From: Pseudomonadota bacterium
Lineage (GTDB): Bacteria; Pseudomonadota; Gammaproteobacteria; Steroidobacterales; Steroidobacteraceae
DNA: 64,000 nucleotides
Assembly (NCBI GenBank): GCA_021785405.1
Contig: JAJYFF010000006.1
Location: 1 to 64,000, forward strand
Reading direction: 5' to 3'
The translations under genes were made by a program, and so were the position numbers. Positions 1 to 64,000 of this stretch are shown here, piece after piece. The notes below the pieces were generated by a model. It was not told the DNA's origin. It saw nothing but the letters and a program-made list of their open reading frames with translations, and did not search any database. The number at the start of each line of letters is the position of its first letter. The first letter of the stretch is position 1.

Positions 1-1
1 G

Positions 2-658
2 CCGAAGCGCGTCCGGGGGGCCGGGCGTTCGGCGCCGGCCAAGACCGCGCCGTCGCCGACCGCCGACCCGCCGATCCTCCAGTCCCTCGCGAACGGCCGT
101 CAGGTCCTGCTCACCGCAAGCGCCGCGGGCATCGTCGAGGCGTTCGATCCCGACCGCGGGACGCTGCTGTGGCGCACGCCGGTGCTCGCCGTCGCGGGCG
201 GCGTCGAGTGGAGCCACGCCGCGGACCATCGCAAGGTGTACGTCTCGGCCACGAGCCGCGTTCCGCAGGCGGGTCGCGACAACGCGGTGATCGCCGCGAT
301 CGACATCGCGACCGGCGCGGTGCGCTGGCGCAAGGCCGAGCCGCAGCCACTGTGCGCGTCGGCGCGAGGCTGCGATCCGATCCGCGCGCACGCGATCACG
401 GTGATACCCGGGATCGTCTTCTGCGGTTCCCGCGACGGCCATCTACGGGCCTATTCGACGATCGACGGGATGGCGATCTGGGACTTCGACGCGGCGCGCG
501 AACTGCCGACGGTCAACGACGGCCCGGTCCGCGGGGGCGCCCTCGATCGCGACGGGCCGACGGTCGTGAACGGCATGGCGTTCGCGGACACGGTCGATCG
601 CGCGCGCGGCCAGCCGGCCGCCGGACTGGTGCTCGCGTTCTCGGTCGATGCGAAGTGA
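2..658 (+). CDS. PQQ-type beta-propeller protein, C-terminal part (5' end outside window)
   Basis: The reading frame is already open at base 2 and ends at TGA 656-658, so only the last 218 residues are visible. They contain propeller-blade motifs of quinoprotein dehydrogenases: GIVEAFDPDRGTLLWRTPV near residue 43, AIDIATGAVRWR and DGHLRAYSTIDGMAIWDF. These W-docking type repeats occur in PQQ-dependent alcohol and polyvinyl-alcohol dehydrogenases and in BamB-like propellers. No heme-binding CxxCH is seen in this part. The protein would act in the periplasm if the missing N-terminus carries a signal peptide. A quinoprotein oxidoreductase or a non-catalytic propeller cannot be told apart without the N-terminal half. 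Confidence 0.75.
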   Translation, partial: PKRVRGAGRSAPAKTAPSPTADPPILQSLANGRQVLLTASAAGIVEAFDPDRGTLLWRTPVLAVAGGVEWSHAADHRKVYVSATSRVPQAGRDNAVIAAIDIATGAVRWRKAEPQPLCASARGCDPIRAHAITVIPGIVFCGSRDGHLRAYSTIDGMAIWDFDAARELPTVNDGPVRGGALDRDGPTVVNGMAFADTVDRARGQPAAGLVLAFSVDAK

Positions 659-677
659 CTTCATCAGGGAGGTTTCG

Positions 678-2204
678 ATGAAGAGTCGCTGCAATGGATT
701 CGCGATCTTCGCGCTGCTGGTGCTCGCGGCGAGCCTGCGCGCCGCCGCCGCGGCCGCCCCGACCGACGTGTCGAACTCCGTCGTGAAGATCTTCGCGACG
801 ATGCGCTACCCGAACCCGTATCGGCCGTGGACCAAGCAGGGACCGGCCGAGATCAGCGCATCCGGGGTCGTGATCGGCGGCGACCGTATCCTCACGAACG
901 CGCACGTCGTGCTGTATGCGGCCCAGATCGAGGTTCAGGGACATCAATCCGGCGACAAGATCCCGGCCCACGTGGTCGCGGTCGCCCCGGGGATCGACCT
1001 GGCGGTGCTGCAGCTCGACGACCCCGCGTTCTTCCGCGCGCATCCGCCGCTGCCGCTCGCGGCCGGGTTGCCCCACGTGAAGGACACCGTGCTCACGTAC
1101 GGCTTCCCGACCGGCGGCTCGTCGCTGTCGATCACGCGGGGGATCGTCTCGCGGATCGAATTCGTCCCCTACAATTTCCCCGTCTCGGGTCTGCGGATCC
1201 AGATCGACGCGGCGATCAACCCCGGCAACAGCGGCGGACCGGCGGTCGTCGACGGACGCATGATCGGCCTCACGTTCAGCCGGCTCGGCAACGCCGAGAA
1301 CATCGGCTACATCATCCCGAACGAGGAGATCGACCTGTTCCTCTCGGAGATCCACGACGGCCACTACGCCGGCAAGCCGGGAATGTACGATGAGCTGCAG
1401 ACCCTGCAGAATCCGGCGCTGCGCGCGTACCTGAAAGTAGGCCCGTCGGTCCATGGCGTGGTCGTCTACCGGCCCTACGATTCCGATCCGGGCTATCCGT
1501 TGAAGCCCTGGGACGTGATCACGCGGATCGGCGACACGCCGATCGACGACGAAGGGATGGTGAAGATCCGCGGCGACCTGCGCGTCGACTTCCGCTACCT
1601 CGTGCAGAAGCTCGCGCATGACGGGCGGCTGCCGCTCGAGATCCTGCGCGGCGGCACGCTGCGGCACATCGAACTGCCGGTCGACGCCGGCCGGCGCACG
1701 CTCGTGCAGAACCTCGACGGACGGTACCCGTCGTACTTCATCTACGGCCCGCTCGTGTTCTCCAAGGTGTCCTGGCAGTTCCTGTCGTTCCTGCAGAACG
1801 CGACCCTCGCGCGCACGATCGGCTTGATCGACAGTCCGCTGCTGTCCGCGGCGCTCGACCGGCCGACGCCGCAGCGCCGGGAGCTCGTCGTCGTCTCCTC
1901 GCCGTTCTTTCCGAGCCAGCTCGCGATCGGCTACTCGAACCCGCTCGGCTGGGTCGTATCGGCGGTCGACGGCGTGCGGATCAGCAGCCTCGACCAGCTG
2001 GTCGCGGTGCTGCGCGACGCCCGCGGCGAGTTCGTGACCTTCGATTTCGACCAGAACACCGGCGAGACGCTGGTGTTCCCGCGGCGCGCGATGGTCGCCG
2101 CGACGGCGAAGATCCTCGGCGACAACGACGTGCGGGCCCAGGGTTCCGCGGACACGATGGCGGTGTGGCGGGCGTCGCGCTCGCGGCCGGCCGCCGGACC
2201 CTAG
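678..2204 (+). CDS. Secreted trypsin-like (HtrA/S1C) serine protease with PDZ-like domains
   Basis: A 508-residue protein. The ATG at 678 is preferred because AGGGAGG lies just upstream; an in-frame ATG at 648 overlaps the previous gene and lacks such a site. Residues 1-26 form a signal peptide ending in an alanine run. The catalytic triad is visible: His76 in TNAHVV, Asp107 in GIDLAVLQL and Ser185 in NPGNSGGPAV, as in DegP/HtrA proteases. The roughly 300 residues after the protease domain contain two PDZ-like segments (around 255-340 and 415-480), including PGYPLKPWDVITRIGD and NPLGWVVSAVDGVRI. It should be a periplasmic quality-control or processing protease; the substrate is unknown. Its stop codon overlaps the convergent gene by three bases. 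Confidence 0.85.
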   Translation: MKSRCNGFAIFALLVLAASLRAAAAAAPTDVSNSVVKIFATMRYPNPYRPWTKQGPAEISASGVVIGGDRILTNAHVVLYAAQIEVQGHQSGDKIPAHVVAVAPGIDLAVLQLDDPAFFRAHPPLPLAAGLPHVKDTVLTYGFPTGGSSLSITRGIVSRIEFVPYNFPVSGLRIQIDAAINPGNSGGPAVVDGRMIGLTFSRLGNAENIGYIIPNEEIDLFLSEIHDGHYAGKPGMYDELQTLQNPALRAYLKVGPSVHGVVVYRPYDSDPGYPLKPWDVITRIGDTPIDDEGMVKIRGDLRVDFRYLVQKLAHDGRLPLEILRGGTLRHIELPVDAGRRTLVQNLDGRYPSYFIYGPLVFSKVSWQFLSFLQNATLARTIGLIDSPLLSAALDRPTPQRRELVVVSSPFFPSQLAIGYSNPLGWVVSAVDGVRISSLDQLVAVLRDARGEFVTFDFDQNTGETLVFPRRAMVAATAKILGDNDVRAQGSADTMAVWRASRSRPAAGP

Positions 2205-2815
2205 ACCGGCGAGTCGATCAGCGCCGAGACCTCGCGAGCGTCGGCACGCTGCATCGGTCGGCCGTCGACGGGAGAACACGGCGCCTGGCGGATCCCGTCG
2301 ATCGGGAACACCGTCGCGTCGATCGTGCGTTCGCCGGCCTGGAAGCGCAGCGCCGGATAGCTCACGCTGCGATCCGCGTCCATTTTCACGCGGCGTTCGT
2401 GGAGCGAGTGCGGGATGCCGCTTTCCATCAAGTGGATCGCGACCGACTCGGAACGGTCCGCGAAGACGTGCAGTTCGATGTCGCTATGCGCGGTCGCCGT
2501 GCCGGAGAGCACGGGCCCGACCAGGCGCGGCTCGAACTCACCGAGCAAGCGCATCGCAGCGAGCGCCGCGCGGCGTTGCTCCTTGAGGCGCTCGCCGTGG
2601 GCCGTGCCGCCGAACAATCGCTGACGCTCGCGCAACGCCGCCTGGATCTCGACGTTGCGCGGCAGTACCGCGGCGTCCCGCATGCCGAGCCGCTCCGCGG
2701 CCTTGCGCTTCGCCTGGCCGTAATCCTCGATCCCGTGATCGCCGATCCAGCGCGCCGCCTCTTCGGCGAGCATGCGGCGCAGATCCTCGGCGCGCTGGGT
2801 CAATCGCTTCGCCAT
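2201..2815 (-). CDS. Nucleotidyltransferase-like conserved protein
   Basis: A 204-residue protein starting MAKRLTQRAEDLRRM, 17 nt after the mrcA stop. An upstream in-frame start would read through the mrcA tail, so the ATG at 2815 is chosen. The N-terminal half is helical and charged. The central segment LSGTATAHSDIELHVFAD resembles the GS-x-DxD-like active-site turn of the polymerase-beta nucleotidyltransferase fold, followed by SPVDGRPMQRA near the C-terminus. Homologues in beta- and gammaproteobacteria are, as I recall, usually labelled nucleotidyltransferase or hypothetical. The substrate is unknown. It is probably co-transcribed with mrcA. It ends tail-to-tail with the protease gene, with a three-base overlap. 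Confidence 0.7.
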   Translation of the reverse strand: MAKRLTQRAEDLRRMLAEEAARWIGDHGIEDYGQAKRKAAERLGMRDAAVLPRNVEIQAALRERQRLFGGTAHGERLKEQRRAALAAMRLLGEFEPRLVGPVLSGTATAHSDIELHVFADRSESVAIHLMESGIPHSLHERRVKMDADRSVSYPALRFQAGERTIDATVFPIDGIRQAPCSPVDGRPMQRADAREVSALIDSPV

Positions 2816-2831
2816 CGTGGCGTCGAACTCG

Positions 2832-5375
2832 CTAAAAGATGGATTTCTCGGATTCGGCGGGCTTCGCACCGCCCTTGCCCTCCGGATTCTCCGGCTTCGG
2901 CAAGTTGCCCTCGATGAACTTCTCCATGATCGCGTTCGGGTCGTCCGCGCTCGCGAGCAGGCCGGTCTCGGGGTTGATGCGCGCGGTCACGATGCCGTTC
3001 GGCATCGGCACGCGGCTCAAGGGCACGCCGTCGAGCGCCTGATGCATGAAATAGGTCCAGATCGGCACGGCGGTGCGGCCGCCTTCCTCGCCCGGACCGA
3101 GCGGTTGATCCTGGTCGAAACCGACCCAGACGGTCGCGACCAGATCGCCGTTGAAGCCCGAGAACCACGCGTCGCGGTGATCGTTGGTCGTGCCCGTCTT
3201 GCCGGCGACGTCATCGCGGTGCAAGGCGCGCGCGCGGATGCCCGTCCCGTGGCGAATCACGTCCGCCATCATGTCGGCGAGCAGGTAGGCGATCTGCGGG
3301 CGGATGACCTGCGGCGCGAGATATTGGCCCGGGATCAGGAACTTGCCGTCGGGCTGGCCGGTATCGAGATGGGACGACGGCGTCGTACCCACGGCGGCGG
3401 CGAGCGGCGTCCCCGGGGTGAGCGACGTGGCCGGCGTGGCCGGCGAGAGCGGCGCGGTCTCGGCGCCGCTGGTGCCGAGCGAGCCGAGCGCCTGCGCCGG
3501 CGGCAAGGCCTGCTCGCCACAGGCGAAGCAGGCGATCGGCGGATCGGCCTGGAACACCGTGTTGCCGTTCGCGTCGACGATGTGATCGATGAAGTAGGGG
3601 CTGACGCGGAAGCCGCCGTTCGCGAACGGCGCGTAGGCCTCGGCGAGTTGCAGCGGCGTCACGTCCGCGGTGCCGAGCGCGAGCGTCAGGTTGTCCGGCA
3701 GCTGTGCCTTGCTGAAGCCGAACCGGGTCACGTAGTCGCGCGCGTACTCGCCGCCGATGTCGCGCATCAGCCGCACCGTGACGAGGTTGCGCGACCGCAC
3801 CAGCGCGACGCGCAAGCGCGTCGGCCCGTAGAACTTGTTCGCGTCGTTCTTCGGTCGCCACGCCTTTGTATCGGTCGCACCGCCGAGCACGATCGGCGCG
3901 TCGAGGATCACGCTCGCCGGCGTGTAGCCCTTGTCGAACGCGGCCGCGTAGATGAACGGCTTGAACGCCGAGCCCGGCTGGCGCTCGGCCTGGGTCGCGC
4001 GATTGAAGTTGCTCTGGTAGTAATCGAATCCGCCATCGAGCGCGGCGATCGCCCCGTCGTGAGGGTCGATCGCGACCAGCGCCGCCTGCGCTTGCGGTAC
4101 CTGCACGAACTGCAGGTTCTGTGCCGTCGTGCCGACCGTGTAGATCACGTCGCCGCGGCGGAACACGTCCGCCGCGGTGCGCGGCGCCTGGCCGACGTTG
4201 CCGCCCGCGAGCGCTCGTCGCGCCCAATCGATCTTGTCCCAGGTCAGCGTGACGGGGCCCAGGTTCTCGACGAAGATCCGGGCGCTCTTCGGCGCGACGC
4301 TCTCGACCACGGCCGGCCGCAGCCCGCCGACGTCCGGGAAGCGCCCGAGCGCGGTGTTCAATGCGCGCGCGTCCGGCGCGCGGCGCAGGCGCAAGTGGGC
4401 GATCGGCCCCCGATAGCCGTGGCGGCGATCGTATTCCAGCAAGCCGGTACGCAAGGCGACGTTGGCGGCGAGCTGCAGCCGCGAGTCGATCGTCGTGACG
4501 ACCTTGTAGCCGCTGGTGTAGATCGAGTTGCCGTATTTCGCGAGCATGGCCGCGCGCACCATCTCCGCGACGTAGGGCGCCTGCACCTCGCGCGTCGGAC
4601 CGTGGACGTAGGTCGCCACCGGGCTCGCGTTCGCCGCGGCGTACTGGGCCTGCGTGATGTAGCCGAGATCGCGCATCCGGCCGAGCACGTACGCGCGCCG
4701 AATCCGCGCCGCCGCCGGATTCACCACGGGATTGATGTCCGAGGGCGCCTTCGGCAGCCCGGCGATCATCGCCATCTCGGGCAGGCTGAGCTGGTCGAGC
4801 GTCTTGCCGTAGTACACCTCGGCCGCGGCGCCGATCCCGTAGGCGCGCTCGCCGAGGAAGGTGCGGTTGGCGTAGATCGAGAAGATGTCCTGCTTCGAGT
4901 ACTGCGCGTCCATCAGCAGCGACAGGTAGATCTCGCTCAGCTTGCGCTTCATGTCGCGACGCGGCGAAAGGTAGACGTCACGCGCGACCTGCATCGTGAT
5001 CGTGCTCCCGCCCTCGCGCACGCCCCCGGCGCGCAGGTCCGCGAGCGCCGCGCGCACGATGCCTTCCCAGTCGACGCCGGGATGTTCGAAGAAACGATCG
5101 TCCTCGGCGGCGAGGAACGCGTCGATCTGCAGCTTCGGGATCTCGTCGTAACGCACCGGAATGCGTCGTTGCTCGCCGATCGAGGCGATCAGCCGCCCAT
5201 CGCGCGTGTACACGCGCAGCGGCACCTGCAGCTGCACGTCGCGCAGGGTGTCGACATTCGGCAGGTTCGGTTTCAGGTAGACGTACGCACAGACATTCGC
5301 GAACACGAACAGTGCTGCGGCGCCAACACCGAGGATGCAAATGCGAGATATGAGAACCAGGTATCGTTTGAGCAC
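2832..5375 (-). CDS. mrcA: Penicillin-binding protein 1A (bifunctional peptidoglycan synthase)
   Basis: An 847-residue class A penicillin-binding protein starting at GTG 5375. It has an N-terminal membrane anchor (residues 9-30). A glycosyltransferase-51 domain follows at about 50-225, with AAEDDRFFEHPGVDW (catalytic Glu), GGSTITMQVARD and AGLPKAPSDINP. The transpeptidase domain has the SxxK serine in GSAFKPFIYAAAF, SRN as the SxN motif and KTGTTND. An OB-like insert lies between the two. It polymerises glycan strands and cross-links peptides on the outer face of the inner membrane. It is divergent from pilM, the conserved mrcA/pilMNOPQ arrangement of gamma- and betaproteobacteria. The C-terminal stretch around residue 650 is rich in Ala, Thr and Pro. 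Confidence 0.95.
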   Translation of the reverse strand: MLKRYLVLISRICILGVGAAALFVFANVCAYVYLKPNLPNVDTLRDVQLQVPLRVYTRDGRLIASIGEQRRIPVRYDEIPKLQIDAFLAAEDDRFFEHPGVDWEGIVRAALADLRAGGVREGGSTITMQVARDVYLSPRRDMKRKLSEIYLSLLMDAQYSKQDIFSIYANRTFLGERAYGIGAAAEVYYGKTLDQLSLPEMAMIAGLPKAPSDINPVVNPAAARIRRAYVLGRMRDLGYITQAQYAAANASPVATYVHGPTREVQAPYVAEMVRAAMLAKYGNSIYTSGYKVVTTIDSRLQLAANVALRTGLLEYDRRHGYRGPIAHLRLRRAPDARALNTALGRFPDVGGLRPAVVESVAPKSARIFVENLGPVTLTWDKIDWARRALAGGNVGQAPRTAADVFRRGDVIYTVGTTAQNLQFVQVPQAQAALVAIDPHDGAIAALDGGFDYYQSNFNRATQAERQPGSAFKPFIYAAAFDKGYTPASVILDAPIVLGGATDTKAWRPKNDANKFYGPTRLRVALVRSRNLVTVRLMRDIGGEYARDYVTRFGFSKAQLPDNLTLALGTADVTPLQLAEAYAPFANGGFRVSPYFIDHIVDANGNTVFQADPPIACFACGEQALPPAQALGSLGTSGAETAPLSPATPATSLTPGTPLAAAVGTTPSSHLDTGQPDGKFLIPGQYLAPQVIRPQIAYLLADMMADVIRHGTGIRARALHRDDVAGKTGTTNDHRDAWFSGFNGDLVATVWVGFDQDQPLGPGEEGGRTAVPIWTYFMHQALDGVPLSRVPMPNGIVTARINPETGLLASADDPNAIMEKFIEGNLPKPENPEGKGGAKPAESEKSIF

Positions 5376-5398
5376 GTAAAACCGTTCTAACTTACTGA

Positions 5399-5430
5399 CC
5401 GGCGGGATTGCGAAAGCATCTTACCGCCGG
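5399..5430. repeat. Inverted repeat CCGGCGG/CCGCCGG at the 5' edge of the riboswitch
   Basis: A perfect 7-base inverted repeat (5399-5405 and 5424-5430) encloses a small TGC-GAAA-GCA hairpin. It sits between the mrcA start and the aptamer. It could be a hairpin of the 5' leader, an operator, or part of the outer riboswitch stem; nothing decides between these. Confidence 0.45.
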
Positions 5431-5516
5431 ATCAAGGGGCATACTCATCGAAAGGTGGGGACGCAAAGCTTCCGGTCTAAGGGCCGAACGTGCCTAGGAT
5501 AGCGGGGTTGCCGGGT
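5431..5516 (+). promoter_or_regulatory. Cyclic di-GMP-I (GEMM) riboswitch aptamer
   Basis: The conserved blocks of the GEMM-I aptamer occur in order. A hairpin CTCATC-GAAA-GGTGGG (5444-5459) carries the GNRA tetraloop at 5450-5453. Next come the junction GGACGCAAAGC (5459-5469), then CCGGTCTAA (5472-5480, tetraloop-receptor side) and TAGGATAGCGGGGTTGCCGG (5495-5514). Compared with the Vibrio cholerae Vc2 aptamer, as I recall it, the core differs at few positions. It lies on the plus strand about 285 nt before pilM, so it should sense c-di-GMP in the leader of the type IV pilus operon. The outer P1 boundaries are approximate. Whether ligand turns expression on or off cannot be read from the sequence. 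Confidence 0.88.
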
Positions 5517-5529
5517 TTCGAGGGACCGA

Positions 5530-5707
5530 GTTCGCGCGAGCGCGAACCCGCGACCGACGCGATCTGTATCGACCGGCAGCCATACCGTCCTGACGCGGTC
5601 ATCGCCACCCTCCGACCGCCTGCGCACACCCCTTTGAGACAGCGCCTCCGGGCAGAAGTGCCGCCCGCGCGCGGGTCGACAGTGATTAACGTGAGTGCGG
5701 TCACGTT
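5530..5707 (+). other. Long leader between riboswitch and pilM: candidate expression platform
   Basis: After the aptamer there is no convincing gene for almost 290 nt. Two perfect hairpins stand out: GTTCGCG-CGAG-CGCGAAC at 5530-5547 and AACGTGA-GTGCGG-TCACGTT at 5688-5707. A CCCGCGCGCGGG palindrome lies at 5664-5675. The second hairpin is followed by moderately T-rich sequence (CGATTTAACAGTTTCTTGC), not a clean U-tract, so termination is possible but unproven. A 79-codon open frame at 5490-5729 shows no ribosome binding site or family resemblance. Confidence 0.4.
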
Positions 5708-5722
5708 CGATTTAACAGTTTC

Positions 5723-5751
5723 TTGCTAAGTTTTTATTCCATAGCTAATCT
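5723..5751 (+). promoter_or_regulatory. Weak candidate promoter just before pilM
   Basis: In an unusually AT-rich patch, TTGCTA (5723-5728) and TAATCT (5746-5751) are 17 nt apart, about 50 nt before the pilM start. The match is poor (4/6 and 3/6). If real, it would bypass the riboswitch. Confidence 0.2.
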
Positions 5752-5799
5752 GATGCACAAGTTTCGACCTACAAGATACTGACGAAAAAAGGAAAAATC

Positions 5800-6864
5800 G
5801 TGTGGTCGTTCGTTAAACGGTATCGCCCCCTGCTCGGGCTCGACATCACCACGTCGTCGGTGAAGTTGATCGAGTTGACGATGGCCGGCGATCAGTATCG
5901 GGTCGAGTCCTACGCGGCGGAGGCGACGCCCCACAACGCGATCAACGAAAAAGCGATCGTCGATGCGGAGGCGGTCGGCGAGGCGATTCGACGTGCGGTC
6001 AAGCGATCCGGCGCGAAGAGCCGCCTCGCGGCCGTCGCGATCAGCGGCGACGCGGCGATCACCAAACTGATCCAGATGCCGAAGAACCTCGGCGAGAGCG
6101 ACCTCGAAGCCCAGGTCGAGATGCAGGCCGACCAGTACATCCCCTTCCCGATGGAGGAGGTGAGCTACGACTTCCAGGTCGTCGGGCCCTCCGAGAAGGA
6201 CCCGGAGATGGTCGACGTGCTGCTGGTCGCGACGCGGACCGAGAACGTCGAGCAGCGGCGCGCCGCGGTGCAGGCCGCGGGTCTGACCGCGCAGCTCGTC
6301 GACGTCGAGGCGTTCGCGCTGGAAAACGCGTGCGCGCTGATGCGCCACCAGATGCCGGACGGCGGCATGGACCGCACGATCGCGGTCGTCGATTTCGGCG
6401 CGAGCAGCACCACGTTCAGCGTGCTGCGCGACCTGAAGGTCATCTATACCCGCGATTTCGCGTTCGGCGGGCAACTGCTCACCGAGGAGATCATGCGCAC
6501 CTACGGCCTCAGCATGGAAGAGGCGGGGCGGGCGAAGAAGGAGGGCGGCTTGCCGAGCAACTATCAGCCCGAGGTGCTCGATCCTTTCATCGACGACATG
6601 ACGCAGCAGGTCAGCCGTTCGCTGCAGTTCTACCTCGCTTCCGGGAGCGGCCGCGCGCAGCCCAACCAGATCCTGATCTGCGGTGGTTGCGCGAACATTC
6701 CCGGCGTCGCCGACGTGGTCTCCAGCCGCGTCGGGGTGCCGGCCGAGAAGGGCGATCCGCTCGGCGCGATGAAGGTGTCTTCGAAGGCCCGGGCGCAGGG
6801 CGTGGAGCGTGACGCGACGGCGCTGTTGACCGCGTGCGGACTCGCGTTGCGCAGCTTCGACTGA
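5800..6864 (+). CDS. pilM: Type IV pilus assembly ATPase-like protein PilM
   Basis: A 354-residue protein starting at GTG 5800, preceded by AAAAAAGGA. It is an actin/FtsA-fold protein: LLGLDITTSSVKLIEL at the N-terminus is phosphate-binding loop 1, AVVDFGASSTTFSVL near residue 190 is loop 2, and ILICGGCANIPGV near 290 is the adenosine loop. In Pseudomonas and Thermus PilM is a cytoplasmic ring that binds the N-terminal peptide of PilN and couples the inner-membrane platform to the motors. It is the first gene of pilMNOPQ and lies downstream of the c-di-GMP riboswitch. Normal length for the family. Confidence 0.95.
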   Translation: MWSFVKRYRPLLGLDITTSSVKLIELTMAGDQYRVESYAAEATPHNAINEKAIVDAEAVGEAIRRAVKRSGAKSRLAAVAISGDAAITKLIQMPKNLGESDLEAQVEMQADQYIPFPMEEVSYDFQVVGPSEKDPEMVDVLLVATRTENVEQRRAAVQAAGLTAQLVDVEAFALENACALMRHQMPDGGMDRTIAVVDFGASSTTFSVLRDLKVIYTRDFAFGGQLLTEEIMRTYGLSMEEAGRAKKEGGLPSNYQPEVLDPFIDDMTQQVSRSLQFYLASGSGRAQPNQILICGGCANIPGVADVVSSRVGVPAEKGDPLGAMKVSSKARAQGVERDATALLTACGLALRSFD

Positions 6865-6872
6865 GGGCCACC

Positions 6873-7460
6873 ATGCCGCGTATCAACCTACTGCCCTGGC
6901 GCGAACAGCAACGAACGCTTCGTCGCAAGGAATTCCTGCTTGCCGCCGGCGCCGCGGTCCTCGGTGCGATCATGCTCGCGCTCCTCGGAAAGCTGATCTA
7001 CGCCGGCCGGATCGACGCGCAGCTCGCGCGCAACGAGCTGCTGCAGACCGAGATCAACAAGCTCGACGCGAAGATCGCCGACATCCTGAACCTCGAGGAC
7101 CGCAAGCAGCGCCTGGTCGCCCGCATGGAGATCATCGAGAAGCTGCAGCGCAGCCGTCCCGAGATCGTGCACCTGTTCGACGCGATCGCCCGCGCGGTGC
7201 CCGACGGCGTGTACCTGACCGCGTTGAAGCAGAACGGTGCGAAGCTCGAGATCGACGGCATCGCGCAATCCAGCACCCGGGTCTCGACGCTGATGCGCAA
7301 CATCGACGCGTCGGTGTGGATGGACAATCCGGTGCTGCAGGTCGTCGAGGCGGCGAAGAGCACCCCGGCCGGGGGGTCGAAGTTCGTGCTGTTCGTGAAC
7401 ACGGTCGGGACCGGCTCCGGCGGCGACAAGAACCAGCGCCATGAGGTCGCGGCGAAATGA
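6873..7460 (+). CDS. pilN: Type IV pilus inner-membrane alignment protein PilN
   Basis: A 195-residue bitopic membrane protein. The ATG at 6873, after GAGGGCC and 8 nt from the pilM stop, gives the diagnostic start MPRINLLPWRE; INLLPWR is the conserved peptide that binds PilM. One membrane segment spans about residues 23-43. A periplasmic coiled-coil region and a ferredoxin-like fold domain follow. It forms a heterodimer with PilO. It overlaps pilO by four bases, implying translational coupling. Confidence 0.95.
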   Translation: MPRINLLPWREQQRTLRRKEFLLAAGAAVLGAIMLALLGKLIYAGRIDAQLARNELLQTEINKLDAKIADILNLEDRKQRLVARMEIIEKLQRSRPEIVHLFDAIARAVPDGVYLTALKQNGAKLEIDGIAQSSTRVSTLMRNIDASVWMDNPVLQVVEAAKSTPAGGSKFVLFVNTVGTGSGGDKNQRHEVAAK

Positions 7461-8104
7461 ACTTCATCGAACAACTGCGGACGGTCGATCCGCGTGATCC
7501 GGGCCGCTGGCCGGCCACGGTACGGGGGTTCTTCGTTGCGCTGATCTTCGTCGCGAGCGCGGTGATCTGCTGGTATCTGCTCGTGTGGACCCAGGACCGG
7601 CCACGGCTGCTGCAGGCCGAGGCTCGGGAACAGACGCTGCGCCAGGAGTTCATGACCAAGCAGCAGCGTGCCGCGAATCTCGACGCGTACAAGGCGCAAC
7701 TCGCGGAGATGCGCCGCAGCTTCGGGGCGATGCTGCGCCAGCTCCCCGGACGGACCGAGGTGCCGAACTTGCTGGTCGACATCTCGCAGACCGGGCTGGC
7801 CGCAGGCCTGCAAGAGAAGCTCTTCCAGCCGGGCCCCGAGGTCGACAAGGGGTTCTACGCCGAGCTGCCGATCCGGATCCGGCTCGTCGGCAGCTATCAC
7901 GAGTTCGGCAAGTTCGTCAGCGGGATCGCCGCGTTGCCGCGCATCGTGACCTTGCAGGACATTCAAATCACGCCGGTCGCGAACCATGGTAGTGGCTTCG
8001 ACGACTTGACGATGGACGTCACCGCGAAGACCTACCGCTACATCCAAGACGAGAAGTCGGGCGGCAAGGGGCCGGTGAAGAAGAAACTGGGAGGCGCAAA
8101 GTGA
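7457..8104 (+). CDS. pilO: Type IV pilus inner-membrane alignment protein PilO
   Basis: A 215-residue protein with a short cytoplasmic tail, one membrane segment (about 26-48), a coiled-coil stretch rich in Glu/Gln/Arg (55-95) and a periplasmic domain with GRTEVPNLLVDISQTGLAAG, as in the PilO family. It partners PilN and PilP in linking the cytoplasmic platform to the secretin. ATGA overlaps exist on both sides (pilN and pilP). Confidence 0.95.
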   Translation: MNFIEQLRTVDPRDPGRWPATVRGFFVALIFVASAVICWYLLVWTQDRPRLLQAEAREQTLRQEFMTKQQRAANLDAYKAQLAEMRRSFGAMLRQLPGRTEVPNLLVDISQTGLAAGLQEKLFQPGPEVDKGFYAELPIRIRLVGSYHEFGKFVSGIAALPRIVTLQDIQITPVANHGSGFDDLTMDVTAKTYRYIQDEKSGGKGPVKKKLGGAK

Positions 8105-8616
8105 GGCGATCGACCCGCACCGCGGCGCTGGTCGCCGCAATGCTCGCGAGCGGCGTGATCGCGGGCTGCTCGAGCGGCCATGCGAACCTGAAGGCGTGGA
8201 TCGCGCAGGTGGAGCAGCGGCCCGGCGGCCGCATCGAGCCGCTCCCCGAGGTCAAGCCCTACGAGTCGTTCACCTACAGCGCCGCGAATCTGCGGTCGCC
8301 GTTCCAGCCTCAGGGGCCCTCGGACACCGGACCTTCCGCGGTGCATCCGAACCTGCATCGGCCCCGCGAGTTCCTCGAGCGCTTCTCGCTGGACACGCTG
8401 ACGATGGTCGGCACGATCCAGATCGGCGACCAGTTCTACGGGCTGGTCCAGACGAAGGACGGTCTGGTGCACAAGGTGCAGATCGGTAATTACATCGGGC
8501 AGAGCGACGGCAGGATCGTGGCGATCACGCCGAGCAAGATCAGCATCGTCGAAATCGTCCCCGACGGCCTCGGCGGCTACATCAAGCGACCGGCTTCGCT
8601 GGCGCTGGCCAACTGA
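8101..8616 (+). CDS. pilP: Type IV pilus lipoprotein PilP
   Basis: A 171-residue lipoprotein with a GTG start overlapping the pilO stop. The N-terminus ends in a lipobox, VIAGC, with the acylated Cys near residue 23. A disordered linker follows, then the beta-sandwich domain (TLTMVGTIQIGDQFYGLVQ, VHKVQIGNYIGQSDGRI) that docks on the PilQ N0 domain in related systems. It connects PilNO to the outer-membrane secretin. Confidence 0.95.
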   Translation: MRRSTRTAALVAAMLASGVIAGCSSGHANLKAWIAQVEQRPGGRIEPLPEVKPYESFTYSAANLRSPFQPQGPSDTGPSAVHPNLHRPREFLERFSLDTLTMVGTIQIGDQFYGLVQTKDGLVHKVQIGNYIGQSDGRIVAITPSKISIVEIVPDGLGGYIKRPASLALAN

Positions 8617-8636
8617 AGTCTCACGGAGAGCAACGC

Positions 8637-10775
8637 ATGACCAGTTCGAAGACACGGATCGCGAGCCTGGCGGGCTTCGCCCTGATCGTATTCGCCGCGA
8701 TCGGCGCGCGTGCCCAGGGCGCCGCGCCCAATAAGCTCCAGTCGATCGACGTGCGGACGCTGGCCGGCCAGCAAGTGCTGCTCACCCTGCACCTGAGCGG
8801 GCCGGCGCCCCAGCCCCTCGCCTTCACGGTCGACAAGCCGGCGCGGATCGCGCTCGACCTGCCGAACGTCTCGCTCGCGCTGCCGTCGCGGCGCATCGAC
8901 GTGCGCTCCGGCGTCGTCGATTCGGTGCTGGCCGCCGAGGCCGATGGCCGCACGCGCGTCGTGGTCGATCTGGACACGTTGATTCCGTACACGACGCGGG
9001 TCGAGGGCAACGACATCCTGGTCGATCTCGGTGCGCGGCCCGCGACGCAGGCGCCGGCGATGGCCGAGCGCGGCGTGACGCCGGTCGGCGCGCAGGCGAG
9101 CGCCGCGGCGGCGCACTCGATCCGCACGATCGACTTCCGCCGGGGGCCGAACGGCACCGGCCGCATCATCGTGAACATGTCGGATGCGACCATCCCGGTC
9201 AGCACGCGGCAGGAAGGCGATCGGATCGTCGTCGACTTCTCGGGTGCGCACCTGCCGGCGCACTTGATGCGCCGTTACGACGTCACCGATTTCGCGACCC
9301 CGGTCGAATCGCTCGACGCGATGCGCCGCAACGGGAACACGCGGATCGTGATCCACGCGCACGGCAACTTCGACCAGCTCGCCTACCAGGCCGATTCCCA
9401 GTACGTGGTCGAGGTCAAGCCGAAATCGGAAGTCGCCGGCACCGAAGGCAAGAAGCACTACAGCGGCCAGCGGCTCACGCTCGACTTCCAGAACATCGAC
9501 GTGCGTTCGGTGCTGCAGCTGCTCGCCGACACCGGCGGCCAGAACATCGTCGTCAGCGACGCCGTCACCGGCAATCTCACGCTGCGCTTGCAGAACGTCC
9601 CCTGGGACGAAGCGCTCGACATCGTGCTGCGCACCAAGGGCCTCGACAAGGTGCGCGAGGGCAACGTGCTGATCGTCGGTCCGACCGCCGAGCTCGCCGC
9701 GGAGGAGAAGGCGCATCTCGCGGCGCGCGATCAGATCCAGCAGCTCGAACCGCTGCACACGGAGTTCATGCAGGTCAACTACGCGAAGGCCTCCGATCTC
9801 GCCGCGCTGATCAAGGCGGGCGGCGGCAAGAACTCCATGCTCTCTTCGCGCGGCGCGCTGTCGGTCGACGAGCGCACCAACACGCTGTTGATCAAGGACA
9901 CCGCCGAGCGGCTCGCGAGCATCCGCCGCCTGGTCCGCAAGCTCGACGTGCCGGTGAAGCAGGTGCTGATCGAGGCGCGCATCGTCGTGGTGACCGATCA
10001 GTTCGAGCGCGACCTCGGCGCCCGGTTCGGGGTGACCAAGTACGCCCAGAACGGCAACAACGGCTTGCTGTCGGTGACCGGCAACGGCACCGGCGCCGAC
10101 ACGATGACCCAATCGGCGATCAGCAACCTGAATACGAGTCACACGCTCTACCCGATCACCGCGCCGTCGCTCGGGAACCGCTATCAGGTGAACCTGCCGG
10201 TCGCGAATCCGGCCGGAGCGATCGGCCTGTCGATCCTCGGCAGCAGCTACCTGGTCGATCTCGAGCTGTCGGCCGCGCAGAACGAGGGCCGGGGCGAGGT
10301 CATCTCCTCGCCGCGCGTGATCACCGCCAACCAGAAGGAGGCGACGATCATGCAGGGCGTCGAGATCCCGTACCAGCAGTCCGCGTCGAGCGGCGCGACG
10401 ACCACGCAGTTCAAGAAGGCGGTGCTGTCGCTGAAGGTGACGCCGCTGATCACCCCGGACAACCGCGTGCTGCTCGACCTCGACGTGAGCGACGATTCGG
10501 TGGGCCAGTCGGTGCAGAGCGCGACCGGCGGCACCGTGCCCTCGATCAACACCCGCGAGATCATCACGCAGGTGCTGGTCAACGACGGCCAGACGGTGGT
10601 CCTCGGCGGCATCCTGGACACGACCAAGAGCAACGCCGCGGACAAGGTGCCCTACCTCGGCGACATCCCGGTGCTCGGGCATCTGTTCAAGAGCACCACG
10701 CGGATCAACAACAAGACCGAGTTGCTGGTGTTCATCACGCCGAAGATCCTGCGCGAAGGCTCGAATCTCTACTGA
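8637..10775 (+). CDS. pilQ: Type IV pilus secretin PilQ
   Basis: A 712-residue outer-membrane secretin with a signal peptide (cleavage after ARA-Q about residue 26). Two AMIN (peptidoglycan-binding) domains lie at about 35-115 and 150-245. A secretin/TonB N-terminal short domain follows near 285-350 (LDFQNIDVRSVLQLLADTGG). Next come an N1 domain and the secretin core at about 540-705, with EVISSPRVITANQKEA, VPYLGDIPVLGHLFK and TELLVFITPKIL. The multimer forms the gated channel for the pilus and for DNA uptake in relatives. An ATG at 8637 with CACGGAGAG upstream fixes the start. It is the last pilus gene in the run. Confidence 0.96.
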   Translation: MTSSKTRIASLAGFALIVFAAIGARAQGAAPNKLQSIDVRTLAGQQVLLTLHLSGPAPQPLAFTVDKPARIALDLPNVSLALPSRRIDVRSGVVDSVLAAEADGRTRVVVDLDTLIPYTTRVEGNDILVDLGARPATQAPAMAERGVTPVGAQASAAAAHSIRTIDFRRGPNGTGRIIVNMSDATIPVSTRQEGDRIVVDFSGAHLPAHLMRRYDVTDFATPVESLDAMRRNGNTRIVIHAHGNFDQLAYQADSQYVVEVKPKSEVAGTEGKKHYSGQRLTLDFQNIDVRSVLQLLADTGGQNIVVSDAVTGNLTLRLQNVPWDEALDIVLRTKGLDKVREGNVLIVGPTAELAAEEKAHLAARDQIQQLEPLHTEFMQVNYAKASDLAALIKAGGGKNSMLSSRGALSVDERTNTLLIKDTAERLASIRRLVRKLDVPVKQVLIEARIVVVTDQFERDLGARFGVTKYAQNGNNGLLSVTGNGTGADTMTQSAISNLNTSHTLYPITAPSLGNRYQVNLPVANPAGAIGLSILGSSYLVDLELSAAQNEGRGEVISSPRVITANQKEATIMQGVEIPYQQSASSGATTTQFKKAVLSLKVTPLITPDNRVLLDLDVSDDSVGQSVQSATGGTVPSINTREIITQVLVNDGQTVVLGGILDTTKSNAADKVPYLGDIPVLGHLFKSTTRINNKTELLVFITPKILREGSNLY

Positions 10776-10807
10776 GGCGCCGGGCGCCACCGTCGCGACG
10801 GACGGGA

Positions 10808-10828
10808 CGCCCGCCGCGGCGGCGGGCG
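10808..10828 (+). other. GC-rich hairpin between pilQ and aroK
   Basis: A perfect 8-base inverted repeat, CGCCCGCC-GCGGC-GGCGGGCG, with no T-run behind it. It may weaken readthrough from the pil genes into aroK or protect the upstream mRNA end. It is not a classical intrinsic terminator. Confidence 0.35.
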
Positions 10829-10868
10829 CCCCGGTCCAGCCCCGCCTGCTCTATGATGCGCAGCCGAG

Positions 10869-11420
10869 ATGTTCGGCAAGACCAACGTGTTCTTGATCGG
10901 GCCGATGGGGTCGGGGAAGACCGCCGTCGGCCGTCAACTCGGGCGGCTGCTCGGCCTGGTGTTCCGCGACAGCGACGCGGACGTGGTCGCGCGCACCGGC
11001 GTCGACATCGGCTACATCTTCGAGCAGGAGGGCGAGAGCGGCTTTCGCGCGCGTGAGCGCGAAACCATCGAACGCCTGACCGCGCTCGAGGGCATCGTGC
11101 TCGCGACCGGCGGCGGCGCCGTGATCGATCCGGCGAACCGCCGGGCGCTCGCCGAGCGCGGAACCGTCGTCTACCTGCAGACCTCGGTCGAGCAGCAACT
11201 CGCCCGCACCCGCCATGCCCGGCATCGGCCGCTGCTCTCGGTCGCCGATCCGGTGCGCGTGCTCGAGACGCTGCTCGAGCGGCGCGCGCCGCTGTACGCC
11301 GAGATCGCCGACGTCACCGTGACGACCGACGGTCGCCGGGTCGGCCTGGTCGCCGCGGAGATCCTGCAAGCGCTTCAGCGGGCCAAGGGCGAGCGGGCTC
11401 CGTATAATCCTTCGCCGTGA
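10869..11420 (+). CDS. aroK: Shikimate kinase
   Basis: A 183-residue P-loop kinase that phosphorylates shikimate at O3 in the chorismate pathway. Visible: Walker A GPMGSGKTAVG (residues 11-21), DSDADVVARTG with the shikimate-binding Asp, FRARERETIE (Arg), GGGAVIDPANR and the lid RHARHRPLLS. Normal length. It lies 93 nt after pilQ and overlaps aroB by four bases. pilQ-aroK-aroB order is widely conserved. Confidence 0.96.
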   Translation: MFGKTNVFLIGPMGSGKTAVGRQLGRLLGLVFRDSDADVVARTGVDIGYIFEQEGESGFRARERETIERLTALEGIVLATGGGAVIDPANRRALAERGTVVYLQTSVEQQLARTRHARHRPLLSVADPVRVLETLLERRAPLYAEIADVTVTTDGRRVGLVAAEILQALQRAKGERAPYNPSP

Positions 11421-12493
11421 GAACCGTAAACGTCGATCTCGGGCGCGCGACCTATCCGATCGACATCGGACCGGGCCTCCTCGGCGACGGCGGGACGCTC
11501 GCGGGTCGAGTCCCGGGCGCGGACCTGCTCCTGCTCAGCAACGAGACGATCGCGCCGCTGTATCTCGGCCGCGTGAAAGCCGGTTTGCCGGACCGGCGCA
11601 TCGGCGAGTGCATCCTGCCGGACGGCGAGCGCTACAAGACGCTCGCGACCGCGAGCCGCGTGTTCGACGCGCTCGTCGAGCAGCGGTTCAACCGCGACGC
11701 GACGCTGGTCGCGCTCGGTGGCGGCGTGGTCGGCGACGTCGGTGGATTCGCGGCCGCGTGCTACCAACGCGGGATCCGCTTCGTCCAGGTCCCGACCACC
11801 TTGCTCGCGCAGGTCGACTCCTCGGTCGGCGGCAAGACCGGCGTGAACCACCCGGGCGGCAAGAACCTGATCGGCGCGTTCCACCAGCCGGTCGCGGTGA
11901 TCGCCGACACCGACTGTCTCGCGACGCTCCCCGACCGCGAGCTGCGCGCCGGTCTCGCCGAGGTCGTCAAGTACGGGTGCATCGCCGATGCCGCCCTGTT
12001 CGACCGGCTCGAGCGCATCGTTCGCCGCCTGACCGCGCGCGAGCCGGCGGCCCTGGTCGAGGCGATCGCGCGTTCCTGCGAGATCAAGGCCGCGATCGTC
12101 GCACGGGACGAACGCGAGGACGGCGTGCGGGCGATCCTGAACTTCGGCCATACGTTCGGCCACGCGATCGAGGCGGCGACCGGTTACGAGCGCTATCTGC
12201 ACGGCGAGGCGGTCGCGATCGGGATGGCGATCGCCGCGGATCTGTCGGCCCGGATCGGGCTCGTCGATCGCTCCGTACCGCAGCGACTGCGCGCGCTGCT
12301 GAGTGCGGCCGGCCTCGCGCTCGAGGCGCCGCGCATCGGCGCGGCCCGCGCGCGCGCGCTGATCGGCATGGACAAGAAGGTGCGCGGCGGCGCGGTGCGA
12401 CTCGTGCTGCTCGCGGGGCTCGGCGTCGCGGAGCTGCGCAGCGACTACGGTGAAGTCGAGCTGTTGCGCACGCTGGAGGAGCACTTCGAATGA
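11417..12493 (+). CDS. aroB: 3-dehydroquinate synthase
   Basis: A 358-residue NAD- and metal-dependent cyclase converting DAHP to 3-dehydroquinate. The GTG start overlaps the aroK stop. NAD-binding and active-site motifs include [47 protein letters not shown], and the metal ligands in [12 protein letters not shown] and [18 protein letters not shown] hexamer at 11403-11408, nine nt before the GTG, may be chance or a weak internal promoter. It overlaps dgt by four bases. Confidence 0.96.
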
Positions 12494-13644
12494 CGTCCGC
12501 GCTCGCGCCCTACGCGGCCCACGACGAACAGTCGCGCGGTCGTCGCCACGCCGAACCGCGGCCGCGGTACCGCACCGAGTACCAGCGCGACCGCGACCGC
12601 ATCGTCCACTCGACGGCGTTCCGGCGCCTGGTCTACAAGACGCAGGTGTTCGTGAACCACGAGGGCGATCTGTTCCGCACGCGTTTGACCCACACCCTCG
12701 AGGTCGCGCAGATCGCGCGCACCGTCGCCGGTCAGCTGCGGTTGAACGAGTCGCTCGCCGAGGCGATTTGCCTCGCCCACGACCTCGGCCACACGCCGTT
12801 CGGCCACGCGGGCCAGGATGCGCTCAACGACCGCATGGCCGACTTCGGCGGCTTCGAGCACAACCTGCAGTCGCTCCGGGTCGTCGACGAGCTCGAGGAG
12901 CGCTACGCGGCGTTCGACGGCTTGAACCTCACTTTCGAGTGCCGCGAGGGCATCCTGAAGCACTGTTCGTACAAGAACGCGCTGACGCTGGGCGAGGTCG
13001 GCGAGCGCTTCATCAATCGCGAACAACCCAGCCTCGAGGCGCAGCTCGCGAACTTCGCCGACGAAATCGCCTACAACAATCACGACGTCGACGACGGGAT
13101 CCGCGCGGGCCTGATCGACGTCGAGGGCTTGGCCGCGGTGCCGTTGTTCGCCGAGCTGCACGGCGAAGTGCTCGCGAAGCATCCGCGGCTCGGCGGTCGC
13201 CGGTTGATTCACGAGATCGTGCGGCGGATGATCGACCGCCTCGTGACCGACCTGATCGAATCCTCGGCCGCGCGCCTGCGCGAGTCCGGCGTCGCCTCGA
13301 TCCAGGAGGTGCGCACCCAGCGGCAGTTCCTGATCGGATTCAGCGAGGAAACCGCGCGCGCGAACCAGGCGCTGAAGTCCTTCCTGCGGGAGCACCTCTA
13401 CAAGCACTACAAGGTCCGGCGGATGACGACGAAGGCGCAACGGGTGGTGCGGGAGTTGTTCGACGCGTTCTTCGCCGAACCGGCGCTGATGCCGGACGAG
13501 CACCGCGCGTCGGGCACGCGTCGCGAGGCGGTCCAAGGGCCCGCGGGCCGCGCGCGCGCGGTTGCCGACTACATCGCCGGGATGACCGACCGCTACGCGA
13601 TCCTCGAGCACCGCCGGCTGTTCGATCCCGCGGAGCGCACGTGA
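12490..13644 (+). CDS. dgt: Deoxyguanosinetriphosphate triphosphohydrolase-like protein
   Basis: A 384-residue HD-domain protein of the dGTPase type 2 family. Metal-binding residues are in [14 protein letters not shown] (His), [14 protein letters not shown] (His-Asp) and [12 protein letters not shown]. The N-terminus has [20 protein letters not shown], characteristic of the family. It should hydrolyse dNTPs to deoxynucleosides and triphosphate; natural substrate preference is not predictable. ATGA overlap with aroB and overlap with hemE suggest one transcript with the pil/aro genes. Confidence 0.92.
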
Positions 13645-14702
13645 ACGCGCCGCTCGTCAACGATTCGCTGCTGCGCGCGCTGCTGCGCGAGCCGACGCCG
13701 AGGCGGCCGATCTGGCTGATGCGGCAGGCGGGCCGCTATCTGCCGGAGTACCGGGCGACGCGCGAGCGCGCGGGCGGCTTCCTCGAGATGTGCACGAACC
13801 CGCAGATCGCCTGCGAGATCACGCTGCAACCGGTCGAACGCTTTCCGCTCGATGCCGCGATCCTGTTCTCCGACATCCTGACGATCCCGCATGCGATGCG
13901 CCTCGGCCTCGCGTTCGAGACGGGCGAGGGACCGCGCTTCGACCGACCGGTGCGCAGTGCCGCCGACATCGCGAGGCTCTTCGTCCCCGATCCGGCGAGC
14001 GACCTGCGGTACGTCGTCGACGCGGTCGCGCTGATCCGGCGCGAGCTGCGCGGCCGCGTCCCGCTGATCGGCTTCGCCGGATCGCCGTGGACCGTCGCGA
14101 CCTACATGGTCGAGGGGGGCGGCAGCAAGACCTTCGCGCGGATCAAGCGGATGATGTACGGCGCGCCCCGCGATCTGCATCGGCTGCTCGAGCTGCTCGC
14201 GCGGGCGACGATCGCTTACCTGAATGCCCAGATCGCGGCGGGGGCGCAAGCGGTGATGCTGTTCGATACCTGGGGCGGCACGCTGACGCCCGCGCAGTAT
14301 CGGGAATTCTCGCTGCAGTACATGGCGCAGATCGTCGATGCGCTGACGCGCCGGGCCGACGGGCGCATCGTGCCGCGGATCGTGTTCACCAAGGGCGGCG
14401 GCGCCTGGCTCGATCGGATCGCGGCGATCGGCTGCGACGCGGCCGGGGTCGACTGGACGACGGGGCTCGCGGCCGCGCGCGCCGCGGTCGGGGACCGGAT
14501 CGCGCTGCAGGGCAACCTCGATCCGGCGGCGCTGCTCGCGCCGCCGGAGGTGCTGCGTGCCGAGGCGCTGCGGGTGCTCGCGGACTACGGCCCCGGACCC
14601 GGGCACGTGTTCAATCTCGGTCACGGCATCACGCCGGACGTCGACCCGGAGAACGTCGCCGTTCTCGTCGACACCGTGCGCGGCTATCGCCCCCCGGCCT
14701 GA
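13641..14702 (+). CDS. hemE: Uroporphyrinogen decarboxylase
   Basis: A 353-residue cytosolic enzyme of heme synthesis that decarboxylates uroporphyrinogen III to coproporphyrinogen III. The GTG at 13641 overlaps the dgt stop and gives [15 protein letters not shown]. Both family signatures are present: [16 protein letters not shown] near residue 24 and [16 protein letters not shown] near 138. The catalytic Asp is in LFSDIL. Full length. It is the end of the plus-strand run that starts at pilM and converges on fadD. Confidence 0.96.
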
Positions 14703-14729
14703 CGCGCGTCACGGTCCGCGCCGGGCGGC

Positions 14730-16412
14730 TCAGGTGGGCTTGCGCAGCTCGTCGCGCAGCGCTCGCCGCAGGATCTTGCCGACGTTCGTCTTCGGCAACT
14801 CGGCACGGAAGTACAGGTGCTTCGGCATCTTGTAGCCGGTCAAGTTGTGCCGCAGGTGCGCGAGCAGCGCGTCGGCGTCGAGATCCGGATCCTTCTTCAC
14901 GACGAACAGCGCCACCGCCTCGCCCGAGTTCTCGTCCGGCACGGCGACCGCGGCCGCTTCCAGCACGCCGGGGTACTCCGCGGCGACGCTCTCGACCTCG
15001 TTCGGATAGACGTTGAAGCCGGACACCAGGATCATGTCCTTCTTGCGATCCTCGATGTACACGAAGCCTTCGGCGTCGATCCGGCCGATGTCGCCGGTGC
15101 GCAACCAGTCGCCGAAGAAGACCTTCGCGGTCTCGTCCGGTCGATTCCAGTAGCCGACGGTGACCTGCGGGCCGCGCACGCAGATCTCGCCGATCGCGCC
15201 GACCCCGAGCTCCCGGCCCTCGTCGTCGCGAATCGTGATCTCGGTGGACGGAATCGGCAGGCCGATCGACTGGTTGAAGTCGAGCGCCACCGGATTGATG
15301 CAGGCGGCGGGCGAGGTCTCGGTGAGTCCCCAGGCCTGGGTGAGCACGCAGCCGGTCACCTCCTTCCAGCGCTGTGCGACCACCGCTTGCACCGCCATGC
15401 CGCCGCCGAGGCTCACCTTGAGCGCGCTGAAATCGAGGTCCGCGAATCCGGGCGTGTGCAGCAGCGCGTTGAACAGCGTGTTCACGCCGCTGATGAAGAA
15501 GAACCGATGCTTGCGCAGCTCGGCGACGAACCCGGGAAAATCGCGCGGATTCGTGATCAGCACGTTGCTCGCGCCGAGGTGGGTGAACATCAGGCAGTTC
15601 GCGGTCAGCGCGAAGATATGATAGAGCGGCAACGCGGTGATCACGACCGGCCGCGTCGGTGCGTCCGGCGCCTGCAACACCGGATTGAGCCACGCGCCCG
15701 CCTGGAGCAGGTTCGCGACCAGATTCCGGTGCGAGAGGATCGCGCCCTTCGCGATCCCGGTCGTGCCGCCGGTGTACTGCAGGAACGCCGGATCCGAGCC
15801 GCGGATCCGGGGTCGAACGAACGCGAGGCCGCGGCCCGCCGCGAGCGCCGCCTTGAAGCGGAGCGCCCCCGGAATCCGCCACGGCGGAACCTGCTTGCGG
15901 ACCCGGCGCAGCACGAAGTTCACGATCGCGCCTCGCGGTGGCGCGAGCAGGTCGCCGATCGCGGTCACGATCACCTTGTCCAGCGGGATTCTCGGCAGCA
16001 CGTCGACGAGCACGTGCGCGAAGTTCTCGACGATCACGATCGCCTTCGCGCCGGAGTCCTGCAACTGATGCTCGAGTTCGCGCGCGGTGTAGAGCGGGTT
16101 GGTGTTGACGACGACCAGGCCGGCGCGCAGTGCGCCGTAGAGCGCGACCGGATACTGCAGCACGTTCGGCATCATCAACGCGATTCGATCGCCCGGCGAG
16201 AGCCCCGAACGGTTTTGCAGCCACGCGGCGAACGCTCGCGTGAGTTCGTCGAGGCGCGCGTACGAGATCGTCGTGCCCATGTTCGTGAACGCGGGCCGGT
16301 CGCGGTGGCGCGCGCAGGCTTCCTCGAACGGCTCGACGAGGGACGCGTACCGATCGGGATCGATCTCGGCGGGTACGCCGGCCGGATACCGCTTCAGCCA
16401 AATTCGGTCCAT
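14730..16412 (-). CDS. fadD: Long-chain fatty-acid--CoA ligase
   Basis: A 560-residue ANL-superfamily enzyme that activates fatty acids with ATP and CoA at the inner membrane. ATG 16412 is preceded by AGGAG. Motifs: adenylate P-loop YTGGTTGIAKGA (about 218-229), TQAWGLTETSPA, GDWLRTGDIGRIDAEGF, and DRKKDMILVSGFNVYPNEVE containing the FACS signature. The C-terminal Lys is in TNVGKILRRALRDEL. It is most like proteobacterial FadD (about 560 residues). It stands alone, convergent with hemE. Confidence 0.93.
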   Translation of the reverse strand: MDRIWLKRYPAGVPAEIDPDRYASLVEPFEEACARHRDRPAFTNMGTTISYARLDELTRAFAAWLQNRSGLSPGDRIALMMPNVLQYPVALYGALRAGLVVVNTNPLYTARELEHQLQDSGAKAIVIVENFAHVLVDVLPRIPLDKVIVTAIGDLLAPPRGAIVNFVLRRVRKQVPPWRIPGALRFKAALAAGRGLAFVRPRIRGSDPAFLQYTGGTTGIAKGAILSHRNLVANLLQAGAWLNPVLQAPDAPTRPVVITALPLYHIFALTANCLMFTHLGASNVLITNPRDFPGFVAELRKHRFFFISGVNTLFNALLHTPGFADLDFSALKVSLGGGMAVQAVVAQRWKEVTGCVLTQAWGLTETSPAACINPVALDFNQSIGLPIPSTEITIRDDEGRELGVGAIGEICVRGPQVTVGYWNRPDETAKVFFGDWLRTGDIGRIDAEGFVYIEDRKKDMILVSGFNVYPNEVESVAAEYPGVLEAAAVAVPDENSGEAVALFVVKKDPDLDADALLAHLRHNLTGYKMPKHLYFRAELPKTNVGKILRRALRDELRKPT

Positions 16413-16543
16413 ACCGGCGGGCTCCTGGTTATGATGTACCGCGTGTCGCGTGTATAACACCGGTGCGCTGGAGCGGCAATCCGCCGACGGCGTGCGCGTG
16501 CCCGCCCGCAGGGCGGGTGGCTGTCGAGGCGAAGGAGCGGTCG

Positions 16544-16951
16544 ATGAGGAAACTGCGGTGGACGTTCCTGGCCGCCTGCGCCGCGTTGTCCGGGTGCGTC
16601 CTGGGCTACGGCCGCTGCCTGCTGTTGTCGCCGATTCACGCGACGCTCTCCGGCACGCTCGATTTCCACACCTACGAGGTCGGCGGCGCGGTCGAGCGGG
16701 TGGCGGTGCTGACGACCGATCACTCCCAGTACGTGTACGCCCCGGCCGAGAATGCGCAGTGTCAGATCGCGGAGCGCTTTCAGCTGGTCGGGTGGGGCGA
16801 GTATCCGCCGGATCTGCGCGACGGGACGCGGGTGCGCGTCTCCGGCGCACTCGCGGTCGCGACCTCGCCCCATCAGCACACCCACTTCGTGCTGCGCGTG
16901 CGCTCGATCGATCCCCTACCGATGCTTGGGAAACCCGCGCCGGCCCATTAG
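16544..16951 (+). CDS. Small lipoprotein, DUF4431-like
   Basis: A 135-residue protein. ATG 16544 is chosen because GAAGGAG lies 7 nt upstream. Signal sequence with lipobox LSGC (Cys at about residue 18). The mature part is a small beta-rich domain with TLSGTLDFHTYEVGGAVERV, a central Cys, GTRVRVSGALAVATSPHQHTH and a closing RVRSID, a pattern like DUF4431 proteins. Function unknown. An inverted repeat CCCGCCC-GCA-GGGCGGG lies in the leader near 16501-16517. Confidence 0.7.
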   Translation: MRKLRWTFLAACAALSGCVLGYGRCLLLSPIHATLSGTLDFHTYEVGGAVERVAVLTTDHSQYVYAPAENAQCQIAERFQLVGWGEYPPDLRDGTRVRVSGALAVATSPHQHTHFVLRVRSIDPLPMLGKPAPAH

Positions 16952-16954
16952 AAT
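16926..16954 (+). promoter_or_regulatory. Candidate sigma-70 promoter for the DUF3761 gene
   Basis: TTGGGA (16926-16931) and TAGAAT (16949-16954) are 17 nt apart; the -10 hexamer overlaps the stop codon of the preceding gene. The predicted start near 16961 leaves a leader of about 32 nt with GGGAGACG before the ATG. Confidence 0.5.
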
Positions 16955-16992
16955 CCGTCGCGGATCCTACGTAATCCACAGGGAGACGATTC

Positions 16993-17451
16993 ATGAAAAG
17001 CAACATCGGTTTGAGTCTGGCCGCATTGGCGGCGTGTTTCGCGCTCGGCTTGCCTGCCCACGCGGCATTCGCGAAGACCCGTATGGTCGCCTGCCAGGAC
17101 GGAACGCATGCGAAGGCGGGCCGCGGCGCGTGCAGCGGCCATGGCGGCGTCGCGATGACCCATGCGAAGACGAAGGCCAAGGCCAAGGCCAAGGCCAAGG
17201 CGAAGAAGGCCGAAGCGAAGCCGAAGCACGCCATGGCGACGAAGCCGATGGCGAAGATGGAAAGCCACAAAGCGGCCAAGCACGAAGCGGCCAAGCACGC
17301 AGCCGCCAAGCACGCCGCGGCGACGAAGTCCGCGGAGGCTGGGGCCGCCGGTGCGACCGCCCGGTGCAAGGACGGCAGCTACTCGCATGCGAAGGGGCAT
17401 CGAGGTGCCTGCTCCGGCCACGGCGGCGTCGCCGAGTGGTTGAAGCACTGA
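16993..17451 (+). CDS. Secreted protein with two DUF3761 motifs joined by an Ala/Lys-rich linker
   Basis: A 152-residue protein with a signal peptide (cleaved after AHA, about residue 25). Two copies of a short cysteine motif bracket the protein: VACQDGTHAKAGRGACSGHG (about 33-52) and CKDGSYSHAKGHRGACSGHG (about 126-145), each continuing GGVA. This is the DUF3761 pattern. The middle (55-110) is almost only Ala, Lys, His, Met and Glu, like histone-H1 tails. Two Cys per motif suggest disulfides or metal binding in the periplasm or outside. Function unknown; polyanion binding is only a guess. Confidence 0.75.
   Translation: MKSNIGLSLAALAACFALGLPAHAAFAKTRMVACQDGTHAKAGRGACSGHGGVAMTHAKTKAKAKAKAKAKKAEAKPKHAMATKPMAKMESHKAAKHEAAKHAAAKHAAATKSAEAGAAGATARCKDGSYSHAKGHRGACSGHGGVAEWLKH
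17173..17202 (+). repeat. Tandem AAGGCC hexamer repeat inside the DUF3761 gene
   Basis: Four perfect copies of AAGGCC (17173-17196) and one variant (AAGGCG) encode a Lys-Ala repeat. Copy-number change would lengthen or shorten the linker by two residues and stay in frame. Confidence 0.85.
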
Positions 17452-17520
17452 GATCACCGCCGCGCTCCGGTCACGCGGCTCCGCGAGGACCCGTGGCCCG
17501 GAGGCGCTTGCCGGCAAGGG

Positions 17521-17552
17521 TCGGATCGGTGGCGACCGCGCCGCCGATCCGA
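17521..17552 (+). terminator. Strong hairpin in the convergent gap, candidate terminator
   Basis: TCGGATCGG (17521-17529) pairs perfectly with CCGATCCGA (17544-17552), extended inward by a G-U pair and GGC/GCC, giving a 13-pair stem with a six-base loop. Only a poor T-tract (TCGTCCCTTCATTTT) follows, so efficiency on the plus strand is uncertain. It lies between two convergent genes. Confidence 0.45.
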
Positions 17553-17560
17553 TCGTCCCT

Positions 17561-18169
17561 TCATTTTCGGAGCATCGGCTCGAGGGCCCGCCAGGCGTTC
17601 GCGAGCAACGGCGCTTGCCCGTCGGTATTCGGATGGAGCCCGTCCGCCTGCATCAACGCGGGCTGCGTCGCGATGCCCTGCAGGAAGAACGGGACGAACG
17701 CGATGCGACGGGCCTGCGCGACCGCGACGAACGCGCGCTGGAATTGCGCGGTGTACTCGGGGCCGTAATTCGGCGGCATCCGCATGCCGAGCAGCAACAC
17801 CGAGGCGCCCGCGGCTTGCGCGAGACGTACCATGCGCTCGAGGTTCGCGTGCATCTCCTGCACCGGGAGCGCCCGCAGGCCGTCGTTCCCGCCGAGCTCG
17901 AGGATCAAGATCCGCGGTCGATGCAGCGCGAGCGCGCGCGGCAGGCGATCGAGGCCGCCCGCGGTGGTCTCGCCGCTGACGCTGGCGTTGACGACGCGAT
18001 AACCGTACCCTAATCGATCGAGCTTCGCTTGCAGCAGCGCGACCCAGCCCTGGCCGACCGGAATACCGTAGCCGGCGCTGATGCTGTCGCCGAACACGAG
18101 GATCGTGCGCGCGGGATGCGCCGCGGCCGAGGCGGCGAACAGTAGGCAGACGATCAACCAACGCTTCAC
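17561..18169 (-). CDS. tesA: Arylesterase / multifunctional acyl-CoA thioesterase I (GDSL hydrolase)
   Basis: A 202-residue SGNH hydrolase with a signal peptide (residues 1-19). GTG 18169 is chosen because GGAGGAGATCC stands directly before it. Block I ILVFGDSISAGYG carries the nucleophile Ser, block III ELGGNDGLR the oxyanion Asn, and DGLHPN the catalytic Asp-His. It is a periplasmic esterase/thioesterase/lysophospholipase as in E. coli TesA. Divergent tesA-ybbA-ybbP is a conserved cluster. Only 12 nt separate its start codon from that of ybbA. Confidence 0.92.
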   Translation of the reverse strand: MKRWLIVCLLFAASAAAHPARTILVFGDSISAGYGIPVGQGWVALLQAKLDRLGYGYRVVNASVSGETTAGGLDRLPRALALHRPRILILELGGNDGLRALPVQEMHANLERMVRLAQAAGASVLLLGMRMPPNYGPEYTAQFQRAFVAVAQARRIAFVPFFLQGIATQPALMQADGLHPNTDGQAPLLANAWRALEPMLRK

Positions 18170-18181
18170 GGATCTCCTCCG

Positions 18182-18871
18182 ATGCATTCCGGACCGAATG
18201 GCGCCACCCCGGCGCTCGAGGCGAGCGGCCTGACGAAGACGGTCGACAGCCCCTCGGGGCCGCTCACGATTCTCGCCGATGTCGACCTGCGGGTGCGAGC
18301 GGGCGAGACCGTCGCGATCGTCGGCCCGTCGGGGGCCGGCAAGTCGACCTTGCTCGCCTTGCTCGCCGGCCTCGACACCCCGACCCGCGGGCGCGTCGCG
18401 ATCGCGGGCACGGATCTCGGTCGGCTCGACGAGGATGGCCGGGCCGCGGTGCGCGGCCGACAGGTCGGCTTCGTATTCCAGTCGTTCCACCTGATCCCGT
18501 CGCTGACCGCGCTGGAGAACGTGATGTTGCCGCTCGAACTCGCCGGCGACCCGAACGCGCGGGCGGCCGCCACGGCCGCACTCACCGCGGTCGGGCTGGG
18601 GGCGCGTCTCGCGCACTATCCGCGGCAGCTGTCCGGCGGCGAGCAGCAGCGCGTCGCGATCGCGCGCGCATTCGTCAGCCGGCCACCGCTGCTGTTCGCC
18701 GACGAGCCGACCGGCAATCTGGATGCCGCGACCGGCCGGCGCATCGCGCAGCTGCTGTTCGAGAGCAACCGCGCCGCCGGCAGCACGCTGGTGCTCGTGA
18801 CCCACGATCGGGAGCTCGCCGCCCGCTGCGACCGGATCGTCGAGCTCGACGCCGGCCGAGTGGTTGGATGA
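18182..18871 (+). CDS. ybbA: ABC transporter ATP-binding protein (YbbA/LolD-like)
   Basis: A 229-residue nucleotide-binding subunit. Walker A GPSGAGKSTLLALLAG (about 51-66), Q-loop VFQSFHLIP, signature LSGGEQQRVAIARAF, Walker B LLFADEPTGNLD, switch His in LVTHDRELA. The protein belongs to the MacB/LolD type that drives FtsX-like permeases. No clear ribosome binding site precedes ATG 18182, because the divergent tesA start occupies that space. ATGA overlap with the permease gene. Confidence 0.9.
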   Translation: MHSGPNGATPALEASGLTKTVDSPSGPLTILADVDLRVRAGETVAIVGPSGAGKSTLLALLAGLDTPTRGRVAIAGTDLGRLDEDGRAAVRGRQVGFVFQSFHLIPSLTALENVMLPLELAGDPNARAAATAALTAVGLGARLAHYPRQLSGGEQQRVAIARAFVSRPPLLFADEPTGNLDAATGRRIAQLLFESNRAAGSTLVLVTHDRELAARCDRIVELDAGRVVG

Positions 18872-21369
18872 AACCGAGGCCGCTGCTGCGCTTCGCGATG
18901 CGCGGGCTGTGGCGCGAGCTGCGCTCCGGCGACGCGCTGGTGCTGTTCGGTGCGCTCGCGGTCGCGGTCGCCTCGATGACCGCGGTCGGCTTCTTCACCA
19001 GCCGCGTCTCGGCGGGGGTCGCCCGCGAGGCGACCCAGGTGCTCGCCGCGGACCTGCGCATCGAGTCCGCGAATCCGATCCCGGCGCGCGACCTCGCGCC
19101 GGCCCGCATCGACGGCTTGCGCCGTGCGGAGGAAATCTCGTTTCCGACCGCGCTGTTCCACGGCAACCGCAGCCAGCTGGTCGCGGTCAACGCGGTCACG
19201 CCCGGCTATCCGTTGCGCGGTCGCGTCCGGGTCGCGGCCGTGCCGTACGGACCCGCCACGGCGATCGCGACGATCCCCGCGCGCGGCACGGTCTGGCTCG
19301 ATTCGCGCACGGCGACCGCGCTCGGCCTGCGGCCGGGTGCGAGCTTGCGCCTCGGTGCGACCCGTCTGCGATTCACGCGGGTGCTCGCCTTCCGTCCCGA
19401 CCAGAGCGTCGGCCTGGTGAGCTTCGCGCCGGCGCTGCTGATGAACGCGGCCGACCTGCCCGCGACGACCTTGATCCAGCCGGGCAGCCGGGTGACCTAT
19501 GCGGCGTTGTTCGCGGGGCCGCCGGCCGCGATCGCCGCGGTCCGGGCGTTCCTGCGGGCCCATCCGGACCCCGCGGTCCGGGTCCGGGCGACCGCCGAGA
19601 ACCGCCGCGAGCTCGGCTCGGCGGTCGAGCGTGCCAGTCGATTCCTGAATCTCGCGAGCCTCTCCGCGGTGCTGCTCGCGGCGGTCGGGGTCGCGATGAG
19701 CGCACGCCGGTGGGTGAGCCGACGCGTCGACGGCGTCGCGCTGATGAAATGTCTCGGGGCAACGCAGCGCTTCGTGCTCGGCGTCGCGCTCGCCGAGCTC
19801 GCGGCGATCGGGGGACTCGCGCTGCTCGCCGGGACCGCGATCGGCGCGATCGCCGAATCGGGGATCGCATGGCTGCTGCGGTCCCTGGTCGAGCGCGACC
19901 TTCCCGCCGCGTCGGTGCAGCCGGTCGCGGTCGCGTTCGCGACCGAGCTCGTGATGCTGCTCGGCTTTGCGCTGCCGCCGCTGCTGCCGCTGAAGCGCAC
20001 GCCGCCGCTGCGCGTGCTGCGCCGGGACGTCGCGCCACCGCGGCTGCGTCACGGCGTCGCGCCGGCGCTCGCGCTGGCGGCGCTGTTCGCGATCCTCTGG
20101 CTGATGGTGCGCGATGCGGCGCTCGTCGTCGATCTGGCGGTCGGGGTCGCGGTCGTCGGTGCCGTGCTCACGGTCGCCGGCTTCGCGTTGGTGCGCGCGA
20201 CCCGCCGGTTCCGCGGCGGCGTCGGCGTCGCCTGGCGCTACGGTCTCGCGAACGTCTCGAGACGCGGGGTCGCGAGCGTGCTGCAAGTCGTCGCGTTCGG
20301 GCTCGGGCTGATGATCCTGTTGCTGCTCGCGGTGGTCCGCGGCGACCTGATGCGCGAGTGGCGCGCGAGCGTCGGCGCCCGGGCGCCGAACGAGTTCCTG
20401 ATCAACATCCGACCGCAGGACGCCCCCGCGCTGCGGCGCGCGCTCGCGGCGCTCGGCGCGCCCGATGCGCCGATGGTGCCGGTGATCCGCGCGCGGATCA
20501 CCGCGATCGACGCCCGGCCGATCGCGGCGCTGCATTTCGCGAGCGCGCGCGGCCGCGCGTTCGCCGAGCGCGAGCAGAACCTCACCTGGTCGGCCGCGCT
20601 GATGCCCGACAACCGGCTCGTCGCCGGTCGCTGGTGGACGCCGGCGGAATTCGGCAAGCCCTGGGTGTCGATCTCGACCGAGTATCGCGACGCGCTGCAC
20701 CTGAAGCTCGGCGACGCGATCTCGTTCGACGTCGCCGGCGAGCCGCTGACCGCGCGCGTGACGAGCATCCGGCGGGTGCGCTGGGACAGCTTTCGACCGA
20801 ATTTCTTCCTGGTCTTCCCGCCGCGCTTGCTCGACGGCGCGGCGGGCACGGAGATCACCAGCGTCTATCTCGGCGCGGCCGCGCGTCCCGGGCTCGCCGC
20901 ACTCGTGCGACGGTTCCCGACGATCACCGTGATCGACGTCGACGCGATCCTCGCCCAGGTCCGTACGATCATCGACCGCGCGTCGCTCGCGGTCCAGTAC
21001 GTGGCGCTGTTCACGCTCGCGGCCGGCGTGATCGTGCTGCTCGCGGCGGTACAGGCGACCCGCGACGAACGCCGGCAGGAGAGCGCGATCCTGCGCACCC
21101 TCGGGGCGAGCCGGTTCACGGTGCTGAGTGGCGTCGCCGCGGAGTTCCTCGCACTCGGCTCCTTGGCGGGGTTGCTCGGCGCCGCCGGCGCCGCGGCGAC
21201 CGGTTGGTGGATCGCGCACCGACTGTTCGCGCTGCGCTACGCGCCGGATCCGCGGCTCTGGTGGTTCGGCATCCTCGGCGGGGCGGTGCTCGTCGGGGTC
21301 AGCGGCACGCTCGCCGCGCGGCGCGTCGTCGGCGCGCCGCCGGCGCAGAGCCTGCGGGCGGAGGGATGA
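18868..21369 (+). CDS. ybbP: FtsX-like ABC transporter permease (YbbP family)
   Basis: An 833-residue permease with two FtsX-type halves. N-terminal membrane helix about 31-50, a large periplasmic domain, then helices around 262-285, 308-335, 355-378, a short loop, more helices near 391-450, a second periplasmic domain (about 485-690) and three C-terminal helices (700-830). With YbbA it forms an inner-membrane complex; E. coli relatives are poorly understood and linked to envelope or lipoprotein-like substrates. Partnership with the neighbouring esterase TesA is suggested by conserved synteny only. Confidence 0.88.
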   Translation: MKPRPLLRFAMRGLWRELRSGDALVLFGALAVAVASMTAVGFFTSRVSAGVAREATQVLAADLRIESANPIPARDLAPARIDGLRRAEEISFPTALFHGNRSQLVAVNAVTPGYPLRGRVRVAAVPYGPATAIATIPARGTVWLDSRTATALGLRPGASLRLGATRLRFTRVLAFRPDQSVGLVSFAPALLMNAADLPATTLIQPGSRVTYAALFAGPPAAIAAVRAFLRAHPDPAVRVRATAENRRELGSAVERASRFLNLASLSAVLLAAVGVAMSARRWVSRRVDGVALMKCLGATQRFVLGVALAELAAIGGLALLAGTAIGAIAESGIAWLLRSLVERDLPAASVQPVAVAFATELVMLLGFALPPLLPLKRTPPLRVLRRDVAPPRLRHGVAPALALAALFAILWLMVRDAALVVDLAVGVAVVGAVLTVAGFALVRATRRFRGGVGVAWRYGLANVSRRGVASVLQVVAFGLGLMILLLLAVVRGDLMREWRASVGARAPNEFLINIRPQDAPALRRALAALGAPDAPMVPVIRARITAIDARPIAALHFASARGRAFAEREQNLTWSAALMPDNRLVAGRWWTPAEFGKPWVSISTEYRDALHLKLGDAISFDVAGEPLTARVTSIRRVRWDSFRPNFFLVFPPRLLDGAAGTEITSVYLGAAARPGLAALVRRFPTITVIDVDAILAQVRTIIDRASLAVQYVALFTLAAGVIVLLAAVQATRDERRQESAILRTLGASRFTVLSGVAAEFLALGSLAGLLGAAGAAATGWWIAHRLFALRYAPDPRLWWFGILGGAVLVGVSGTLAARRVVGAPPAQSLRAEG

Positions 21370-21417
21370 ACGGCCGCGCGCGGGGCGCGAATGCCCGCGT
21401 GCGGCGCGCGAACGGCT

Positions 21418-22155
21418 TCAACGGACCGCGATCGCGAACCACCCGTCGGCGACCGGCCGGCCGAGCAGCGGCATCGCCTCGATGCGGACCGCATACTCGC
21501 CAGGCTCGAGCGCCGAGGCGTTGACGGTGATGCGCAGATCCCCGTTGGAGTCCTTGACGAGTCCGTCGAGGTCCAGTGCGCGTCCCGCCCCGCGCTTGTC
21601 GACGACCACCCGAAAGCGATCCGCGCGCACGTAACCCATCCCGATCCGCAGCGCGACGAGGCGGGCCGGCGAGCGCGCGAGCGCGATCCGCGCGGCTCGG
21701 GCATCGGGACTGCGATCCGGGGCGACGTCGACGACCTGCCGGGACGCGGGCGGACGCAGCGTGCCTTGCGCGAGCCGCGCGCGGGCCTCGATCAATTCGT
21801 CGTGCAACCAGGCGCCGTGCGCGGTCGCGGTCCACAGACCGATCAGACTCGCGGCCGCGATCGCGGCCAGCGCGATCGACAGCCACGGCGCCCGCCACCA
21901 GCGGGGTCGCGGCTCCGCGAGGTCCGGCGCCCGACCCGCCGCCTCGAGCAGGCGCAGTGCCGCCTGGGTGCGATCGGCCAGGCGCCGCTCGGCGAGGTAT
22001 TCCGGATGCGCCGCGCACCAACGCTCGAACTCGCGCGCGCCCTTGTACGGCAGGGTGGCGTCGAGATACCGATCGAACAGACGCTGTTCGTCGATGAACG
22101 CCCGGTCCAGCCGCCCTCCGCCGGGCGGGGGTTTCGTTGCCGTCGACTCGGTCAT
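21418..22155 (-). CDS. Single-pass membrane protein of unknown function (anti-sigma-factor-like layout)
   Basis: A 245-residue protein. A charged cytosolic N-terminal part (1-90) contains FIDEQRLFDRYLDATLPYKG. One membrane helix follows at about 91-110 (WLSIALAAIAAASLIGLW), then a periplasmic part ending in a beta-rich domain (ITVNASALEPGEYAVRIEAM). The order resembles anti-sigma factors or FecR-like sensors, but no HxxxCxxC zinc motif is visible and no sigma-factor gene is adjacent. It lies 22 nt upstream of nothing but its own promoter region and convergent with ybbP. I do not recognise the family. Confidence 0.7.
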   Translation of the reverse strand: MTESTATKPPPGGGRLDRAFIDEQRLFDRYLDATLPYKGAREFERWCAAHPEYLAERRLADRTQAALRLLEAAGRAPDLAEPRPRWWRAPWLSIALAAIAAASLIGLWTATAHGAWLHDELIEARARLAQGTLRPPASRQVVDVAPDRSPDARAARIALARSPARLVALRIGMGYVRADRFRVVVDKRGAGRALDLDGLVKDSNGDLRITVNASALEPGEYAVRIEAMPLLGRPVADGWFAIAVR

Positions 22156-22177
22156 CGGGTCGCCCTCCTGCGGACGT

Positions 22178-23074
22178 TCAGCCGTCCTCTGCGATCGTTT
22201 GCGCGATCACCTGGCACAGTTCCGCGATCGCGGCGGCGCGCGTGGTCGACTTGCGCCAGACCGCGCCGACCTGGCGGCTCGGCGCCGGCTTCTGGAACCG
22301 CCGGACCGTGAGGCCGCGTTGCGCAGCGATCGGCGAGTCGACCGCGAGCTCCGGCAGCAGCGTGATCCCGAGGCCGGCGATCACCATCTGCCGCAGGGTC
22401 TCGAGGCTCGTCGCGCGAAAGTCGTCGGCTTCGCGCGCGCCGACGCGGTTGCAGACCTCGAGTGCCTGGTCGCGAAGGCAATGGCCGTCCTCGAGCAGCA
22501 ACAAGGTCTGGCCGCGCAGATCCTGCAAGCGGATCGCCGGCAGCGCGGCGAGCGGGTGGTTGCCGGGCAGCGCGACCGTGAACGCTTCCTCGTACAGCGG
22601 CCGCGACTCGAGTCCGTCGGTCGGCGCCGGCAGTGCGAGGATCCCGAGGTCGATCGCGCCGTCGCGCAGCAGTTGCAGCAGCGTCTCGGTCTGGTACTCG
22701 TAGAGCATCAAACCGAGATCGGGGAGCGCCTTGCGGACCCGCCGCATCACCCGCGGCAGCAGGTACGGGCCGATCGTCGGGATCAGCGCGACCTTGATCT
22801 TTCCGGCGAGCGGATCGGCATGGGTACGTGCGAGCGCGATGATCTCGTTGCTCTCGTCGAGGATGCGCCGCGCGCGCTCGACGATCCGCTGTCCGACCTC
22901 GGTGAGTTGCACCTGCTTCGGCCGGCGCTCGACCAGCTGGACGCCGAGGTAGTCCTCGAGCTTCTTCAGCTGGGCGGACAGCGTCGGCTGGCTGACGAAC
23001 GCCTTCTCGGCCGCCTTGCCGAAGTGCCCGGTGTCGGCGAGTGCGACGAGATACTTGAAATCTTTGAGGTTCAT
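22178..23074 (-). CDS. oxyR: Hydrogen-peroxide-sensing LysR-type regulator OxyR
   Basis: A 298-residue LysR-type activator. The start MNLKDFKYLVALAD fits the family; an upstream start would add 14 unlikely residues. The helix-turn-helix is at about 18-37 (GKAAEKAFVSQPTLSAQLKK). The redox pair Cys199 and Cys208 occurs in LLLEDGHCLRDQALEVC at exactly the E. coli OxyR positions, with the conserved GHCLRDQ. In relatives peroxide makes the disulfide and activates katG, ahpC and others. None of these targets is nearby. It is divergent from the NUDIX gene. Confidence 0.95.
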   Translation of the reverse strand: MNLKDFKYLVALADTGHFGKAAEKAFVSQPTLSAQLKKLEDYLGVQLVERRPKQVQLTEVGQRIVERARRILDESNEIIALARTHADPLAGKIKVALIPTIGPYLLPRVMRRVRKALPDLGLMLYEYQTETLLQLLRDGAIDLGILALPAPTDGLESRPLYEEAFTVALPGNHPLAALPAIRLQDLRGQTLLLLEDGHCLRDQALEVCNRVGAREADDFRATSLETLRQMVIAGLGITLLPELAVDSPIAAQRGLTVRRFQKPAPSRQVGAVWRKSTTRAAAIAELCQVIAQTIAEDG

Positions 23075-23147
23075 GATCCGCGGTGACCCGGCGGTGTCGC
23101 CGGATGAGGCCGGCAATGTGCCGAACTAATAGATATCATAAATGCGG

Positions 23148-23177
23148 ATCATAAAATCCATTGACTCGCTAAATCAA
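23148..23177 (-). promoter_or_regulatory. Candidate oxyR promoter
   Basis: Read on the minus strand, TTGATT (23177-23172) and TATGAT (23153-23148) are 18 nt apart in an AT-rich island. This is 4/6 and 5/6 to consensus. An ATAGAT half-site (23129-23134) just downstream could be an OxyR operator piece, but the full ATAG-N7-CTAT pattern is absent. Confidence 0.45.
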
Positions 23178-23267
23178 TCGAGCCGGTGACACATCGCCGG
23201 TAGAATCGGCAGGGTGGTTCGGGCGGACGATACGCCCCGCCCGTCCTCGAGGTCGCTGAGCGCGCGC

Positions 23268-23720
23268 ATGACAACAATTCCCCAAGCGACGCGGACGTCC
23301 GCCGGCGTCGTCGTCGTCAGCCTGGTCGATCGCAAGCCGCGCTTCCTGCTGCTGCGCGCCTACCGCAACTGGGATTTTCCGAAGGGTATCGTCGAGCCCG
23401 GCGAGCAGCCGATCGATGCCGCGGTGCGCGAGGTGCGCGAGGAGACCGCACTCGACGACCTCTCGTTCGACTGGGGACTCGTGTACCGCGAGACCGGCCC
23501 GTACAACAAGGGCAAGATCGCGCGCTACTACATCGCGCGCAGCAAGGAGCGATCGATCCGCTTGCCGATCAATCCCGACCTCGGGCGGCCGGAGCACCAC
23601 GAGGCCACGTGGGTCGACTACGATCGGGCGCTCGCGATGGTCTCTTCCCGGCTGCAGCCCGTCGTGCGTTGGGCGTACTCGGTGATCAACCACGGACCGC
23701 CGCCCGCCCGCGGCGAATGA
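23268..23720 (+). CDS. NUDIX hydrolase
   Basis: A protein of 150 residues from ATG 23268 (a GTG at 23214 would add 18). The NUDIX box fits G-x5-E-x7-REVREET: GIVEPGEQPIDAAVREVREE at about residues 41-60. WDFPKG before it and EATWVDYDRAL after it resemble the diadenosine-tetraphosphate (Ap4A) hydrolase / NUDT2 subgroup. It probably cleaves a nucleoside-diphosphate derivative. A TAGAAT hexamer at 23201-23206 could be its -10 element, though no good -35 is present. It is divergent from oxyR, which suggests, but does not prove, a link with oxidative stress. Confidence 0.82.
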   Translation: MTTIPQATRTSAGVVVVSLVDRKPRFLLLRAYRNWDFPKGIVEPGEQPIDAAVREVREETALDDLSFDWGLVYRETGPYNKGKIARYYIARSKERSIRLPINPDLGRPEHHEATWVDYDRALAMVSSRLQPVVRWAYSVINHGPPPARGE

Positions 23721-23762
23721 CCGGCGCTGAGGCGGGGCGCGCTCAGCGGCCGCGGGTCGCGC

Positions 23763-24488
23763 TCAGACGAGGGTGTGGAAGACCTTCTGGACGTTGTCGT
23801 CCTGTTCGAGCCGGTCGACCAGCTCGAGCACCTCGGCGGCCTGCGCTTCCGGCAATTCGATCGGCGTCGTACAGATGTACTCGTGCTCGGCCGACAGCGG
23901 CGCGATCCCCCGCGTCTCGAGCGCTTCCTGGAGCTTGCCGAAGTCGTTGAACGCACAGCGGATCACGAGCTGCGGCTCGCCCTTCTCGCCGGTGCTCTCG
24001 CCCATCTCCTCGAGCCCGTGGTCGATCAGGTCGAGCTCGAGCTCCTCCGGATCCTTCACCGCCGCCGGATCGAGCCGGAAGACGCCCATCTTCTTGAACT
24101 GGAACGCGACGCTGCCGGTGCTGCCGAGGTTGCCGTGGTGCTTCGCGAACAGGTTGCGAACGCTCGCCACGGTGCGCGTCGGATTGTCGGTCGCGGTCTC
24201 GACCAGCAGCGCGACGCCGTGCGGCGCATAGCCCTCGTAGAGGATCTCCTGGTAATTCGCCGCTTCCTTGCCCGAGGCGCGCCGGATCGCGGCGTCGGTC
24301 TTGTCCTTCGGCATGTTGACCGCGCGCGCGTTCTGCAGCACCCGGCGCAAGGCGGGGTTCGACGTGGGATCCGACCCTCCGGCGCGAACCGCGATCGTGA
24401 TGTCCTTCGCGATCCGCGTGAACTGCTTCGCCATGCGGTTCCAGCGGGCGAACATCGTGTGCTTGCGAGTCTCGAATATGCGTCCCAT
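23763..24488 (-). CDS. YebC/PmpR-family DNA-binding protein
   Basis: A 241-residue protein of the TACO1/YebC family. It starts [21 protein letters not shown]-type (close to E. coli YeeN rather than YebC, which begins MAGHSKW). Conserved parts: [58 protein letters not shown]. Members act as transcription regulators or assist translation of proline-rich stretches. It is encoded 39 nt downstream of the dehydrogenase gene on the same strand. Confidence 0.9.
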
Positions 24489-24527
24489 GAGGGCAATTTT
24501 AGCAAGTGTTCGGTCTCGCGGTGAGAC

Positions 24528-25481
24528 TCACACGACCCGGCCCAGCCGTCCGCCCGCGAGGAAGTCGCGCACGTTGTCCGCCATCATGTCGATGCAGCGC
24601 TGCCGCGCCTCGCGCGCCGCCCAGGCGACGTGCGGGGTCACCAGCAGGTTCGGGATCGCGGGATCGAGCAGCGGATCGCCGTCCACCGGCGGTTCGCTCG
24701 CGAGCACGTCGATGCCCGCGCCGCCGAGCCGCCCGGCGCGCAGCGCCGCGGCGAGTGCGTGCCCGTCCACGAGGCCGCCGCGCGCCGTGTTGATCAGCAG
24801 CGCGTCGGGCTTCATCAGCGCGAGCCGTCGCGCGTCGATGATGCCGCGCGTGGCCGGCGTCAACGGACAGTGCAGCGAGACGACGTCGGCCCGCGCGAGC
24901 AGCTCCTCGAGATCGGGGCGATCCGCCTGCGGCGGCCCGCCGGGGCGGTTCGCGACGAGCACGCGCATCCCGAACGCGGCGCCCGCGGCCGCGACCCCGC
25001 GGCCGAGTTCGCCCCAGCCGACGATGCCGAGCGTGCGGCCCGCGAGTTCGCGAATCGGCAGCGAGAGCATCGTGAACTGCGCGCTTCCGGACCAGGATCC
25101 GTCGACCGCGATCCGGCGGTATTCGGGCAAGCGCTGCGTCAGATACAGGATCATGCCCCAGACGTGCTGGGTCACCGAGGCCGTGCAATAGCCGCGGACG
25201 TTGCACACCCCGATGCCGAACTCCGCGGCCGCGCCGAGATCGACGTTGTCGGTCCCGGTCGCCGCGAGCGCGATCAAGCGCAGGCGCGACGCCCGCCGCA
25301 GCCGCTCACGCCCGAGTTGCAGCTTGTTCAGCAGCACGATCTCGGCGTCGCCGATGGCCGCGTCGATGTGCTCCTCGCCGGTCGTTCCGCGCAGCTCGAG
25401 CGCAGGCATCGCCGCACGCAGCCCGGACGGATCGAGATCGCCCTGCGAGACCGTGTCGTAATCCAGAAATACCGCACGCAT
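24528..25481 (-). CDS. D-2-hydroxyacid dehydrogenase (glycerate dehydrogenase-like)
   Basis: A 317-residue NAD-dependent dehydrogenase. Start taken at ATG 25481 (MRAVFLDYDTVSQ); an in-frame ATG at 25502 is possible, and neither has a good ribosome site. The Rossmann motif is GIVGWGELGRGVA (about 148-160). Catalytic residues are Arg in LLINTARGGLVDG, Glu in DVLASEPP and His in VTPHVAWAA. The family includes hydroxypyruvate/glycerate and D-lactate dehydrogenases. The AATGTDNVDL and CTASVTQHVW segments favour the HprA-like group. Exact substrate uncertain. Confidence 0.88.
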   Translation of the reverse strand: MRAVFLDYDTVSQGDLDPSGLRAAMPALELRGTTGEEHIDAAIGDAEIVLLNKLQLGRERLRRASRLRLIALAATGTDNVDLGAAAEFGIGVCNVRGYCTASVTQHVWGMILYLTQRLPEYRRIAVDGSWSGSAQFTMLSLPIRELAGRTLGIVGWGELGRGVAAAGAAFGMRVLVANRPGGPPQADRPDLEELLARADVVSLHCPLTPATRGIIDARRLALMKPDALLINTARGGLVDGHALAAALRAGRLGGAGIDVLASEPPVDGDPLLDPAIPNLLVTPHVAWAAREARQRCIDMMADNVRDFLAGGRLGRVV

Positions 25482-25532
25482 GGCGCGATAGAATACCGCC
25501 ATCGCCCGGAAAGCCAAGGTTGCGCGCGCCCG

Positions 25533-26129
25533 ATGAGAACCTCCGCCGTCAAGACCTTGGTGGTCATCAACGTCCTGGTCTACCTGCTGGAGTTCCTCTC
25601 CCACGGCGCGGTCGTGATGTGGTTCGCGCTCTGGCCGCTGCAGCGGATCGACGGCGTGCACTATTTCCACCTGTGGCAGATCGTGACCTACGCGTTCCTG
25701 CACAGCACGCAGACGATCCTGCACCTGCTGTTCAACATGATCGGTCTGTGGATGTTCGGCATCGAAGTGGAGCGCGTCGTCGGGCCACGGCGGCTGCTCG
25801 AGATCTATTTCGCGTCGGTCGTCGCGGCGGCGCTGTCGCAGTTGTACGTGCCGGTGCTGTTCGGCACCCTCGCGGAACCGACGATCGGCGCGTCGGGCGG
25901 CGTGTTCGGCCTGCTGCTCGTCTATGCGTTCCTGTTCCCACGGCGCAAGGTGATCCCGCTGATCCCGCCGATCCCGATGCCCGCGTGGCTGTTCGCGGCG
26001 CTGTACGCGGGCGTCGAGCTCGTCCTCGGCGTGACCGGCGAGCAGAGCAGCGTCGCGCACTTCGCGCATCTCGGCGGGATGATCGGCGCGGCGCTCGTGC
26101 TGCTGCGCTGGCGGATGCGGCGGGCCTGA
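25533..26129 (+). CDS. Rhomboid-family intramembrane serine protease
   Basis: A 198-residue protein of six membrane helices. The catalytic Ser121 lies in GASGGVFGLL and the partner His179 in HFAHLGGMIG; HLLFNMIGLW with His64 and Asn68 is the oxyanion part. Compact bacterial type without extra domains. It should cut transmembrane substrates inside the inner membrane; targets unknown. Upstream, TAGAAT at 25489-25494 may serve as -10. Divergent from the dehydrogenase and convergent with yajQ, with a gap of 7 nt. Confidence 0.92.
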   Translation: MRTSAVKTLVVINVLVYLLEFLSHGAVVMWFALWPLQRIDGVHYFHLWQIVTYAFLHSTQTILHLLFNMIGLWMFGIEVERVVGPRRLLEIYFASVVAAALSQLYVPVLFGTLAEPTIGASGGVFGLLLVYAFLFPRRKVIPLIPPIPMPAWLFAALYAGVELVLGVTGEQSSVAHFAHLGGMIGAALVLLRWRMRRA

Positions 26130-26136
26130 TCCGCGG

Positions 26137-26619
26137 TCAGTCGCGGAAGTTGTCGAACTGCAAGGGGATCCCGAGGTCGGCCTTGCGCAGCAGCGCGATC
26201 GCCGACTGCAGATCGTCGCGCTGCTTGCCGGTCACGCGGAGCTTGTCGCCCTGGAGCTGCGTTTGCACCTTCAGACGCGCGTCCTTGATCAGGCGCGCCG
26301 CCTTCTTGCCGGTCTCCGCGTCGATGCCGTGCTTCAACACGACCGGCTGGACCGCGCGCGCGAGGTTCACCTGCGGCGCTTGCACGTCGAGGCAGGCGAC
26401 GTCGATCCCGCGCTTCGCGAGCTTGAGCTTGAGGATCTCGAGCATCTGCTTCAGCTGGAACTCGGTGGGCGCGCTCATCGTCACCGTGGCGTCCTGCAGA
26501 TCGAAGCCCGCTTCGATCCCCTTGAAGTCGAAGCGCTGCGCGAGTTCGCGGCGCGCCTGGTCGACGGCGTTCGCGAGTTCGTGGTGGTTGATCTCGGAAA
26601 CGACGTCGAATGAGGGCAT
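26137..26619 (-). CDS. yajQ: YajQ-family cyclic nucleotide-binding protein
   Basis: A 160-residue, two-domain UPF0234 protein. The start MPSFDVVSEINHHELANAVD and the segment RFDFKGIEAGFDL are diagnostic; RVTGKQRDDLQSAIALLR is near the end. The Xanthomonas homologue XC_3703 was reported to bind c-di-GMP and to act with a LysR-type regulator, and others bind nucleic acids. Here it lies downstream of the ABC exporter gene on the same strand. It could be a second c-di-GMP reader besides the pil riboswitch. Confidence 0.94.
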   Translation of the reverse strand: MPSFDVVSEINHHELANAVDQARRELAQRFDFKGIEAGFDLQDATVTMSAPTEFQLKQMLEILKLKLAKRGIDVACLDVQAPQVNLARAVQPVVLKHGIDAETGKKAARLIKDARLKVQTQLQGDKLRVTGKQRDDLQSAIALLRKADLGIPLQFDNFRD

Positions 26620-26643
26620 GTCGGGTCTCCGTGGACGAGCCGG

Positions 26644-28437
26644 TCAACGATACCCGCGTGCCTGCAGCGTGAAAAGCCGCGCATAGCGGCCGTCGAGCCG
26701 CATCAAGTCCTCGTGCGCGCCGCGTTCGACGATCCGTCCCGCCTCGAGCACGAGGATCTGGTCGGCCATCCGCACGGTCGAGAAGCGGTGCGAGATCACG
26801 ATCGCGATCCGCTGTCGGGTCAACGCGCGGAAGTGCTCGAACACCTGGGCCTCCGCGCTCGCATCGATCGACGCGGTCGGCTCGTCGAGCACGAGGATGT
26901 CCGCGTCCTTGCGCATGAACGCGCGCGCGAGCGCGATCTTCTGCCACTGCCCACCCGAGAGTTCGCGGCCGTCGTCGAACCACTTGCCGAGCTGTGTTTG
27001 ATAACCCCGGGGCAGCTGATCGACGAATTCCGCCGCGAGACCCTGCGTCGCCGCCTCGCGCCACCGCGATTCGTCCTCGAAGGCCTGCTCGTCGCCGGCG
27101 CCGATGTTCTCGCCGACCCGCATCTGGTAGCGGGCGAAGTCCTGGAAGATCACGCCGATCCGCCGACGCAGCGTCCGTTCGTCCCATTCGACGAGGTCCA
27201 GGCCGTCGAGCAGGATCCGCCCGCGCGTCGGCCGGTACAGCCGCGTCAGCAGCTTGATCAAGGTGGTCTTGCCCGAACCGTTCTCGCCGACCAGCGCGAG
27301 GCTCTCGCCCGGACGCACGTGCAGGTCGATCGCCTGCAGCGCCGGGGCCGCCGCACCGGGATACACGAAATCGACGCCTTCGAAACGCACGCCGTCGCCG
27401 GGCAGCGGCCCCGCCTGCGCGCTGCCGCCGGGCGGGCCGACCGGCTGCTCGAGGTACTCGAAGAGATTCGACAGGTAGAGATTGTCCTCGTACATGCCGC
27501 TGATCGCGGACAGCGCCGCGCCGACCGCCGTCTGTCCCTGGCGGAACAGCGCGAGATACATCGTCATCTGGCCGAGCGTGATCGCGCCGCCGATGGTCTC
27601 CGCGGCGATCCACGCATAGCCGCCGTAGAGCGCCGCGGTGCCGAACAGTCCGAGACCGAGCCCCCATGCGTCGCGACGGATCGACAGGTTACGGTCCGCG
27701 ACGTAGAGCCGGGCGAAGATCTGCTGGTACCGGCCGAGCAGGCGCTCGCCGAGTCCGAACAGCTTGACCTCCTTCGCATGGTCCTCGCGCGCGAGCACCG
27801 ATTCGAGGTACAGCTGCATCCGCGTTTCCGGCACGCGCCAGCGGAACAGTCGGAACGCCTCGCCCGAGAAGCGCGCTTCGGCGAAGAACGCCGGCAATCC
27901 GGCCGCGGCGAGCAGCGCCACGGCCCAGGGCGAGAACTTGATCAGCAGGCCGCCGAACGAGATCAGCGAGATCGCGTTCTGGATCAGGCCGAAGGTGCGC
28001 ATCACCAGGCTGAGGGGCCGGCTGGAGGCTTCGCGCCGCGCACGGGTCAGCTTGTCGTAGAACTGCGAGTCCTCGAACTGCTCGAGCTCGAGGCTCAGCG
28101 CCTTGTCGAGGATCATCACGTTGACGCGCTGTCCGAGCTGCGCGCGCAACAGCGATTGCGCGAGCGACAAGCCTCGCGCGGCGGCCGCGGCCGAGGCGAC
28201 GCACAGCGCTTCGAGACCGACGTAGGTCCACACGCGCGCGAGCTCGAAGGTGCCGTGGTGGCGGTGGACCGCGGCCGCGTGCACGACGGCGTCGACGATC
28301 AACGAGCCGACGTACGCGATCGCCGCGGGCAGGAGGCCGGCGACGGCCGTCAGCCCGATGAGGGCGATCGACAGGCCGCGGTTCGTCGTCCACACGAGCG
28401 CGAGCGCGCGGCGCCCGTAGACGAAGACGCCGAGCAA
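26644..28437 (-). CDS. ABC exporter with fused membrane and ATPase domains (MsbA-like)
   Basis: A protein of about 597 residues. Six membrane helices lie in residues 1-330. The ATPase domain has GENGSGKTTLIKLLTRLY, FQDFARYQMRVGENIGAG (Q-loop), LSGGQWQKIALARAFM, ILVLDEPTASID and the switch His in VISHRFS. No ATG or GTG exists between the upstream stop and the first helix; TTG 28437 is the likely start, with GTG 28395 as alternative. The family exports lipids, peptides or drugs. No peptidase C39 domain is present. Substrate unknown. Confidence 0.88.
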   Translation of the reverse strand: MLGVFVYGRRALALVWTTNRGLSIALIGLTAVAGLLPAAIAYVGSLIVDAVVHAAAVHRHHGTFELARVWTYVGLEALCVASAAAAARGLSLAQSLLRAQLGQRVNVMILDKALSLELEQFEDSQFYDKLTRARREASSRPLSLVMRTFGLIQNAISLISFGGLLIKFSPWAVALLAAAGLPAFFAEARFSGEAFRLFRWRVPETRMQLYLESVLAREDHAKEVKLFGLGERLLGRYQQIFARLYVADRNLSIRRDAWGLGLGLFGTAALYGGYAWIAAETIGGAITLGQMTMYLALFRQGQTAVGAALSAISGMYEDNLYLSNLFEYLEQPVGPPGGSAQAGPLPGDGVRFEGVDFVYPGAAAPALQAIDLHVRPGESLALVGENGSGKTTLIKLLTRLYRPTRGRILLDGLDLVEWDERTLRRRIGVIFQDFARYQMRVGENIGAGDEQAFEDESRWREAATQGLAAEFVDQLPRGYQTQLGKWFDDGRELSGGQWQKIALARAFMRKDADILVLDEPTASIDASAEAQVFEHFRALTRQRIAIVISHRFSTVRMADQILVLEAGRIVERGAHEDLMRLDGRYARLFTLQARGYR

Positions 28438-28561
28438 ACCGCGCCGAAGCGCGCCCTCGCCGTAGTCCGGCGGCGTGAACCGTCTGTTTCTGGAGATCGC
28501 TCGTCCCCCGTTCGCGACGCCAGACTATAATGGGCGCATCGCTATCAATGGCGGAGCCGCG

Positions 28562-28909
28562 GTGAAATTCAAGTCCCTGCTCGATCGATGGAAGAAGGAA
28601 TCCACGCCGGTGCTCACCGCCGAGGACTATCCGGTGCGTCTGACCCTCGACGACGCGTCCCGGCTCCACGCGCTCGCGGAGCTGTTCCCCGGATACCCGA
28701 TCGAACGCCTGCTGACCGACTTGCTGCATGCGGCGCTCGACGAAGTGGCCGCGTCGATGCCGTACGAGCCGGGACCGAAGGTGATCTCGCGCGACGATCA
28801 AGGCGATCCGGTCTACGAGGACGTCGGGCTCACGCCGCGCTTCGTCGAGGCGAGCCGCCGGTACAAGAAGGATCTCGAGGCCGCGGCGAAGCCGCCACGG
28901 TCGTCTTGA
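28562..28909 (+). CDS. Conserved small protein, often labelled type 1 pili tip component
   Basis: A 115-residue acidic, mainly helical protein. GTG 28562 follows GGCGGAG. Features: VKFKSLLDRWKKESTPVLTA at the start, LFPGYPIERLLTDLLHAALD in the middle, and GDPVYEDVGLTPRFVEASRR near the end. I recall similar proteins in gammaproteobacteria annotated as pilin assembly or type 1 pili tip component, on weak grounds; there is no signal peptide, so an extracellular role is unlikely. A TATAAT hexamer at 28526-28531 may be its -10. It precedes the trp leader. Confidence 0.65.
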   Translation: MKFKSLLDRWKKESTPVLTAEDYPVRLTLDDASRLHALAELFPGYPIERLLTDLLHAALDEVAASMPYEPGPKVISRDDQGDPVYEDVGLTPRFVEASRRYKKDLEAAAKPPRSS

Positions 28910-28935
28910 CGCGGATCGCGGATCGCGGCGATACT
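28906..28935 (+). promoter_or_regulatory. Candidate trp operon promoter
   Basis: TTGACG (28906-28911) and GATACT (28930-28935) are 18 nt apart. The spacer contains a GCGGATC direct repeat. The predicted transcription start (about 28942) falls next to the AUG of the leader peptide at 28943, which would make the leader mRNA leaderless or nearly so. Confidence 0.5.
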
Positions 28936-28942
28936 GCGCCCG

Positions 28943-28996
28943 ATGAGTGAACCGCGACACGATTCGTTCGCCCGATGGTGGCGTAGCCCGTCTTAA
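28943..28996 (+). CDS. trpL: trp operon leader peptide (attenuation)
   Basis: A 17-codon frame, MSEPRHDSFARWWRSPS, with two adjacent Trp codons at 12 and 13, ends 55 nt before an intrinsic terminator that precedes trpE. Tandem Trp codons in a short leader followed by a terminator is the classical arrangement for ribosome-mediated attenuation: stalling at scarce Trp-tRNA would favour an antiterminator. The alternative pairing itself was not worked out. No ribosome binding site is seen, in line with a transcript starting at the AUG. Confidence 0.85.
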   Translation: MSEPRHDSFARWWRSPS

Positions 28997-29051
28997 GGAG
29001 AGGGGCCTGGCCGGTTTCGCTTAAAACATCCGTCGTTCGATAGATCACCAG

Positions 29052-29086
29052 AACCCATCTCCGACTCAGCCGGTGATGGGTTTTTT
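29052..29086 (+). terminator. trp attenuator (intrinsic terminator)
   Basis: AACCCATC (29052-29059) pairs with GATGGGTT (29075-29082), continued inside by a T-T mismatch and CCG/CGG. The T-run 29081-29086 follows directly. It sits 34 nt before trpE and would stop transcription when leader translation runs smoothly. Confidence 0.92.
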
Positions 29087-29119
29087 GTTGCCCATGGATT
29101 TCGCTGCGGGACATCGCAC

Positions 29120-30505
29120 ATGCAAGCGCCTTTCGACATCGCCGCCGACCTCGATACCCCGGTCTCCGCGTATCTGAAGCTCGCGCCGTTCCGGCCCCGG
29201 TTCCTGCTGGAGAGCGTCGAGGGCGGCGAACGGCTGGCGCGCTATTCGTTCATCGGCTTCGGAGATTGTCTGGAGGTGCGGATCGACGCAGGCGGCGTCG
29301 CGATCGGTGACGCGCGCGCGCCGCGCCCGCGATCCCGCGGGGAATTCCTCGACGCGCTGCGCACCGCGCTCGCGGCGGCACCGCAACCGAAGCCGGAGTT
29401 GCCGGGGGTTCCGCTGTCCGGCGGACTCGTCGGCTACACCGCCTACGATGCGGTCCGCTACTTCGAGCGTTTGCCCGGTCGCGGGCTCGACGCCACCGCC
29501 GTGCCGCACGCGCATTACGTCGCGCCGAGATCCCTCCTCGTGTTCGATCATCTGACGCGAGGCGTCGCGCTGTTGCACGACGGCAGCGAAGCGGAGCGGC
29601 AGGCGCTGCGGCGCGCGGTCGTCGACGCGTTGCGGGGCGCGGTGCCGGCGGCGCGCGCCGGTGGCCGCTTCTCGCCGGCGACGCCGTCCTTGAGCGAGGC
29701 CGCGCACGCGGCGGGGGTCCGGCGCGCGCAGGAACACATCGCCGCCGGCGACGTCTACCAGCTGGTCCTGTCCTCGCGCTTCGAGGGCGGATGCTCGCTG
29801 TCGCCGTTCGAGGTGTATCGCGCGCTGCGGCTGCTGAATCCGTCGCCCTACATGTACTTCTGCGAGCTCGGCGAGCTCACGGTCGTCGGCTCCTCGCCCG
29901 AGGCGCTCGTGAAGCTCCATCGGGGCGCCGCACAGCTGCGCCCGATCGCCGGATCGCGGCCGCGCGGCGACGATCCGGTGCGCGACGCCGCGCTCGAGGC
30001 GGAGCTGCGGGCCGACCCCAAGGAGAACGCGGAACACGTGATGCTGGTCGACCTCGCGCGCAACGACCTCGGACGCGTCGCGGTCGCCGGCAGCGTCGCG
30101 GTCGACCCGTACCGCGTGATCGAGCGCTACAGCCACGTGATGCACATCGTCAGCGGCGTCGGCGGGCGGCTCGCGCCCGGCCACGATGCATTCGATCTGT
30201 TCGCGGCGACGTTCCCGGCGGGCACCCTGGTCGGCGCGCCGAAGGTGCGTGCGATGCAGATCATCGACGAGCTCGAGCCGGTCGGCCGCGAGCTGTATGG
30301 CGGCACGGTCGGCTACTTCGGCCGGCAAGGCGACATGGACCAGGCGATCACGATTCGCACCCTGGTGTTCCGCGGCGATCGATACAGTTACCAAGCGGGC
30401 GGAGGGATCGTCGCCGACAGCACGCCGCGCGCCGAATACGAAGAGGTGCTCGCGAAGAGTGCGGTGTTGCGCCGCGCGCTGGCGCTCGCCGCGGAGGGGT
30501 TGTGA
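29120..30505 (+). CDS. trpE: Anthranilate synthase component I
   Basis: A 461-residue chorismate-utilising enzyme making anthranilate with TrpG-delivered ammonia. The feedback (tryptophan-binding) motif LLES is at 29-32 in [20 protein letters not shown]. The catalytic domain has [39 protein letters not shown] and [11 protein letters not shown]. It is some 20-30 residues shorter at the N-terminus than typical TrpE, but ATG 29120 is the only sensible start after the attenuator. First structural gene of the complete trp cluster. Confidence 0.95.
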
Positions 30506-30507
30506 CC

Positions 30508-31083
<576 letters not shown>

Positions 31084-31085
31084 CG

Positions 31086-32132
31086 GTGTCCACGGCGCGG
31101 GAGATGCTGGAAGCGCTGCTCGATCGGCGCGATCTCGGCGAGGCGCGAGCGGTCGAGCTGCTCGCGGCGCTGGCCGAACCGCAAACCCCGCCGGCGTTCG
31201 CGGGCGCGGTGCTCGCCGCCCTGCGCGCGAAGGGGGTCACCGCGGACGAGCTGCGGGGCTTCGCGCGCGCGATGCGCTCGCTCGCACGCCGACCGGCGAT
31301 CTCGTCGGCGATCGACGCGGTGGACATCGTCGGCACCGGCGGCGATGCCTCGGGCAGCTTGAACCTGTCGACGGGCGCGGCCTTGCTGGCGGCCGCGTGC
31401 GGCCTGCCGGTCGTGAAGCACGGGAACCGCTCCGTGTCGAGCCGCTGCGGCAGCGCCGACGTGATCGAAGCGCTCGGACTGAAGCTGCCGCTCGACGAGC
31501 ACGCCGCCGCGCGCTGCCTCGAGCGCACCGGGTTCACGTTCTTGTTCGCGCCGTACTACCATCCGGCGATGGGCGTGATCGCGCCGGTGCGCCGCGCGCT
31601 CGGCGTGCGCACGGTGTTCAATCTGCTCGGGCCGCTGACGAATCCGGCGGCGCCGCGGTTCCGAGTGATCGGCGCGTACGACGCGCCGACCGCGCAGCTG
31701 ATCGCGCGCACCCTGCTCGGCACGGAAGTCGAGCGCGCCTGGGTCGTGCACGGTGCGGCCGGCTGGGACGAGGCGACGCCGATCGGCGCGTTCGATGCGC
31801 ACGAGGTCGGCGACGGCCGGATCGAGACGCGGCGGATCGACCCGCTGGCGTTCGGCCTGCCGGCCTGTACCCCCGCCGACCTCGCGGGTGGCGATGCGCA
31901 AGCCAACGCCGCGGCGCTGCGCGCGGTGTTCGAGCGGCGCGACCGCGGGCCGCACCGTGACGCGCTCGCGCTGCAAGCCGGCATCGCGCTGCTCGTCGCG
32001 GGGCGCGCGGCGACGCTCGCCGAGGGGATCGAGCGCGCCCGGCAGGCCGTCGATGGCGGGCGCGCCGGCGACTGGCTCGCGGAGTTCACGCGGCATGCGG
32101 CGTCGATCGACGGTCCAGCGGGGGACGGATGA
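31086..32132 (+). CDS. trpD: Anthranilate phosphoribosyltransferase
   Basis: A 348-residue enzyme transferring phosphoribose from PRPP to anthranilate. The GTG at 31086 follows GAAGG. Motifs: VDIVGTGGDASGSLNLSTG with the PRPP-binding GTGGD (about 79-98), KHGNRSVSSRCGSADVIEAL, and ALGVRTVFNLLGPLTNPA. Full length. ATGA overlap with trpC. Confidence 0.96.
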   Translation: MSTAREMLEALLDRRDLGEARAVELLAALAEPQTPPAFAGAVLAALRAKGVTADELRGFARAMRSLARRPAISSAIDAVDIVGTGGDASGSLNLSTGAALLAAACGLPVVKHGNRSVSSRCGSADVIEALGLKLPLDEHAAARCLERTGFTFLFAPYYHPAMGVIAPVRRALGVRTVFNLLGPLTNPAAPRFRVIGAYDAPTAQLIARTLLGTEVERAWVVHGAAGWDEATPIGAFDAHEVGDGRIETRRIDPLAFGLPACTPADLAGGDAQANAAALRAVFERRDRGPHRDALALQAGIALLVAGRAATLAEGIERARQAVDGGRAGDWLAEFTRHAASIDGPAGDG

Positions 32133-32962
32133 ACGGGTTTCTCGACGACATGGGACGTGCGAGCCGCGTGCGGGCCGACGCCGCGCGCGCCAAGGAACCG
32201 ACCGCGGCCCTCGAACGGCGCGCGGCGGCCACGCCGGCGGCCCCGCCGCTCGCGCTCGCGCCCGGGGGCTTCGACGTGATCGCGGAAATCAAGCGCCGCT
32301 CGCCGGCCGCCGGCGCGCTCGCGGCCGCGGGCGACGATGGGCTCGACCGCGCGCGCGACTACGCGCGCGCGGGCGCCGTCGCGGTCTCCGTGCTCACCGA
32401 GCCGACCCGCTTCGACGGCGAGCTCGGGCACCTCGAGGCCGTCGCGGCGGCGCTGCGGCCGTTCGGCGTCCCGGCGATGCGCAAGGATTTCCTGGTCGAT
32501 CCCTACCAGGTGCTCGAGGCGCGTGCCGCGGGTGCGGGCGGAGTCTTGCTGATCCTCCGGATGCTGTCGGCCGCGCAATGTGCGGAGCTGCTCGATGTCG
32601 CGGAGCGCTGCGGATTGTTCGTGCTGCTCGAAGCGTTCGATGCCGACGAACTCGCCCGCGCCGGCGAGCTCGCGCGCGCCCGCGCCGGCCGCGGCACGTG
32701 GCTCGTCGGCTTGAACTGTCGAGACCTGCAGACGCTCGCGGTGGTACCGGCCCGCTTCGCGGAGCTGGCGCCGTCGCTGCCCACGGCGGCGCCCGTGGTC
32801 GCCGAGAGCGGCATCGCGACCGCGGCGGACGCCCGACGTCTGCGGCAGCTCGGCTATCGGCTCGCGCTGGTCGGCTCGGCGCTGATGACGCATCCGGAGC
32901 CGGCGGGCTGGATCCGTTCGGTGTTGACCGCCGCGCGAACCGACGCGGCTCAAACCGGCTAG
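32129..32962 (+). CDS. trpC: Indole-3-glycerol phosphate synthase
   Basis: A 277-residue TIM-barrel enzyme closing the indole ring. Motifs: FDVIAEIKRRSPAAGAL (about 47-63), AVSVLTEPTRFDGELGHL, MRKDFLVDPYQV, VGLNCRDLQT, VVAESGI and LVGSALM for phosphate binding. The catalytic Glu and Lys of EIKRRSP and of RKDFL are present. Not fused to TrpF. It overlaps trpD by four bases and is followed 9 nt later by trpF. Confidence 0.95.
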   Translation: MNGFLDDMGRASRVRADAARAKEPTAALERRAAATPAAPPLALAPGGFDVIAEIKRRSPAAGALAAAGDDGLDRARDYARAGAVAVSVLTEPTRFDGELGHLEAVAAALRPFGVPAMRKDFLVDPYQVLEARAAGAGGVLLILRMLSAAQCAELLDVAERCGLFVLLEAFDADELARAGELARARAGRGTWLVGLNCRDLQTLAVVPARFAELAPSLPTAAPVVAESGIATAADARRLRQLGYRLALVGSALMTHPEPAGWIRSVLTAARTDAAQTG

Positions 32963-32971
32963 ACTGGCGCC

Positions 32972-33574
32972 ATGTGGATCAAGATCTGTGGGATCACGAG
33001 CGCCGACGCGGTCGCCGCGGCCGTGGCCGCGGACGTCGACGCGATCGGCTTCGTCTTCGCGCCCAGCCCGCGGCAGGTCACGCCCGGACAGGCGGCGCAA
33101 CTCGCCGCGCTCGCGCCGCCCGGCTTGCTCAAGTTCGCGGTCGCGCAACATCCGCTGCAGATGAAAGTCGACGAGATCTGCCGGATCCTGCGCCCGGATT
33201 ATTTTCAGACCGACTTCGAGGACTTGCGCGAGCTGCGGATCGCACCCGGCGTGAAGCTGCTGCCGGTCGTGCGCTTCGGTCGCCAGTCGCCGCACCCGAT
33301 GCCGGCGCGGATCCTGTTCGAGGGACCGACCAGCGGGATCGGCGAACTCGCGGACTGGGGTCGGGCCGCGGAGCTCGCGCACCAGACCGAGTTGATCCTC
33401 GCCGGTGGCCTGTCCGCGGACAACGTCGCGGACGCGATCCGCGCGGTGCGTCCGTTCGGCGTCGACGTGAGCAGTGGCGTCGAATCGGAACCCGGGGTGA
33501 AGGATCCCTACAAGATCGAGCAATTCGTGCGGGCGGTGCGCGACGCGGCGGCCCGGCTGGAGACGGACACATGA
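32972..33574 (+). CDS. trpF: Phosphoribosylanthranilate isomerase
   Basis: A 200-residue TIM-barrel Amadori isomerase. The catalytic Cys is in MWIKICGITSADAV and the Asp in FQTDFEDLREL; the phosphate-binding end has LAGGLSADNV and VDVSSGVESEPGVKD. A TAGACT hexamer at 32961-32966 lies six nt before the ATG. ATGA overlap with trpB. Confidence 0.95.
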   Translation: MWIKICGITSADAVAAAVAADVDAIGFVFAPSPRQVTPGQAAQLAALAPPGLLKFAVAQHPLQMKVDEICRILRPDYFQTDFEDLRELRIAPGVKLLPVVRFGRQSPHPMPARILFEGPTSGIGELADWGRAAELAHQTELILAGGLSADNVADAIRAVRPFGVDVSSGVESEPGVKDPYKIEQFVRAVRDAAARLETDT

Positions 33575-34791
33575 CGAGTGGAGCAGGCGCCGCCGCGAGT
33601 GCCGCGGCGGTCCCGGATCGGCGCGGCCGGTTCGGGCCGTTCGGCGGCCGCTACGTGCCGGAGACGCTGGTCGCGGCGCTCGACCGGCTGCAGGCCGGCG
33701 TCGATCGGTATCTCAAGAACGAGGATTTCCAGGCCGAGTTCAAGCAGGAACTCGCGAGCTGGGTCGGGCGGCCGACCGCGTTGACCCACGCCCCCACGCT
33801 CAGCCGCCGCTGGGGCGCGGACGTCTGGTTGAAGCGCGAGGACCTTGCGCACACCGGCGCGCACAAGATCAACAACGCCATCGGGCAGACGCTGCTCGCG
33901 AAGCGGCTCGGCGCGAAGCGCATCATCGCGGAGACCGGTGCGGGCCAGCACGGGGTCGCGAGCGCGGCCGCCGCGGCGCGCCTCGGCATGCCGTGTACCG
34001 TCTACATGGGCGCGGTCGATGTCGAACGACAGGCGCCGAACGTCGGCCGGATGAAACTGTTCGGTGCGACCGTGGTGCCGGTCACGAGCGGCGACGCGAC
34101 CTTGCGCGTCGCGATCGACGAAGCCCTGCGCGATTGGGTCGCCGATCCCGAGAGCACCTACTATTCGATCGGATCCGCGATCGGACCGCATCCGTATCCG
34201 TATCTCGTGCGGGAACTGCAGGCGGTGATCGGGCGCGAGGCGCGCGCGCAGATGCTCGAGCGGACCGGCGCGCTGCCGGACGCCGCGTTCGCGTGCGTCG
34301 GCGGCGGCTCGAATGCGATCGGCTTGTTCCATCCGTTCCTCGAGGACGCGAGCGTGCACTTGATCGGCATCGAGGCGGGCGGCCGCGGTGCGGGGCTCGG
34401 CGACAACGCCGCGTCGTTGACCTACGGGACCCCCGGCGTCCTGCAGGGGAGCTACACGCTGATCCTGCAGGACGAGCACGGCCAAGTGCGCGAGACCCAT
34501 TCGGTATCGGCCGGTCTCGATTATTCGGGGGTCGGCCCGGAGCACGCGTACCTGCTGCGGACGGGGCGGGTCGTGTACGAGGCGGCGAGCGACGCCGACG
34601 CGCTCGACGCGCTGGTCGAATGTGCGCGCTGCGAAGGCATCCTGCCGGCGATCGAGACCGCGCACGCATTCGCGGGCGCGCGGCGGTACGCCGCGGCCCA
34701 TCCCGGCGCACGGATCCTGATCGGCTGCTCCGGACGCGGCGACAAGGACCTGTCGATCTTGCAGCGGACCGTGCTCGAGGGCCTCGCGTGA
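33571..34791 (+). CDS. trpB: Tryptophan synthase beta chain
   Basis: A 406-residue PLP enzyme joining indole and serine. The PLP-lysine is in HTGAHKINNAIGQT (about 95-108), the catalytic Glu in AETGAGQHGVA-like EKTGAGQHGVASAA, and the PLP-phosphate loop in GGGSNAIG. PFGGRYVPETL at the N-terminus is typical of TrpB1 that pairs with TrpA. ATG 33571 overlaps trpF; the stop overlaps the trpA GTG. Confidence 0.97.
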   Translation: MTSGAGAAASAAAVPDRRGRFGPFGGRYVPETLVAALDRLQAGVDRYLKNEDFQAEFKQELASWVGRPTALTHAPTLSRRWGADVWLKREDLAHTGAHKINNAIGQTLLAKRLGAKRIIAETGAGQHGVASAAAAARLGMPCTVYMGAVDVERQAPNVGRMKLFGATVVPVTSGDATLRVAIDEALRDWVADPESTYYSIGSAIGPHPYPYLVRELQAVIGREARAQMLERTGALPDAAFACVGGGSNAIGLFHPFLEDASVHLIGIEAGGRGAGLGDNAASLTYGTPGVLQGSYTLILQDEHGQVRETHSVSAGLDYSGVGPEHAYLLRTGRVVYEAASDADALDALVECARCEGILPAIETAHAFAGARRYAAAHPGARILIGCSGRGDKDLSILQRTVLEGLA

Positions 34792-35561
34792 GCGTCGCGC
34801 CGCACGTACGGATCAGCGCCGCGATCACGGCGGCGCGTGACGCCGGTCGGATCGCGCTGGTCGGATTCCTGACCGCCGGCTTTCCCAGCCGGGACCGGTT
34901 CCGCGCCGATCTCGCCGCGGTCGCCGCGGCCGCCGACGTCGTCGAAGTCGGGGTGCCGTTCAGCGATCCGATGGCGGATGGCACGACGATCCAGCGCGCG
35001 AGCTTCGGCGCGCTCGCGAACGGCGTGACCTTGCCGTGGATCCTCGGCGAAGTCGCGGCGGTCGCCGCCGCGGGCGGCGCGCCGATCCTGTTGATGAGCT
35101 ATTTGAATCCCCTGCTCGCCCACGGGCTCGAGCGCCTGCCGGAGGCCGCCGCCGCCGCGGGGGTTGCCGGATTCATCGTCCCCGACCTGCCGTTCGAGGA
35201 ACGGGCGGAGCTGAAGGGCGCGCTCGATCGCGAAGGCCTCGCGCTCGTGCAGATGGTCACGCCGGTGACCCCGCCGCCGCGGCTCGAGCGTCTGTGCGCC
35301 GATGCCCGGGGCTTCGTGTACGCGGTCACGATGACCGGCACCACCGGTCACGCCGCGGCGGTGCCCGACGACGTGCTCGCCTACATGGACCGCGTGCGCG
35401 CCGCGTCGAAGGTGCCGGTCTGCGCGGGCTTCGGGATCCGCTCGCGCGAGCAGGTCACGCGGTTCGCCGGCCACGTCGACGGTGTCGTGGTCGGATCGGC
35501 GCTGGTCGAGACGCTCGAGCGCGGCGAGGACCCGCGCGCGTTCCTCGCCTCGCTGCGCTGA
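34788..35561 (+). CDS. trpA: Tryptophan synthase alpha chain
   Basis: A 257-residue TIM-barrel lyase that cleaves indole-3-glycerol phosphate to indole, passed to TrpB. The catalytic Glu is in VVEVGVPFSDPMADG and Asp is in the same loop (about 49-63); TGTTGHAAAVP and AGFGIRSREQV form the phosphate site. GTG start overlapping trpB. Last biosynthetic gene of the seven-gene trp run. Confidence 0.96.
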   Translation: MSVAPHVRISAAITAARDAGRIALVGFLTAGFPSRDRFRADLAAVAAAADVVEVGVPFSDPMADGTTIQRASFGALANGVTLPWILGEVAAVAAAGGAPILLMSYLNPLLAHGLERLPEAAAAAGVAGFIVPDLPFEERAELKGALDREGLALVQMVTPVTPPPRLERLCADARGFVYAVTMTGTTGHAAAVPDDVLAYMDRVRAASKVPVCAGFGIRSREQVTRFAGHVDGVVVGSALVETLERGEDPRAFLASLR

Positions 35562-35595
35562 GGCGCCGACGGGATCGCGCCGTGGCGCGCGCGCG

Positions 35596-35910
35596 ATGAA
35601 ACGGGTGTATCGAGCGGCGACGCTGGTCGACGTCGCGCACGCCCGCAACCTGTTGACCGCCGCGGGGATCCCGAGCGAGATCCGCAATCAGTTCCTCGCC
35701 GGCGCGGCCGGCGACCTGCCGATGTTCGAGACCTGGCCGCAGCTGCTCGTCGATGAGATCGACGAAGCCCGCGCGCTCGCGGTGCTGCAGCGCGCGCGGC
35801 GACCGGTCGAGGGCGAGGCGTGGACCTGCCGGCAGTGCGGCGAACGCCTGGAACCCCAGTTCACCGCCTGCTGGCGCTGCGGGACGGAAGCCGAGGAGCC
35901 TCGGCGCTGA
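35596..35910 (+). CDS. DUF2007 protein with C-terminal zinc ribbon
   Basis: A 104-residue protein. The first 70 residues match the DUF2007 pattern (MKRVYRAATLVDVAHARNLL, EIRNQFLAGAAGDLP, PQLLVDEIDEARAL), seen as a putative signal-transducing domain related to P-II-like folds. The tail has two Cys pairs, CRQCGERL and CWRCG, a likely zinc ribbon. It lies 34 nt after trpA on the same strand. Role unknown. Confidence 0.85.
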   Translation: MKRVYRAATLVDVAHARNLLTAAGIPSEIRNQFLAGAAGDLPMFETWPQLLVDEIDEARALAVLQRARRPVEGEAWTCRQCGERLEPQFTACWRCGTEAEEPRR

Positions 35911-35922
35911 GCGAGGCGGCGC

Positions 35923-37584
35923 TCAGCCGCTGCCCTTGGGGCGGGTCCAGCGCAGGCGCGCGAAGATCGCCGCGCCGGCGAGCAACTGCACCCAGCCGAC
36001 CGGCGCGATCGGCGCGGCCGCCGCGAGCCAGATCAGCCCCGCGAGCCAGAGCACGCCGCCGAGGATCGCCGCGTCCCGGCGGGACTCGAGCCGGCGCAGC
36101 TCCTCGCGCAGCTCGGCGAGCTCGGCGCTCTGCACCGGCCAGCGGAAGCCGTCGTCGGCCGCGGCGCGGATCCCGGTCTTCACGATCTTCGGCACCTGCT
36201 TCAGCGTCTCGATCGCGTCGGGGAGTTGCGTGCGCATCGCGCGGAGCAGTGTTCGCGGACTCGCGCGGTCGCGCATCCACGCGCGCAGGATCGGTTGTGC
36301 GGTCTTCCACAGGTCGAGCTCCGGATACAGCTGCCGGCCGAGCCCCTCGATGTTGAGCAAGGTCTTCTGCAGCAGTATCAGCTGGGGCTGGATCCGCATG
36401 TCGAAGCGTCGCGCGGTCTCGAACAGCCGCAGCAGCACCTGCGCGAACGAGATGTCCTTCAGCGGCTTGTTGAAGATCGGCTCGCAGACCGTGCGCACCG
36501 CCGACTCCAGCTCGCTGACCCGCGTGCCGCTCGGCACCCAGCCGGATTCGACGTGCAGCGCCGCGACGCGCGCGTAGTCGCGATCGAAGAACGCCATGAA
36601 GTTCTCGGCGAGGTAATGTTGATCGCGCGGCTCGAGCGTGCCGACGATGCCGAAGTCGACCGCCGCGTAACGGGGATTCTCCGGATCGTCCACCTGCACG
36701 AAGATGTTCCCCGGGTGCATGTCCGCGTGGAAGAAGTTGTGGCGGAACACCTGCGTGAAGAAGATCTCGACGCCGTTCTCGGCGAGCTTCGGGATGTTCG
36801 TCCCGTGCGCGCGGAGCTCGTCGATGCGGTTGACGATGATCCCGTGGATGCGCTCCATGACCATCACGTCCGGCCGGCAGAGGTCCCAGTGGACCTCGGG
36901 GACGTACAGCAGGTTCGATCCCTGGAAATTGCGCTTCAGCTGCGATGCATTGCCCGCTTCGCGCATCAGATCGAGCTCGTCGAGGATCGTCTTGCGGTAC
37001 TCCTCGACGACCTCCGGCGGCCGCAGGCGCCGCGCCTCGCTCCAGTACTGGTCCGCGAGCGCCGCGAGCGTCGCGAGCACCTCGAGATCGCGCTCGATCG
37101 TCTCGCGCATCCCGGGCCGCAGGATCTTCACGACGACTTCCGAGCCATCCTTCAGCCGGGCCGCGTGCACCTGGGCGATCGAGGCGGCGGCGAGCGGTGT
37201 CCGATCGAACTCGGCGAACACGTCCTCGAGCTTGCGCCCGAAGGTCGATTCGATCGTCGCGACGGCGATCGCGCTGTCGAAGGGCGGCACCCGGTCCTGC
37301 AGCAAGGCGAGCTCGTCCGCGATGTCGACCGGCAACAGGTCGCGGCGGGTCGACAATGCCTGGCCGAACTTCACGAAGATCGGTCCGAGCTCCTCGAGCG
37401 CGAGCCGCAGCCGCTCGCCCCGGGTCGTGCCGGCGCTGCGCTGAAACCAAGTCCACGGCGACAGGTACGCGACGAAGCGGAACGGCCGGTACAGGTGCGT
37501 CGCGCGGACGAGCTCGTCGAGCCCGTGACGGACGAGGGCGCGCTGGATCTGGAGCAGGCGGCCGACGACGCGGACGCGGATCAT
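35923..37584 (-). CDS. ubiB: Ubiquinone biosynthesis ATPase/kinase-like protein UbiB
   Basis: A 553-residue ADCK/ABC1 atypical kinase. The UbiB KxGQ motif appears as [17 protein letters not shown] (about 69-86) and the Ala-rich nucleotide loop as [15 protein letters not shown] (about 130-144). The catalytic Lys follows in [19 protein letters not shown] is the catalytic loop and AAVDFGIVG the DFG-like motif. Two hydrophobic C-terminal helices (about 505-545) anchor it to the inner membrane. It supports coenzyme Q synthesis with UbiJ and UbiK. The start overlaps the ubiJ end by four bases. Confidence 0.95.
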
Positions 37585-38207
37585 GCCGCGCCCGGTCCGC
37601 GCGGCACGGTGCGATACCAGAGTCGCTCGAGCCGCGCCTCGAGGCGGTCGGCCGCTTCGCGCAGCTCGTCCACCGAGTGCACGAACTCGTCGACCTCCGG
37701 CTTGCCGACGAGGTCGCGGCTCTCTTCCCGGAGGTACTCCGCGAGGTTCTCGCCGACGCTGCGCGCGCCGCGGAAGACCCAGGTTCCCGCCGCGCGGGCG
37801 AGGTTGCCGAGGCGGCGCGCGGCGACGTCGCCGATCAGGCGCGCCGCTTCTTCCTCCGGATCGGGACGCGCGAGCGCGAGCAGTTCACGGTAGCCGGCGG
37901 CGACCTCGGCGTCGCCGCGCACCTGCAGCGATCCACTGCCGACGGGACGGTCGTGCTCCGCGGTCACCAGCCGCAGCAAGGCGCCCGGTGGTCCGGCGAT
38001 CACCGCATCGGCCGCGTCCGCGTCACCCGTCGACAACGCGAGTCGACCCGCGATGCAGACCGCCCGTACGCGGATCACGCCGTCGAGATCGACCCGCAGG
38101 GACTTGCCGGCGAGGCGGCGGGCGAGCCGCTCTGCGCGCGCCTGACCGCCGATGTTGCGGTTCAGCACGCTCTCGAGCGCGGCGAGCCAGGGAGGAGTGG
38201 CCGGCAT
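37581..38207 (-). CDS. ubiJ: Ubiquinone biosynthesis accessory factor UbiJ
   Basis: A 208-residue protein with an N-terminal SCP2-type lipid-binding domain (about 10-110; [37 protein letters not shown]) and a C-terminal coiled coil ([19 protein letters not shown]). UbiJ and UbiK form the assembly factor of the cytosolic Ubi complex. Located between ubiE (3 nt gap) and ubiB, as in most gammaproteobacteria. Confidence 0.92.
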
Positions 38208-38210
38208 CGG

Positions 38211-38963
38211 TCAGATCTTGAAGCCGCGGTGCAACGCGACGATCCCCCCGCTCAAGTTGTGATAGCGGGCCTGGGCGAAGCCCGCGGACCGCATCATCTC
38301 GAGCAAGGTTTCCTGATCCGGGTGCATCCGGATGGATTCGGCGAGGTACCGGTAGCTCGGTGCGTCCTGAGCGACGACGGCACCGAGCGCGGGCAGCACG
38401 TTGAAGGAGTACAGATCGTAGACTTTGCCGAGCCCCGGCAGCGTCGGCTTGGAGAACTCCAGCACCAGCAGCTGACCACCGACCTTCAGGACCCGGTGCA
38501 TCGACGCGAGCGCGGCGGCCTTGTCGGTCACGTTGCGCAGCCCGAAGCCGATCGTCACGCAATCGAACGAGCCGTCCGCGAACGGCAGCGCCTCGGCGTT
38601 CGCGACGACGCACTCGACGTTGCCGGCGATGCCGTGGTCGAGCACCCGGTCGCGGCCGCGCAGCAACATCGCCGCGTTGATGTCGGAGAGGACCACGCGC
38701 CCTTCCTTGCCGACTTGGCGAGCCAGACCGATCGTGAGGTCGCCGGTGCCGCCGGCGACGTCGAGCGCGGTCTGCCCGGGACGCAGGCCCGCGACCGCGA
38801 GCGTGAATCGCTTCCACAGCCGGTGCACGCCGAACGACATCAAGTCGTTCATCAGGTCGTACTTGCCGGCGACGTTCTCGAAGACCGACCGGACGCGGCG
38901 GGCCTTCTCCGCCCAATCGACCGTCTCGAAGCCGAAATCGGCCGTTCTTCGTGGTTCGTTCAT
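38211..38963 (-). CDS. ubiE: Ubiquinone/menaquinone C-methyltransferase
   Basis: A 250-residue SAM-dependent methyltransferase that methylates the benzoquinol ring of Q precursors. Family motifs: [35 protein letters not shown] (SAM site, about 68-82), [11 protein letters not shown] and [12 protein letters not shown]. Full length. First gene of ubiE-ubiJ-ubiB. Confidence 0.96.
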
Positions 38964-39017
38964 CTCGCGCTCACCGCTCGCCGAATTCCGGCCATTGTAG
39001 CCGTTTCGGCCGTGGAA

Positions 39018-39380
39018 TCAGACCCGTCGCGGTCGCCCCGCCGCGGCGCAACGCTCGAGGTAGCGCGCCCAGCGGGTCGCGTGGTTGCGCCCGAGGTCGT
39101 ACAGCAGGCTCCAGCTGTAGAGTCCGGTATCGTGACCGTCGTCGAAGTTGAGCCGCACCGCATACTGGCCGATCGGATCGATGCCGCGAATCCCGACGTT
39201 CTCCTTGTCGGTCACGAGCAGTCCCTCGCCGCCGCCGTGGCCCTTGACCTCGGCGGACGGGGAGAACACGCGCAGGTACTCGAAGGGCAGCTCGAAGCGC
39301 GCGCCGTCGTCGAACGCGATCTCGAGGACGCGCGACGTGGTGCGCAGCTTGATCTCGGTCGGTGTGGGTATCTGGTTCAC
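39018..39380 (-). CDS. DUF971 (gamma-butyrobetaine hydroxylase-like N-terminal domain) protein
   Basis: A 120-residue protein whose GTG start overlaps the hslU stop (GTGA). DUF971 features: [40 protein letters not shown] and [13 protein letters not shown]. Related domains occur at the N-terminus of gamma-butyrobetaine hydroxylase and in Fe-S carrier ApbC/Mrp-linked proteins; alone it may be an Fe-S assembly or chaperone-like factor. hslU-DUF971-ubiE order is common in gammaproteobacteria. Confidence 0.9.
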
Positions 39381-40705
39381 AGGATGTACCTCGACAGATC
39401 CTCGTCGCGGGCGAGCTCGCCGAGATGCCGCTCGACGTAGTCGCGATCGACGTACACCCGCGTGCCACTGCGATCCGCCGCGTCGAAGGACACCGATTCG
39501 AGCAGGCGTTCCATCACGGTGTGCAGGCGGCGCGCGCCGATGTTCTCGGTTCGTTCGTTGACCTCGAACGCGACTTCGGCGAGGCGGCGCACGCCGGAGG
39601 CGTCGAATTCCAGCGTGACCCCCTCGGTCTCGAGCAAGGCCGCGTACTGCCGGCACAGCGAGGCGTCCGGCTCGGTCAGGATCCGCACGAAGTCCTCGAC
39701 CGACAGCGACTGCAGCTCGACGCGGATCGGCAACCGGCCCTGCAGCTCCGGGATCAGGTCGGAGGGCTTCGACATGTGGAACGCGCCGGACGCGATGAAC
39801 AGCACGTGGTCGGTCTTCACCGCGCCGTACTTGGTGTTCACGGTGCACCCCTCGACGAGGGGCAGCAGGTCGCGCTGCACGCCCTCGCGGGAGACGTCGG
39901 CACCGGAGGTCTCCTGGCGCCGCGCGATCTTGTCGATTTCGTCGATGAACACGATCCCGTTCTGCTCCGCGCTCTCCACCGCGAGCGTCTTGAGCTCCTC
40001 CTCGTCGATCATCTTGCCCGCTTCTTCCTCGGTCAGGAGCTTCAGCGCCTCCGGGATCTTGAGCTTGCGTTGCCGGGCGCGCCCGCCGCCGAGGTTCTGG
40101 AACATCGACTGCAGCTGCTGCGTCATCTCCTCCATCCCCGGCGGCGCCATGATCTCGACCCCCGTCGTCGGCGTGCGGACCTCGATCTCCACCTCCCGAT
40201 CGTCGAGCGCGTGCTCGCGCAGCATCTTGCGCAGCCGCTGCCGGGTCTCCGGGTCGCGCGGCGAGGAATCGGTGGATCCGTCGGTGCGCGAGCTCGGCAG
40301 CAGCGCGTCGAGCAGCCGCTCCTCGGCGGCGTCCGCGGCACGGTGGCGCACCCTGGCGATTTCCCGTTCGCGCGTGGTCTTCACCGCGATCTCGACGAGG
40401 TCGCGGACGATCGAATCGACCTCGCGACCCACGTAGCCCACTTCGGTGAACTTCGTCGCCTCGACCTTCAGGAACGGGGCCTGCGCGAGCTTCGCGAGGC
40501 GCCGCGCGATCTCGGTCTTGCCGACGCCGGTCGGGCCGATCATCAAGATGTTCTTCGGGGTGATCTCGGCGCGCAGCGCCGGGGCGACGTGGCTGCGCCG
40601 CCAGCGGTTGCGCAGCGCGATCGCGACCGCGCGCTTCGCGGCGTGCTGGCCGACGATGTGCTTGTCGAGTTCCTCGACGATCTCGCGGGGGGTCATTTGC
40701 GACAT
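39377..40705 (-). CDS. hslU: ATP-dependent protease ATPase subunit HslU
   Basis: A 442-residue AAA+ unfoldase. Walker [16 protein letters not shown] (about 57-71), pore loop GYVGREVDS, Walker [13 protein letters not shown], sensor region [20 protein letters not shown]. The intermediate I-domain (about 110-235) is present. The C-terminal EDLSRYIL inserts into HslV. Five nt separate it from hslV. It unfolds cytosolic proteins for HslV. Confidence 0.97.
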
Positions 40706-40710
40706 CGGCT

Positions 40711-41271
40711 CTAGAGCTCCTCGATCGTCAGCTGCCGGTTCGTGTAGATGCAGATCTCGGCGGCGATCCCGAGCGCGCGCTCGACGATCTCGCGGGCGCC
40801 GAGGTCGGTCGAGCGCAGCAACGCGAGCGCCGCAGCCTGCGCGTAGGCGCCGCCCGAACCGATCGCGATCAGATCGTGCTCGGGTTCGATCACGTCGCCG
40901 GTTCCCGAGATCATGTACGAGCGTTCGACGTCGGCGACGCACAGCAATGCTTCGAGGCGGCGCAAGCTGCGATCGGTGCGCCAGTCCTTCGCGAGCTCGA
41001 TCGCCGCCCGGGTGAGGTTGCCGTACTTCTCGAGCTTGCCTTCGAAGCGCTCGAACAGCGTGAACGCGTCGGCCGTGCCGCCGGCGAATCCGGCGAGCAC
41101 CTTGCCGCCGTAGAGCCGGCGCACCTTGCGCGCATTGCTCTTGACCACGGTCTGTCCGAGAGTCACCTGGCCGTCGCCGCCGAGCGCGACGTGCCCGCCG
41201 CGGCGCACCGCGAGGATCGTCGTGCCGAGCATCGCGCCGGGACGGTGCTGGAATGGATCGTCTAGGTTCAT
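40711..41271 (-). CDS. hslV: ATP-dependent protease peptidase subunit HslV
   Basis: A 186-residue proteasome-like subunit. The catalytic Thr must be Thr17 in [11 protein letters not shown], so the protein begins with a 16-residue propeptide ([16 protein letters not shown]) instead of a single Met. I recall comparable short propeptides in Xanthomonas HslV. An internal ATG at 41232 would leave three residues, but neither start has a clear ribosome site. [20 protein letters not shown] and [20 protein letters not shown] are diagnostic. Confidence 0.95.
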
Positions 41272-41326
41272 CGGCGAGTGCTCGGTCGACCGGGAATCGA
41301 TCGCAATGGGGTCAAAAGGGCGAATT

Positions 41327-42226
41327 TCAAGACCGCGTGCGTCGCCGCGCGCGCGGATGCGCGGCCTCGTAGACGTTCGCGAGCCGCTGGAAATCGAGAT
41401 GCGTGTAGATCTGGGTCGTCCCGATGTTCGCGTGGCCGAGGAGTTCCTGCACGCCGCGCAGGTCCGCGCTGGATTCGAGCAGGTGGGTCGCGAACGAGTG
41501 CCGGAACAGGTGCGGGTGCACGCGCACGGAGATGCCCTGCCGGCGCGCCCAGAGCGCGACCCGTTGCTGGATCGCGCGCGGCGACAACCGCCGCCCGTCA
41601 CGGCTGAGGAACAGTGCGCGCTCGCCGCCGCCCGGGTGCTCGCGAAGCCAGGCCGTGAGCGCCGCGCGGGCGGCACGGCCGACCGGGACGATGCGGGTCT
41701 TCGCGCCCTTGCCGAGCACCCGGACGGTGCCGTCGGCGAGATCGATGTCGTCCCGACTGAGGCCGGCGAGCTCCGCGAGGCGCAGCCCCGAGGAGTACAG
41801 GAGTTCCATGATCGCCTTGTCGCGCGCGGACAAGCGGTCGTCGCTCCGGAACGCGAGGAGCCGCGCCATCTGGTCGACGTCGAGGGTCGAGGGCAGGCGC
41901 TTCTCGGCGCGCGGCGCGCGCACCCCCTCGGCCGGGTTGGCGGTGGTCGCGGCTTCGCGGCGCAAGTAGCCGTAGAAGCTGCGGACCGCGGACAGGCGGC
42001 GTTGCACGCTGCGGGGGCCGAGGCCCGCCGCGTGCTCGGCCGCTGCGAACGTGCGTATCGCGGCCCCGTCGAGGGTGCGCCAATCCGGGGATCCGCGCCG
42101 CGCGAGGTGCGAGGCGAGCGCCTCGAGGTCGCGCCGGTACGCCGCCGTCGTGTGCGGGCTCATGCGCCGTTCCAGGCGCAAGTGCGCGCAGAAACGGTCG
42201 ATCCAGTCGTGCAGCGTCGCGCTCAG
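41327..42226 (-). CDS. xerC: Site-specific tyrosine recombinase XerC (start codon unusual)
   Basis: About 299 residues. The catalytic set is complete: Arg in [11 protein letters not shown], Lys in [12 protein letters not shown], His-Arg in [12 protein letters not shown], His in [13 protein letters not shown] and Tyr in the same motif. With XerD it resolves chromosome dimers at dif. The N-terminal core-binding domain starts [18 protein letters not shown]. No in-frame ATG, GTG or TTG lies within about 65 codons upstream. A CTG at 42226 has GGAG six nt before it and gives the normal length; another CTG at 42250 overlaps the DUF484 stop. Confidence 0.9.
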
Positions 42227-42246
42227 TGCGCGCTCCGAGCGCGCGC

Positions 42247-42915
42247 TCAGCGCGTCAGCGCGTGCGCGATCAAGTCGCCGATCCGGATCAGGAAATCGGT
42301 GCTCATCGCCGGGTGAAAGCGCTCCGCGTCGCTCGCGCCGATCGCGAGGAGTCCGAGGTTGCCCTTCGGTCCGAGCGGCGTGAGCGCCACCGAGCCGATC
42401 TCGACCGTGTCCGCGCCGAACAGATAGTCGCGCTGCGAATCGCGGACCTGACCGCATCGGGGTTTGCCCGACGCGAGCAGCGACTCGAACGACTTCAGAT
42501 TCGCGTCGGCCGGGTCGGCGACGCGCAGGAAGCGGGGTGCGCCCGCCTCGAGGTCCCGTGCCGCCGGCAGGAACAGCACCAGCACCGAGTGCATCGCGTC
42601 GAAATCCTCGCGCATCGACGTCTCGATTGCCGCGATGGTCCCCGGCAGTTCGCCGGCGCGGAGCAGGCGCTGCGCGAGCCGGTGAATCCGATCGGCGAGC
42701 GCGTCGTTCGCGCGGGCGACGTCGACGAGCTCCTTCAGCCGTCGCTCGAGCGCCTGATTGCGGTCGCGCAGGACCTCGACCTGGCGCTCGACCAGACTCA
42801 CGGTCGCGGTTCGATCGCGCACGTGCGGCAGTCGCAGCTTCGCGAGCAGGGCGGCGTTGCGCTCGAAGAAGTCGGGGTTCGATTGCAGGTAATCCGCGAT
42901 CCGGTCGTCGGTCAT
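42247..42915 (-). CDS. DUF484 protein (GAF-like)
   Basis: A 222-residue protein; ATG 42915 has AAGGAAG upstream. It starts MTDDRIADYLQSNPDFFERN, characteristic of DUF484, followed by a coiled coil (VEVLRDRNQALERRLKELVD) and a GAF-like domain (SVLVLFLPAA, LGPKGNLGLLAIGASD, FHPAMSTDFLIRIGDLI). The dapF-DUF484-xerC order is a gammaproteobacterial hallmark. Role in recombination or signalling is unproven. Confidence 0.92.
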   Translation of the reverse strand: MTDDRIADYLQSNPDFFERNAALLAKLRLPHVRDRTATVSLVERQVEVLRDRNQALERRLKELVDVARANDALADRIHRLAQRLLRAGELPGTIAAIETSMREDFDAMHSVLVLFLPAARDLEAGAPRFLRVADPADANLKSFESLLASGKPRCGQVRDSQRDYLFGADTVEIGSVALTPLGPKGNLGLLAIGASDAERFHPAMSTDFLIRIGDLIAHALTR

Positions 42916-42982
42916 CGCGTCTTCCTTCACTCCGCGCGCGGAATGGGTCGTCATCGGTGCTCGCTCCCGGTGGAAAGCTGCA

Positions 42983-43819
42983 TCATATCGCGATCGAACC
43001 CGTGAACACGACACTCGCGGGTCCCGTGAGCCAGGCCGACTCGCCCTCCCCCGGCCAGCGCACCTCGGCGCGGCCGCCGCGCAGGTCCACGGCGACCTCG
43101 GCGTCGAGTCGGCCGTGCTTGCGTCCGACCGCGACGGCGGCGCAGGCGCCGGTGCCACAGGCGAGCGTCTCGCCGACGCCGCGTTCGAACACCCGCAGCG
43201 ACACGTGAGTCCGGTCGCGGATCTGCAGGAAGCCGACGTTCACGCGCCGCGGGAAGGCCGGGTGGCTCTCGATCGCGGGTCCGAGCGTGGCGACCGGCGC
43301 GGCGTCGATGTCCTCGACGTAGACGACCGCGTGGGGATTGCCGACCGAGACGGCGCCGACGCGGACCTCGAGATCGCCGATGCGGATCGGGTAGAGCGCT
43401 GCGGCGCGCGGCGCCTCCATCGGCAGGGACCGCGGATCGAAATTGGGCACGCCGATCTCGACGGACACGCGCCCGTCCTCGCCGATCCGCGCGCGGACCG
43501 TGCCGCCGGGGCTGCCGAGCGTGAGTTCGCGGTTCGGCGGCGGGTCGCGCGCGTACAGCAAGGCGGCGACGCAGCGTGCGCCGTTGCCGCACTGTTCGAC
43601 CTCGCTGCCGTCGGCGTTGAAGATCCGATAGTAGCCGCGCGTCGCGGGATCGCGCGGCGGCTCGAGCATCAGTGCCTGGTCGAAGCCGATCCCGGTGTGC
43701 CGGTGCGCGAGCCGACGCAGCAAGGCCGCGTCCACCGGCCGCCCGCGAAATGCGGCAGGCGCATCGAAGACCAGGAAGTCGTTGCCGAGTCCCTGCATTT
43801 TGCAGAAGTCGAGGCGCAT
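42983..43819 (-). CDS. dapF: Diaminopimelate epimerase
   Basis: A 278-residue cofactor-free epimerase converting LL- to meso-diaminopimelate for peptidoglycan and lysine. The two active-site cysteines are in EQCGNGARCVA (about residue 77) and LACGTGACAAV (about 224). MQGLGNDFLVFD at the start and NADGSEVEQ are conserved. Full length, divergent from the ParA-like gene. Confidence 0.96.
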   Translation of the reverse strand: MRLDFCKMQGLGNDFLVFDAPAAFRGRPVDAALLRRLAHRHTGIGFDQALMLEPPRDPATRGYYRIFNADGSEVEQCGNGARCVAALLYARDPPPNRELTLGSPGGTVRARIGEDGRVSVEIGVPNFDPRSLPMEAPRAAALYPIRIGDLEVRVGAVSVGNPHAVVYVEDIDAAPVATLGPAIESHPAFPRRVNVGFLQIRDRTHVSLRVFERGVGETLACGTGACAAVAVGRKHGRLDAEVAVDLRGGRAEVRWPGEGESAWLTGPASVVFTGSIAI

Positions 43820-43940
43820 CGGTTCGAGGATAGCCGATGAGCTTCCCGGGAGGCGAGCGCGAGGGCTTGCGGATTCGGGGCCCGGGACTTAGCCTTGCCT
43901 CGGCCGAGGATGGCCGGGGAAGAGCGGGGGCGGGAAGCGC

Positions 43941-44579
43941 ATGCGCCACATCATGGTCCTGAACGCGAAGGGCGGCTGCGGCAAGAGCACGATCGCGACG
44001 AATCTCGCGGTGTTCTTCGCGCGCGACGGACACGAGACCTGCATCGCCGATTACGATCCGCAGCGCTCGAGTCTCGATTGGCTCGCGACGCGTCCGCACG
44101 ACCTGCCCGCGATCACCGGTGTGCCGGCCTACGAGGACGGCATCCGCAACGTGCCGCGCAACACCGAGGTGCTGGTGATCGACGCGCCGGCGCGCGTGCA
44201 CGGCACGGAACTCAACGAACTCGTGCGCCGCGCGGAGACGATCCTGGTCCCGGTCCTGCCATCGACGATCGACATCAAGGCCTGCGGGCATTTCATGGCC
44301 GAATTGCAGGAGATCGGCAAGGTCTCGCGCAAGCAGGCGCGGCTCGCGGTCGTCGCGAACCGGGTGCGCGAATACACGTTGATCTTCGAGGAACTCGACC
44401 GCTACCTCAAGCACTTGAAGGTGCCTTACCTCGGCGCGCTGCGCGAGGCGCAGAACTACGTTCGCGCCTACTCGCGCGGCATGGGTGTCCTGGAACTGCC
44501 CGAGTACCTCGCGTGGCCCGACTGGCGGCAATGGGAACCGATCTGCGCTTGGCTCGACAGCAAGCGCAGCCAGCCCTGA
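43941..44579 (+). CDS. ParA/MinD-family ATPase, orphan
   Basis: A 212-residue deviant-Walker ATPase: NAKGGCGKSTIATNLAVFFA (about 8-27) with the signature Lys, DYDPQRSSLDWLA (switch I region), and VLVIDAPARVHG (Walker B). It lacks an N-terminal HTH and has no parB next to it, so it is unlikely to partition DNA by the standard system; orphan ParA-like proteins often position chemoreceptors, carboxysomes or other cargo. VPVLPSTIDIKACGHFMAEL is similar to small proteobacterial ParA paralogues. Confidence 0.85.
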   Translation: MRHIMVLNAKGGCGKSTIATNLAVFFARDGHETCIADYDPQRSSLDWLATRPHDLPAITGVPAYEDGIRNVPRNTEVLVIDAPARVHGTELNELVRRAETILVPVLPSTIDIKACGHFMAELQEIGKVSRKQARLAVVANRVREYTLIFEELDRYLKHLKVPYLGALREAQNYVRAYSRGMGVLELPEYLAWPDWRQWEPICAWLDSKRSQP

Positions 44580-44622
44580 AACGCGGCGCGGACCGACGCG
44601 CCCCGCGGCGCAGGCGCCGTCC

Positions 44623-45636
44623 ATGCGCGTGAGCCTCGGCCGCTCCGGCCGGACGTTCCACGTCGACGCGGACGAGTCGCTGCTCGATGCGGCGATCGCC
44701 GCCGGCCTGCGCCTCGCCTCCGGCTGCCGGCGCGGCAACTGCGGCGCCTGCCGCGCGCGCCTCACGAGCGGCGCGGTCGACTATCCCGACGGGCCGCCGC
44801 TCGGCTTGGAGCCGCAGGACGCCGCCGACGGACTGATCCTGATGTGCCGCGCGCGCGCGCGCGGCGATCTCGAACTCGAGGTCGACGAGCTGCGGCATCC
44901 GGACGAGGTGGTCGCGCAGCGCCTACCCTGCCGAATCGAGCGCGCCGAGCGTCTCGGCCGCGAAGTGGTCGCGCTCTACCTGCGGCTGCCGCCGGTCGCG
45001 GAGTTCGCGTTCCTGCCCGGCCAGTATCTCGAGGTGCTGCTGCCGCACGGTCGGCGGCGCAGCTTCTCGATCGCGTGTCCGCCGCACGATGCGCGGTTGA
45101 TCGAGCTGCACGTGCGCCGCGTGCCGGGCGGTACGTTCACCGAATCGCTGTTCGCGGCCGATCCGACCGATCGGCTGCTCACGATCGAAGGCCCGCGGGG
45201 TTCGTTCCGCTACCATCCGCCCGCGACCGCCGCGGCCCAGGAGACGTCGATGGCTCCGCTGCTGCTGGTCGCGGGCGGCACGGGCTACGCGCCGATCCAG
45301 GCGATCCTGCGGCACGTCGTCGAACGGGGTGCGCGGCGCGAGGTGCGTCTGTACCTCGGTGCGCGGACCGCGGCCGACCTCTACGCCGACGCCCGCATCC
45401 GCGAGATCGAGCGGCGAACGCCGCAACTGCGCTATGTGCCGGTGCTGTCGGAGCCCGCGGCGGATTGGGGCGGTCGCCGCGGCTTCGTGCACGACGCGGT
45501 GCTCGCCGATCATCCATCGCTCGAGGCGTTCGACGTCTACGCCTGCGGGCCGCCGGCGATGATCGAGGCCGTGCGCCGTACCTTTGCGGCGCGGCGTGTC
45601 GATCCGGATCGGCTCTATTTCGACTCGTTCGATTGA
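44623..45636 (+). CDS. Ferredoxin-flavin NAD(P)H oxidoreductase (2Fe-2S plus FNR domains)
   Basis: A 337-residue electron-transfer protein. The plant-type 2Fe-2S domain (1-90) has Cys ligands in GCRRGNCGACRARL plus Cys in LILMCRARA. The FAD domain has RRSFSIACPP (the RxYS-like motif with Phe). The NAD domain has LLVAGGTGYAPIQAIL and YACGPPAMIEAV. It resembles CDP-6-deoxy-delta-3,4-glucoseen reductase (AscD) and reductase components of oxygenases. No oxygenase is adjacent, so the partner is unknown. Its last 22 bases overlap the convergent hemD. Confidence 0.88.
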   Translation: MRVSLGRSGRTFHVDADESLLDAAIAAGLRLASGCRRGNCGACRARLTSGAVDYPDGPPLGLEPQDAADGLILMCRARARGDLELEVDELRHPDEVVAQRLPCRIERAERLGREVVALYLRLPPVAEFAFLPGQYLEVLLPHGRRRSFSIACPPHDARLIELHVRRVPGGTFTESLFAADPTDRLLTIEGPRGSFRYHPPATAAAQETSMAPLLLVAGGTGYAPIQAILRHVVERGARREVRLYLGARTAADLYADARIREIERRTPQLRYVPVLSEPAADWGGRRGFVHDAVLADHPSLEAFDVYACGPPAMIEAVRRTFAARRVDPDRLYFDSFD

Positions 45637-46412
45637 TCGCCGGAACGGTCGGCCGCCCAGCGCGACAAGGCCTCGAGGAGCGCCGGGTCCTCGGGCGACG
45701 CCGCCGCGATCCGCGGGCCGCGAACCCCGAGGGCGTCGAGCGCGCTCGCGACCCGGCCGGCGGGGGCCAGCCAGTGCAATCGAGCCAGCGCCGCACGCAG
45801 CCGCGGCGTCGAGATCGCGAGCAGGGCGGTCGCGATCTCGACGCTGGTCGCCGTGACGACTTGCAGCGCGCCGGCGTCGAGCCGGGCCTCGAGCTCGCGC
45901 AGCCGCGCGGGCTCCGGCGCCGCGGGCGAGCGGCGATAGACCTCGAGCGATTCGACGCGTGCCCCGCGCGCGGCGAGCTCGCGCGCGAGCAGGTCGCGGC
46001 CGCCGACGCCCTTGACGAGCAGCACGCGCCGCCCGGCGAGAACCCGCAGCGCGGGTTCGGCCAGCAGATGCTCGGAATCGAACCCGCCACGCGGCGTGAT
46101 CGCGACCGGGTACCCGGCGAGATCCAGCGCGCGTCGGGTCGCCGGGCCGATCGCGGCGATCGCGCGATCGCGCCGTGGCCCGAGCAGGGCGGCCCCGTGC
46201 CGTACCGCGTTCGCGCTGGTGAACACGACGAGGTCGAACGCGCCCGGATCGCCGATGCGCCTCGCGAACTCGGGGGGCGTCGCGAGCGCGTCGATCGTGA
46301 TCGCGGGGAATGCGAACGTGGTCGCGCCGTGCGCCTCGAGCAGGCGGCACAACTCGGCCGACTGCGCCTGCGGCCGGGTCACGAGTACGCCGACGCCCGC
46401 CAGCCGGCGCAT
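45615..46412 (-). CDS. hemD: Uroporphyrinogen-III synthase
   Basis: A 265-residue, fast-evolving two-domain enzyme that closes and flips ring D of hydroxymethylbilane. Start MRRLAGVGVLVTRPQAQSAE; VVFTSANAVRHGAALL, AIGPATRRAL and VVTATSVEIATALL fit the family. It lies 5 nt downstream of hemC. Its 3' end overlaps the reductase gene on the other strand. Confidence 0.9.
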   Translation of the reverse strand: MRRLAGVGVLVTRPQAQSAELCRLLEAHGATTFAFPAITIDALATPPEFARRIGDPGAFDLVVFTSANAVRHGAALLGPRRDRAIAAIGPATRRALDLAGYPVAITPRGGFDSEHLLAEPALRVLAGRRVLLVKGVGGRDLLARELAARGARVESLEVYRRSPAAPEPARLRELEARLDAGALQVVTATSVEIATALLAISTPRLRAALARLHWLAPAGRVASALDALGVRGPRIAAASPEDPALLEALSRWAADRSGDQSNESK

Positions 46413-46417
46413 CGCGC

Positions 46418-47347
46418 TCAGCCCTCGGCGAGGGTGGCGAGGATCTCGCGCGCGCCCGCCGCGAGCATCCGTTGCGCGAGCGTTTCGCCGAGCGCCGCGG
46501 CCGCGCCCGCGGCGCCGATCTGCGCGTCTCGCAGCATCCGGCGCCCATCTGGAGAGGCGACGAGCCCGTGCAGCGCGAGACGCCCGCCGTCGAGCGTCGC
46601 GTGCGCGGCGACCGGCGACTGACAGCTGCCGCCCAGGCGGCGCGAGAACGCCCGCTCGGCGTCCACCGCCACGCGCGTCGGCGCATGCTCGAGCGCCGCG
46701 AGGCGCTCGAGGACCGCCGTGTCGCCCGCGCGGCATTCGACGCCGATCGCGCCCTGGCCGACCGCCGGCAGCGATACCTCGAGCGGCAACCGGGCCGCGA
46801 TTCGCTGCTCCCAGCCGAGCCGCGCGAGGCCGGCGCAGGCGAGTACGATCGCATCGAGCGAGTCCTCGTCGAGCCGGCGGATCCGCGTGTGCAGATTGCC
46901 GCGCAAGGCCTCGATCCGCAGGTCCGGGCGCAGCCCGAGCAGTTGTGCGCGCCGGCGCAGGCTCGAGGTGCCGACGCGCGCGCCGCTCGGCAGCTCCTCG
47001 AGCGAACGCGCCCGGGGCGCGACCAGCGCGTCGCGTGGATCGGCGCGCTCGAGCACCGCGCCGATCGTGAATTGCGCCGGGAGGTCAGCGGGTACGTCCT
47101 TCATCGAGTGCACCGCGAGGTCGGCGCGGTGTTCCTCGAGCGCGATCTCGAGCTCCTTGATGAACAAACCCTTGCCGCCGATCGCCGCGAGGCTGCGGTC
47201 CTGGATCTGATCGCCCTTGGTCGACATCGGCAGCAGCACGACTTCCGTGCCGGGGTGGGCCGCACGCAGCCGCAGGGCGACGTGTTCGGCCTGCCACAGC
47301 GCCAGCGGGCTCTTGCGGGTCGCGATGCGCAGCGGCGCGGCGGTCAT
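46418..47347 (-). CDS. hemC: Porphobilinogen deaminase (hydroxymethylbilane synthase)
   Basis: A 309-residue enzyme polymerising four porphobilinogens. The dipyrromethane-cofactor Cys is in RRLGGSCQSPVAAHA (about 242). Other motifs: RIATRKSPLALWQAEHV, VHSMKDVPADLP (catalytic Asp) and RVGTSSLRRRAQL. Full length. The hemCD pair completes, with hemE in this window, three successive heme-pathway steps. Confidence 0.97.
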   Translation of the reverse strand: MTAAPLRIATRKSPLALWQAEHVALRLRAAHPGTEVVLLPMSTKGDQIQDRSLAAIGGKGLFIKELEIALEEHRADLAVHSMKDVPADLPAQFTIGAVLERADPRDALVAPRARSLEELPSGARVGTSSLRRRAQLLGLRPDLRIEALRGNLHTRIRRLDEDSLDAIVLACAGLARLGWEQRIAARLPLEVSLPAVGQGAIGVECRAGDTAVLERLAALEHAPTRVAVDAERAFSRRLGGSCQSPVAAHATLDGGRLALHGLVASPDGRRMLRDAQIGAAGAAAALGETLAQRMLAAGAREILATLAEG

Positions 47348-47355
47348 GGCCGCGG

Positions 47356-48243
47356 TCAGGCGCCGGGCTCGCCGCCGCCGGCGTCGAACAGCGCCGACTT
47401 CGAACGGTAGATCGTCGAGATGTCCTCGTCGCCGTGGCCGTCGCGGATCAGCGCCGCATATTCGGCGAGCGTGGATTCGACGACCGGCAGGCGCGCCCCG
47501 TGCGCCGCCGCCATCTCGCGGCAGATTCGCAGGTCCTTCTCGTGCAAGCGCACGCGGAAGCCGGCCGGGAATTGCCCCTTCGCCATGTAGGGCGCGCGGT
47601 TCACGAAGTACCAGCTCGATCCGGCGCCCTGGCCGAGCGTGTCGATCACCCGTTCGAGCGGCAGGCCTTCCGCATGCGCGAAGGCCATCGCCTCGGCGAC
47701 CGCCTGGATGATGCCGGCACACATGATCTGGTTCGTCGCCTTCGTCGCCTGGCCCGCGCCGCTCGGGCCGAGATGGGCGATCTTGCGCCCGACCGCCTCC
47801 AGTACGGGCCGCGCGCGTTCGAACACCGTCTCGTCGCCGCCGGCCATGATCGCGAGCGTTCCCTGCTTCGCCCCTTCGATGCCGCCGCTGACGGGGCAAT
47901 CGAGGAAGCCGACGCCGGCGGCCGCGAGCCGTGCATGCACGGCTCGCGCGGTGGCCGCGCTGACGGTCGAGAAATCGATCACGATCCGGCCCGCGCGCAG
48001 ACCGGGTTGGAGCCCCGCGACGACCTCGCGCAGATCCTCGTCCGCCGAGACGCAGATGCCGATGACCTCGCAGTCGGCAGCGAGATCGGCGAGGGTCGGG
48101 TACGCTTGGCAGCCGAGCTCGGCGGCGAGCGCGCTCGCCTTGGCCGGGGTGCGGTTCCACACCCCGCCCAGCTGATGGGCGCGGTGCAGATTGCGGGCCA
48201 TCGGCGCTCCCATCGCGCCCAATCCGACGAAGCCGGTACGCAT
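47356..48243 (-). CDS. NAD(P)-dependent beta-hydroxyacid dehydrogenase (GarR/MmsB family)
   Basis: A 295-residue protein. ATG 48243 has AAGGGTGA upstream. The N-terminal Rossmann motif is FVGLGAMGAPMARNL (about 5-19), the substrate loop DCPVSGGIEGAKQGTLAIM (about 117-135) and the catalytic Lys is in ATKATNQIMCAG. The family reduces tartronate semialdehyde or oxidises 3-hydroxyisobutyrate; which one is not decidable. It lies 8 nt upstream of hemC and may share its transcript. Confidence 0.9.
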   Translation of the reverse strand: MRTGFVGLGAMGAPMARNLHRAHQLGGVWNRTPAKASALAAELGCQAYPTLADLAADCEVIGICVSADEDLREVVAGLQPGLRAGRIVIDFSTVSAATARAVHARLAAAGVGFLDCPVSGGIEGAKQGTLAIMAGGDETVFERARPVLEAVGRKIAHLGPSGAGQATKATNQIMCAGIIQAVAEAMAFAHAEGLPLERVIDTLGQGAGSSWYFVNRAPYMAKGQFPAGFRVRLHEKDLRICREMAAAHGARLPVVESTLAEYAALIRDGHGDEDISTIYRSKSALFDAGGGEPGA

Positions 48244-48366
48244 CGTTGTCACCCTTCTCGGTGGGATCCAGTCGAAGCGCGCTAGGTTAAGCGCTCGAAG
48301 CCCTCGCGGCAAAGGGCGTGCAGGGGCGTCGCGGCAGCGGCGTGCCGGCCGCGACCCGTGCGGCGG

Positions 48367-48834
48367 CTACATCGACTGGCCGCTACCGCAGAGCGAATCG
48401 ACCTGCTTCTTCGCATCGAGACGCGCCGCATCGATCTCGGCCGAGGAGAGATAGTGGCGTTTCCCGTCGGGACCCTGCGTGTACATGTGCCGGCCGTTGA
48501 TCAGGTCTTCGTAGTGCTGCTTCGCCTTCGCGCATTGCGCTTGGTGCGCGGCCGCGACGTCCGAATCGACGGCTTGCCGATCGCGTTCGGCCTTCGCCTG
48601 TGCGAGGGCCTGGGCCGCGAAGGCGGCGTTGGAGAGCGCAGGATTCGCCGCGGCGCTCGCCGGCGGGGGCTGCGCCGCGGTGGTTCCGAGCAAGTGCACG
48701 ACGACCGCATGCACGCCGACCGGAGGGGTGTCGCCGTATTGGACCTCGCCCTTGGTGTTGACCCACTTGTAGACGGTCGCCGACGCGATTGCCGACCAAC
48801 CGAGCAGGGCAGCGAACAACAAAACGCGCTTCAT
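48367..48834 (-). CDS. Secreted DUF4124-domain protein
   Basis: A 155-residue protein with a signal peptide (1-19, cleaved after ASA). The DUF4124 domain starts TVYKWVNTKGEVQYGDTPP, normally a small beta-rich periplasmic domain with unknown role. The middle is Ala-rich, the C-terminal part helical with HYLSSAEIDAARLDAKKQV and two Cys, probably a disulfide. Stands 21 nt downstream of the P-II gene. Confidence 0.87.
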   Translation of the reverse strand: MKRVLLFAALLGWSAIASATVYKWVNTKGEVQYGDTPPVGVHAVVVHLLGTTAAQPPPASAAANPALSNAAFAAQALAQAKAERDRQAVDSDVAAAHQAQCAKAKQHYEDLINGRHMYTQGPDGKRHYLSSAEIDAARLDAKKQVDSLCGSGQSM

Positions 48835-48855
48835 GATCCCTTTCCTCCGGGGCGA

Positions 48856-49293
<438 letters not shown>

Positions 49294-49336
49294 CTAGGGT
49301 ATAAGGACCAGGATCTCGCGCCGTGTCATGGAATGG

Positions 49337-49374
49337 AAAAAAAACGGCGAACTCGCGAATGCCGAAGTTCGCCG
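49337..49374 (-). terminator. Intrinsic terminator after the P-II-like gene
   Basis: On the minus strand CGGCGAACT (49374-49366) pairs with AGTTCGCCG (49353-49345), nine perfect pairs, followed by eight T (49344-49337). It separates the P-II-like transcript from glnK, so the two paralogues are expressed independently. Nothing else definite is seen in the 261-nt gap 49195-49455. Confidence 0.92.
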
Positions 49375-49455
49375 CCCGGAGATACGCGCCGACGGGGGGT
49401 GTGATTTCGATGCCGGCGCGAGATCCTCCTCAATCGGCTCTGGGGTCGGAGCCCC

Positions 49456-49797
49456 TTAGATCGCGTCGGTGCCGCGTTCCCCGGTGCGGATCCGCACCAC
49501 GTCCCGCAGTCCGAATACCCAGAGCTCGCCATCCCCGGCGCGACCGGTCCGCGCCAGGTTGCAGATCGCCTCGATGACCGGTTCGCCGATGGCGTCGTCG
49601 ACCGCGATGTCGATTCTCGCGAGCGGCTGGCCTCGGGCGGTGCGCGCGCCCGCGCGAGCCGACGAATCGGCGGACTCCAGGTCGCCACCGTCCCCATGCA
49701 CCTCGGTCACCGTGATGCCCTGGACGCCGAGATCCACGATCGCGCGGCGTAGCGGTTCGAGCTTGAAAGGCCGTACGGTGGCGCTGATCAATATCAT
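49456..49797 (-). CDS. Atypical P-II-like protein with degenerate T-loop
   Basis: A 113-residue protein, alignable to the neighbouring P-II without gaps. ATG 49797 follows CAGGAATGG. The core is kept: TVRPFKLEPLRRAIVDLG, GVQGITVTEVHG, B-loop TGRAGDGELWV and C-loop VRIRTGERG, so ATP/ADP binding is plausible. The T-loop (36-57) is a Gly/Ala/Ser/Arg-rich stretch: position 51 is Ala, not Tyr; 39 is Asp, not Gln; 58 is Pro, not Lys. Thus uridylylation and classical 2-oxoglutarate binding should be lost. Probably a paralogue with a new partner. Not a clear CutA, SbtB or DUF190 protein. Confidence 0.82.
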   Translation of the reverse strand: MILISATVRPFKLEPLRRAIVDLGVQGITVTEVHGDGGDLESADSSARAGARTARGQPLARIDIAVDDAIGEPVIEAICNLARTGRAGDGELWVFGLRDVVRIRTGERGTDAI

Positions 49798-50013
49798 CCA
49801 TTCCTGTCCGATCGGGTCAGTTAATGGGAGCGCTTGCGAGCCGGTTTGCGAGTACCATCTTCCCGGTCGATGCAGCTTCCGTGCCATGCCCGGGATCCTT
49901 GACGATCAAGGGCTTGCGCGGTCCGCGGCCGTGGGACGCGCACCGAAGCGGGGCGCGCGGCGCGGGCGGTGCATTCACGGTGAGCGGCGCAACGGATGTT
50001 CACGGAGGTTCCG

Positions 50014-50271
50014 ATGAGTTTGACCGATTCGATCGCGCTCGATGAAATCGCGCGCCGGCTCGCGGAGGTGGTGCCGCAGCCCTTGCGGGCGCTCGCGCGC
50101 GATCTCGAGACGAATTTCAAGACGGTACTGCAGGCGCAGTTCGCGAAACTCGACCTCGTCACGCGCCAGGACTTCGACGTGCAGTCGGCGGCGCTCGCTC
50201 GCGCTCGCGAGCAACTGGCCGCGATCGAGACCCGGCTCGCCGAACTGGAAGCGAAGACCCGGTCCCCCTAG
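50014..50271 (+). CDS. ubiK: Ubiquinone biosynthesis accessory factor UbiK (BMFP/YqiC)
   Basis: An 85-residue coiled-coil protein; ATG 50014 follows ACGGAGG. MSLTDSIALDEIARRLAEVV, then an amphipathic helix (RALARDLETNFKTVLQAQFAKLDLV) and a C-terminal coiled coil (LAAIETRLAELEAK) match BMFP/UbiK. It pairs with UbiJ, encoded elsewhere in this window, to support coenzyme Q synthesis under oxygen. Next to comM, as in Pseudomonas and Xanthomonas. Confidence 0.92.
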   Translation: MSLTDSIALDEIARRLAEVVPQPLRALARDLETNFKTVLQAQFAKLDLVTRQDFDVQSAALARAREQLAAIETRLAELEAKTRSP

Positions 50272-50324
50272 GCGCGCTCCACGCCGGACGGGGCGTCGGA
50301 CCGGCGCTTGCGCGAGGATCGACG

Positions 50325-51836
50325 ATGCGCCGCGCCGAACTCAGCGCGACCCTGAGCCGGGCCCCGCTCGGGCTCGCCGCGCCGCTGGTGCGCGTCGAGG
50401 TGCACCTGGGCGCCGGTCTTCCGCAATTCGCGATCGTGGGCTTGCCCGAGGCGGTGGTGCGTGAGAGCCGCGAACGCGTTCGCGCGGCCCTCGTGAGTGC
50501 GGGGTTCGAGTTCCCGGCGGCGAGAATCACCGTCAATCTCGCCCCGGCGGATCTGCCGAAGGCGGGCGGGCGATTCGATTTGCCGATCGCGGTCGGCGTC
50601 CTGATCGCGACGGGCCAGTTGCCGCGCGGGTGCGCGGCCCAGCGGGAATTCTACGGCGAGCTGTCGCTCGGCGGTGAGCTGCGGGAAACGACCCAGTTGC
50701 TGCCGGCGCTGATCGCCGGCAGCGCCGCAGGCGCCGAAATGATCGTGCCCGCCGCGAACTCGCTGGAGGCGAGCCTGGTGCCCGGCGCGAGGATTCGCAT
50801 GGCGCGCGACCTGCCCCAGTTGCGCGCGGCGCTCCTCGACCACGCGCCGCTACCGCCGCCACCGCCGCCCTGCCGCGTCGAGACGCCGCCGTTCGCGGAT
50901 CTCGCCGATGTCCGGGGCCAGGCGCGGGCGAAGCGCGCGCTCGAGATCGCCGCCGGCGGCGAGCATGGCCTGTTGCTGATCGGTCCGCCCGGAACGGGCA
51001 AGACGATGCTCGCCCAACGGCTCGGCGGCATCCTCCCGCCCCTCGACGCGCAGGAGCGGCTCGAGGTGGCGAGCCTCGAGTCCGCCGCGGGCGCGCGACC
51101 CGGCGGCATCCCGGTGCGCCCCTTTCGCGCGCCCCACCACAGCGCGTCCGTCGCGGCGCTGATCGGCGGCGGCTCGCGGCCGGGGGAGATCTGCCGCGCG
51201 CACCGCGGCGTGCTGTTCCTCGACGAGCTGCCGGAATTCCCGCGCAATGCGCTCGAAGCCCTGCGCGAGCCGCTCGAGAGCGGGACCGTCGTGATCTCTC
51301 GCGCGAAGCGCTGCTACGAATGGCCGGCGGCGTTCCAGCTCGTGGCGGCGATGAATCCATGCCCCTGTGGGTACCATGGCGATCCGCGCGGTCGCTGCCA
51401 CTGTACCGCCCAGCAGATCCGCCGCTACCGCGCGCGGGTCTCCGGCCCGCTGCTCGACCGGTTCGACATCCACGTGGAGCTCGCGGTGCCCTCGGCGGCC
51501 GAGCTCGACGACGACGCGCGCGGCGCGGCGGTCGCCGATCGCAGCGTCGAGGTTGCCGCGCGAGTCGCCGGCGCACGGCGCGTGCAGATCGAGCGCCAAG
51601 GCAAACCCAATGCGCGGCTCAACCCGGCGGAGCTCGCGGAGCACTGCGGTCTCGATCGCGTCGGTGCCGCACTCGCCGCGCGCGCGTACGAGCGCCTCGG
51701 TCTGTCGGTGCGGGCGCACCAGCGGGTGTTGAAGCTCGCGCGAACCTGCGCCGATCTCGCCGGTTCGCCGCGGGTCGAGGCGACGCACCTCGCCGAGGCG
51801 ATTTCGCTCCGGGCGCTGGACCGACCGGCCGCGTGA
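50325..51836 (+). CDS. comM: Mg-chelatase-like AAA+ ATPase, branch-migration helicase ComM (YifB)
   Basis: A 503-residue protein. N-terminal Lon-like fold (GLPEAVVRESRERVRAAL, LPKAGGRFDLPIAVGVL), AAA+ domain with Walker A LIGPPGTGKTMLAQRL (about 221-236), Walker B GVLFLDELPEF, arginine-finger region and a zinc-binding insertion CPCGYHGDPRGRCHC (about 347-361). ComM promotes branch migration in natural transformation in Vibrio and Haemophilus. With the type IV pilus genes nearby in the window, DNA uptake by this organism is plausible. Confidence 0.94.
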   Translation: MRRAELSATLSRAPLGLAAPLVRVEVHLGAGLPQFAIVGLPEAVVRESRERVRAALVSAGFEFPAARITVNLAPADLPKAGGRFDLPIAVGVLIATGQLPRGCAAQREFYGELSLGGELRETTQLLPALIAGSAAGAEMIVPAANSLEASLVPGARIRMARDLPQLRAALLDHAPLPPPPPPCRVETPPFADLADVRGQARAKRALEIAAGGEHGLLLIGPPGTGKTMLAQRLGGILPPLDAQERLEVASLESAAGARPGGIPVRPFRAPHHSASVAALIGGGSRPGEICRAHRGVLFLDELPEFPRNALEALREPLESGTVVISRAKRCYEWPAAFQLVAAMNPCPCGYHGDPRGRCHCTAQQIRRYRARVSGPLLDRFDIHVELAVPSAAELDDDARGAAVADRSVEVAARVAGARRVQIERQGKPNARLNPAELAEHCGLDRVGAALAARAYERLGLSVRAHQRVLKLARTCADLAGSPRVEATHLAEAISLRALDRPAA

Positions 51837-51854
51837 GCGGCCGGCTCGGATCGA

Positions 51855-52361
51855 TCACTTCTTCGCGAGCGATACCATGTAATTGACGGCTGCTTGAATC
51901 GTCGCGTCCGGCCAGTTCGTGCCACCGCGCGGCGGCATCGCCTTGTAGCCGTGCTCGGCGTGCTGGTAGAGCACCGGCAGCCCTTGCGCGATGCGCGGCG
52001 CCCACGCGGCCTTGTCGCCGGCCTTCGGTGCGCCGTTGAGCCCGAGCCCGTGGCACGACGAGCAGACCTGCTGGAACGCGGCCTCGCCCGTCTTCGGCAC
52101 GGCCGCCGCCGGTGCGGACGGCGCGGCCGTCGCGGCCGTGAGCGCGGGATTGACCTGCCCCGCGACGGCTTCCTGGCCGAACGGAGCGATGTTGTTCTGC
52201 ACCGCGCTGAGATAGGTCGCCTGCGTCATCTGGTCCTTCAGTTGCACTTGCCCGAGCGACCGGGCGAGCGCGAACAAACCGATCGCGACGATGATCAGAA
52301 TCCCAAGCACGACGCTGAACGAGTTCAGAAAATGAGTATCTGAGGCTTCGGCGTTGGACAC
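51855..52361 (-). CDS. Membrane-anchored cytochrome c5
   Basis: A 168-residue protein with a GTG start. An uncleaved N-terminal membrane helix (about 14-35) is followed by an Ala/Pro-rich linker and a monoheme domain with CSSCH (about residue 100) and axial Met in YKAMPPRGG. This is the c5 pattern: FQQVCSSCHGLGLNGAPKAGD, MPPRGGTNW. It is a periplasmic electron carrier towards terminal oxidases. On the minus strand TATACT (52408-52403) is a possible -10. Confidence 0.92.
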   Translation of the reverse strand: MSNAEASDTHFLNSFSVVLGILIIVAIGLFALARSLGQVQLKDQMTQATYLSAVQNNIAPFGQEAVAGQVNPALTAATAAPSAPAAAVPKTGEAAFQQVCSSCHGLGLNGAPKAGDKAAWAPRIAQGLPVLYQHAEHGYKAMPPRGGTNWPDATIQAAVNYMVSLAKK

Positions 52362-52557
52362 GGTAACTCGCTGAAATTGACAAAAAAAGTGATTCTCGTT
52401 CGAGTATAGCGAGAGCCGGCCGGCGACGGAATAGCCGGCAGCGCGCGACCGCCCGCGGCGTGCCCCGCCGGTGCGAGGGACTGCGGGGCACGGGTTAGAA
52501 TTCCGCCATCCTGCCGGGGCCGCGCTGCTGCCCCTGAACGCGGACGGGAGAGCTGCG

Positions 52558-52923
52558 ATGTTCTATGCCGTCGCCGCCGAATCGGTGCTGATCGTGCATC
52601 TGGCGTTCATCGTGTTCGTGATGCTCGGCGGCGCACTCGCGATCCGGCACCGAGGCTGGGCGGCCGTGCATTTGCCCGCGGCCGCGTGGGGTGCGTACGT
52701 CGAGCTCAGTGGCCGGATCTGCCCGCTGACGGCCTGGGAGAACGCGCTGCGGGTTCGCGCGGGGCAAGCCGGGTATCGGGGGAGTTTCATCGAGCACTAC
52801 TTGCTCGCGGTCATCTATCCGGCGGGGCTCACGCGCGCGATGCAGTTCGGGCTCGCGGCCCTGGTGATCGCCGTGAACGCGGCGGTGTACCGGCGCGTGC
52901 TCCGGCGCCGGCGAGCCCGATGA
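52558..52923 (+). CDS. DUF2784 membrane protein
   Basis: A 121-residue protein with three to four membrane helices. ESVLIVHLAFIVFVMLGG, HLPAAAWGAYVELSGRICPLT and ENALR are diagnostic for DUF2784, with the conserved Cys and Tyr/His-containing FIEHYLLAVIYP. Function unknown. GGGAGAG precedes the ATG; TAGAAT at 52496-52501 is a possible -10. ATGA overlap with the next gene. Confidence 0.88.
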   Translation: MFYAVAAESVLIVHLAFIVFVMLGGALAIRHRGWAAVHLPAAAWGAYVELSGRICPLTAWENALRVRAGQAGYRGSFIEHYLLAVIYPAGLTRAMQFGLAALVIAVNAAVYRRVLRRRRAR

Positions 52924-53459
52924 GCGTCTCGCGCCGGGCGGGCGCCCCGCCCGGGGCCGACATCGCGCGGGGTTTCGCACCGATCGGGGATCGGCGCGCG
53001 CGCTGGCTGATCGTCGGCAGCCTGCCCGGTCGAGAGTCGCTCGCGCGCCGGCAGTATTACGCGCAGCCCCGGAACGCGTTCTGGCCGATCATGGGCGCGC
53101 TGTTCGGCGCCGGCCCGGAATTGCCGTATCCCGAGCGCCTCGCGCGTCTCGTGCAACAGCGCGTCTCGGTTTGGGACGTCTGCGCCGCCGCGCAGCGATC
53201 CGGGAGTCTCGACACCGCGATCGTGCGCGCGAGCGTCGTGATCAACGACTTTCGCGGGTTCTTCGCGCGATGCCCGGGGATCGAAGCGGTGTTGTTCAAC
53301 GGCGCGCTGGCCGCCGATCTCTATGCGCGGCTCGTGTTGCCGGCGCTCGACGGGCCGGCGCAGGCGCTGCCGCGCATCCGGCTACCGTCGACGAGTCCGG
53401 CGAATGCGTCGATTGCCTACGACCGCAAGCTGGCCTCGTGGCGCCGCGCGCTCGCCTGA
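52920..53459 (+). CDS. DNA-deoxyinosine glycosylase (uracil-DNA glycosylase superfamily)
   Basis: A 179-residue protein of the hypoxanthine-DNA glycosylase family. Motifs: [19 protein letters not shown] with the GSLPG active-site strand, [43 protein letters not shown] and [10 protein letters not shown] (C-terminal motif with Ser-Pro). The family removes deaminated purines from DNA. It overlaps the DUF2784 gene by four bases. Confidence 0.88.
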
Positions 53460-53476
53460 CCGGGACCGACGCCCAG

Positions 53477-53506
53477 TGGACGCGCCAAGGCTTCCGCGAG
53501 TACTAT
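53477..53506 (+). promoter_or_regulatory. Candidate promoter of tRNA-Arg
   Basis: TGGACG (53477-53482) and TACTAT (53501-53506) are 18 nt apart, with a GC-rich discriminator CGCGACC, typical of stringently controlled stable-RNA promoters. The expected start is about 12 nt before the mature tRNA. Confidence 0.4.
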
Positions 53507-53524
53507 CGCGACCCTCCGCGCAGG

Positions 53525-53601
53525 GCGCCCGTAGCTCAGCTGGATAGAGTGTCGGCCTCCGAAGCCGAAGGTCGTGGGTTCGAATCCCGCCGGGCGCGCC
53601 A
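53525..53601 (+). tRNA. tRNA-Arg (anticodon CCG)
   Basis: A 77-nt cloverleaf with encoded CCA. Acceptor GCGCCCG pairs with CGGGCGC, D-stem GCTC/GAGT, anticodon stem TCGGC/GCCGA with loop CTCCGAA, T-arm GTGGG-TTCGAAT-CCCGC. The anticodon at 53559-53561 is CCG and reads the CGG arginine codon, common in this GC-rich genome. Stand-alone gene. Confidence 0.97.
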
Positions 53602-53649
53602 TTCACGCAAAAATCCGTTCAGTGGCATCGCGCGTGGATCCCGCCGGGC

Positions 53650-54033
53650 TCAGTCGAACTCGCCCCGCCCCGCCGGGAAGGTCTTCTCCCAGTTGCGACC
53701 GTCGATCGGGATCACCGTCATCGAGTCGACCGTGCCTTCGTCGAGACAGCGCGCATTCACGCTGTAGCCGTCCGGATGCGAGCGCGGGACGTAGAACGAC
53801 TTGATCCCGCAATGCCGACAGAACAGATGATCGGCCGTACCCGTATTGAACCGGTAGCTCTGGAGCCACTCGCGGCCGCTGATCAACTCGAAGCGCTCGG
53901 CCGGCACGATCAGGTGCAGGAACCCCGCCTTCGTGCAGATCGAGCAGTTGCACTCCTCGACCTCGATACGCGCGGGCGCGAGCACCTCGAAGCGCACGCG
54001 GCCGCAGTGGCAGCCGCCCCGGTGGGTGATCAT
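53650..54033 (-). CDS. GFA-family zinc protein (S-formylglutathione/CENP-V fold)
   Basis: A 127-residue protein. Zinc ligands: GGCHCGRVRFEV (about 7-18), CNCSICTKAGF and LFCRHCGIKSFY, as in glutathione-dependent formaldehyde-activating enzyme (GFA). True Gfa activity is shown for few members; many are uncharacterised lyases. The start codon overlaps the channel gene stop by four bases. Confidence 0.88.
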   Translation of the reverse strand: MITHRGGCHCGRVRFEVLAPARIEVEECNCSICTKAGFLHLIVPAERFELISGREWLQSYRFNTGTADHLFCRHCGIKSFYVPRSHPDGYSVNARCLDEGTVDSMTVIPIDGRNWEKTFPAGRGEFD

Positions 54034-54620
54034 GCTCGAGTGCCTGCATCGGTCAGGCGGCGCTCGATGCGCCGGTCCGGCACGAACCACAGGCAAGCGA
54101 CCAGCACGTACAGGGCGAGCGCCGCCCGCGGGTGGACGAACGAGAGCGCGATGCCGATCGCGTAGATCACGATCGATATCAAGCCCTTGACGTCACGGCC
54201 CAAGGCCACGGCGAGCGCCGAGTCGCGTCCGGCCGTCGCGACGAGGCAGCGCGCGAGGTTGTAGTACGCGATCGCCGCCATCAGCAGCACGCCACCGTAG
54301 AGCGCGATCGGAGCGGATGCGACGTGGTTCTCGTCCATCCACGCGGTGACGAACGGAATCAGTGACAGCCAGAACAGCAGATGCAGGTTCGCCCATAGCG
54401 CGGCGCCGCTGACGCTCTGTGCCGCGTGCAGCATGTGATGGTGATTGTTCCAGTAGATCCCGACGTAGACGAAGCTGAGCACGTAACTCAGGAAGGTCGG
54501 TACCAGTGCCCGCAGCGCGTCGAATCCGGTGCCCTGCGGCGCCTTCAGTTCGAGCACCATGATCGTGATGATGATCGCGATCACGCCGTCGCTGAAGGCT
54601 TCCAGTCGTCCTTTGGCCAT
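54030..54620 (-). CDS. TMEM175-family potassium channel (DUF1211)
   Basis: A 196-residue protein with five to six membrane helices. The helix-1 signature RLEAFSDGVIAIIITIMVLEL carries the RxxxFSD motif of bacterial TMEM175 channels. HHHML and WLSLIPFVTAWMDEN are typical of the family. Predicted as a potassium leak channel of the inner membrane. Confidence 0.9.
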   Translation of the reverse strand: MAKGRLEAFSDGVIAIIITIMVLELKAPQGTGFDALRALVPTFLSYVLSFVYVGIYWNNHHHMLHAAQSVSGAALWANLHLLFWLSLIPFVTAWMDENHVASAPIALYGGVLLMAAIAYYNLARCLVATAGRDSALAVALGRDVKGLISIVIYAIGIALSFVHPRAALALYVLVACLWFVPDRRIERRLTDAGTRA

Positions 54621-54690
54621 CGCGCGCCCTCCCGGGATGTGGGACGACCGTGCGACGTGCGGCGCGGGGAACCCCCGCGCCGTCGCCGGA

Positions 54691-55551
54691 TCAGTGCTTG
54701 TGCTCGAGCGCCGCGAGGTCGCTGACCAGACTCATCAGGCGTTGCTCGCCGCCCGCGGTCCCGACGTCGGCGACGTACTTGCCATTGACGACGAACGTCG
54801 GCACGCCGGTGATGTGGTAGCGCTCCATTTCCTCGTCGGCGTGCCGTAGATCGGTTTCGACCGTGAAGGAATGGTAGGCGTTCTGGAACGCCTGCGCGGA
54901 GACGCCGTGCTTGGTCACGAAGGCGAGCTGCATTTGCTCCGACTGCGCGTCGGTGCTCCCGGTCAACGGATCGTTGTTCACGTGGATCTCGTTGAAGATC
55001 GCCGTGTGCAGCTGATCGATCTTACCGAGGCTCTGCAGCGTGTAGTACAGGCGAGCGAGTGCGCGCTGACTCGGTCCCCACATCACCGGGATGCGGTAGA
55101 ACGCGATGTACGGGGCCTTCGTCTTGAGCCAGGCCTCGACGATGGGATCGAGCGCGTAGCAGTGCGGGCACGCGTACCAGAAGAACTCGATCACCTCGAT
55201 CTTGCCGGGGGGCGCGAACGTCGGCTGCGTCGGCACGAGGCGCGTGTAGTTCACGCCTTCCTGCCACATCGACGGTCCGGAGAGCGACTCGGCCTGCGCG
55301 GTGCCGGAGACGGCCGCGACCGCCTCGTACAGCGGATTGTGCTCGCCGGTGTTGCCCTTCGCCTTTTCGACGGTTTCCGAGCGTTCGTTCAACTGCCCCA
55401 CCGTGGAGGCCGCGATCGACATCGACGGAGTCTGAGTGCTCGCGGTAGTGCCGGTCGTGTTGGCCGCGCCACCGGAGGGATGCTTCGCGCACGCGGCGAC
55501 GAGCAGGCCGAGTCCGAGCAGGCACGCGAGACGAGTCGAGCGCATCATCAT
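54691..55551 (-). CDS. dsbA: DsbA-like thiol:disulfide oxidoreductase, lipoprotein form
   Basis: A 286-residue protein with a lipobox (LLVAAC, Cys at about 21), so it should be membrane-tethered, unlike soluble E. coli DsbA. A Thr/Ser/Gly-rich linker of some 70 residues precedes the thioredoxin domain. The active site is CPHC in FFWYACPHCYALDP (about 129) and the cis-Pro is in TGVPTFVVNGKY. It oxidises cysteines of exported proteins. The start overlaps the cytochrome c4 stop by four bases; c4-dsbA next to engB is the same order as in Pseudomonas. Confidence 0.92.
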   Translation of the reverse strand: MMMRSTRLACLLGLGLLVAACAKHPSGGAANTTGTTASTQTPSMSIAASTVGQLNERSETVEKAKGNTGEHNPLYEAVAAVSGTAQAESLSGPSMWQEGVNYTRLVPTQPTFAPPGKIEVIEFFWYACPHCYALDPIVEAWLKTKAPYIAFYRIPVMWGPSQRALARLYYTLQSLGKIDQLHTAIFNEIHVNNDPLTGSTDAQSEQMQLAFVTKHGVSAQAFQNAYHSFTVETDLRHADEEMERYHITGVPTFVVNGKYVADVGTAGGEQRLMSLVSDLAALEHKH

Positions 55552-56156
55552 CGTAACCCCTTCACGTAGTCGGCCACGTCACGCATCTGGTCGGGCGTCA
55601 TGCGCTTCGAGATCGTGCGCATGATCGCGTTCGGGTCGGTCGCCCGCGCGCCGCTCGCGTAGTTCTGCAGCTGCGTGATCACGTAGGTCGCATGCTGCCC
55701 GCGCAGTGCCGGAATCTTGCCCGGCTCGTTGCCAGCGCCGGTCGGGCCATGGCAACCCATGCACGCGGGAATTTGCTGGGCGGTGTCGCCTCCCCGGTAC
55801 AGCGCTTCGCCGGCCTTCCAATATCGCGGATCGGCTTGCAGACCGGTGTTGGGCAGGCTGTCGAAGTAGGCGCCCAGATCCTCCATGTCCTGTGGCGTCA
55901 GCGCGGCGACGTTCGCCGACATGATCGGATTCTGCCGCTTGCCGCTCTTGAAGCTCTGGAGCTGATAGGTGATGTACCCCGCGCCGAGACCGGCCAAGCT
56001 CGGCCATTGCGGATTCACGCTGTTGCCGTTCGCGCCGTGGCAGGCACGGCACACGACGGCTTTGGTGGCGCCCACCTGGGCGTTGCCTGCAGAGAGGGCC
56101 GTGCCGCCGGCGACCGCGCCGGCGAGCGCCATTCCGATGATCAACAACCGCTTCAT
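55548..56156 (-). CDS. Diheme cytochrome c4
   Basis: A 202-residue periplasmic protein with signal peptide (about 1-24) and two similar class I domains, with CRACH (about residue 36) and CMGCH (about 132), each with downstream Met ligands (NPIMSANVAAL, NAIMRTISKRM). Typical c4: electron donor to terminal oxidases. Co-transcribed with dsbA. Confidence 0.95.
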   Translation of the reverse strand: MKRLLIIGMALAGAVAGGTALSAGNAQVGATKAVVCRACHGANGNSVNPQWPSLAGLGAGYITYQLQSFKSGKRQNPIMSANVAALTPQDMEDLGAYFDSLPNTGLQADPRYWKAGEALYRGGDTAQQIPACMGCHGPTGAGNEPGKIPALRGQHATYVITQLQNYASGARATDPNAIMRTISKRMTPDQMRDVADYVKGLR

Positions 56157-56195
56157 GATGCGCTCTTCCCCATGCTGGACCAGACCGATTGAGGC

Positions 56196-56227
56196 CGTAA
56201 ATTGTACACTACGGTCAATAATTTACG
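56196..56227. promoter_or_regulatory. Perfect inverted repeat in the cytochrome c4 / engB divergent promoter region
   Basis: CGTAAATT (56196-56203) and AATTTACG (56220-56227) are exact reverse complements, 16 nt apart, in an AT-rich island between divergent starts at 56156 and 56242. The size and spacing suit a dimeric repressor or activator. The factor is unknown. Confidence 0.5.
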
Positions 56228-56241
56228 TCCATACACCCACC

Positions 56242-56844
56242 ATGTCGACCTACGCCAACGTGAATTTCCTGACAAGTGCGGCGACTGCCGGCCAGTTCGT
56301 CGCCGACACCGGCCGCGAGGTCGCGTTCGCAGGACGCTCCAACGCCGGCAAATCGACTGCGATCAATGCCGTGACGGGTCGGTCGCGGCTCGCGCGCGTG
56401 AGTCGGACGCCGGGCCGAACGCAGCTGATCAATTTCTTCGAGGTGGGGCCGGGCCGCCGGCTCGTCGACCTGCCAGGCTACGGCTTCGCGAAAGTACCCC
56501 ACGCGGTGCGCGATCGCTGGCATGCGTTGATGCGGGTTTACTTCGAGCGTCGCGAGTCCCTGGTCGGTCTGGTGCTGATCGTCGATGCGCGTCGCGGTCT
56601 GGGCGATCTCGATCGGGCGATGCTCGATTGGGCGCTCGGGCGCGACCGCCGCGCGCACGTGCTGCTCAGCAAAGCCGACAAGCTCGGCCGCCAGGAATCG
56701 GTGCGGGTGTTGCGTGCGACCGAGGCCGAGTGCGCCGGGACCGGCATCGGCGTGCAGCTGTTCTCGGCGCACGAGCGGCAGGGCATCGACGCGGCGCAGG
56801 ACGTGCTCGCGCAATGGCTCGAGGGCGATCGCGAACCGACGTAG
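56242..56844 (+). CDS. engB: Ribosome biogenesis GTPase EngB (YsxC/YihA)
   Basis: A 200-residue TRAFAC GTPase. G1 AGRSNAGKSTAIN (about 33-45), G2 SRTPGRTQLIN, G3 DLPGYGFAKVP, G4 LLSKADKL, G5 FSAHERQG. ATG 56242 gives MSTYANVNFLTSAA. It assists assembly of the large ribosomal subunit and is usually essential. Convergent with the sRNA and polA, as in E. coli and Pseudomonas. Confidence 0.95.
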   Translation: MSTYANVNFLTSAATAGQFVADTGREVAFAGRSNAGKSTAINAVTGRSRLARVSRTPGRTQLINFFEVGPGRRLVDLPGYGFAKVPHAVRDRWHALMRVYFERRESLVGLVLIVDARRGLGDLDRAMLDWALGRDRRAHVLLSKADKLGRQESVRVLRATEAECAGTGIGVQLFSAHERQGIDAAQDVLAQWLEGDREPT

Positions 56845-56886
56845 AAAAAAAAGCCCCGATGGTCGCGGTTAAGCAGCCACCGGGGC
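56845..56886 (-). terminator. Intrinsic terminator of the candidate sRNA
   Basis: On the minus strand GCCCCG (56886-56881) pairs with CGGGGC (56858-56853), then after one mismatch TGG pairs with CCA. Eight T follow (56852-56845), directly after the engB stop codon of the other strand. Confidence 0.92.
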
Positions 56887-56962
56887 AGACCAACCCGGCA
56901 TGGGGATGACAAACCGGGTCAACCCGCTCAGGGAGAGGAGCGGGGAGCGATTGGGTCGCTCG
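56845..56962 (-). ncRNA. Candidate envelope-stress small RNA at the Spot 42/ErsA locus
   Basis: An RNA of about 118 nt predicted between engB and polA on the polA strand. It starts near 56962 behind a sigma-E-type promoter. Hairpin 1 is GAGCGA-CCCAA-TCGCTC (56961-56945). Hairpin 2 is CCCGCTC-CTCTCCCT-GAGCGGG (56944-56923), with a pyrimidine loop complementary to Shine-Dalgarno sequences. Hairpin 3 is ACCCGG...CCGGGT (56919-56893) with an inner CAT-CCCC-ATG cap. The terminator comes last. The same position and direction are used by Spot 42 in E. coli and ErsA in Pseudomonas, the latter under AlgU control. No protein is encoded. Targets are unknown; C-rich loops suggest pairing with GGAG-type ribosome sites. 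Confidence 0.78.
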
Positions 56963-56967
56963 CAGGA

Positions 56968-56994
56968 TTAGAGGGGGCTGTCGCCGGAAAGTTC
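56968..56994 (-). promoter_or_regulatory. Sigma-E/AlgU-type (ECF) promoter of the candidate sRNA
   Basis: On the minus strand GAACTT (56994-56989), preceded by G, is followed after 16 nt by TCTAA (56972-56968). This fits the RpoE/AlgU consensus GAACTT-N16/17-TCTGA. The start falls about 6 nt later at hairpin 1. Confidence 0.75.
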
Positions 56995-57117
56995 CGAACG
57001 ATTCGACGACGCGCGATCCATTGCCATAAGCCTATGAAAGAGCGCTGATTTTAGCCACGCACCGCGTCGCAACGGGAGCGATGGCCGGCCGCGCACCGGC
57101 CGGGCGGGGTCCGGGTC

Positions 57118-59844
57118 TCAGTGTGCCTCGTCCCAGTTGCAACCCCGACCGACGTCGACCTTGAGCGGGACTCGCAGCGACCCGCCGGCGTTCGCCATCC
57201 GGCTGCGCAGTTCCCGCGTGACCGTGTCGGCCGCCTCCGTGGCGACCTCGAGCACCAGTTCGTCGTGGACCTGCATGATCAAGCGTGCGTGAATGCGTTC
57301 CCGGCGGATCCAGGCGTCGACGTCGATCATCGCGCGCTTGATCACGTCGGCCGCGGTCCCTTGCATCGGCGCATTGATCGCGCTGCGTTCCGCGTATTGC
57401 CGCTGGGCCGAATTGCTCGAGCGAATCTCGGGAAGGTAGAGACGGCGACCGAACACGGTCTCCACGTATCCCCGCTCGCGGGCGAGCGCGCGCGTCTCGT
57501 CCATGTAGCGCTTCACCCCGGGGTAACGTTCGAAGTATCGATCGACGTAGGCTTGCGCCTCCCCGCGCCCGATCCCGAGCTGGCGTGCGAGGCCGAACGC
57601 CGACATGCCGTAGATCAGCCCGAAATTGATCGCCTTGGCCGATCGGCGCTGCTCGGCGCTGACCGCATCCTCGGGCAGACCGAGGACTTCGGCCGCGGTG
57701 GCGCGATGCACGTCCCGGTCCTCCGCGAACGCGAGCAGCAGGGCCGCGTCGCCCGACAGATGCGCCATGATTCTCAATTCGATCTGCGAATAGTCCGCCG
57801 CGATCAGCACGCAGCCATCCGGTGCGATGAATGCGCGGCGGATGCGGCGGCCCTCGGGCGTGCGGATCGGGATGTTCTGCAAGTTCGGGTCGGACGAGGA
57901 CAGACGCCCGGTCGCGGCGACCGCTTGGTGATAGGACGTGTGAATCCGGCCGGTCGACGGCTCGATCTGCTCCGGCAGCTTGTCGGTGTAGGTCGACTTG
58001 AGCTTCGCGAGACCCCGGTACTCGAGGATCAGTCGCGGCAGTTCGTGCTCCAGCGCGAGCTCCTCGAGCACGTCCTCGGCCGTCGACGGCTGACCGGTCG
58101 GCGTCTTGCGCATCGGCGGGATCGCGAGCCGGCCGAACAGGATCTCCTGGAGCTGCTTCGGCGATTCGAGGTTGAACGGCGCGCCGGCCGCGAGGTGCGC
58201 GGCCTGCTGCACCTCGTGCATGCGCTCGGCGAGCTCGCCGCTCTGGGTCCGCAAGCGGTCGCGGTCGATCAACACGCCGGTGCGCTCCATTCGATAGAGC
58301 ACCTCGACGAGCGGTTGCTCGATCGTCTCGTAGAGCGTTCGCAGCGCGGGCGTTGCCTCGATGCGCGGCCACAGCTCGTGGTGCAAGCGCAGCGTCACGT
58401 CGGCGTCTTCGGCCGCGTACTCGGCCGCGCGCGCAACGTCGACTTGATTGAACTTGAGCTGCTTCGCGCCCTTGCCGGCGACGTCCTCGAAGTGGATCGT
58501 GCGGATCCCGAGGTACTTCGCCGCGACCGAGTCCATGTCGTGGCGGCTCGCGGTACTGTTGAGCACGTACGACTCGAGCATGGTGTCGAACCGCTGGCCC
58601 GCGAGCGCGATGCCGTGGTTTGCGAGCACGTGGGTGTCGTATTTCAGATGGTGTCCGAGCTTCGGGCGCGCGGGGTCCTCGAGCCACGGTCGCAGCGCCG
58701 CGAGGACCGCGTCGCGGTCGAGCTGGGCGGGCGCTCCCGCATAATCGTGCGCGAGCGGGACGTATGCGGCCTCGCCCGGGGTCACCGCGAAGGACAGGCC
58801 GACGATCCGCGCGCGCAGGTAGTTCAGGTCGTCGGTCTCGGTGTCGAAGGACGTCAGCGGCGCCGCCGCGAGCTTCGCGAGCCACGCGTCCAGCGCGGCC
58901 TGATCGGTCACCGTCTCGTAGCGCTGCGAGTCGCTCGCCGCGAGTGCGGGCGTCGCCGCCGCGGGCGCGTCCGGCGAGTCCGGCGCGGCACCCGCGTCGT
59001 CGAGCGACTTCAGCAACAACCGGAATTCCAGGCGGGTGTACAGCGCGCGCAGCGCTGCGAGGTCCGGCGGCGCCGCGCGCAGCTGCTGCGGGCCCGCGTC
59101 GATCGGCACGTCGGTTGCGATCGTCGCGAGACGGCGCGACAACTCGAGTTTCTCGAGCTCCGCGCGCAGGTTCTCGCCCACCTTGCCGGGGATCTGGGCG
59201 GCCTGTTCGACGATCGCATCGAGCGAACCGTATTGCGCCAACCATCGCGCGGCCGTCTTCGGGCCGACGCCGGAGACGCCGGGAATGTTGTCGGACGCAT
59301 CGCCGACCAGCGCGAGGTAGTCGACCATCTGTTCCGGGAGGACGTCGAACTTGGCCTTGACCCCGGCGGAATCGAGGCGCGTGCCGCTCATCGTGTTCAC
59401 GAGTTCGATACCGGGGCCGACGAGTTGCGCCATGTCCTTGTCGCCGGTGGAAATCGACACCACCAGGCCGTCCGCGACCGCGCGCTTCGCGAGCGTACCG
59501 ATCACGTCGTCGGCCTCGACCCCGGGCACCCGCAGCAGCGGCAGGCCCATCGCCGTGACGACGTCGAGGAGCGGCTGCACTTGTGCGCGCAGCGCATCGG
59601 GCATCGGCGGCCGGTGCGCCTTGTATTGCTCGAACAACTCGTCGCGGAAGGTGCGCCCGGGCGCGTCGAAGACCACCGCGATCCGGTCCGGCTGCTCGTC
59701 CTTGATCAGCTTGTTGAGCATGTTCACGACGCCGAGCACCGCGCCGGTCGGCTCGCCGCGGGAGTTCGTGAGCGGCGGCAGCGCATGGAACGCGCGATAG
59801 AGATACGAGGATCCGTCGACGAGGACGAGCTTCGGCGCGTTCAC
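57118..59844 (-). CDS. polA: DNA polymerase I
   Basis: A 908-residue enzyme; GTG 59844 gives MNAPKLVLVDGSSYLYRAFH. 5' nuclease domain (1-290; VFDAPGRTFRDELFEQYKAH, GVEADDVIGTLA, STGDKDMAQLV). 3'-5' exonuclease domain near 335-520 with an intact ExoI motif SFDTETDDL. Polymerase domain with motif A AADYSQIELRIMAHLSGD, motif B RRSAKAINFGLIYGMSAFGL and motif C MQVHDELVLEV. Full bifunctional proofreading form for repair and Okazaki-fragment processing. A GGCCGG/CCGGCC hairpin lies after the stop (57083-57101) without a T-run. Confidence 0.97.
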   Translation of the reverse strand: MNAPKLVLVDGSSYLYRAFHALPPLTNSRGEPTGAVLGVVNMLNKLIKDEQPDRIAVVFDAPGRTFRDELFEQYKAHRPPMPDALRAQVQPLLDVVTAMGLPLLRVPGVEADDVIGTLAKRAVADGLVVSISTGDKDMAQLVGPGIELVNTMSGTRLDSAGVKAKFDVLPEQMVDYLALVGDASDNIPGVSGVGPKTAARWLAQYGSLDAIVEQAAQIPGKVGENLRAELEKLELSRRLATIATDVPIDAGPQQLRAAPPDLAALRALYTRLEFRLLLKSLDDAGAAPDSPDAPAAATPALAASDSQRYETVTDQAALDAWLAKLAAAPLTSFDTETDDLNYLRARIVGLSFAVTPGEAAYVPLAHDYAGAPAQLDRDAVLAALRPWLEDPARPKLGHHLKYDTHVLANHGIALAGQRFDTMLESYVLNSTASRHDMDSVAAKYLGIRTIHFEDVAGKGAKQLKFNQVDVARAAEYAAEDADVTLRLHHELWPRIEATPALRTLYETIEQPLVEVLYRMERTGVLIDRDRLRTQSGELAERMHEVQQAAHLAAGAPFNLESPKQLQEILFGRLAIPPMRKTPTGQPSTAEDVLEELALEHELPRLILEYRGLAKLKSTYTDKLPEQIEPSTGRIHTSYHQAVAATGRLSSSDPNLQNIPIRTPEGRRIRRAFIAPDGCVLIAADYSQIELRIMAHLSGDAALLLAFAEDRDVHRATAAEVLGLPEDAVSAEQRRSAKAINFGLIYGMSAFGLARQLGIGRGEAQAYVDRYFERYPGVKRYMDETRALARERGYVETVFGRRLYLPEIRSSNSAQRQYAERSAINAPMQGTAADVIKRAMIDVDAWIRRERIHARLIMQVHDELVLEVATEAADTVTRELRSRMANAGGSLRVPLKVDVGRGCNWDEAH

Positions 59845-59870
59845 GGTGGGACCTGCGTCGCGCGGCGGCT

Positions 59871-60035
59871 TCAAGGTCCGCGCGCAGCGCTCGCCGCGGA
59901 CGCCGTCGACGCCGCGGACGCCGGCCGGGGGGCCACGACCGCGGGGCGCGCGCCGCGGCTGGGGAGCACGAGCGGCCCGCGCTGGCCGCAAGCGGTCAAG
60001 CAGGCGGCGACCAGCGCCACGCAGAGGAGCTTCAT
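59871..60035 (-). CDS. lptM: LPS translocon maturation chaperone LptM (YifL-like lipoprotein)
   Basis: A 54-residue lipoprotein. MKLLCVALVAACLTACGQRG ends in the lipobox LTAC (Cys16) directly followed by GQRGPLVLP, the signature of LptM, which helps oxidative maturation of LptD in E. coli. The rest is an Ala/Ser/Pro-rich tail. It lies between argH and polA, 26 nt from polA. Confidence 0.85.
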   Translation of the reverse strand: MKLLCVALVAACLTACGQRGPLVLPSRGARPAVVAPRPASAASTASAASAARGP

Positions 60036-60094
60036 CGCTTCAGTATAGCCCGCGTCGCGGTGGGGACGGGTGCGCAGGTCGCGCGCCCGAGCGG

Positions 60095-61285
60095 CTAGCG
60101 GTCTTCGCGCAGTTCGGCCGCGATCCGACGGTACGCTTCGCGAAACGGGATCCCCTCGGCGACGACCAGCGCGTTGGCCCGGGCCGCGGCGTCGATCGTC
60201 GGGTCCAGTCGGATCCGCTCGGGGTGAAATCGAACGCCGGCGAGCGCGCTCGGCAGGATCGCGAGCGTCTGCGCGCAGGAGTCGATCGCGCGGAACAGCG
60301 GCGGCTTGATCAGCTGCAGGTCGCGGTGATACCCGGAACTCAGCTTCTCGGTGATCCGCAGCACCTCGTCGAGCGCCGCGTGCGCGACCGCACCGCGTCC
60401 CCGGATGAGCTCGAACACGTCGGGATTGCGCTTCTGCGGCATGATCGAGGAGCCGGTCGTGAATTCCTCCGGCAGGCTCACGAATCCGAACTCCTGCGTA
60501 TAGAAGAGCAGCAGGTCCGCCGCGAGCCGACCGAGGTCCTGCGTCAACAAGGTGATCTCGAAGAGCAAGTGCGCCTCGGCCTTGCCCCGCGAGAGCTGCA
60601 CCGCGGTCACCGGCGTGTGGACTTCGGCGAATCCGAGTCGACGGCGCGTCGCCTCCCGATCGATCGGCAGGTTCGGCGTGCCGTAGCCCGCCGCCGAGCC
60701 CAGCGGGTTCTTGCCCGCCCGGCGTGCGGTCTCGCGCAGTCCTTGCGCATCGTCGCGGATCTCGGCCGCGAAGCCTTCCGCCCACAGGCCGACCGTGCTC
60801 GGCATCGCCTGCTGCATGTGGGTGTAACCGGGCAGCCGCACCGAGCCCTGCCGTGCGGCGAGCTGCGACAACGCGTCCGCGACCGCGAGGGCGCCGTCGC
60901 GCAATCCGTCCGCCGCCTCGCGCAGGTAGAGCCGCAAGGCCGCGAGCACCTGGTCGTTGCGCGACCGGCCCGCGTGAATCCGCCCGCCGGCCGCGCCGAT
61001 CCGTGCGGTCAGACGGCCCTCGATCGCGGTCTGGCAATCCTCTTCCTCGAGCGCGACGCGCCATTCGCCGCGGGCGTGCTCGGCGCCGATCTCGAGCAGC
61101 GCCTCGCGGATCGTCGCCAGGTCCGGCGCACCGAGCAGCCCTTGCGCGGCGAGCATCTCGGCGTGCGCGATCGACGCCTCGACGTCGTAGCGCACCAGGC
61201 GATCGTCGAGCGCGTGATCGTCGCCCGCGGTGTACGCGAGCACCTGCGCGTCGAGCGGCTTTCCCTTGTCCCAGAGCCGGCTCAT
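60095..61285 (-). CDS. argH: Argininosuccinate lyase
   Basis: A 396-residue member of the fumarase/aspartase superfamily. Signature GSSIMPQKRNPDVFEL (about 267-282), HAGRSRNDQVLAALRL and LPGYTHMQQAMPS. It is about 60 residues shorter than E. coli ArgH at the C-terminus, similar to Xanthomonas-type enzymes. It splits argininosuccinate to arginine and fumarate. It overlaps argB by four bases. Confidence 0.93.
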   Translation of the reverse strand: MSRLWDKGKPLDAQVLAYTAGDDHALDDRLVRYDVEASIAHAEMLAAQGLLGAPDLATIREALLEIGAEHARGEWRVALEEEDCQTAIEGRLTARIGAAGGRIHAGRSRNDQVLAALRLYLREAADGLRDGALAVADALSQLAARQGSVRLPGYTHMQQAMPSTVGLWAEGFAAEIRDDAQGLRETARRAGKNPLGSAAGYGTPNLPIDREATRRRLGFAEVHTPVTAVQLSRGKAEAHLLFEITLLTQDLGRLAADLLLFYTQEFGFVSLPEEFTTGSSIMPQKRNPDVFELIRGRGAVAHAALDEVLRITEKLSSGYHRDLQLIKPPLFRAIDSCAQTLAILPSALAGVRFHPERIRLDPTIDAAARANALVVAEGIPFREAYRRIAAELREDR

Positions 61286-62229
61286 GGGTGGCGGGTCGCG
61301 CTCTGCTGCTCAGCGGGGGTCAGCGCGTTCAGGTCGGCCACGACGAGCGTGCCGGTCCCTTCGTTCGTGAACACTTCCGCGAGCAGGCTGTCGGGCGACT
61401 TGTACGAGATCACGTGCACCCGGCGCACGCCGCCGCGGATCGCGTTCTCGATGGCGCTCACCTTCGGCAGCATCCCGTCGGCGAGGCTGCCCTGGTCGTT
61501 AAGGCGCTGCAAGCCCTTGAGGTCCGTGTACGACACCAGCGACCGCGGATCGTCCCGGCGCTCGAGGATCCCGGGCGCGCCGGTGCACAGCACGAGCTTC
61601 TCGGCGGCCAGACTCGCGCCGATCGCCGCGGCGACGGTATCGGCATTGACGTTGAGGAGCGTGCCGTGACCGTCCGCGGACAGCGGACTCACGACCGGCA
61701 TCAGGCCGTCGTCGAGGATCTTCACCAGCGCGGCGGTGTCGACCACGTCGATGTCGCCGACGAAGCCGTAGTCGACCATGCCGCCGCCGGCGTCCGGCGA
61801 GCGTACCGGCGGGCGCTTGTGCGCGCAGATCAGCCCCGCGTCGACGCCGCTCACGCCGATCGCCTCGATCGCGAGCTCGCGACAGACCGCGAGTATCCGG
61901 GTGTTGATCAGTCCGTTCAGCACCATCGCGGTCGCGTCGATCGATTTCTCGTCGGTCACGCGCCGGCCGCCGACCATGCGCGTCTCGATCCCGAGCGCCG
62001 CCTGGATGCTGTCGAGTTGTGGTCCACCGCCGTGCACGAGCACGGTGCGGATGCCCACTTGATGGAGGATCGCCACCTGCTCGATCAGCGCGCGGGTCGA
62101 CTCCCGGTCGCCGAAGACGGCGCCGCCCGCCTTGATGACGAATACCTTGCCTTTGTACATGCGGATGTACGGCGCCGCGCTCTTCAACGCGCGGACGGCG
62201 ATGGACGGATCCGGTCGACTGCTGATCAT
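61282..62229 (-). CDS. argB: Acetylglutamate kinase
   Basis: A 315-residue amino-acid kinase. KVFVIKAGGAVFGD (ATP-binding Lys), TVLVHGGGPQLDSIQAAL, GVDAGLIC, NVNADTVAAAIGASLAAEKL and LADGMLPKVSAIENAI fit the family. It is not fused to an acetyltransferase domain, unlike the long ArgA/B of Xanthomonas. It phosphorylates N-acetylglutamate, the second arginine step. ATG 62229 is taken as start. Confidence 0.93.
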   Translation of the reverse strand: MISSRPDPSIAVRALKSAAPYIRMYKGKVFVIKAGGAVFGDRESTRALIEQVAILHQVGIRTVLVHGGGPQLDSIQAALGIETRMVGGRRVTDEKSIDATAMVLNGLINTRILAVCRELAIEAIGVSGVDAGLICAHKRPPVRSPDAGGGMVDYGFVGDIDVVDTAALVKILDDGLMPVVSPLSADGHGTLLNVNADTVAAAIGASLAAEKLVLCTGAPGILERRDDPRSLVSYTDLKGLQRLNDQGSLADGMLPKVSAIENAIRGGVRRVHVISYKSPDSLLAEVFTNEGTGTLVVADLNALTPAEQQSATRHP

Positions 62230-62264
62230 GATGGCTCGGGACTCCAAGGAAATGCGGCGATCGC

Positions 62265-63260
62265 TCAGGCGAGCAGGCGGTGCAGGACGGCCATCTGCAC
62301 CACCAGACGGTTGAAAGCTTCGCGCTTGACGACCGCGCGCGGTCCGTCGAGCACTTCGTCGGCGACGGCGACGTTGCGACGCACCGGCAAGCAGTGCATC
62401 AGCTTCGCGGTCGGGGCCGTCCCTTCGAACCAACGCTCGCGCACGCACCAGTGGCCGAGCTGCGCACGCAAGCGGGTGTCGGCTTCGACGTCGCCGTAAT
62501 AGGTCGTCGTGCCCCACTCCTTCGCGTAGAGCACGTGGGCGCCGGCGAGCGCGGCGGCTCGATCGTCCGTCTCCGCGACGCTGCCGCCGGACGCCGCGGC
62601 GGCGCGGCGCGCCTTGTCCATGATCGCCGGCGGCAGCTCGAAGCCCGGCGGGCGCAGCACCACGACCTCCATCCCGCGCATCGCCGCCATGTGCAGCGTC
62701 GCCGCGGGGACCGCGAGCGGCAGCGGACGCGGATGGTAAACCCAGCTGAGCACGAACTTCCCGTGCTGCGGCGCGCCGATCTCGTCGAGCGTCCGCCAAT
62801 CGGCGAGCGCCTGGCAGGGATGATTGACCGCGGACTCGAGATTCACGAGCGGCTTGTCGCACAGTCCGTCGATCGTGCGGAACAACGACTCGCCGAGGTC
62901 GTGTTCGAGGTTGCGACCTTCGGCGAACGCCCGTACGCCGAGCGCGTCGCAGTAGGAGGCGAGCACGGGGATCGCCTCTCGAATGTGCTCGGCCGCACCA
63001 CCACTCATCACCGCATTCATCCGGGTCTCGAGCTGCCAGGTTCCCTGGCCCGGCGTGATCACGAACGAGCTGCCGCCGAGACGGGACATGCCGGCTTGGA
63101 ACGATGCGAGCGTCCGCAAGCTCGGGTTGAAGAACAGCAGGCCGAGGTTCTTGCCGGCGAGCGCATGCGGCTGCGGAGAATCCTGCAAGGACTGCGCGAG
63201 CGCGAGCAGATCGAGGACCTCCTCGCGGGTGAAGTCCGCGAGATCGAGGAAGCGTTTCAT
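62265..63260 (-). CDS. argF': N-acetyl- (or N-succinyl-) L-ornithine transcarbamylase
   Basis: A 331-residue carbamoyltransferase of the AOTCase/SOTCase branch: FFNPSLRTLASFQAGMSRLG (carbamoyl-phosphate loop), PGQGTWQLE, VNHPCQALADWRTL, WVYHPRPLPLAVPAA, YAKEWGTTTYYGD and HCLPVRRNV. It carbamoylates acylated ornithine, so this genome should make arginine by acetylcitrulline or succinylcitrulline. The residue separating the two types (Glu92 in Xanthomonas, Pro90 in Bacteroides) is Ala90 here, and SxRTR is SLRTL. The substrate is therefore open. ATGA overlap with argD. Confidence 0.88.
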   Translation of the reverse strand: MKRFLDLADFTREEVLDLLALAQSLQDSPQPHALAGKNLGLLFFNPSLRTLASFQAGMSRLGGSSFVITPGQGTWQLETRMNAVMSGGAAEHIREAIPVLASYCDALGVRAFAEGRNLEHDLGESLFRTIDGLCDKPLVNLESAVNHPCQALADWRTLDEIGAPQHGKFVLSWVYHPRPLPLAVPAATLHMAAMRGMEVVVLRPPGFELPPAIMDKARRAAAASGGSVAETDDRAAALAGAHVLYAKEWGTTTYYGDVEADTRLRAQLGHWCVRERWFEGTAPTAKLMHCLPVRRNVAVADEVLDGPRAVVKREAFNRLVVQMAVLHRLLA

Positions 63261-64000
63261 GGGCTGATCTGCGCGAGCGCCTCGCACAGCCGATCGACGT
63301 GTCCTTCGGTCAGGATGTACGCGGGCAGCAGCCGCAGCACGTGCGGATCGCCGCTCGTGCCGGTCAGGATCTGCTTGTCGATCAACGCGGCCTGTACCTC
63401 CTTCGCCGGCCGGCTGGTCCGCAAGCCGAGCAGCAGGCCGAGGCCCTGGACGCCGGTGACCGGGCCGACCTGGCAATGCGCGCGCAGGTACGCCGATACC
63501 GTGCGCACGTTCGCGAGCAGCGACTCCGATTCGATCGCGTCGATCACCGCCTCGGCGACCGCACAGGCCATCGGGCCGCCGCCGAACGTCGTTCCCATGT
63601 CGTCGATTTGGACCTGCCGAGCGACTCGCCGGGACATCAGCAGCGCCGCGACCGGAAAGCCGTTGCCGAGCGCCTTGGCCGAGGTCAGCATGTCCGGCAC
63701 GACGTCGTAGTGATTCGCGGCGAACGGACTCCCGGTACGGCCCATTCCGCATTGCACTTCGTCGAAGATCAGCATCGCGCCGGTCTCGTCGCAGCGCCGG
63801 CGCAAGGCCTCGAGCATCGGCTTGCCGAGGTCGTAGGCGCCGCCGACGCCTTGCACCGGCTCGACGATCACCGCCGCGGTGTCCCGGTCGACGATCGCGT
63901 CGACCGCGGCCGGGTCCGCGCGGGGCGCGAACGCGACGTCGAACGGACGCCGCGGGAACGCGTACCACTTTTCGATCGCGCCCCAGGTCACGGCGCCGGC
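63257..64000 (-). CDS. argD: Acetylornithine aminotransferase, C-terminal part (5' end outside window)
   Basis: The last 247 residues of a class III PLP aminotransferase; the frame is open at base 64000. PLP-phosphate and ring contacts: VEPVQGVGGAYDLG, FDEVQCGMGRTG, and the Schiff-base Lys in TSAKALGNGFPVAALLM; TTFGGGPMACAVAEAVI follows. In acylated-ornithine pathways it makes N-acyl-ornithine for the neighbouring transcarbamylase. Start of the visible argD-F'-B-H series. Confidence 0.92.
   Translation of the reverse strand, partial: AGAVTWGAIEKWYAFPRRPFDVAFAPRADPAAVDAIVDRDTAAVIVEPVQGVGGAYDLGKPMLEALRRRCDETGAMLIFDEVQCGMGRTGSPFAANHYDVVPDMLTSAKALGNGFPVAALLMSRRVARQVQIDDMGTTFGGGPMACAVAEAVIDAIESESLLANVRTVSAYLRAHCQVGPVTGVQGLGLLLGLRTSRPAKEVQAALIDKQILTGTSGDPHVLRLLPAYILTEGHVDRLCEALAQISP

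Follow-up and report, generated by a model that had tools for sequence, protein, structure and literature searches.

Between the two housekeeping genes polA and engB, the analyzed window, a stretch of 64,000 nucleotides from a most likely uncultured bacterium of the family Steroidobacteraceae, contains a gene whose product is a small regulatory RNA (sRNA); this RNA is probably switched on by envelope stress and would silence mRNAs through C-rich loops. We consider it very probable that the gene encodes a stand-alone, sigma-E-induced and trans-acting sRNA, the C-rich loops of which mask G-rich ribosome binding sites (RBSs), and that it is one member of a family distributed over the class Gammaproteobacteria. 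This reading rests on the gene anatomy, the conserved structure, the promoter, the slot, the strand and an rpoE gene with a similar promoter, all taken from the sequence.

The sRNA gene covers about 117-123 nt on the minus strand (56845-56967), and is indicated by its fold, by covariation and by a match to the anti-hemB model RF02837. It lies downstream of polA (57118-59991, minus strand; range of the ORF, with synteny from tblastn) and is followed by the convergent engB/yihA (56260-56844, plus strand; range of the query, the ORF opening earlier). A putative cytochrome c4-like gene (55548-56156, minus strand) is next in gene order and serves as context only. The predicted fold of the 124 nt from 56967 to 56844 consists of three hairpins and then the terminator with U8, and has a free energy of -60.3 kcal/mol compared to -39.4 +/- 3.4 kcal/mol in dinucleotide shuffles (z -6.2), none of 200 shuffles being as stable. 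All of the following elements are on the minus strand. Hairpin 1 (GAGCGA-CCCAA-TCGCTC, 56945-56961) has a covarying stem and a variable loop, hairpin 2 (CCCGCTC-CTCTCCCT-GAGCGGG, 56923-56944) possesses the invariant CUCCCU in its loop, and hairpin 3 (56892-56920), which is backed by the fold, the alignment and covariation, carries CCCC in its head, where the predicted fold leaves three C unpaired and places the fourth in a 2-bp inner helix. The loops of the window RNA are thus CCCAA in the first hairpin, CUCUCCCU in the second and a third loop with UCAUCCCCA. The intrinsic terminator hairpin (56853-56886) displays compensatory changes in 8 of 13 pairs, and its U8 tract (56845-56852) abuts the engB stop codon. 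The 5' end of the transcript would be expected near 56961-56964. The three C-rich loops and the final hairpin with eight U that had been described in the initial annotation are all present, though only 5 of 30 family loci retain CCC in loop 1. A dual function with a small ORF was rejected, as no ORF of at least 8 codons ending inside the RNA is common to the 30 sequences; the window RNA has a 10-codon ATG ORF, as do the three RNAs most closely related to it. A plasmid collection searched with the feature gave no match.

The promoter read in the initial annotation as GAACTT, 16 nt and TCTAA is exact: GGAACTT-N16-TCTAA is located on the minus strand at 56995-56968, with a sigma-E (RpoE)-type -35 element GGAACTT (56989-56995) and, 16 nt past it, a -10 element TCTAA (56968-56972). 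The string occurs once in the genome (2.92 Mb, 133 contigs), and the backward control likewise occurs once, so that the string alone is near chance genome-wide and its significance derives from position and conservation rather than from rarity. Of the 30 family loci, 26 retain GGAACTT and 27 retain TCTAA, counts that include two loci with irregular promoters (L027 and L030). The column statistics were taken from the other 28, in which the spacing between the two elements is constant and most spacer positions vary, the exception being a conserved CCCCA immediately before TCTAA. A -10 element of the form TC[TA] at comparable spacing was seen across class members too.

One RpoE was found over the NCBIfam cut-off in this genome (302.7 bits), with eight other sigma-factor-like matches below it, and GAACTT-N16-TCTAT is present upstream of the rpoE ORF. 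A sigma-E promoter ahead of rpoE is the classic autoregulated arrangement, and supports, without proving, that the RpoE of this genome reads the sRNA promoter. Induction of the sRNA by RpoE would be expected from the promoter and by analogy to ErsA of Pseudomonas, which is reported to depend strictly on sigma-22 and to respond to envelope stress (PMC7565897). A housekeeping sRNA with C-rich loops, transcribed mainly from other promoters and only in part by sigma-E, as perhaps anti-hemB and sX13 are, appears improbable to us. It would agree with the two sX13 loci and six of 12 further hemB-side loci described below, where no sigma-E promoter stands above background, and with ncS04, which is unchanged in all conditions tabulated in PMC5688073; in the window's own family, however, conservation of the upstream region is highest in the sigma-E elements, and a scanner for sigma-70 promoters and short-loop terminators gave no site in 56500-57300.

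Conservation of the sRNA gene was followed within the family of the window's genome. At the DNA level, 32 of 60 genomes gave a match, own included, and a set of 30 loci was fetched, composed of the own locus and 29 relatives from the same family. EngB is convergent after the RNA in 29 of them, and PolA lies ahead on the same strand in 28. Alignment A1 of these loci reveals CUCCCU of loop 2 in 30/30, CCCC of loop 3 in 25/30 and CCC of loop 1 in 5/30. The RNAalifold structure on A1 has 97.9% of its cells paired, and the compensatory changes on which the initial annotation had staked its proposal were found in 17 of 35 pairs, changed on both sides. Five measures of covariation were compared with 500 shuffles, none of which reaches the observed value on a single measure; sliding the structure gives 1-5 such pairs versus 17 for the real one. 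A strong terminator between the convergent polA and engB, with extra hairpins that have no function of their own, would account for the last hairpin and its U8, which make a good terminator abutting the engB stop; this is nevertheless very unlikely given that hairpins 1-3 covary around an invariant loop 2, that a conserved sigma-E-type promoter lies upstream, and that related RNAs adjoin hemB without polA and occur in tandem copies.

In L025-L028 and L030, which represent other genera within the family, loop 3 is of the GAGACCUGU type in place of AUCCCCAU, with loop 2 staying invariant, which suggests a lineage-specific second target set. A second sRNA copy away from polA and engB was also observed in a same-genus genome (G018:C48:27557-27669 and L070).

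A covariance model, R1, was built from A1 and contains neither neighbor genes nor the promoter, so that both serve as separate confirmations of its matches. R1 matches (E up to 0.001) were found in 115 of 369 genomes drawn over Gammaproteobacteria, own included, which is a lower bound; the own-locus score of 136.7 bits is high by construction. About 0.4 chance matches would be expected in 369 genomes if the E-values were exact, but they are only rough, and the specificity of R1 rests on them together with the neighbors and promoters. The following counts are based on the best hit per genome in all 114 non-own genomes, leaving extra tandem hits out. PolA or EngB is encoded within 1.5-2 kb in 98 of the 114, a count that rises to 105 when cytochrome c4 is admitted as a third neighbor. 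Of the 80 loci having EngB, 78 show it downstream in convergent orientation, and of the 68 having PolA, 65 show it upstream and on the strand of the RNA. Nine hits (L152, L156, L158, L166, L196, L203, L204, L210 and L241), the first three of them cut by contig ends, have no PolA, EngB, HemB or cytochrome c4 nearby. Three others (L228, L229 and L232) are inverted relative to PolA/EngB, possibly as inverted genes or palindromic matches. A sigma-E-type promoter scoring at least 8 of 9 is present in 94/114, mostly at one offset and with a 16-nt spacer, compared to 2-5 of 109-112 in nine displaced windows. The class members possess 2.77 CCC-bearing apical loops per RNA versus 0.50 in shuffles, which at the class level were mononucleotide shuffles, and CUCCCU is present in 98/114. 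The comparative evidence from the 30 loci and the class members supports the sRNA gene, its sigma-E-type control, its C-rich loops and the polA-engB slot, and the sRNA of the window apparently belongs to a class-wide family.

A miss at the class level does not denote absence, because G050 was empty in the class search yet gave 58.1 bits at its engB region; among eight genomes examined at engB, three had clear members (58-69 bits, G050 included), one a weak match (10.7 bits) and four none. In a draw over the phylum, R1 matched 22 of 398 genomes, class members included, and 21 of these are from the same class, own included. Twelve of the 22 were classed as further loci (L313-L321 and L324-L326), three (G000, G165 and G130) had been counted before, and the seven others stay outside these counts. 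The only match outside the class (G473:C1:7673140-7673249, 26.2 bits, E 9.3e-4) may be due to chance. Four tandem sRNA copies were observed near polA and engB in two genomes (L141/L271 in G228:C33 and L143 in G335:C8), and two copies in several others, e.g. G164, G378, G206 and G394.

The strand is indicated by the same data. The pair cells of A1 contain 73 G-U versus 4 A-C when read on the polA strand, which points to the polA strand as the transcribed one; a U-run of at least 4 ends the RNA in 110/114 class members in sense and in 1/114 in antisense. GGA in hairpin loops is the hallmark of CsrA-binding sRNAs, and the reverse complements of the conserved loops (AGGGAG and GGGGAU) would place it there, e.g. 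in the engB 3' UTR, but a functional opposite strand of the CsrA/RsmA type, which could also draw on the three inverted class hits and on the sense strand folding more stably in only 73/114 (the weak point of the case against it), is scarcely credible and was rejected on this G-U asymmetry and the U-runs, the promoter too pointing along the polA strand.

Judged by Rfam models, anti-hemB (RF02837) is the closest known relative of the window sRNA. The window RNA is below the cut-off in an Rfam scan at gathering threshold, and the match appears only in a permissive scan, with 47.5 bits (E 3.5e-10) over the full length at 56946-56845, just under the curated cut-off of 49.5. Hairpin 2 is nearly identical in the two RNAs (anti-hemB CCCCGCU..CUCCCUGAGCGGG), and they display the same order of CUCCCU-loop hairpin, middle hairpin and terminator. 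However, the Rfam model (81 positions) starts only at hairpin 2, the window RNA adjoins polA and not a divergent hemB, and it has the sigma-E-type promoter, which is missing from six of 12 further class loci. RF02837 corresponds to Burkholderia RNA 7 and to ncS04 of B. cenocepacia, and a divergent hemB neighbor is the source of the name anti-hemB. With the RF02837 model, 89 of 185 class genomes give a match (the window's genome among them), nine of them over the cut-off; weak hits alone prove little, since matches below the cut-off were also found in 3 of 14 control genomes. Among the nine, six adjoin PolA and/or EngB, one has only cytochrome c4 as a neighbor and two have none of these. The proposal of a new family member in the initial annotation is supported; the closeness to anti-hemB and the spread over the class had been missed there.

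Among the 12 further class loci that the draw over the phylum contributed, ten have hemB divergent upstream, and five of these ten have engB convergent downstream; anti-hemB-type RNAs thus hold the engB side of the slot, with hemB replacing polA. The sigma-E-type promoter is present in six of the 12 (8-9 of 9) and not in the other six (6-7 of 9), all of which are beside hemB and belong to families f122 and f202, presumably Comamonadaceae and Burkholderiaceae. These six loci fit the lack of change of ncS04/anti-hemB of B. cenocepacia in every condition of the qPCR table in PMC5688073. In f122 (L317, L318, L319, L324, L325 and L166), the RNA was observed near hemB and/or genes that look by eye like hemJ or vanZ, with no engB nearby and no sigma-E promoter above background, an apparent relocation with a change of control.

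A likeness to sX13 had been noted at first from its C-rich loops, and the covariance models point the same way: sX13 is a distant relative, weaker than anti-hemB. It is encoded just downstream of polA (PMC3771888), as the window RNA is, and its anatomy is similar, with stable hairpins, C-rich loops and little single strand. sX13 has three apical C-rich loops; C-rich loops are present in the window RNA, the first not being conserved. The sX13 model RF02232 (Xanthomonadaceae) gave 20.8 bits (E 0.076) on the window, not reaching its cut-off of 50. Two loci over that cut-off (116.7 and 103.2 bits) are beside PolA, and R1 aligns to them end to end with 22.9 and 23.3 bits. Of eight hits of the sX13 model under the cut-off, four are on R1 places (best 48.3 bits, G228), a fifth (G195) coincides with a local R1 match (25.7 bits) that adjoins PolA and EngB, and the remaining ones (G181, G074 and G122) are off R1 places. 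Unlike the window RNA, both sX13 loci are without a sigma-E promoter above background (6 and 7 of 9), and their stem and loop sequences are different. Mutants of sX13 loops and target sites, as presented in PMC3771888, demonstrate that the C-rich loops act as repressors of mRNAs in which G-rich motifs lie close to the start codon, and that this repression works without Hfq; for ncS04, Hfq binding is cited in PMC5688073.

ErsA and Spot 42 had both been named as positional counterparts. ErsA has in common with the window RNA the polA-engB intergenic slot, the polA strand and a predicted sigma-E/AlgU-type promoter. A total of 24 loci were taken from one family, presumably Pseudomonadaceae as marked by PrrF, and were reached through PolA, engB of G220 not being adjacent to polA. 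A GAAC..-N-TC sigma-E-type promoter and an RNA downstream of polA are present in 20 of the 24 (19 by script and L294 by eye; L291, L302, L303 and L307 are without); these RNAs, taken to be ErsA by position and promoter, mostly have a C-rich terminator loop by eye. They differ from the window RNA in a long U-rich stretch. R1 did not recover them in these loci, giving three matches at E up to 10 with the best at 14.5 bits (E 0.016), so the counterpart holds in slot and promoter type but not in sequence or structure homology. For Spot 42, the likeness extends to position and orientation between polA and yihA/engB in E. coli only. A search of the spf region of E. coli with R1 gave no match at E up to 10, the Spot 42 covariance model RF00021 matched none of 185 class genomes, the window's included, and upstream of spf the highest sigma-E-type score (7 of 9) is at background level. 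Spot 42 is reported as CRP-regulated (PMC3295665).

We infer transcription, sigma-E dependence, loop-RBS pairing and the identity of targets, and the proposed mechanism would proceed as follows. Envelope stress would release RpoE, which would transcribe the gene from GGAACTT-N16-TCTAA until the intrinsic terminator stops the transcript at the engB stop codon. The resulting sRNA would be a row of stable hairpins presenting the C-rich loops CUCCCU and CCCC, and their pairing with G-rich RBSs would lower translation, for which the sX13 experiments give a precedent. The invariant CUCCCU resembles the anti-Shine-Dalgarno sequence, and masking of G-rich RBSs is therefore the likeliest action of the loops. 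Lineage forms of the class-wide family would include anti-hemB and sX13. We put forward only tentatively, as a possible but rather doubtful history, that an ancestral sigma-E sRNA stood beside engB in Gammaproteobacteria, former Betaproteobacteria included, as a core envelope-stress riboregulator; sX13, anti-hemB and ErsA would be the forms it took in separate lineages, with sigma-E control lost in sX13 and in many anti-hemB RNAs, and Spot 42 would be its most derived descendant or a replacement, rewired to CRP.

Two other RNA features were observed in the window. A c-di-GMP-I riboswitch (5428-5515, plus strand, 71.7 bits) is located about 285 nt ahead of an ORF named pilM-like by eye (5800-6864, plus strand), and may place a type IV pilus operon under c-di-GMP control. 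A tRNA gene was found at 53525-53598 (plus strand, 69.5 bits).

The RNA of the window is of a type already known, and the larger result is the class-wide, sigma-E-linked family. In the open-licence PMC literature consulted, nothing joins sX13, anti-hemB and ErsA. The 2013 sX13 paper names Spot 42 and alpha-r7 as RNAs located at polA and leaves the wider question open (PMC3771888). From sequence, the answer is yes: R1 matches 115 of 369 genomes, the majority of these matches adjoin polA or engB, and the majority share a single promoter type. The sequence models connect anti-hemB to this family, and sX13 more loosely, and ErsA is connected through its slot and promoter. Findings made in one lineage may therefore be transferable to the others, and a class-wide sigma-E sRNA becomes directly testable.
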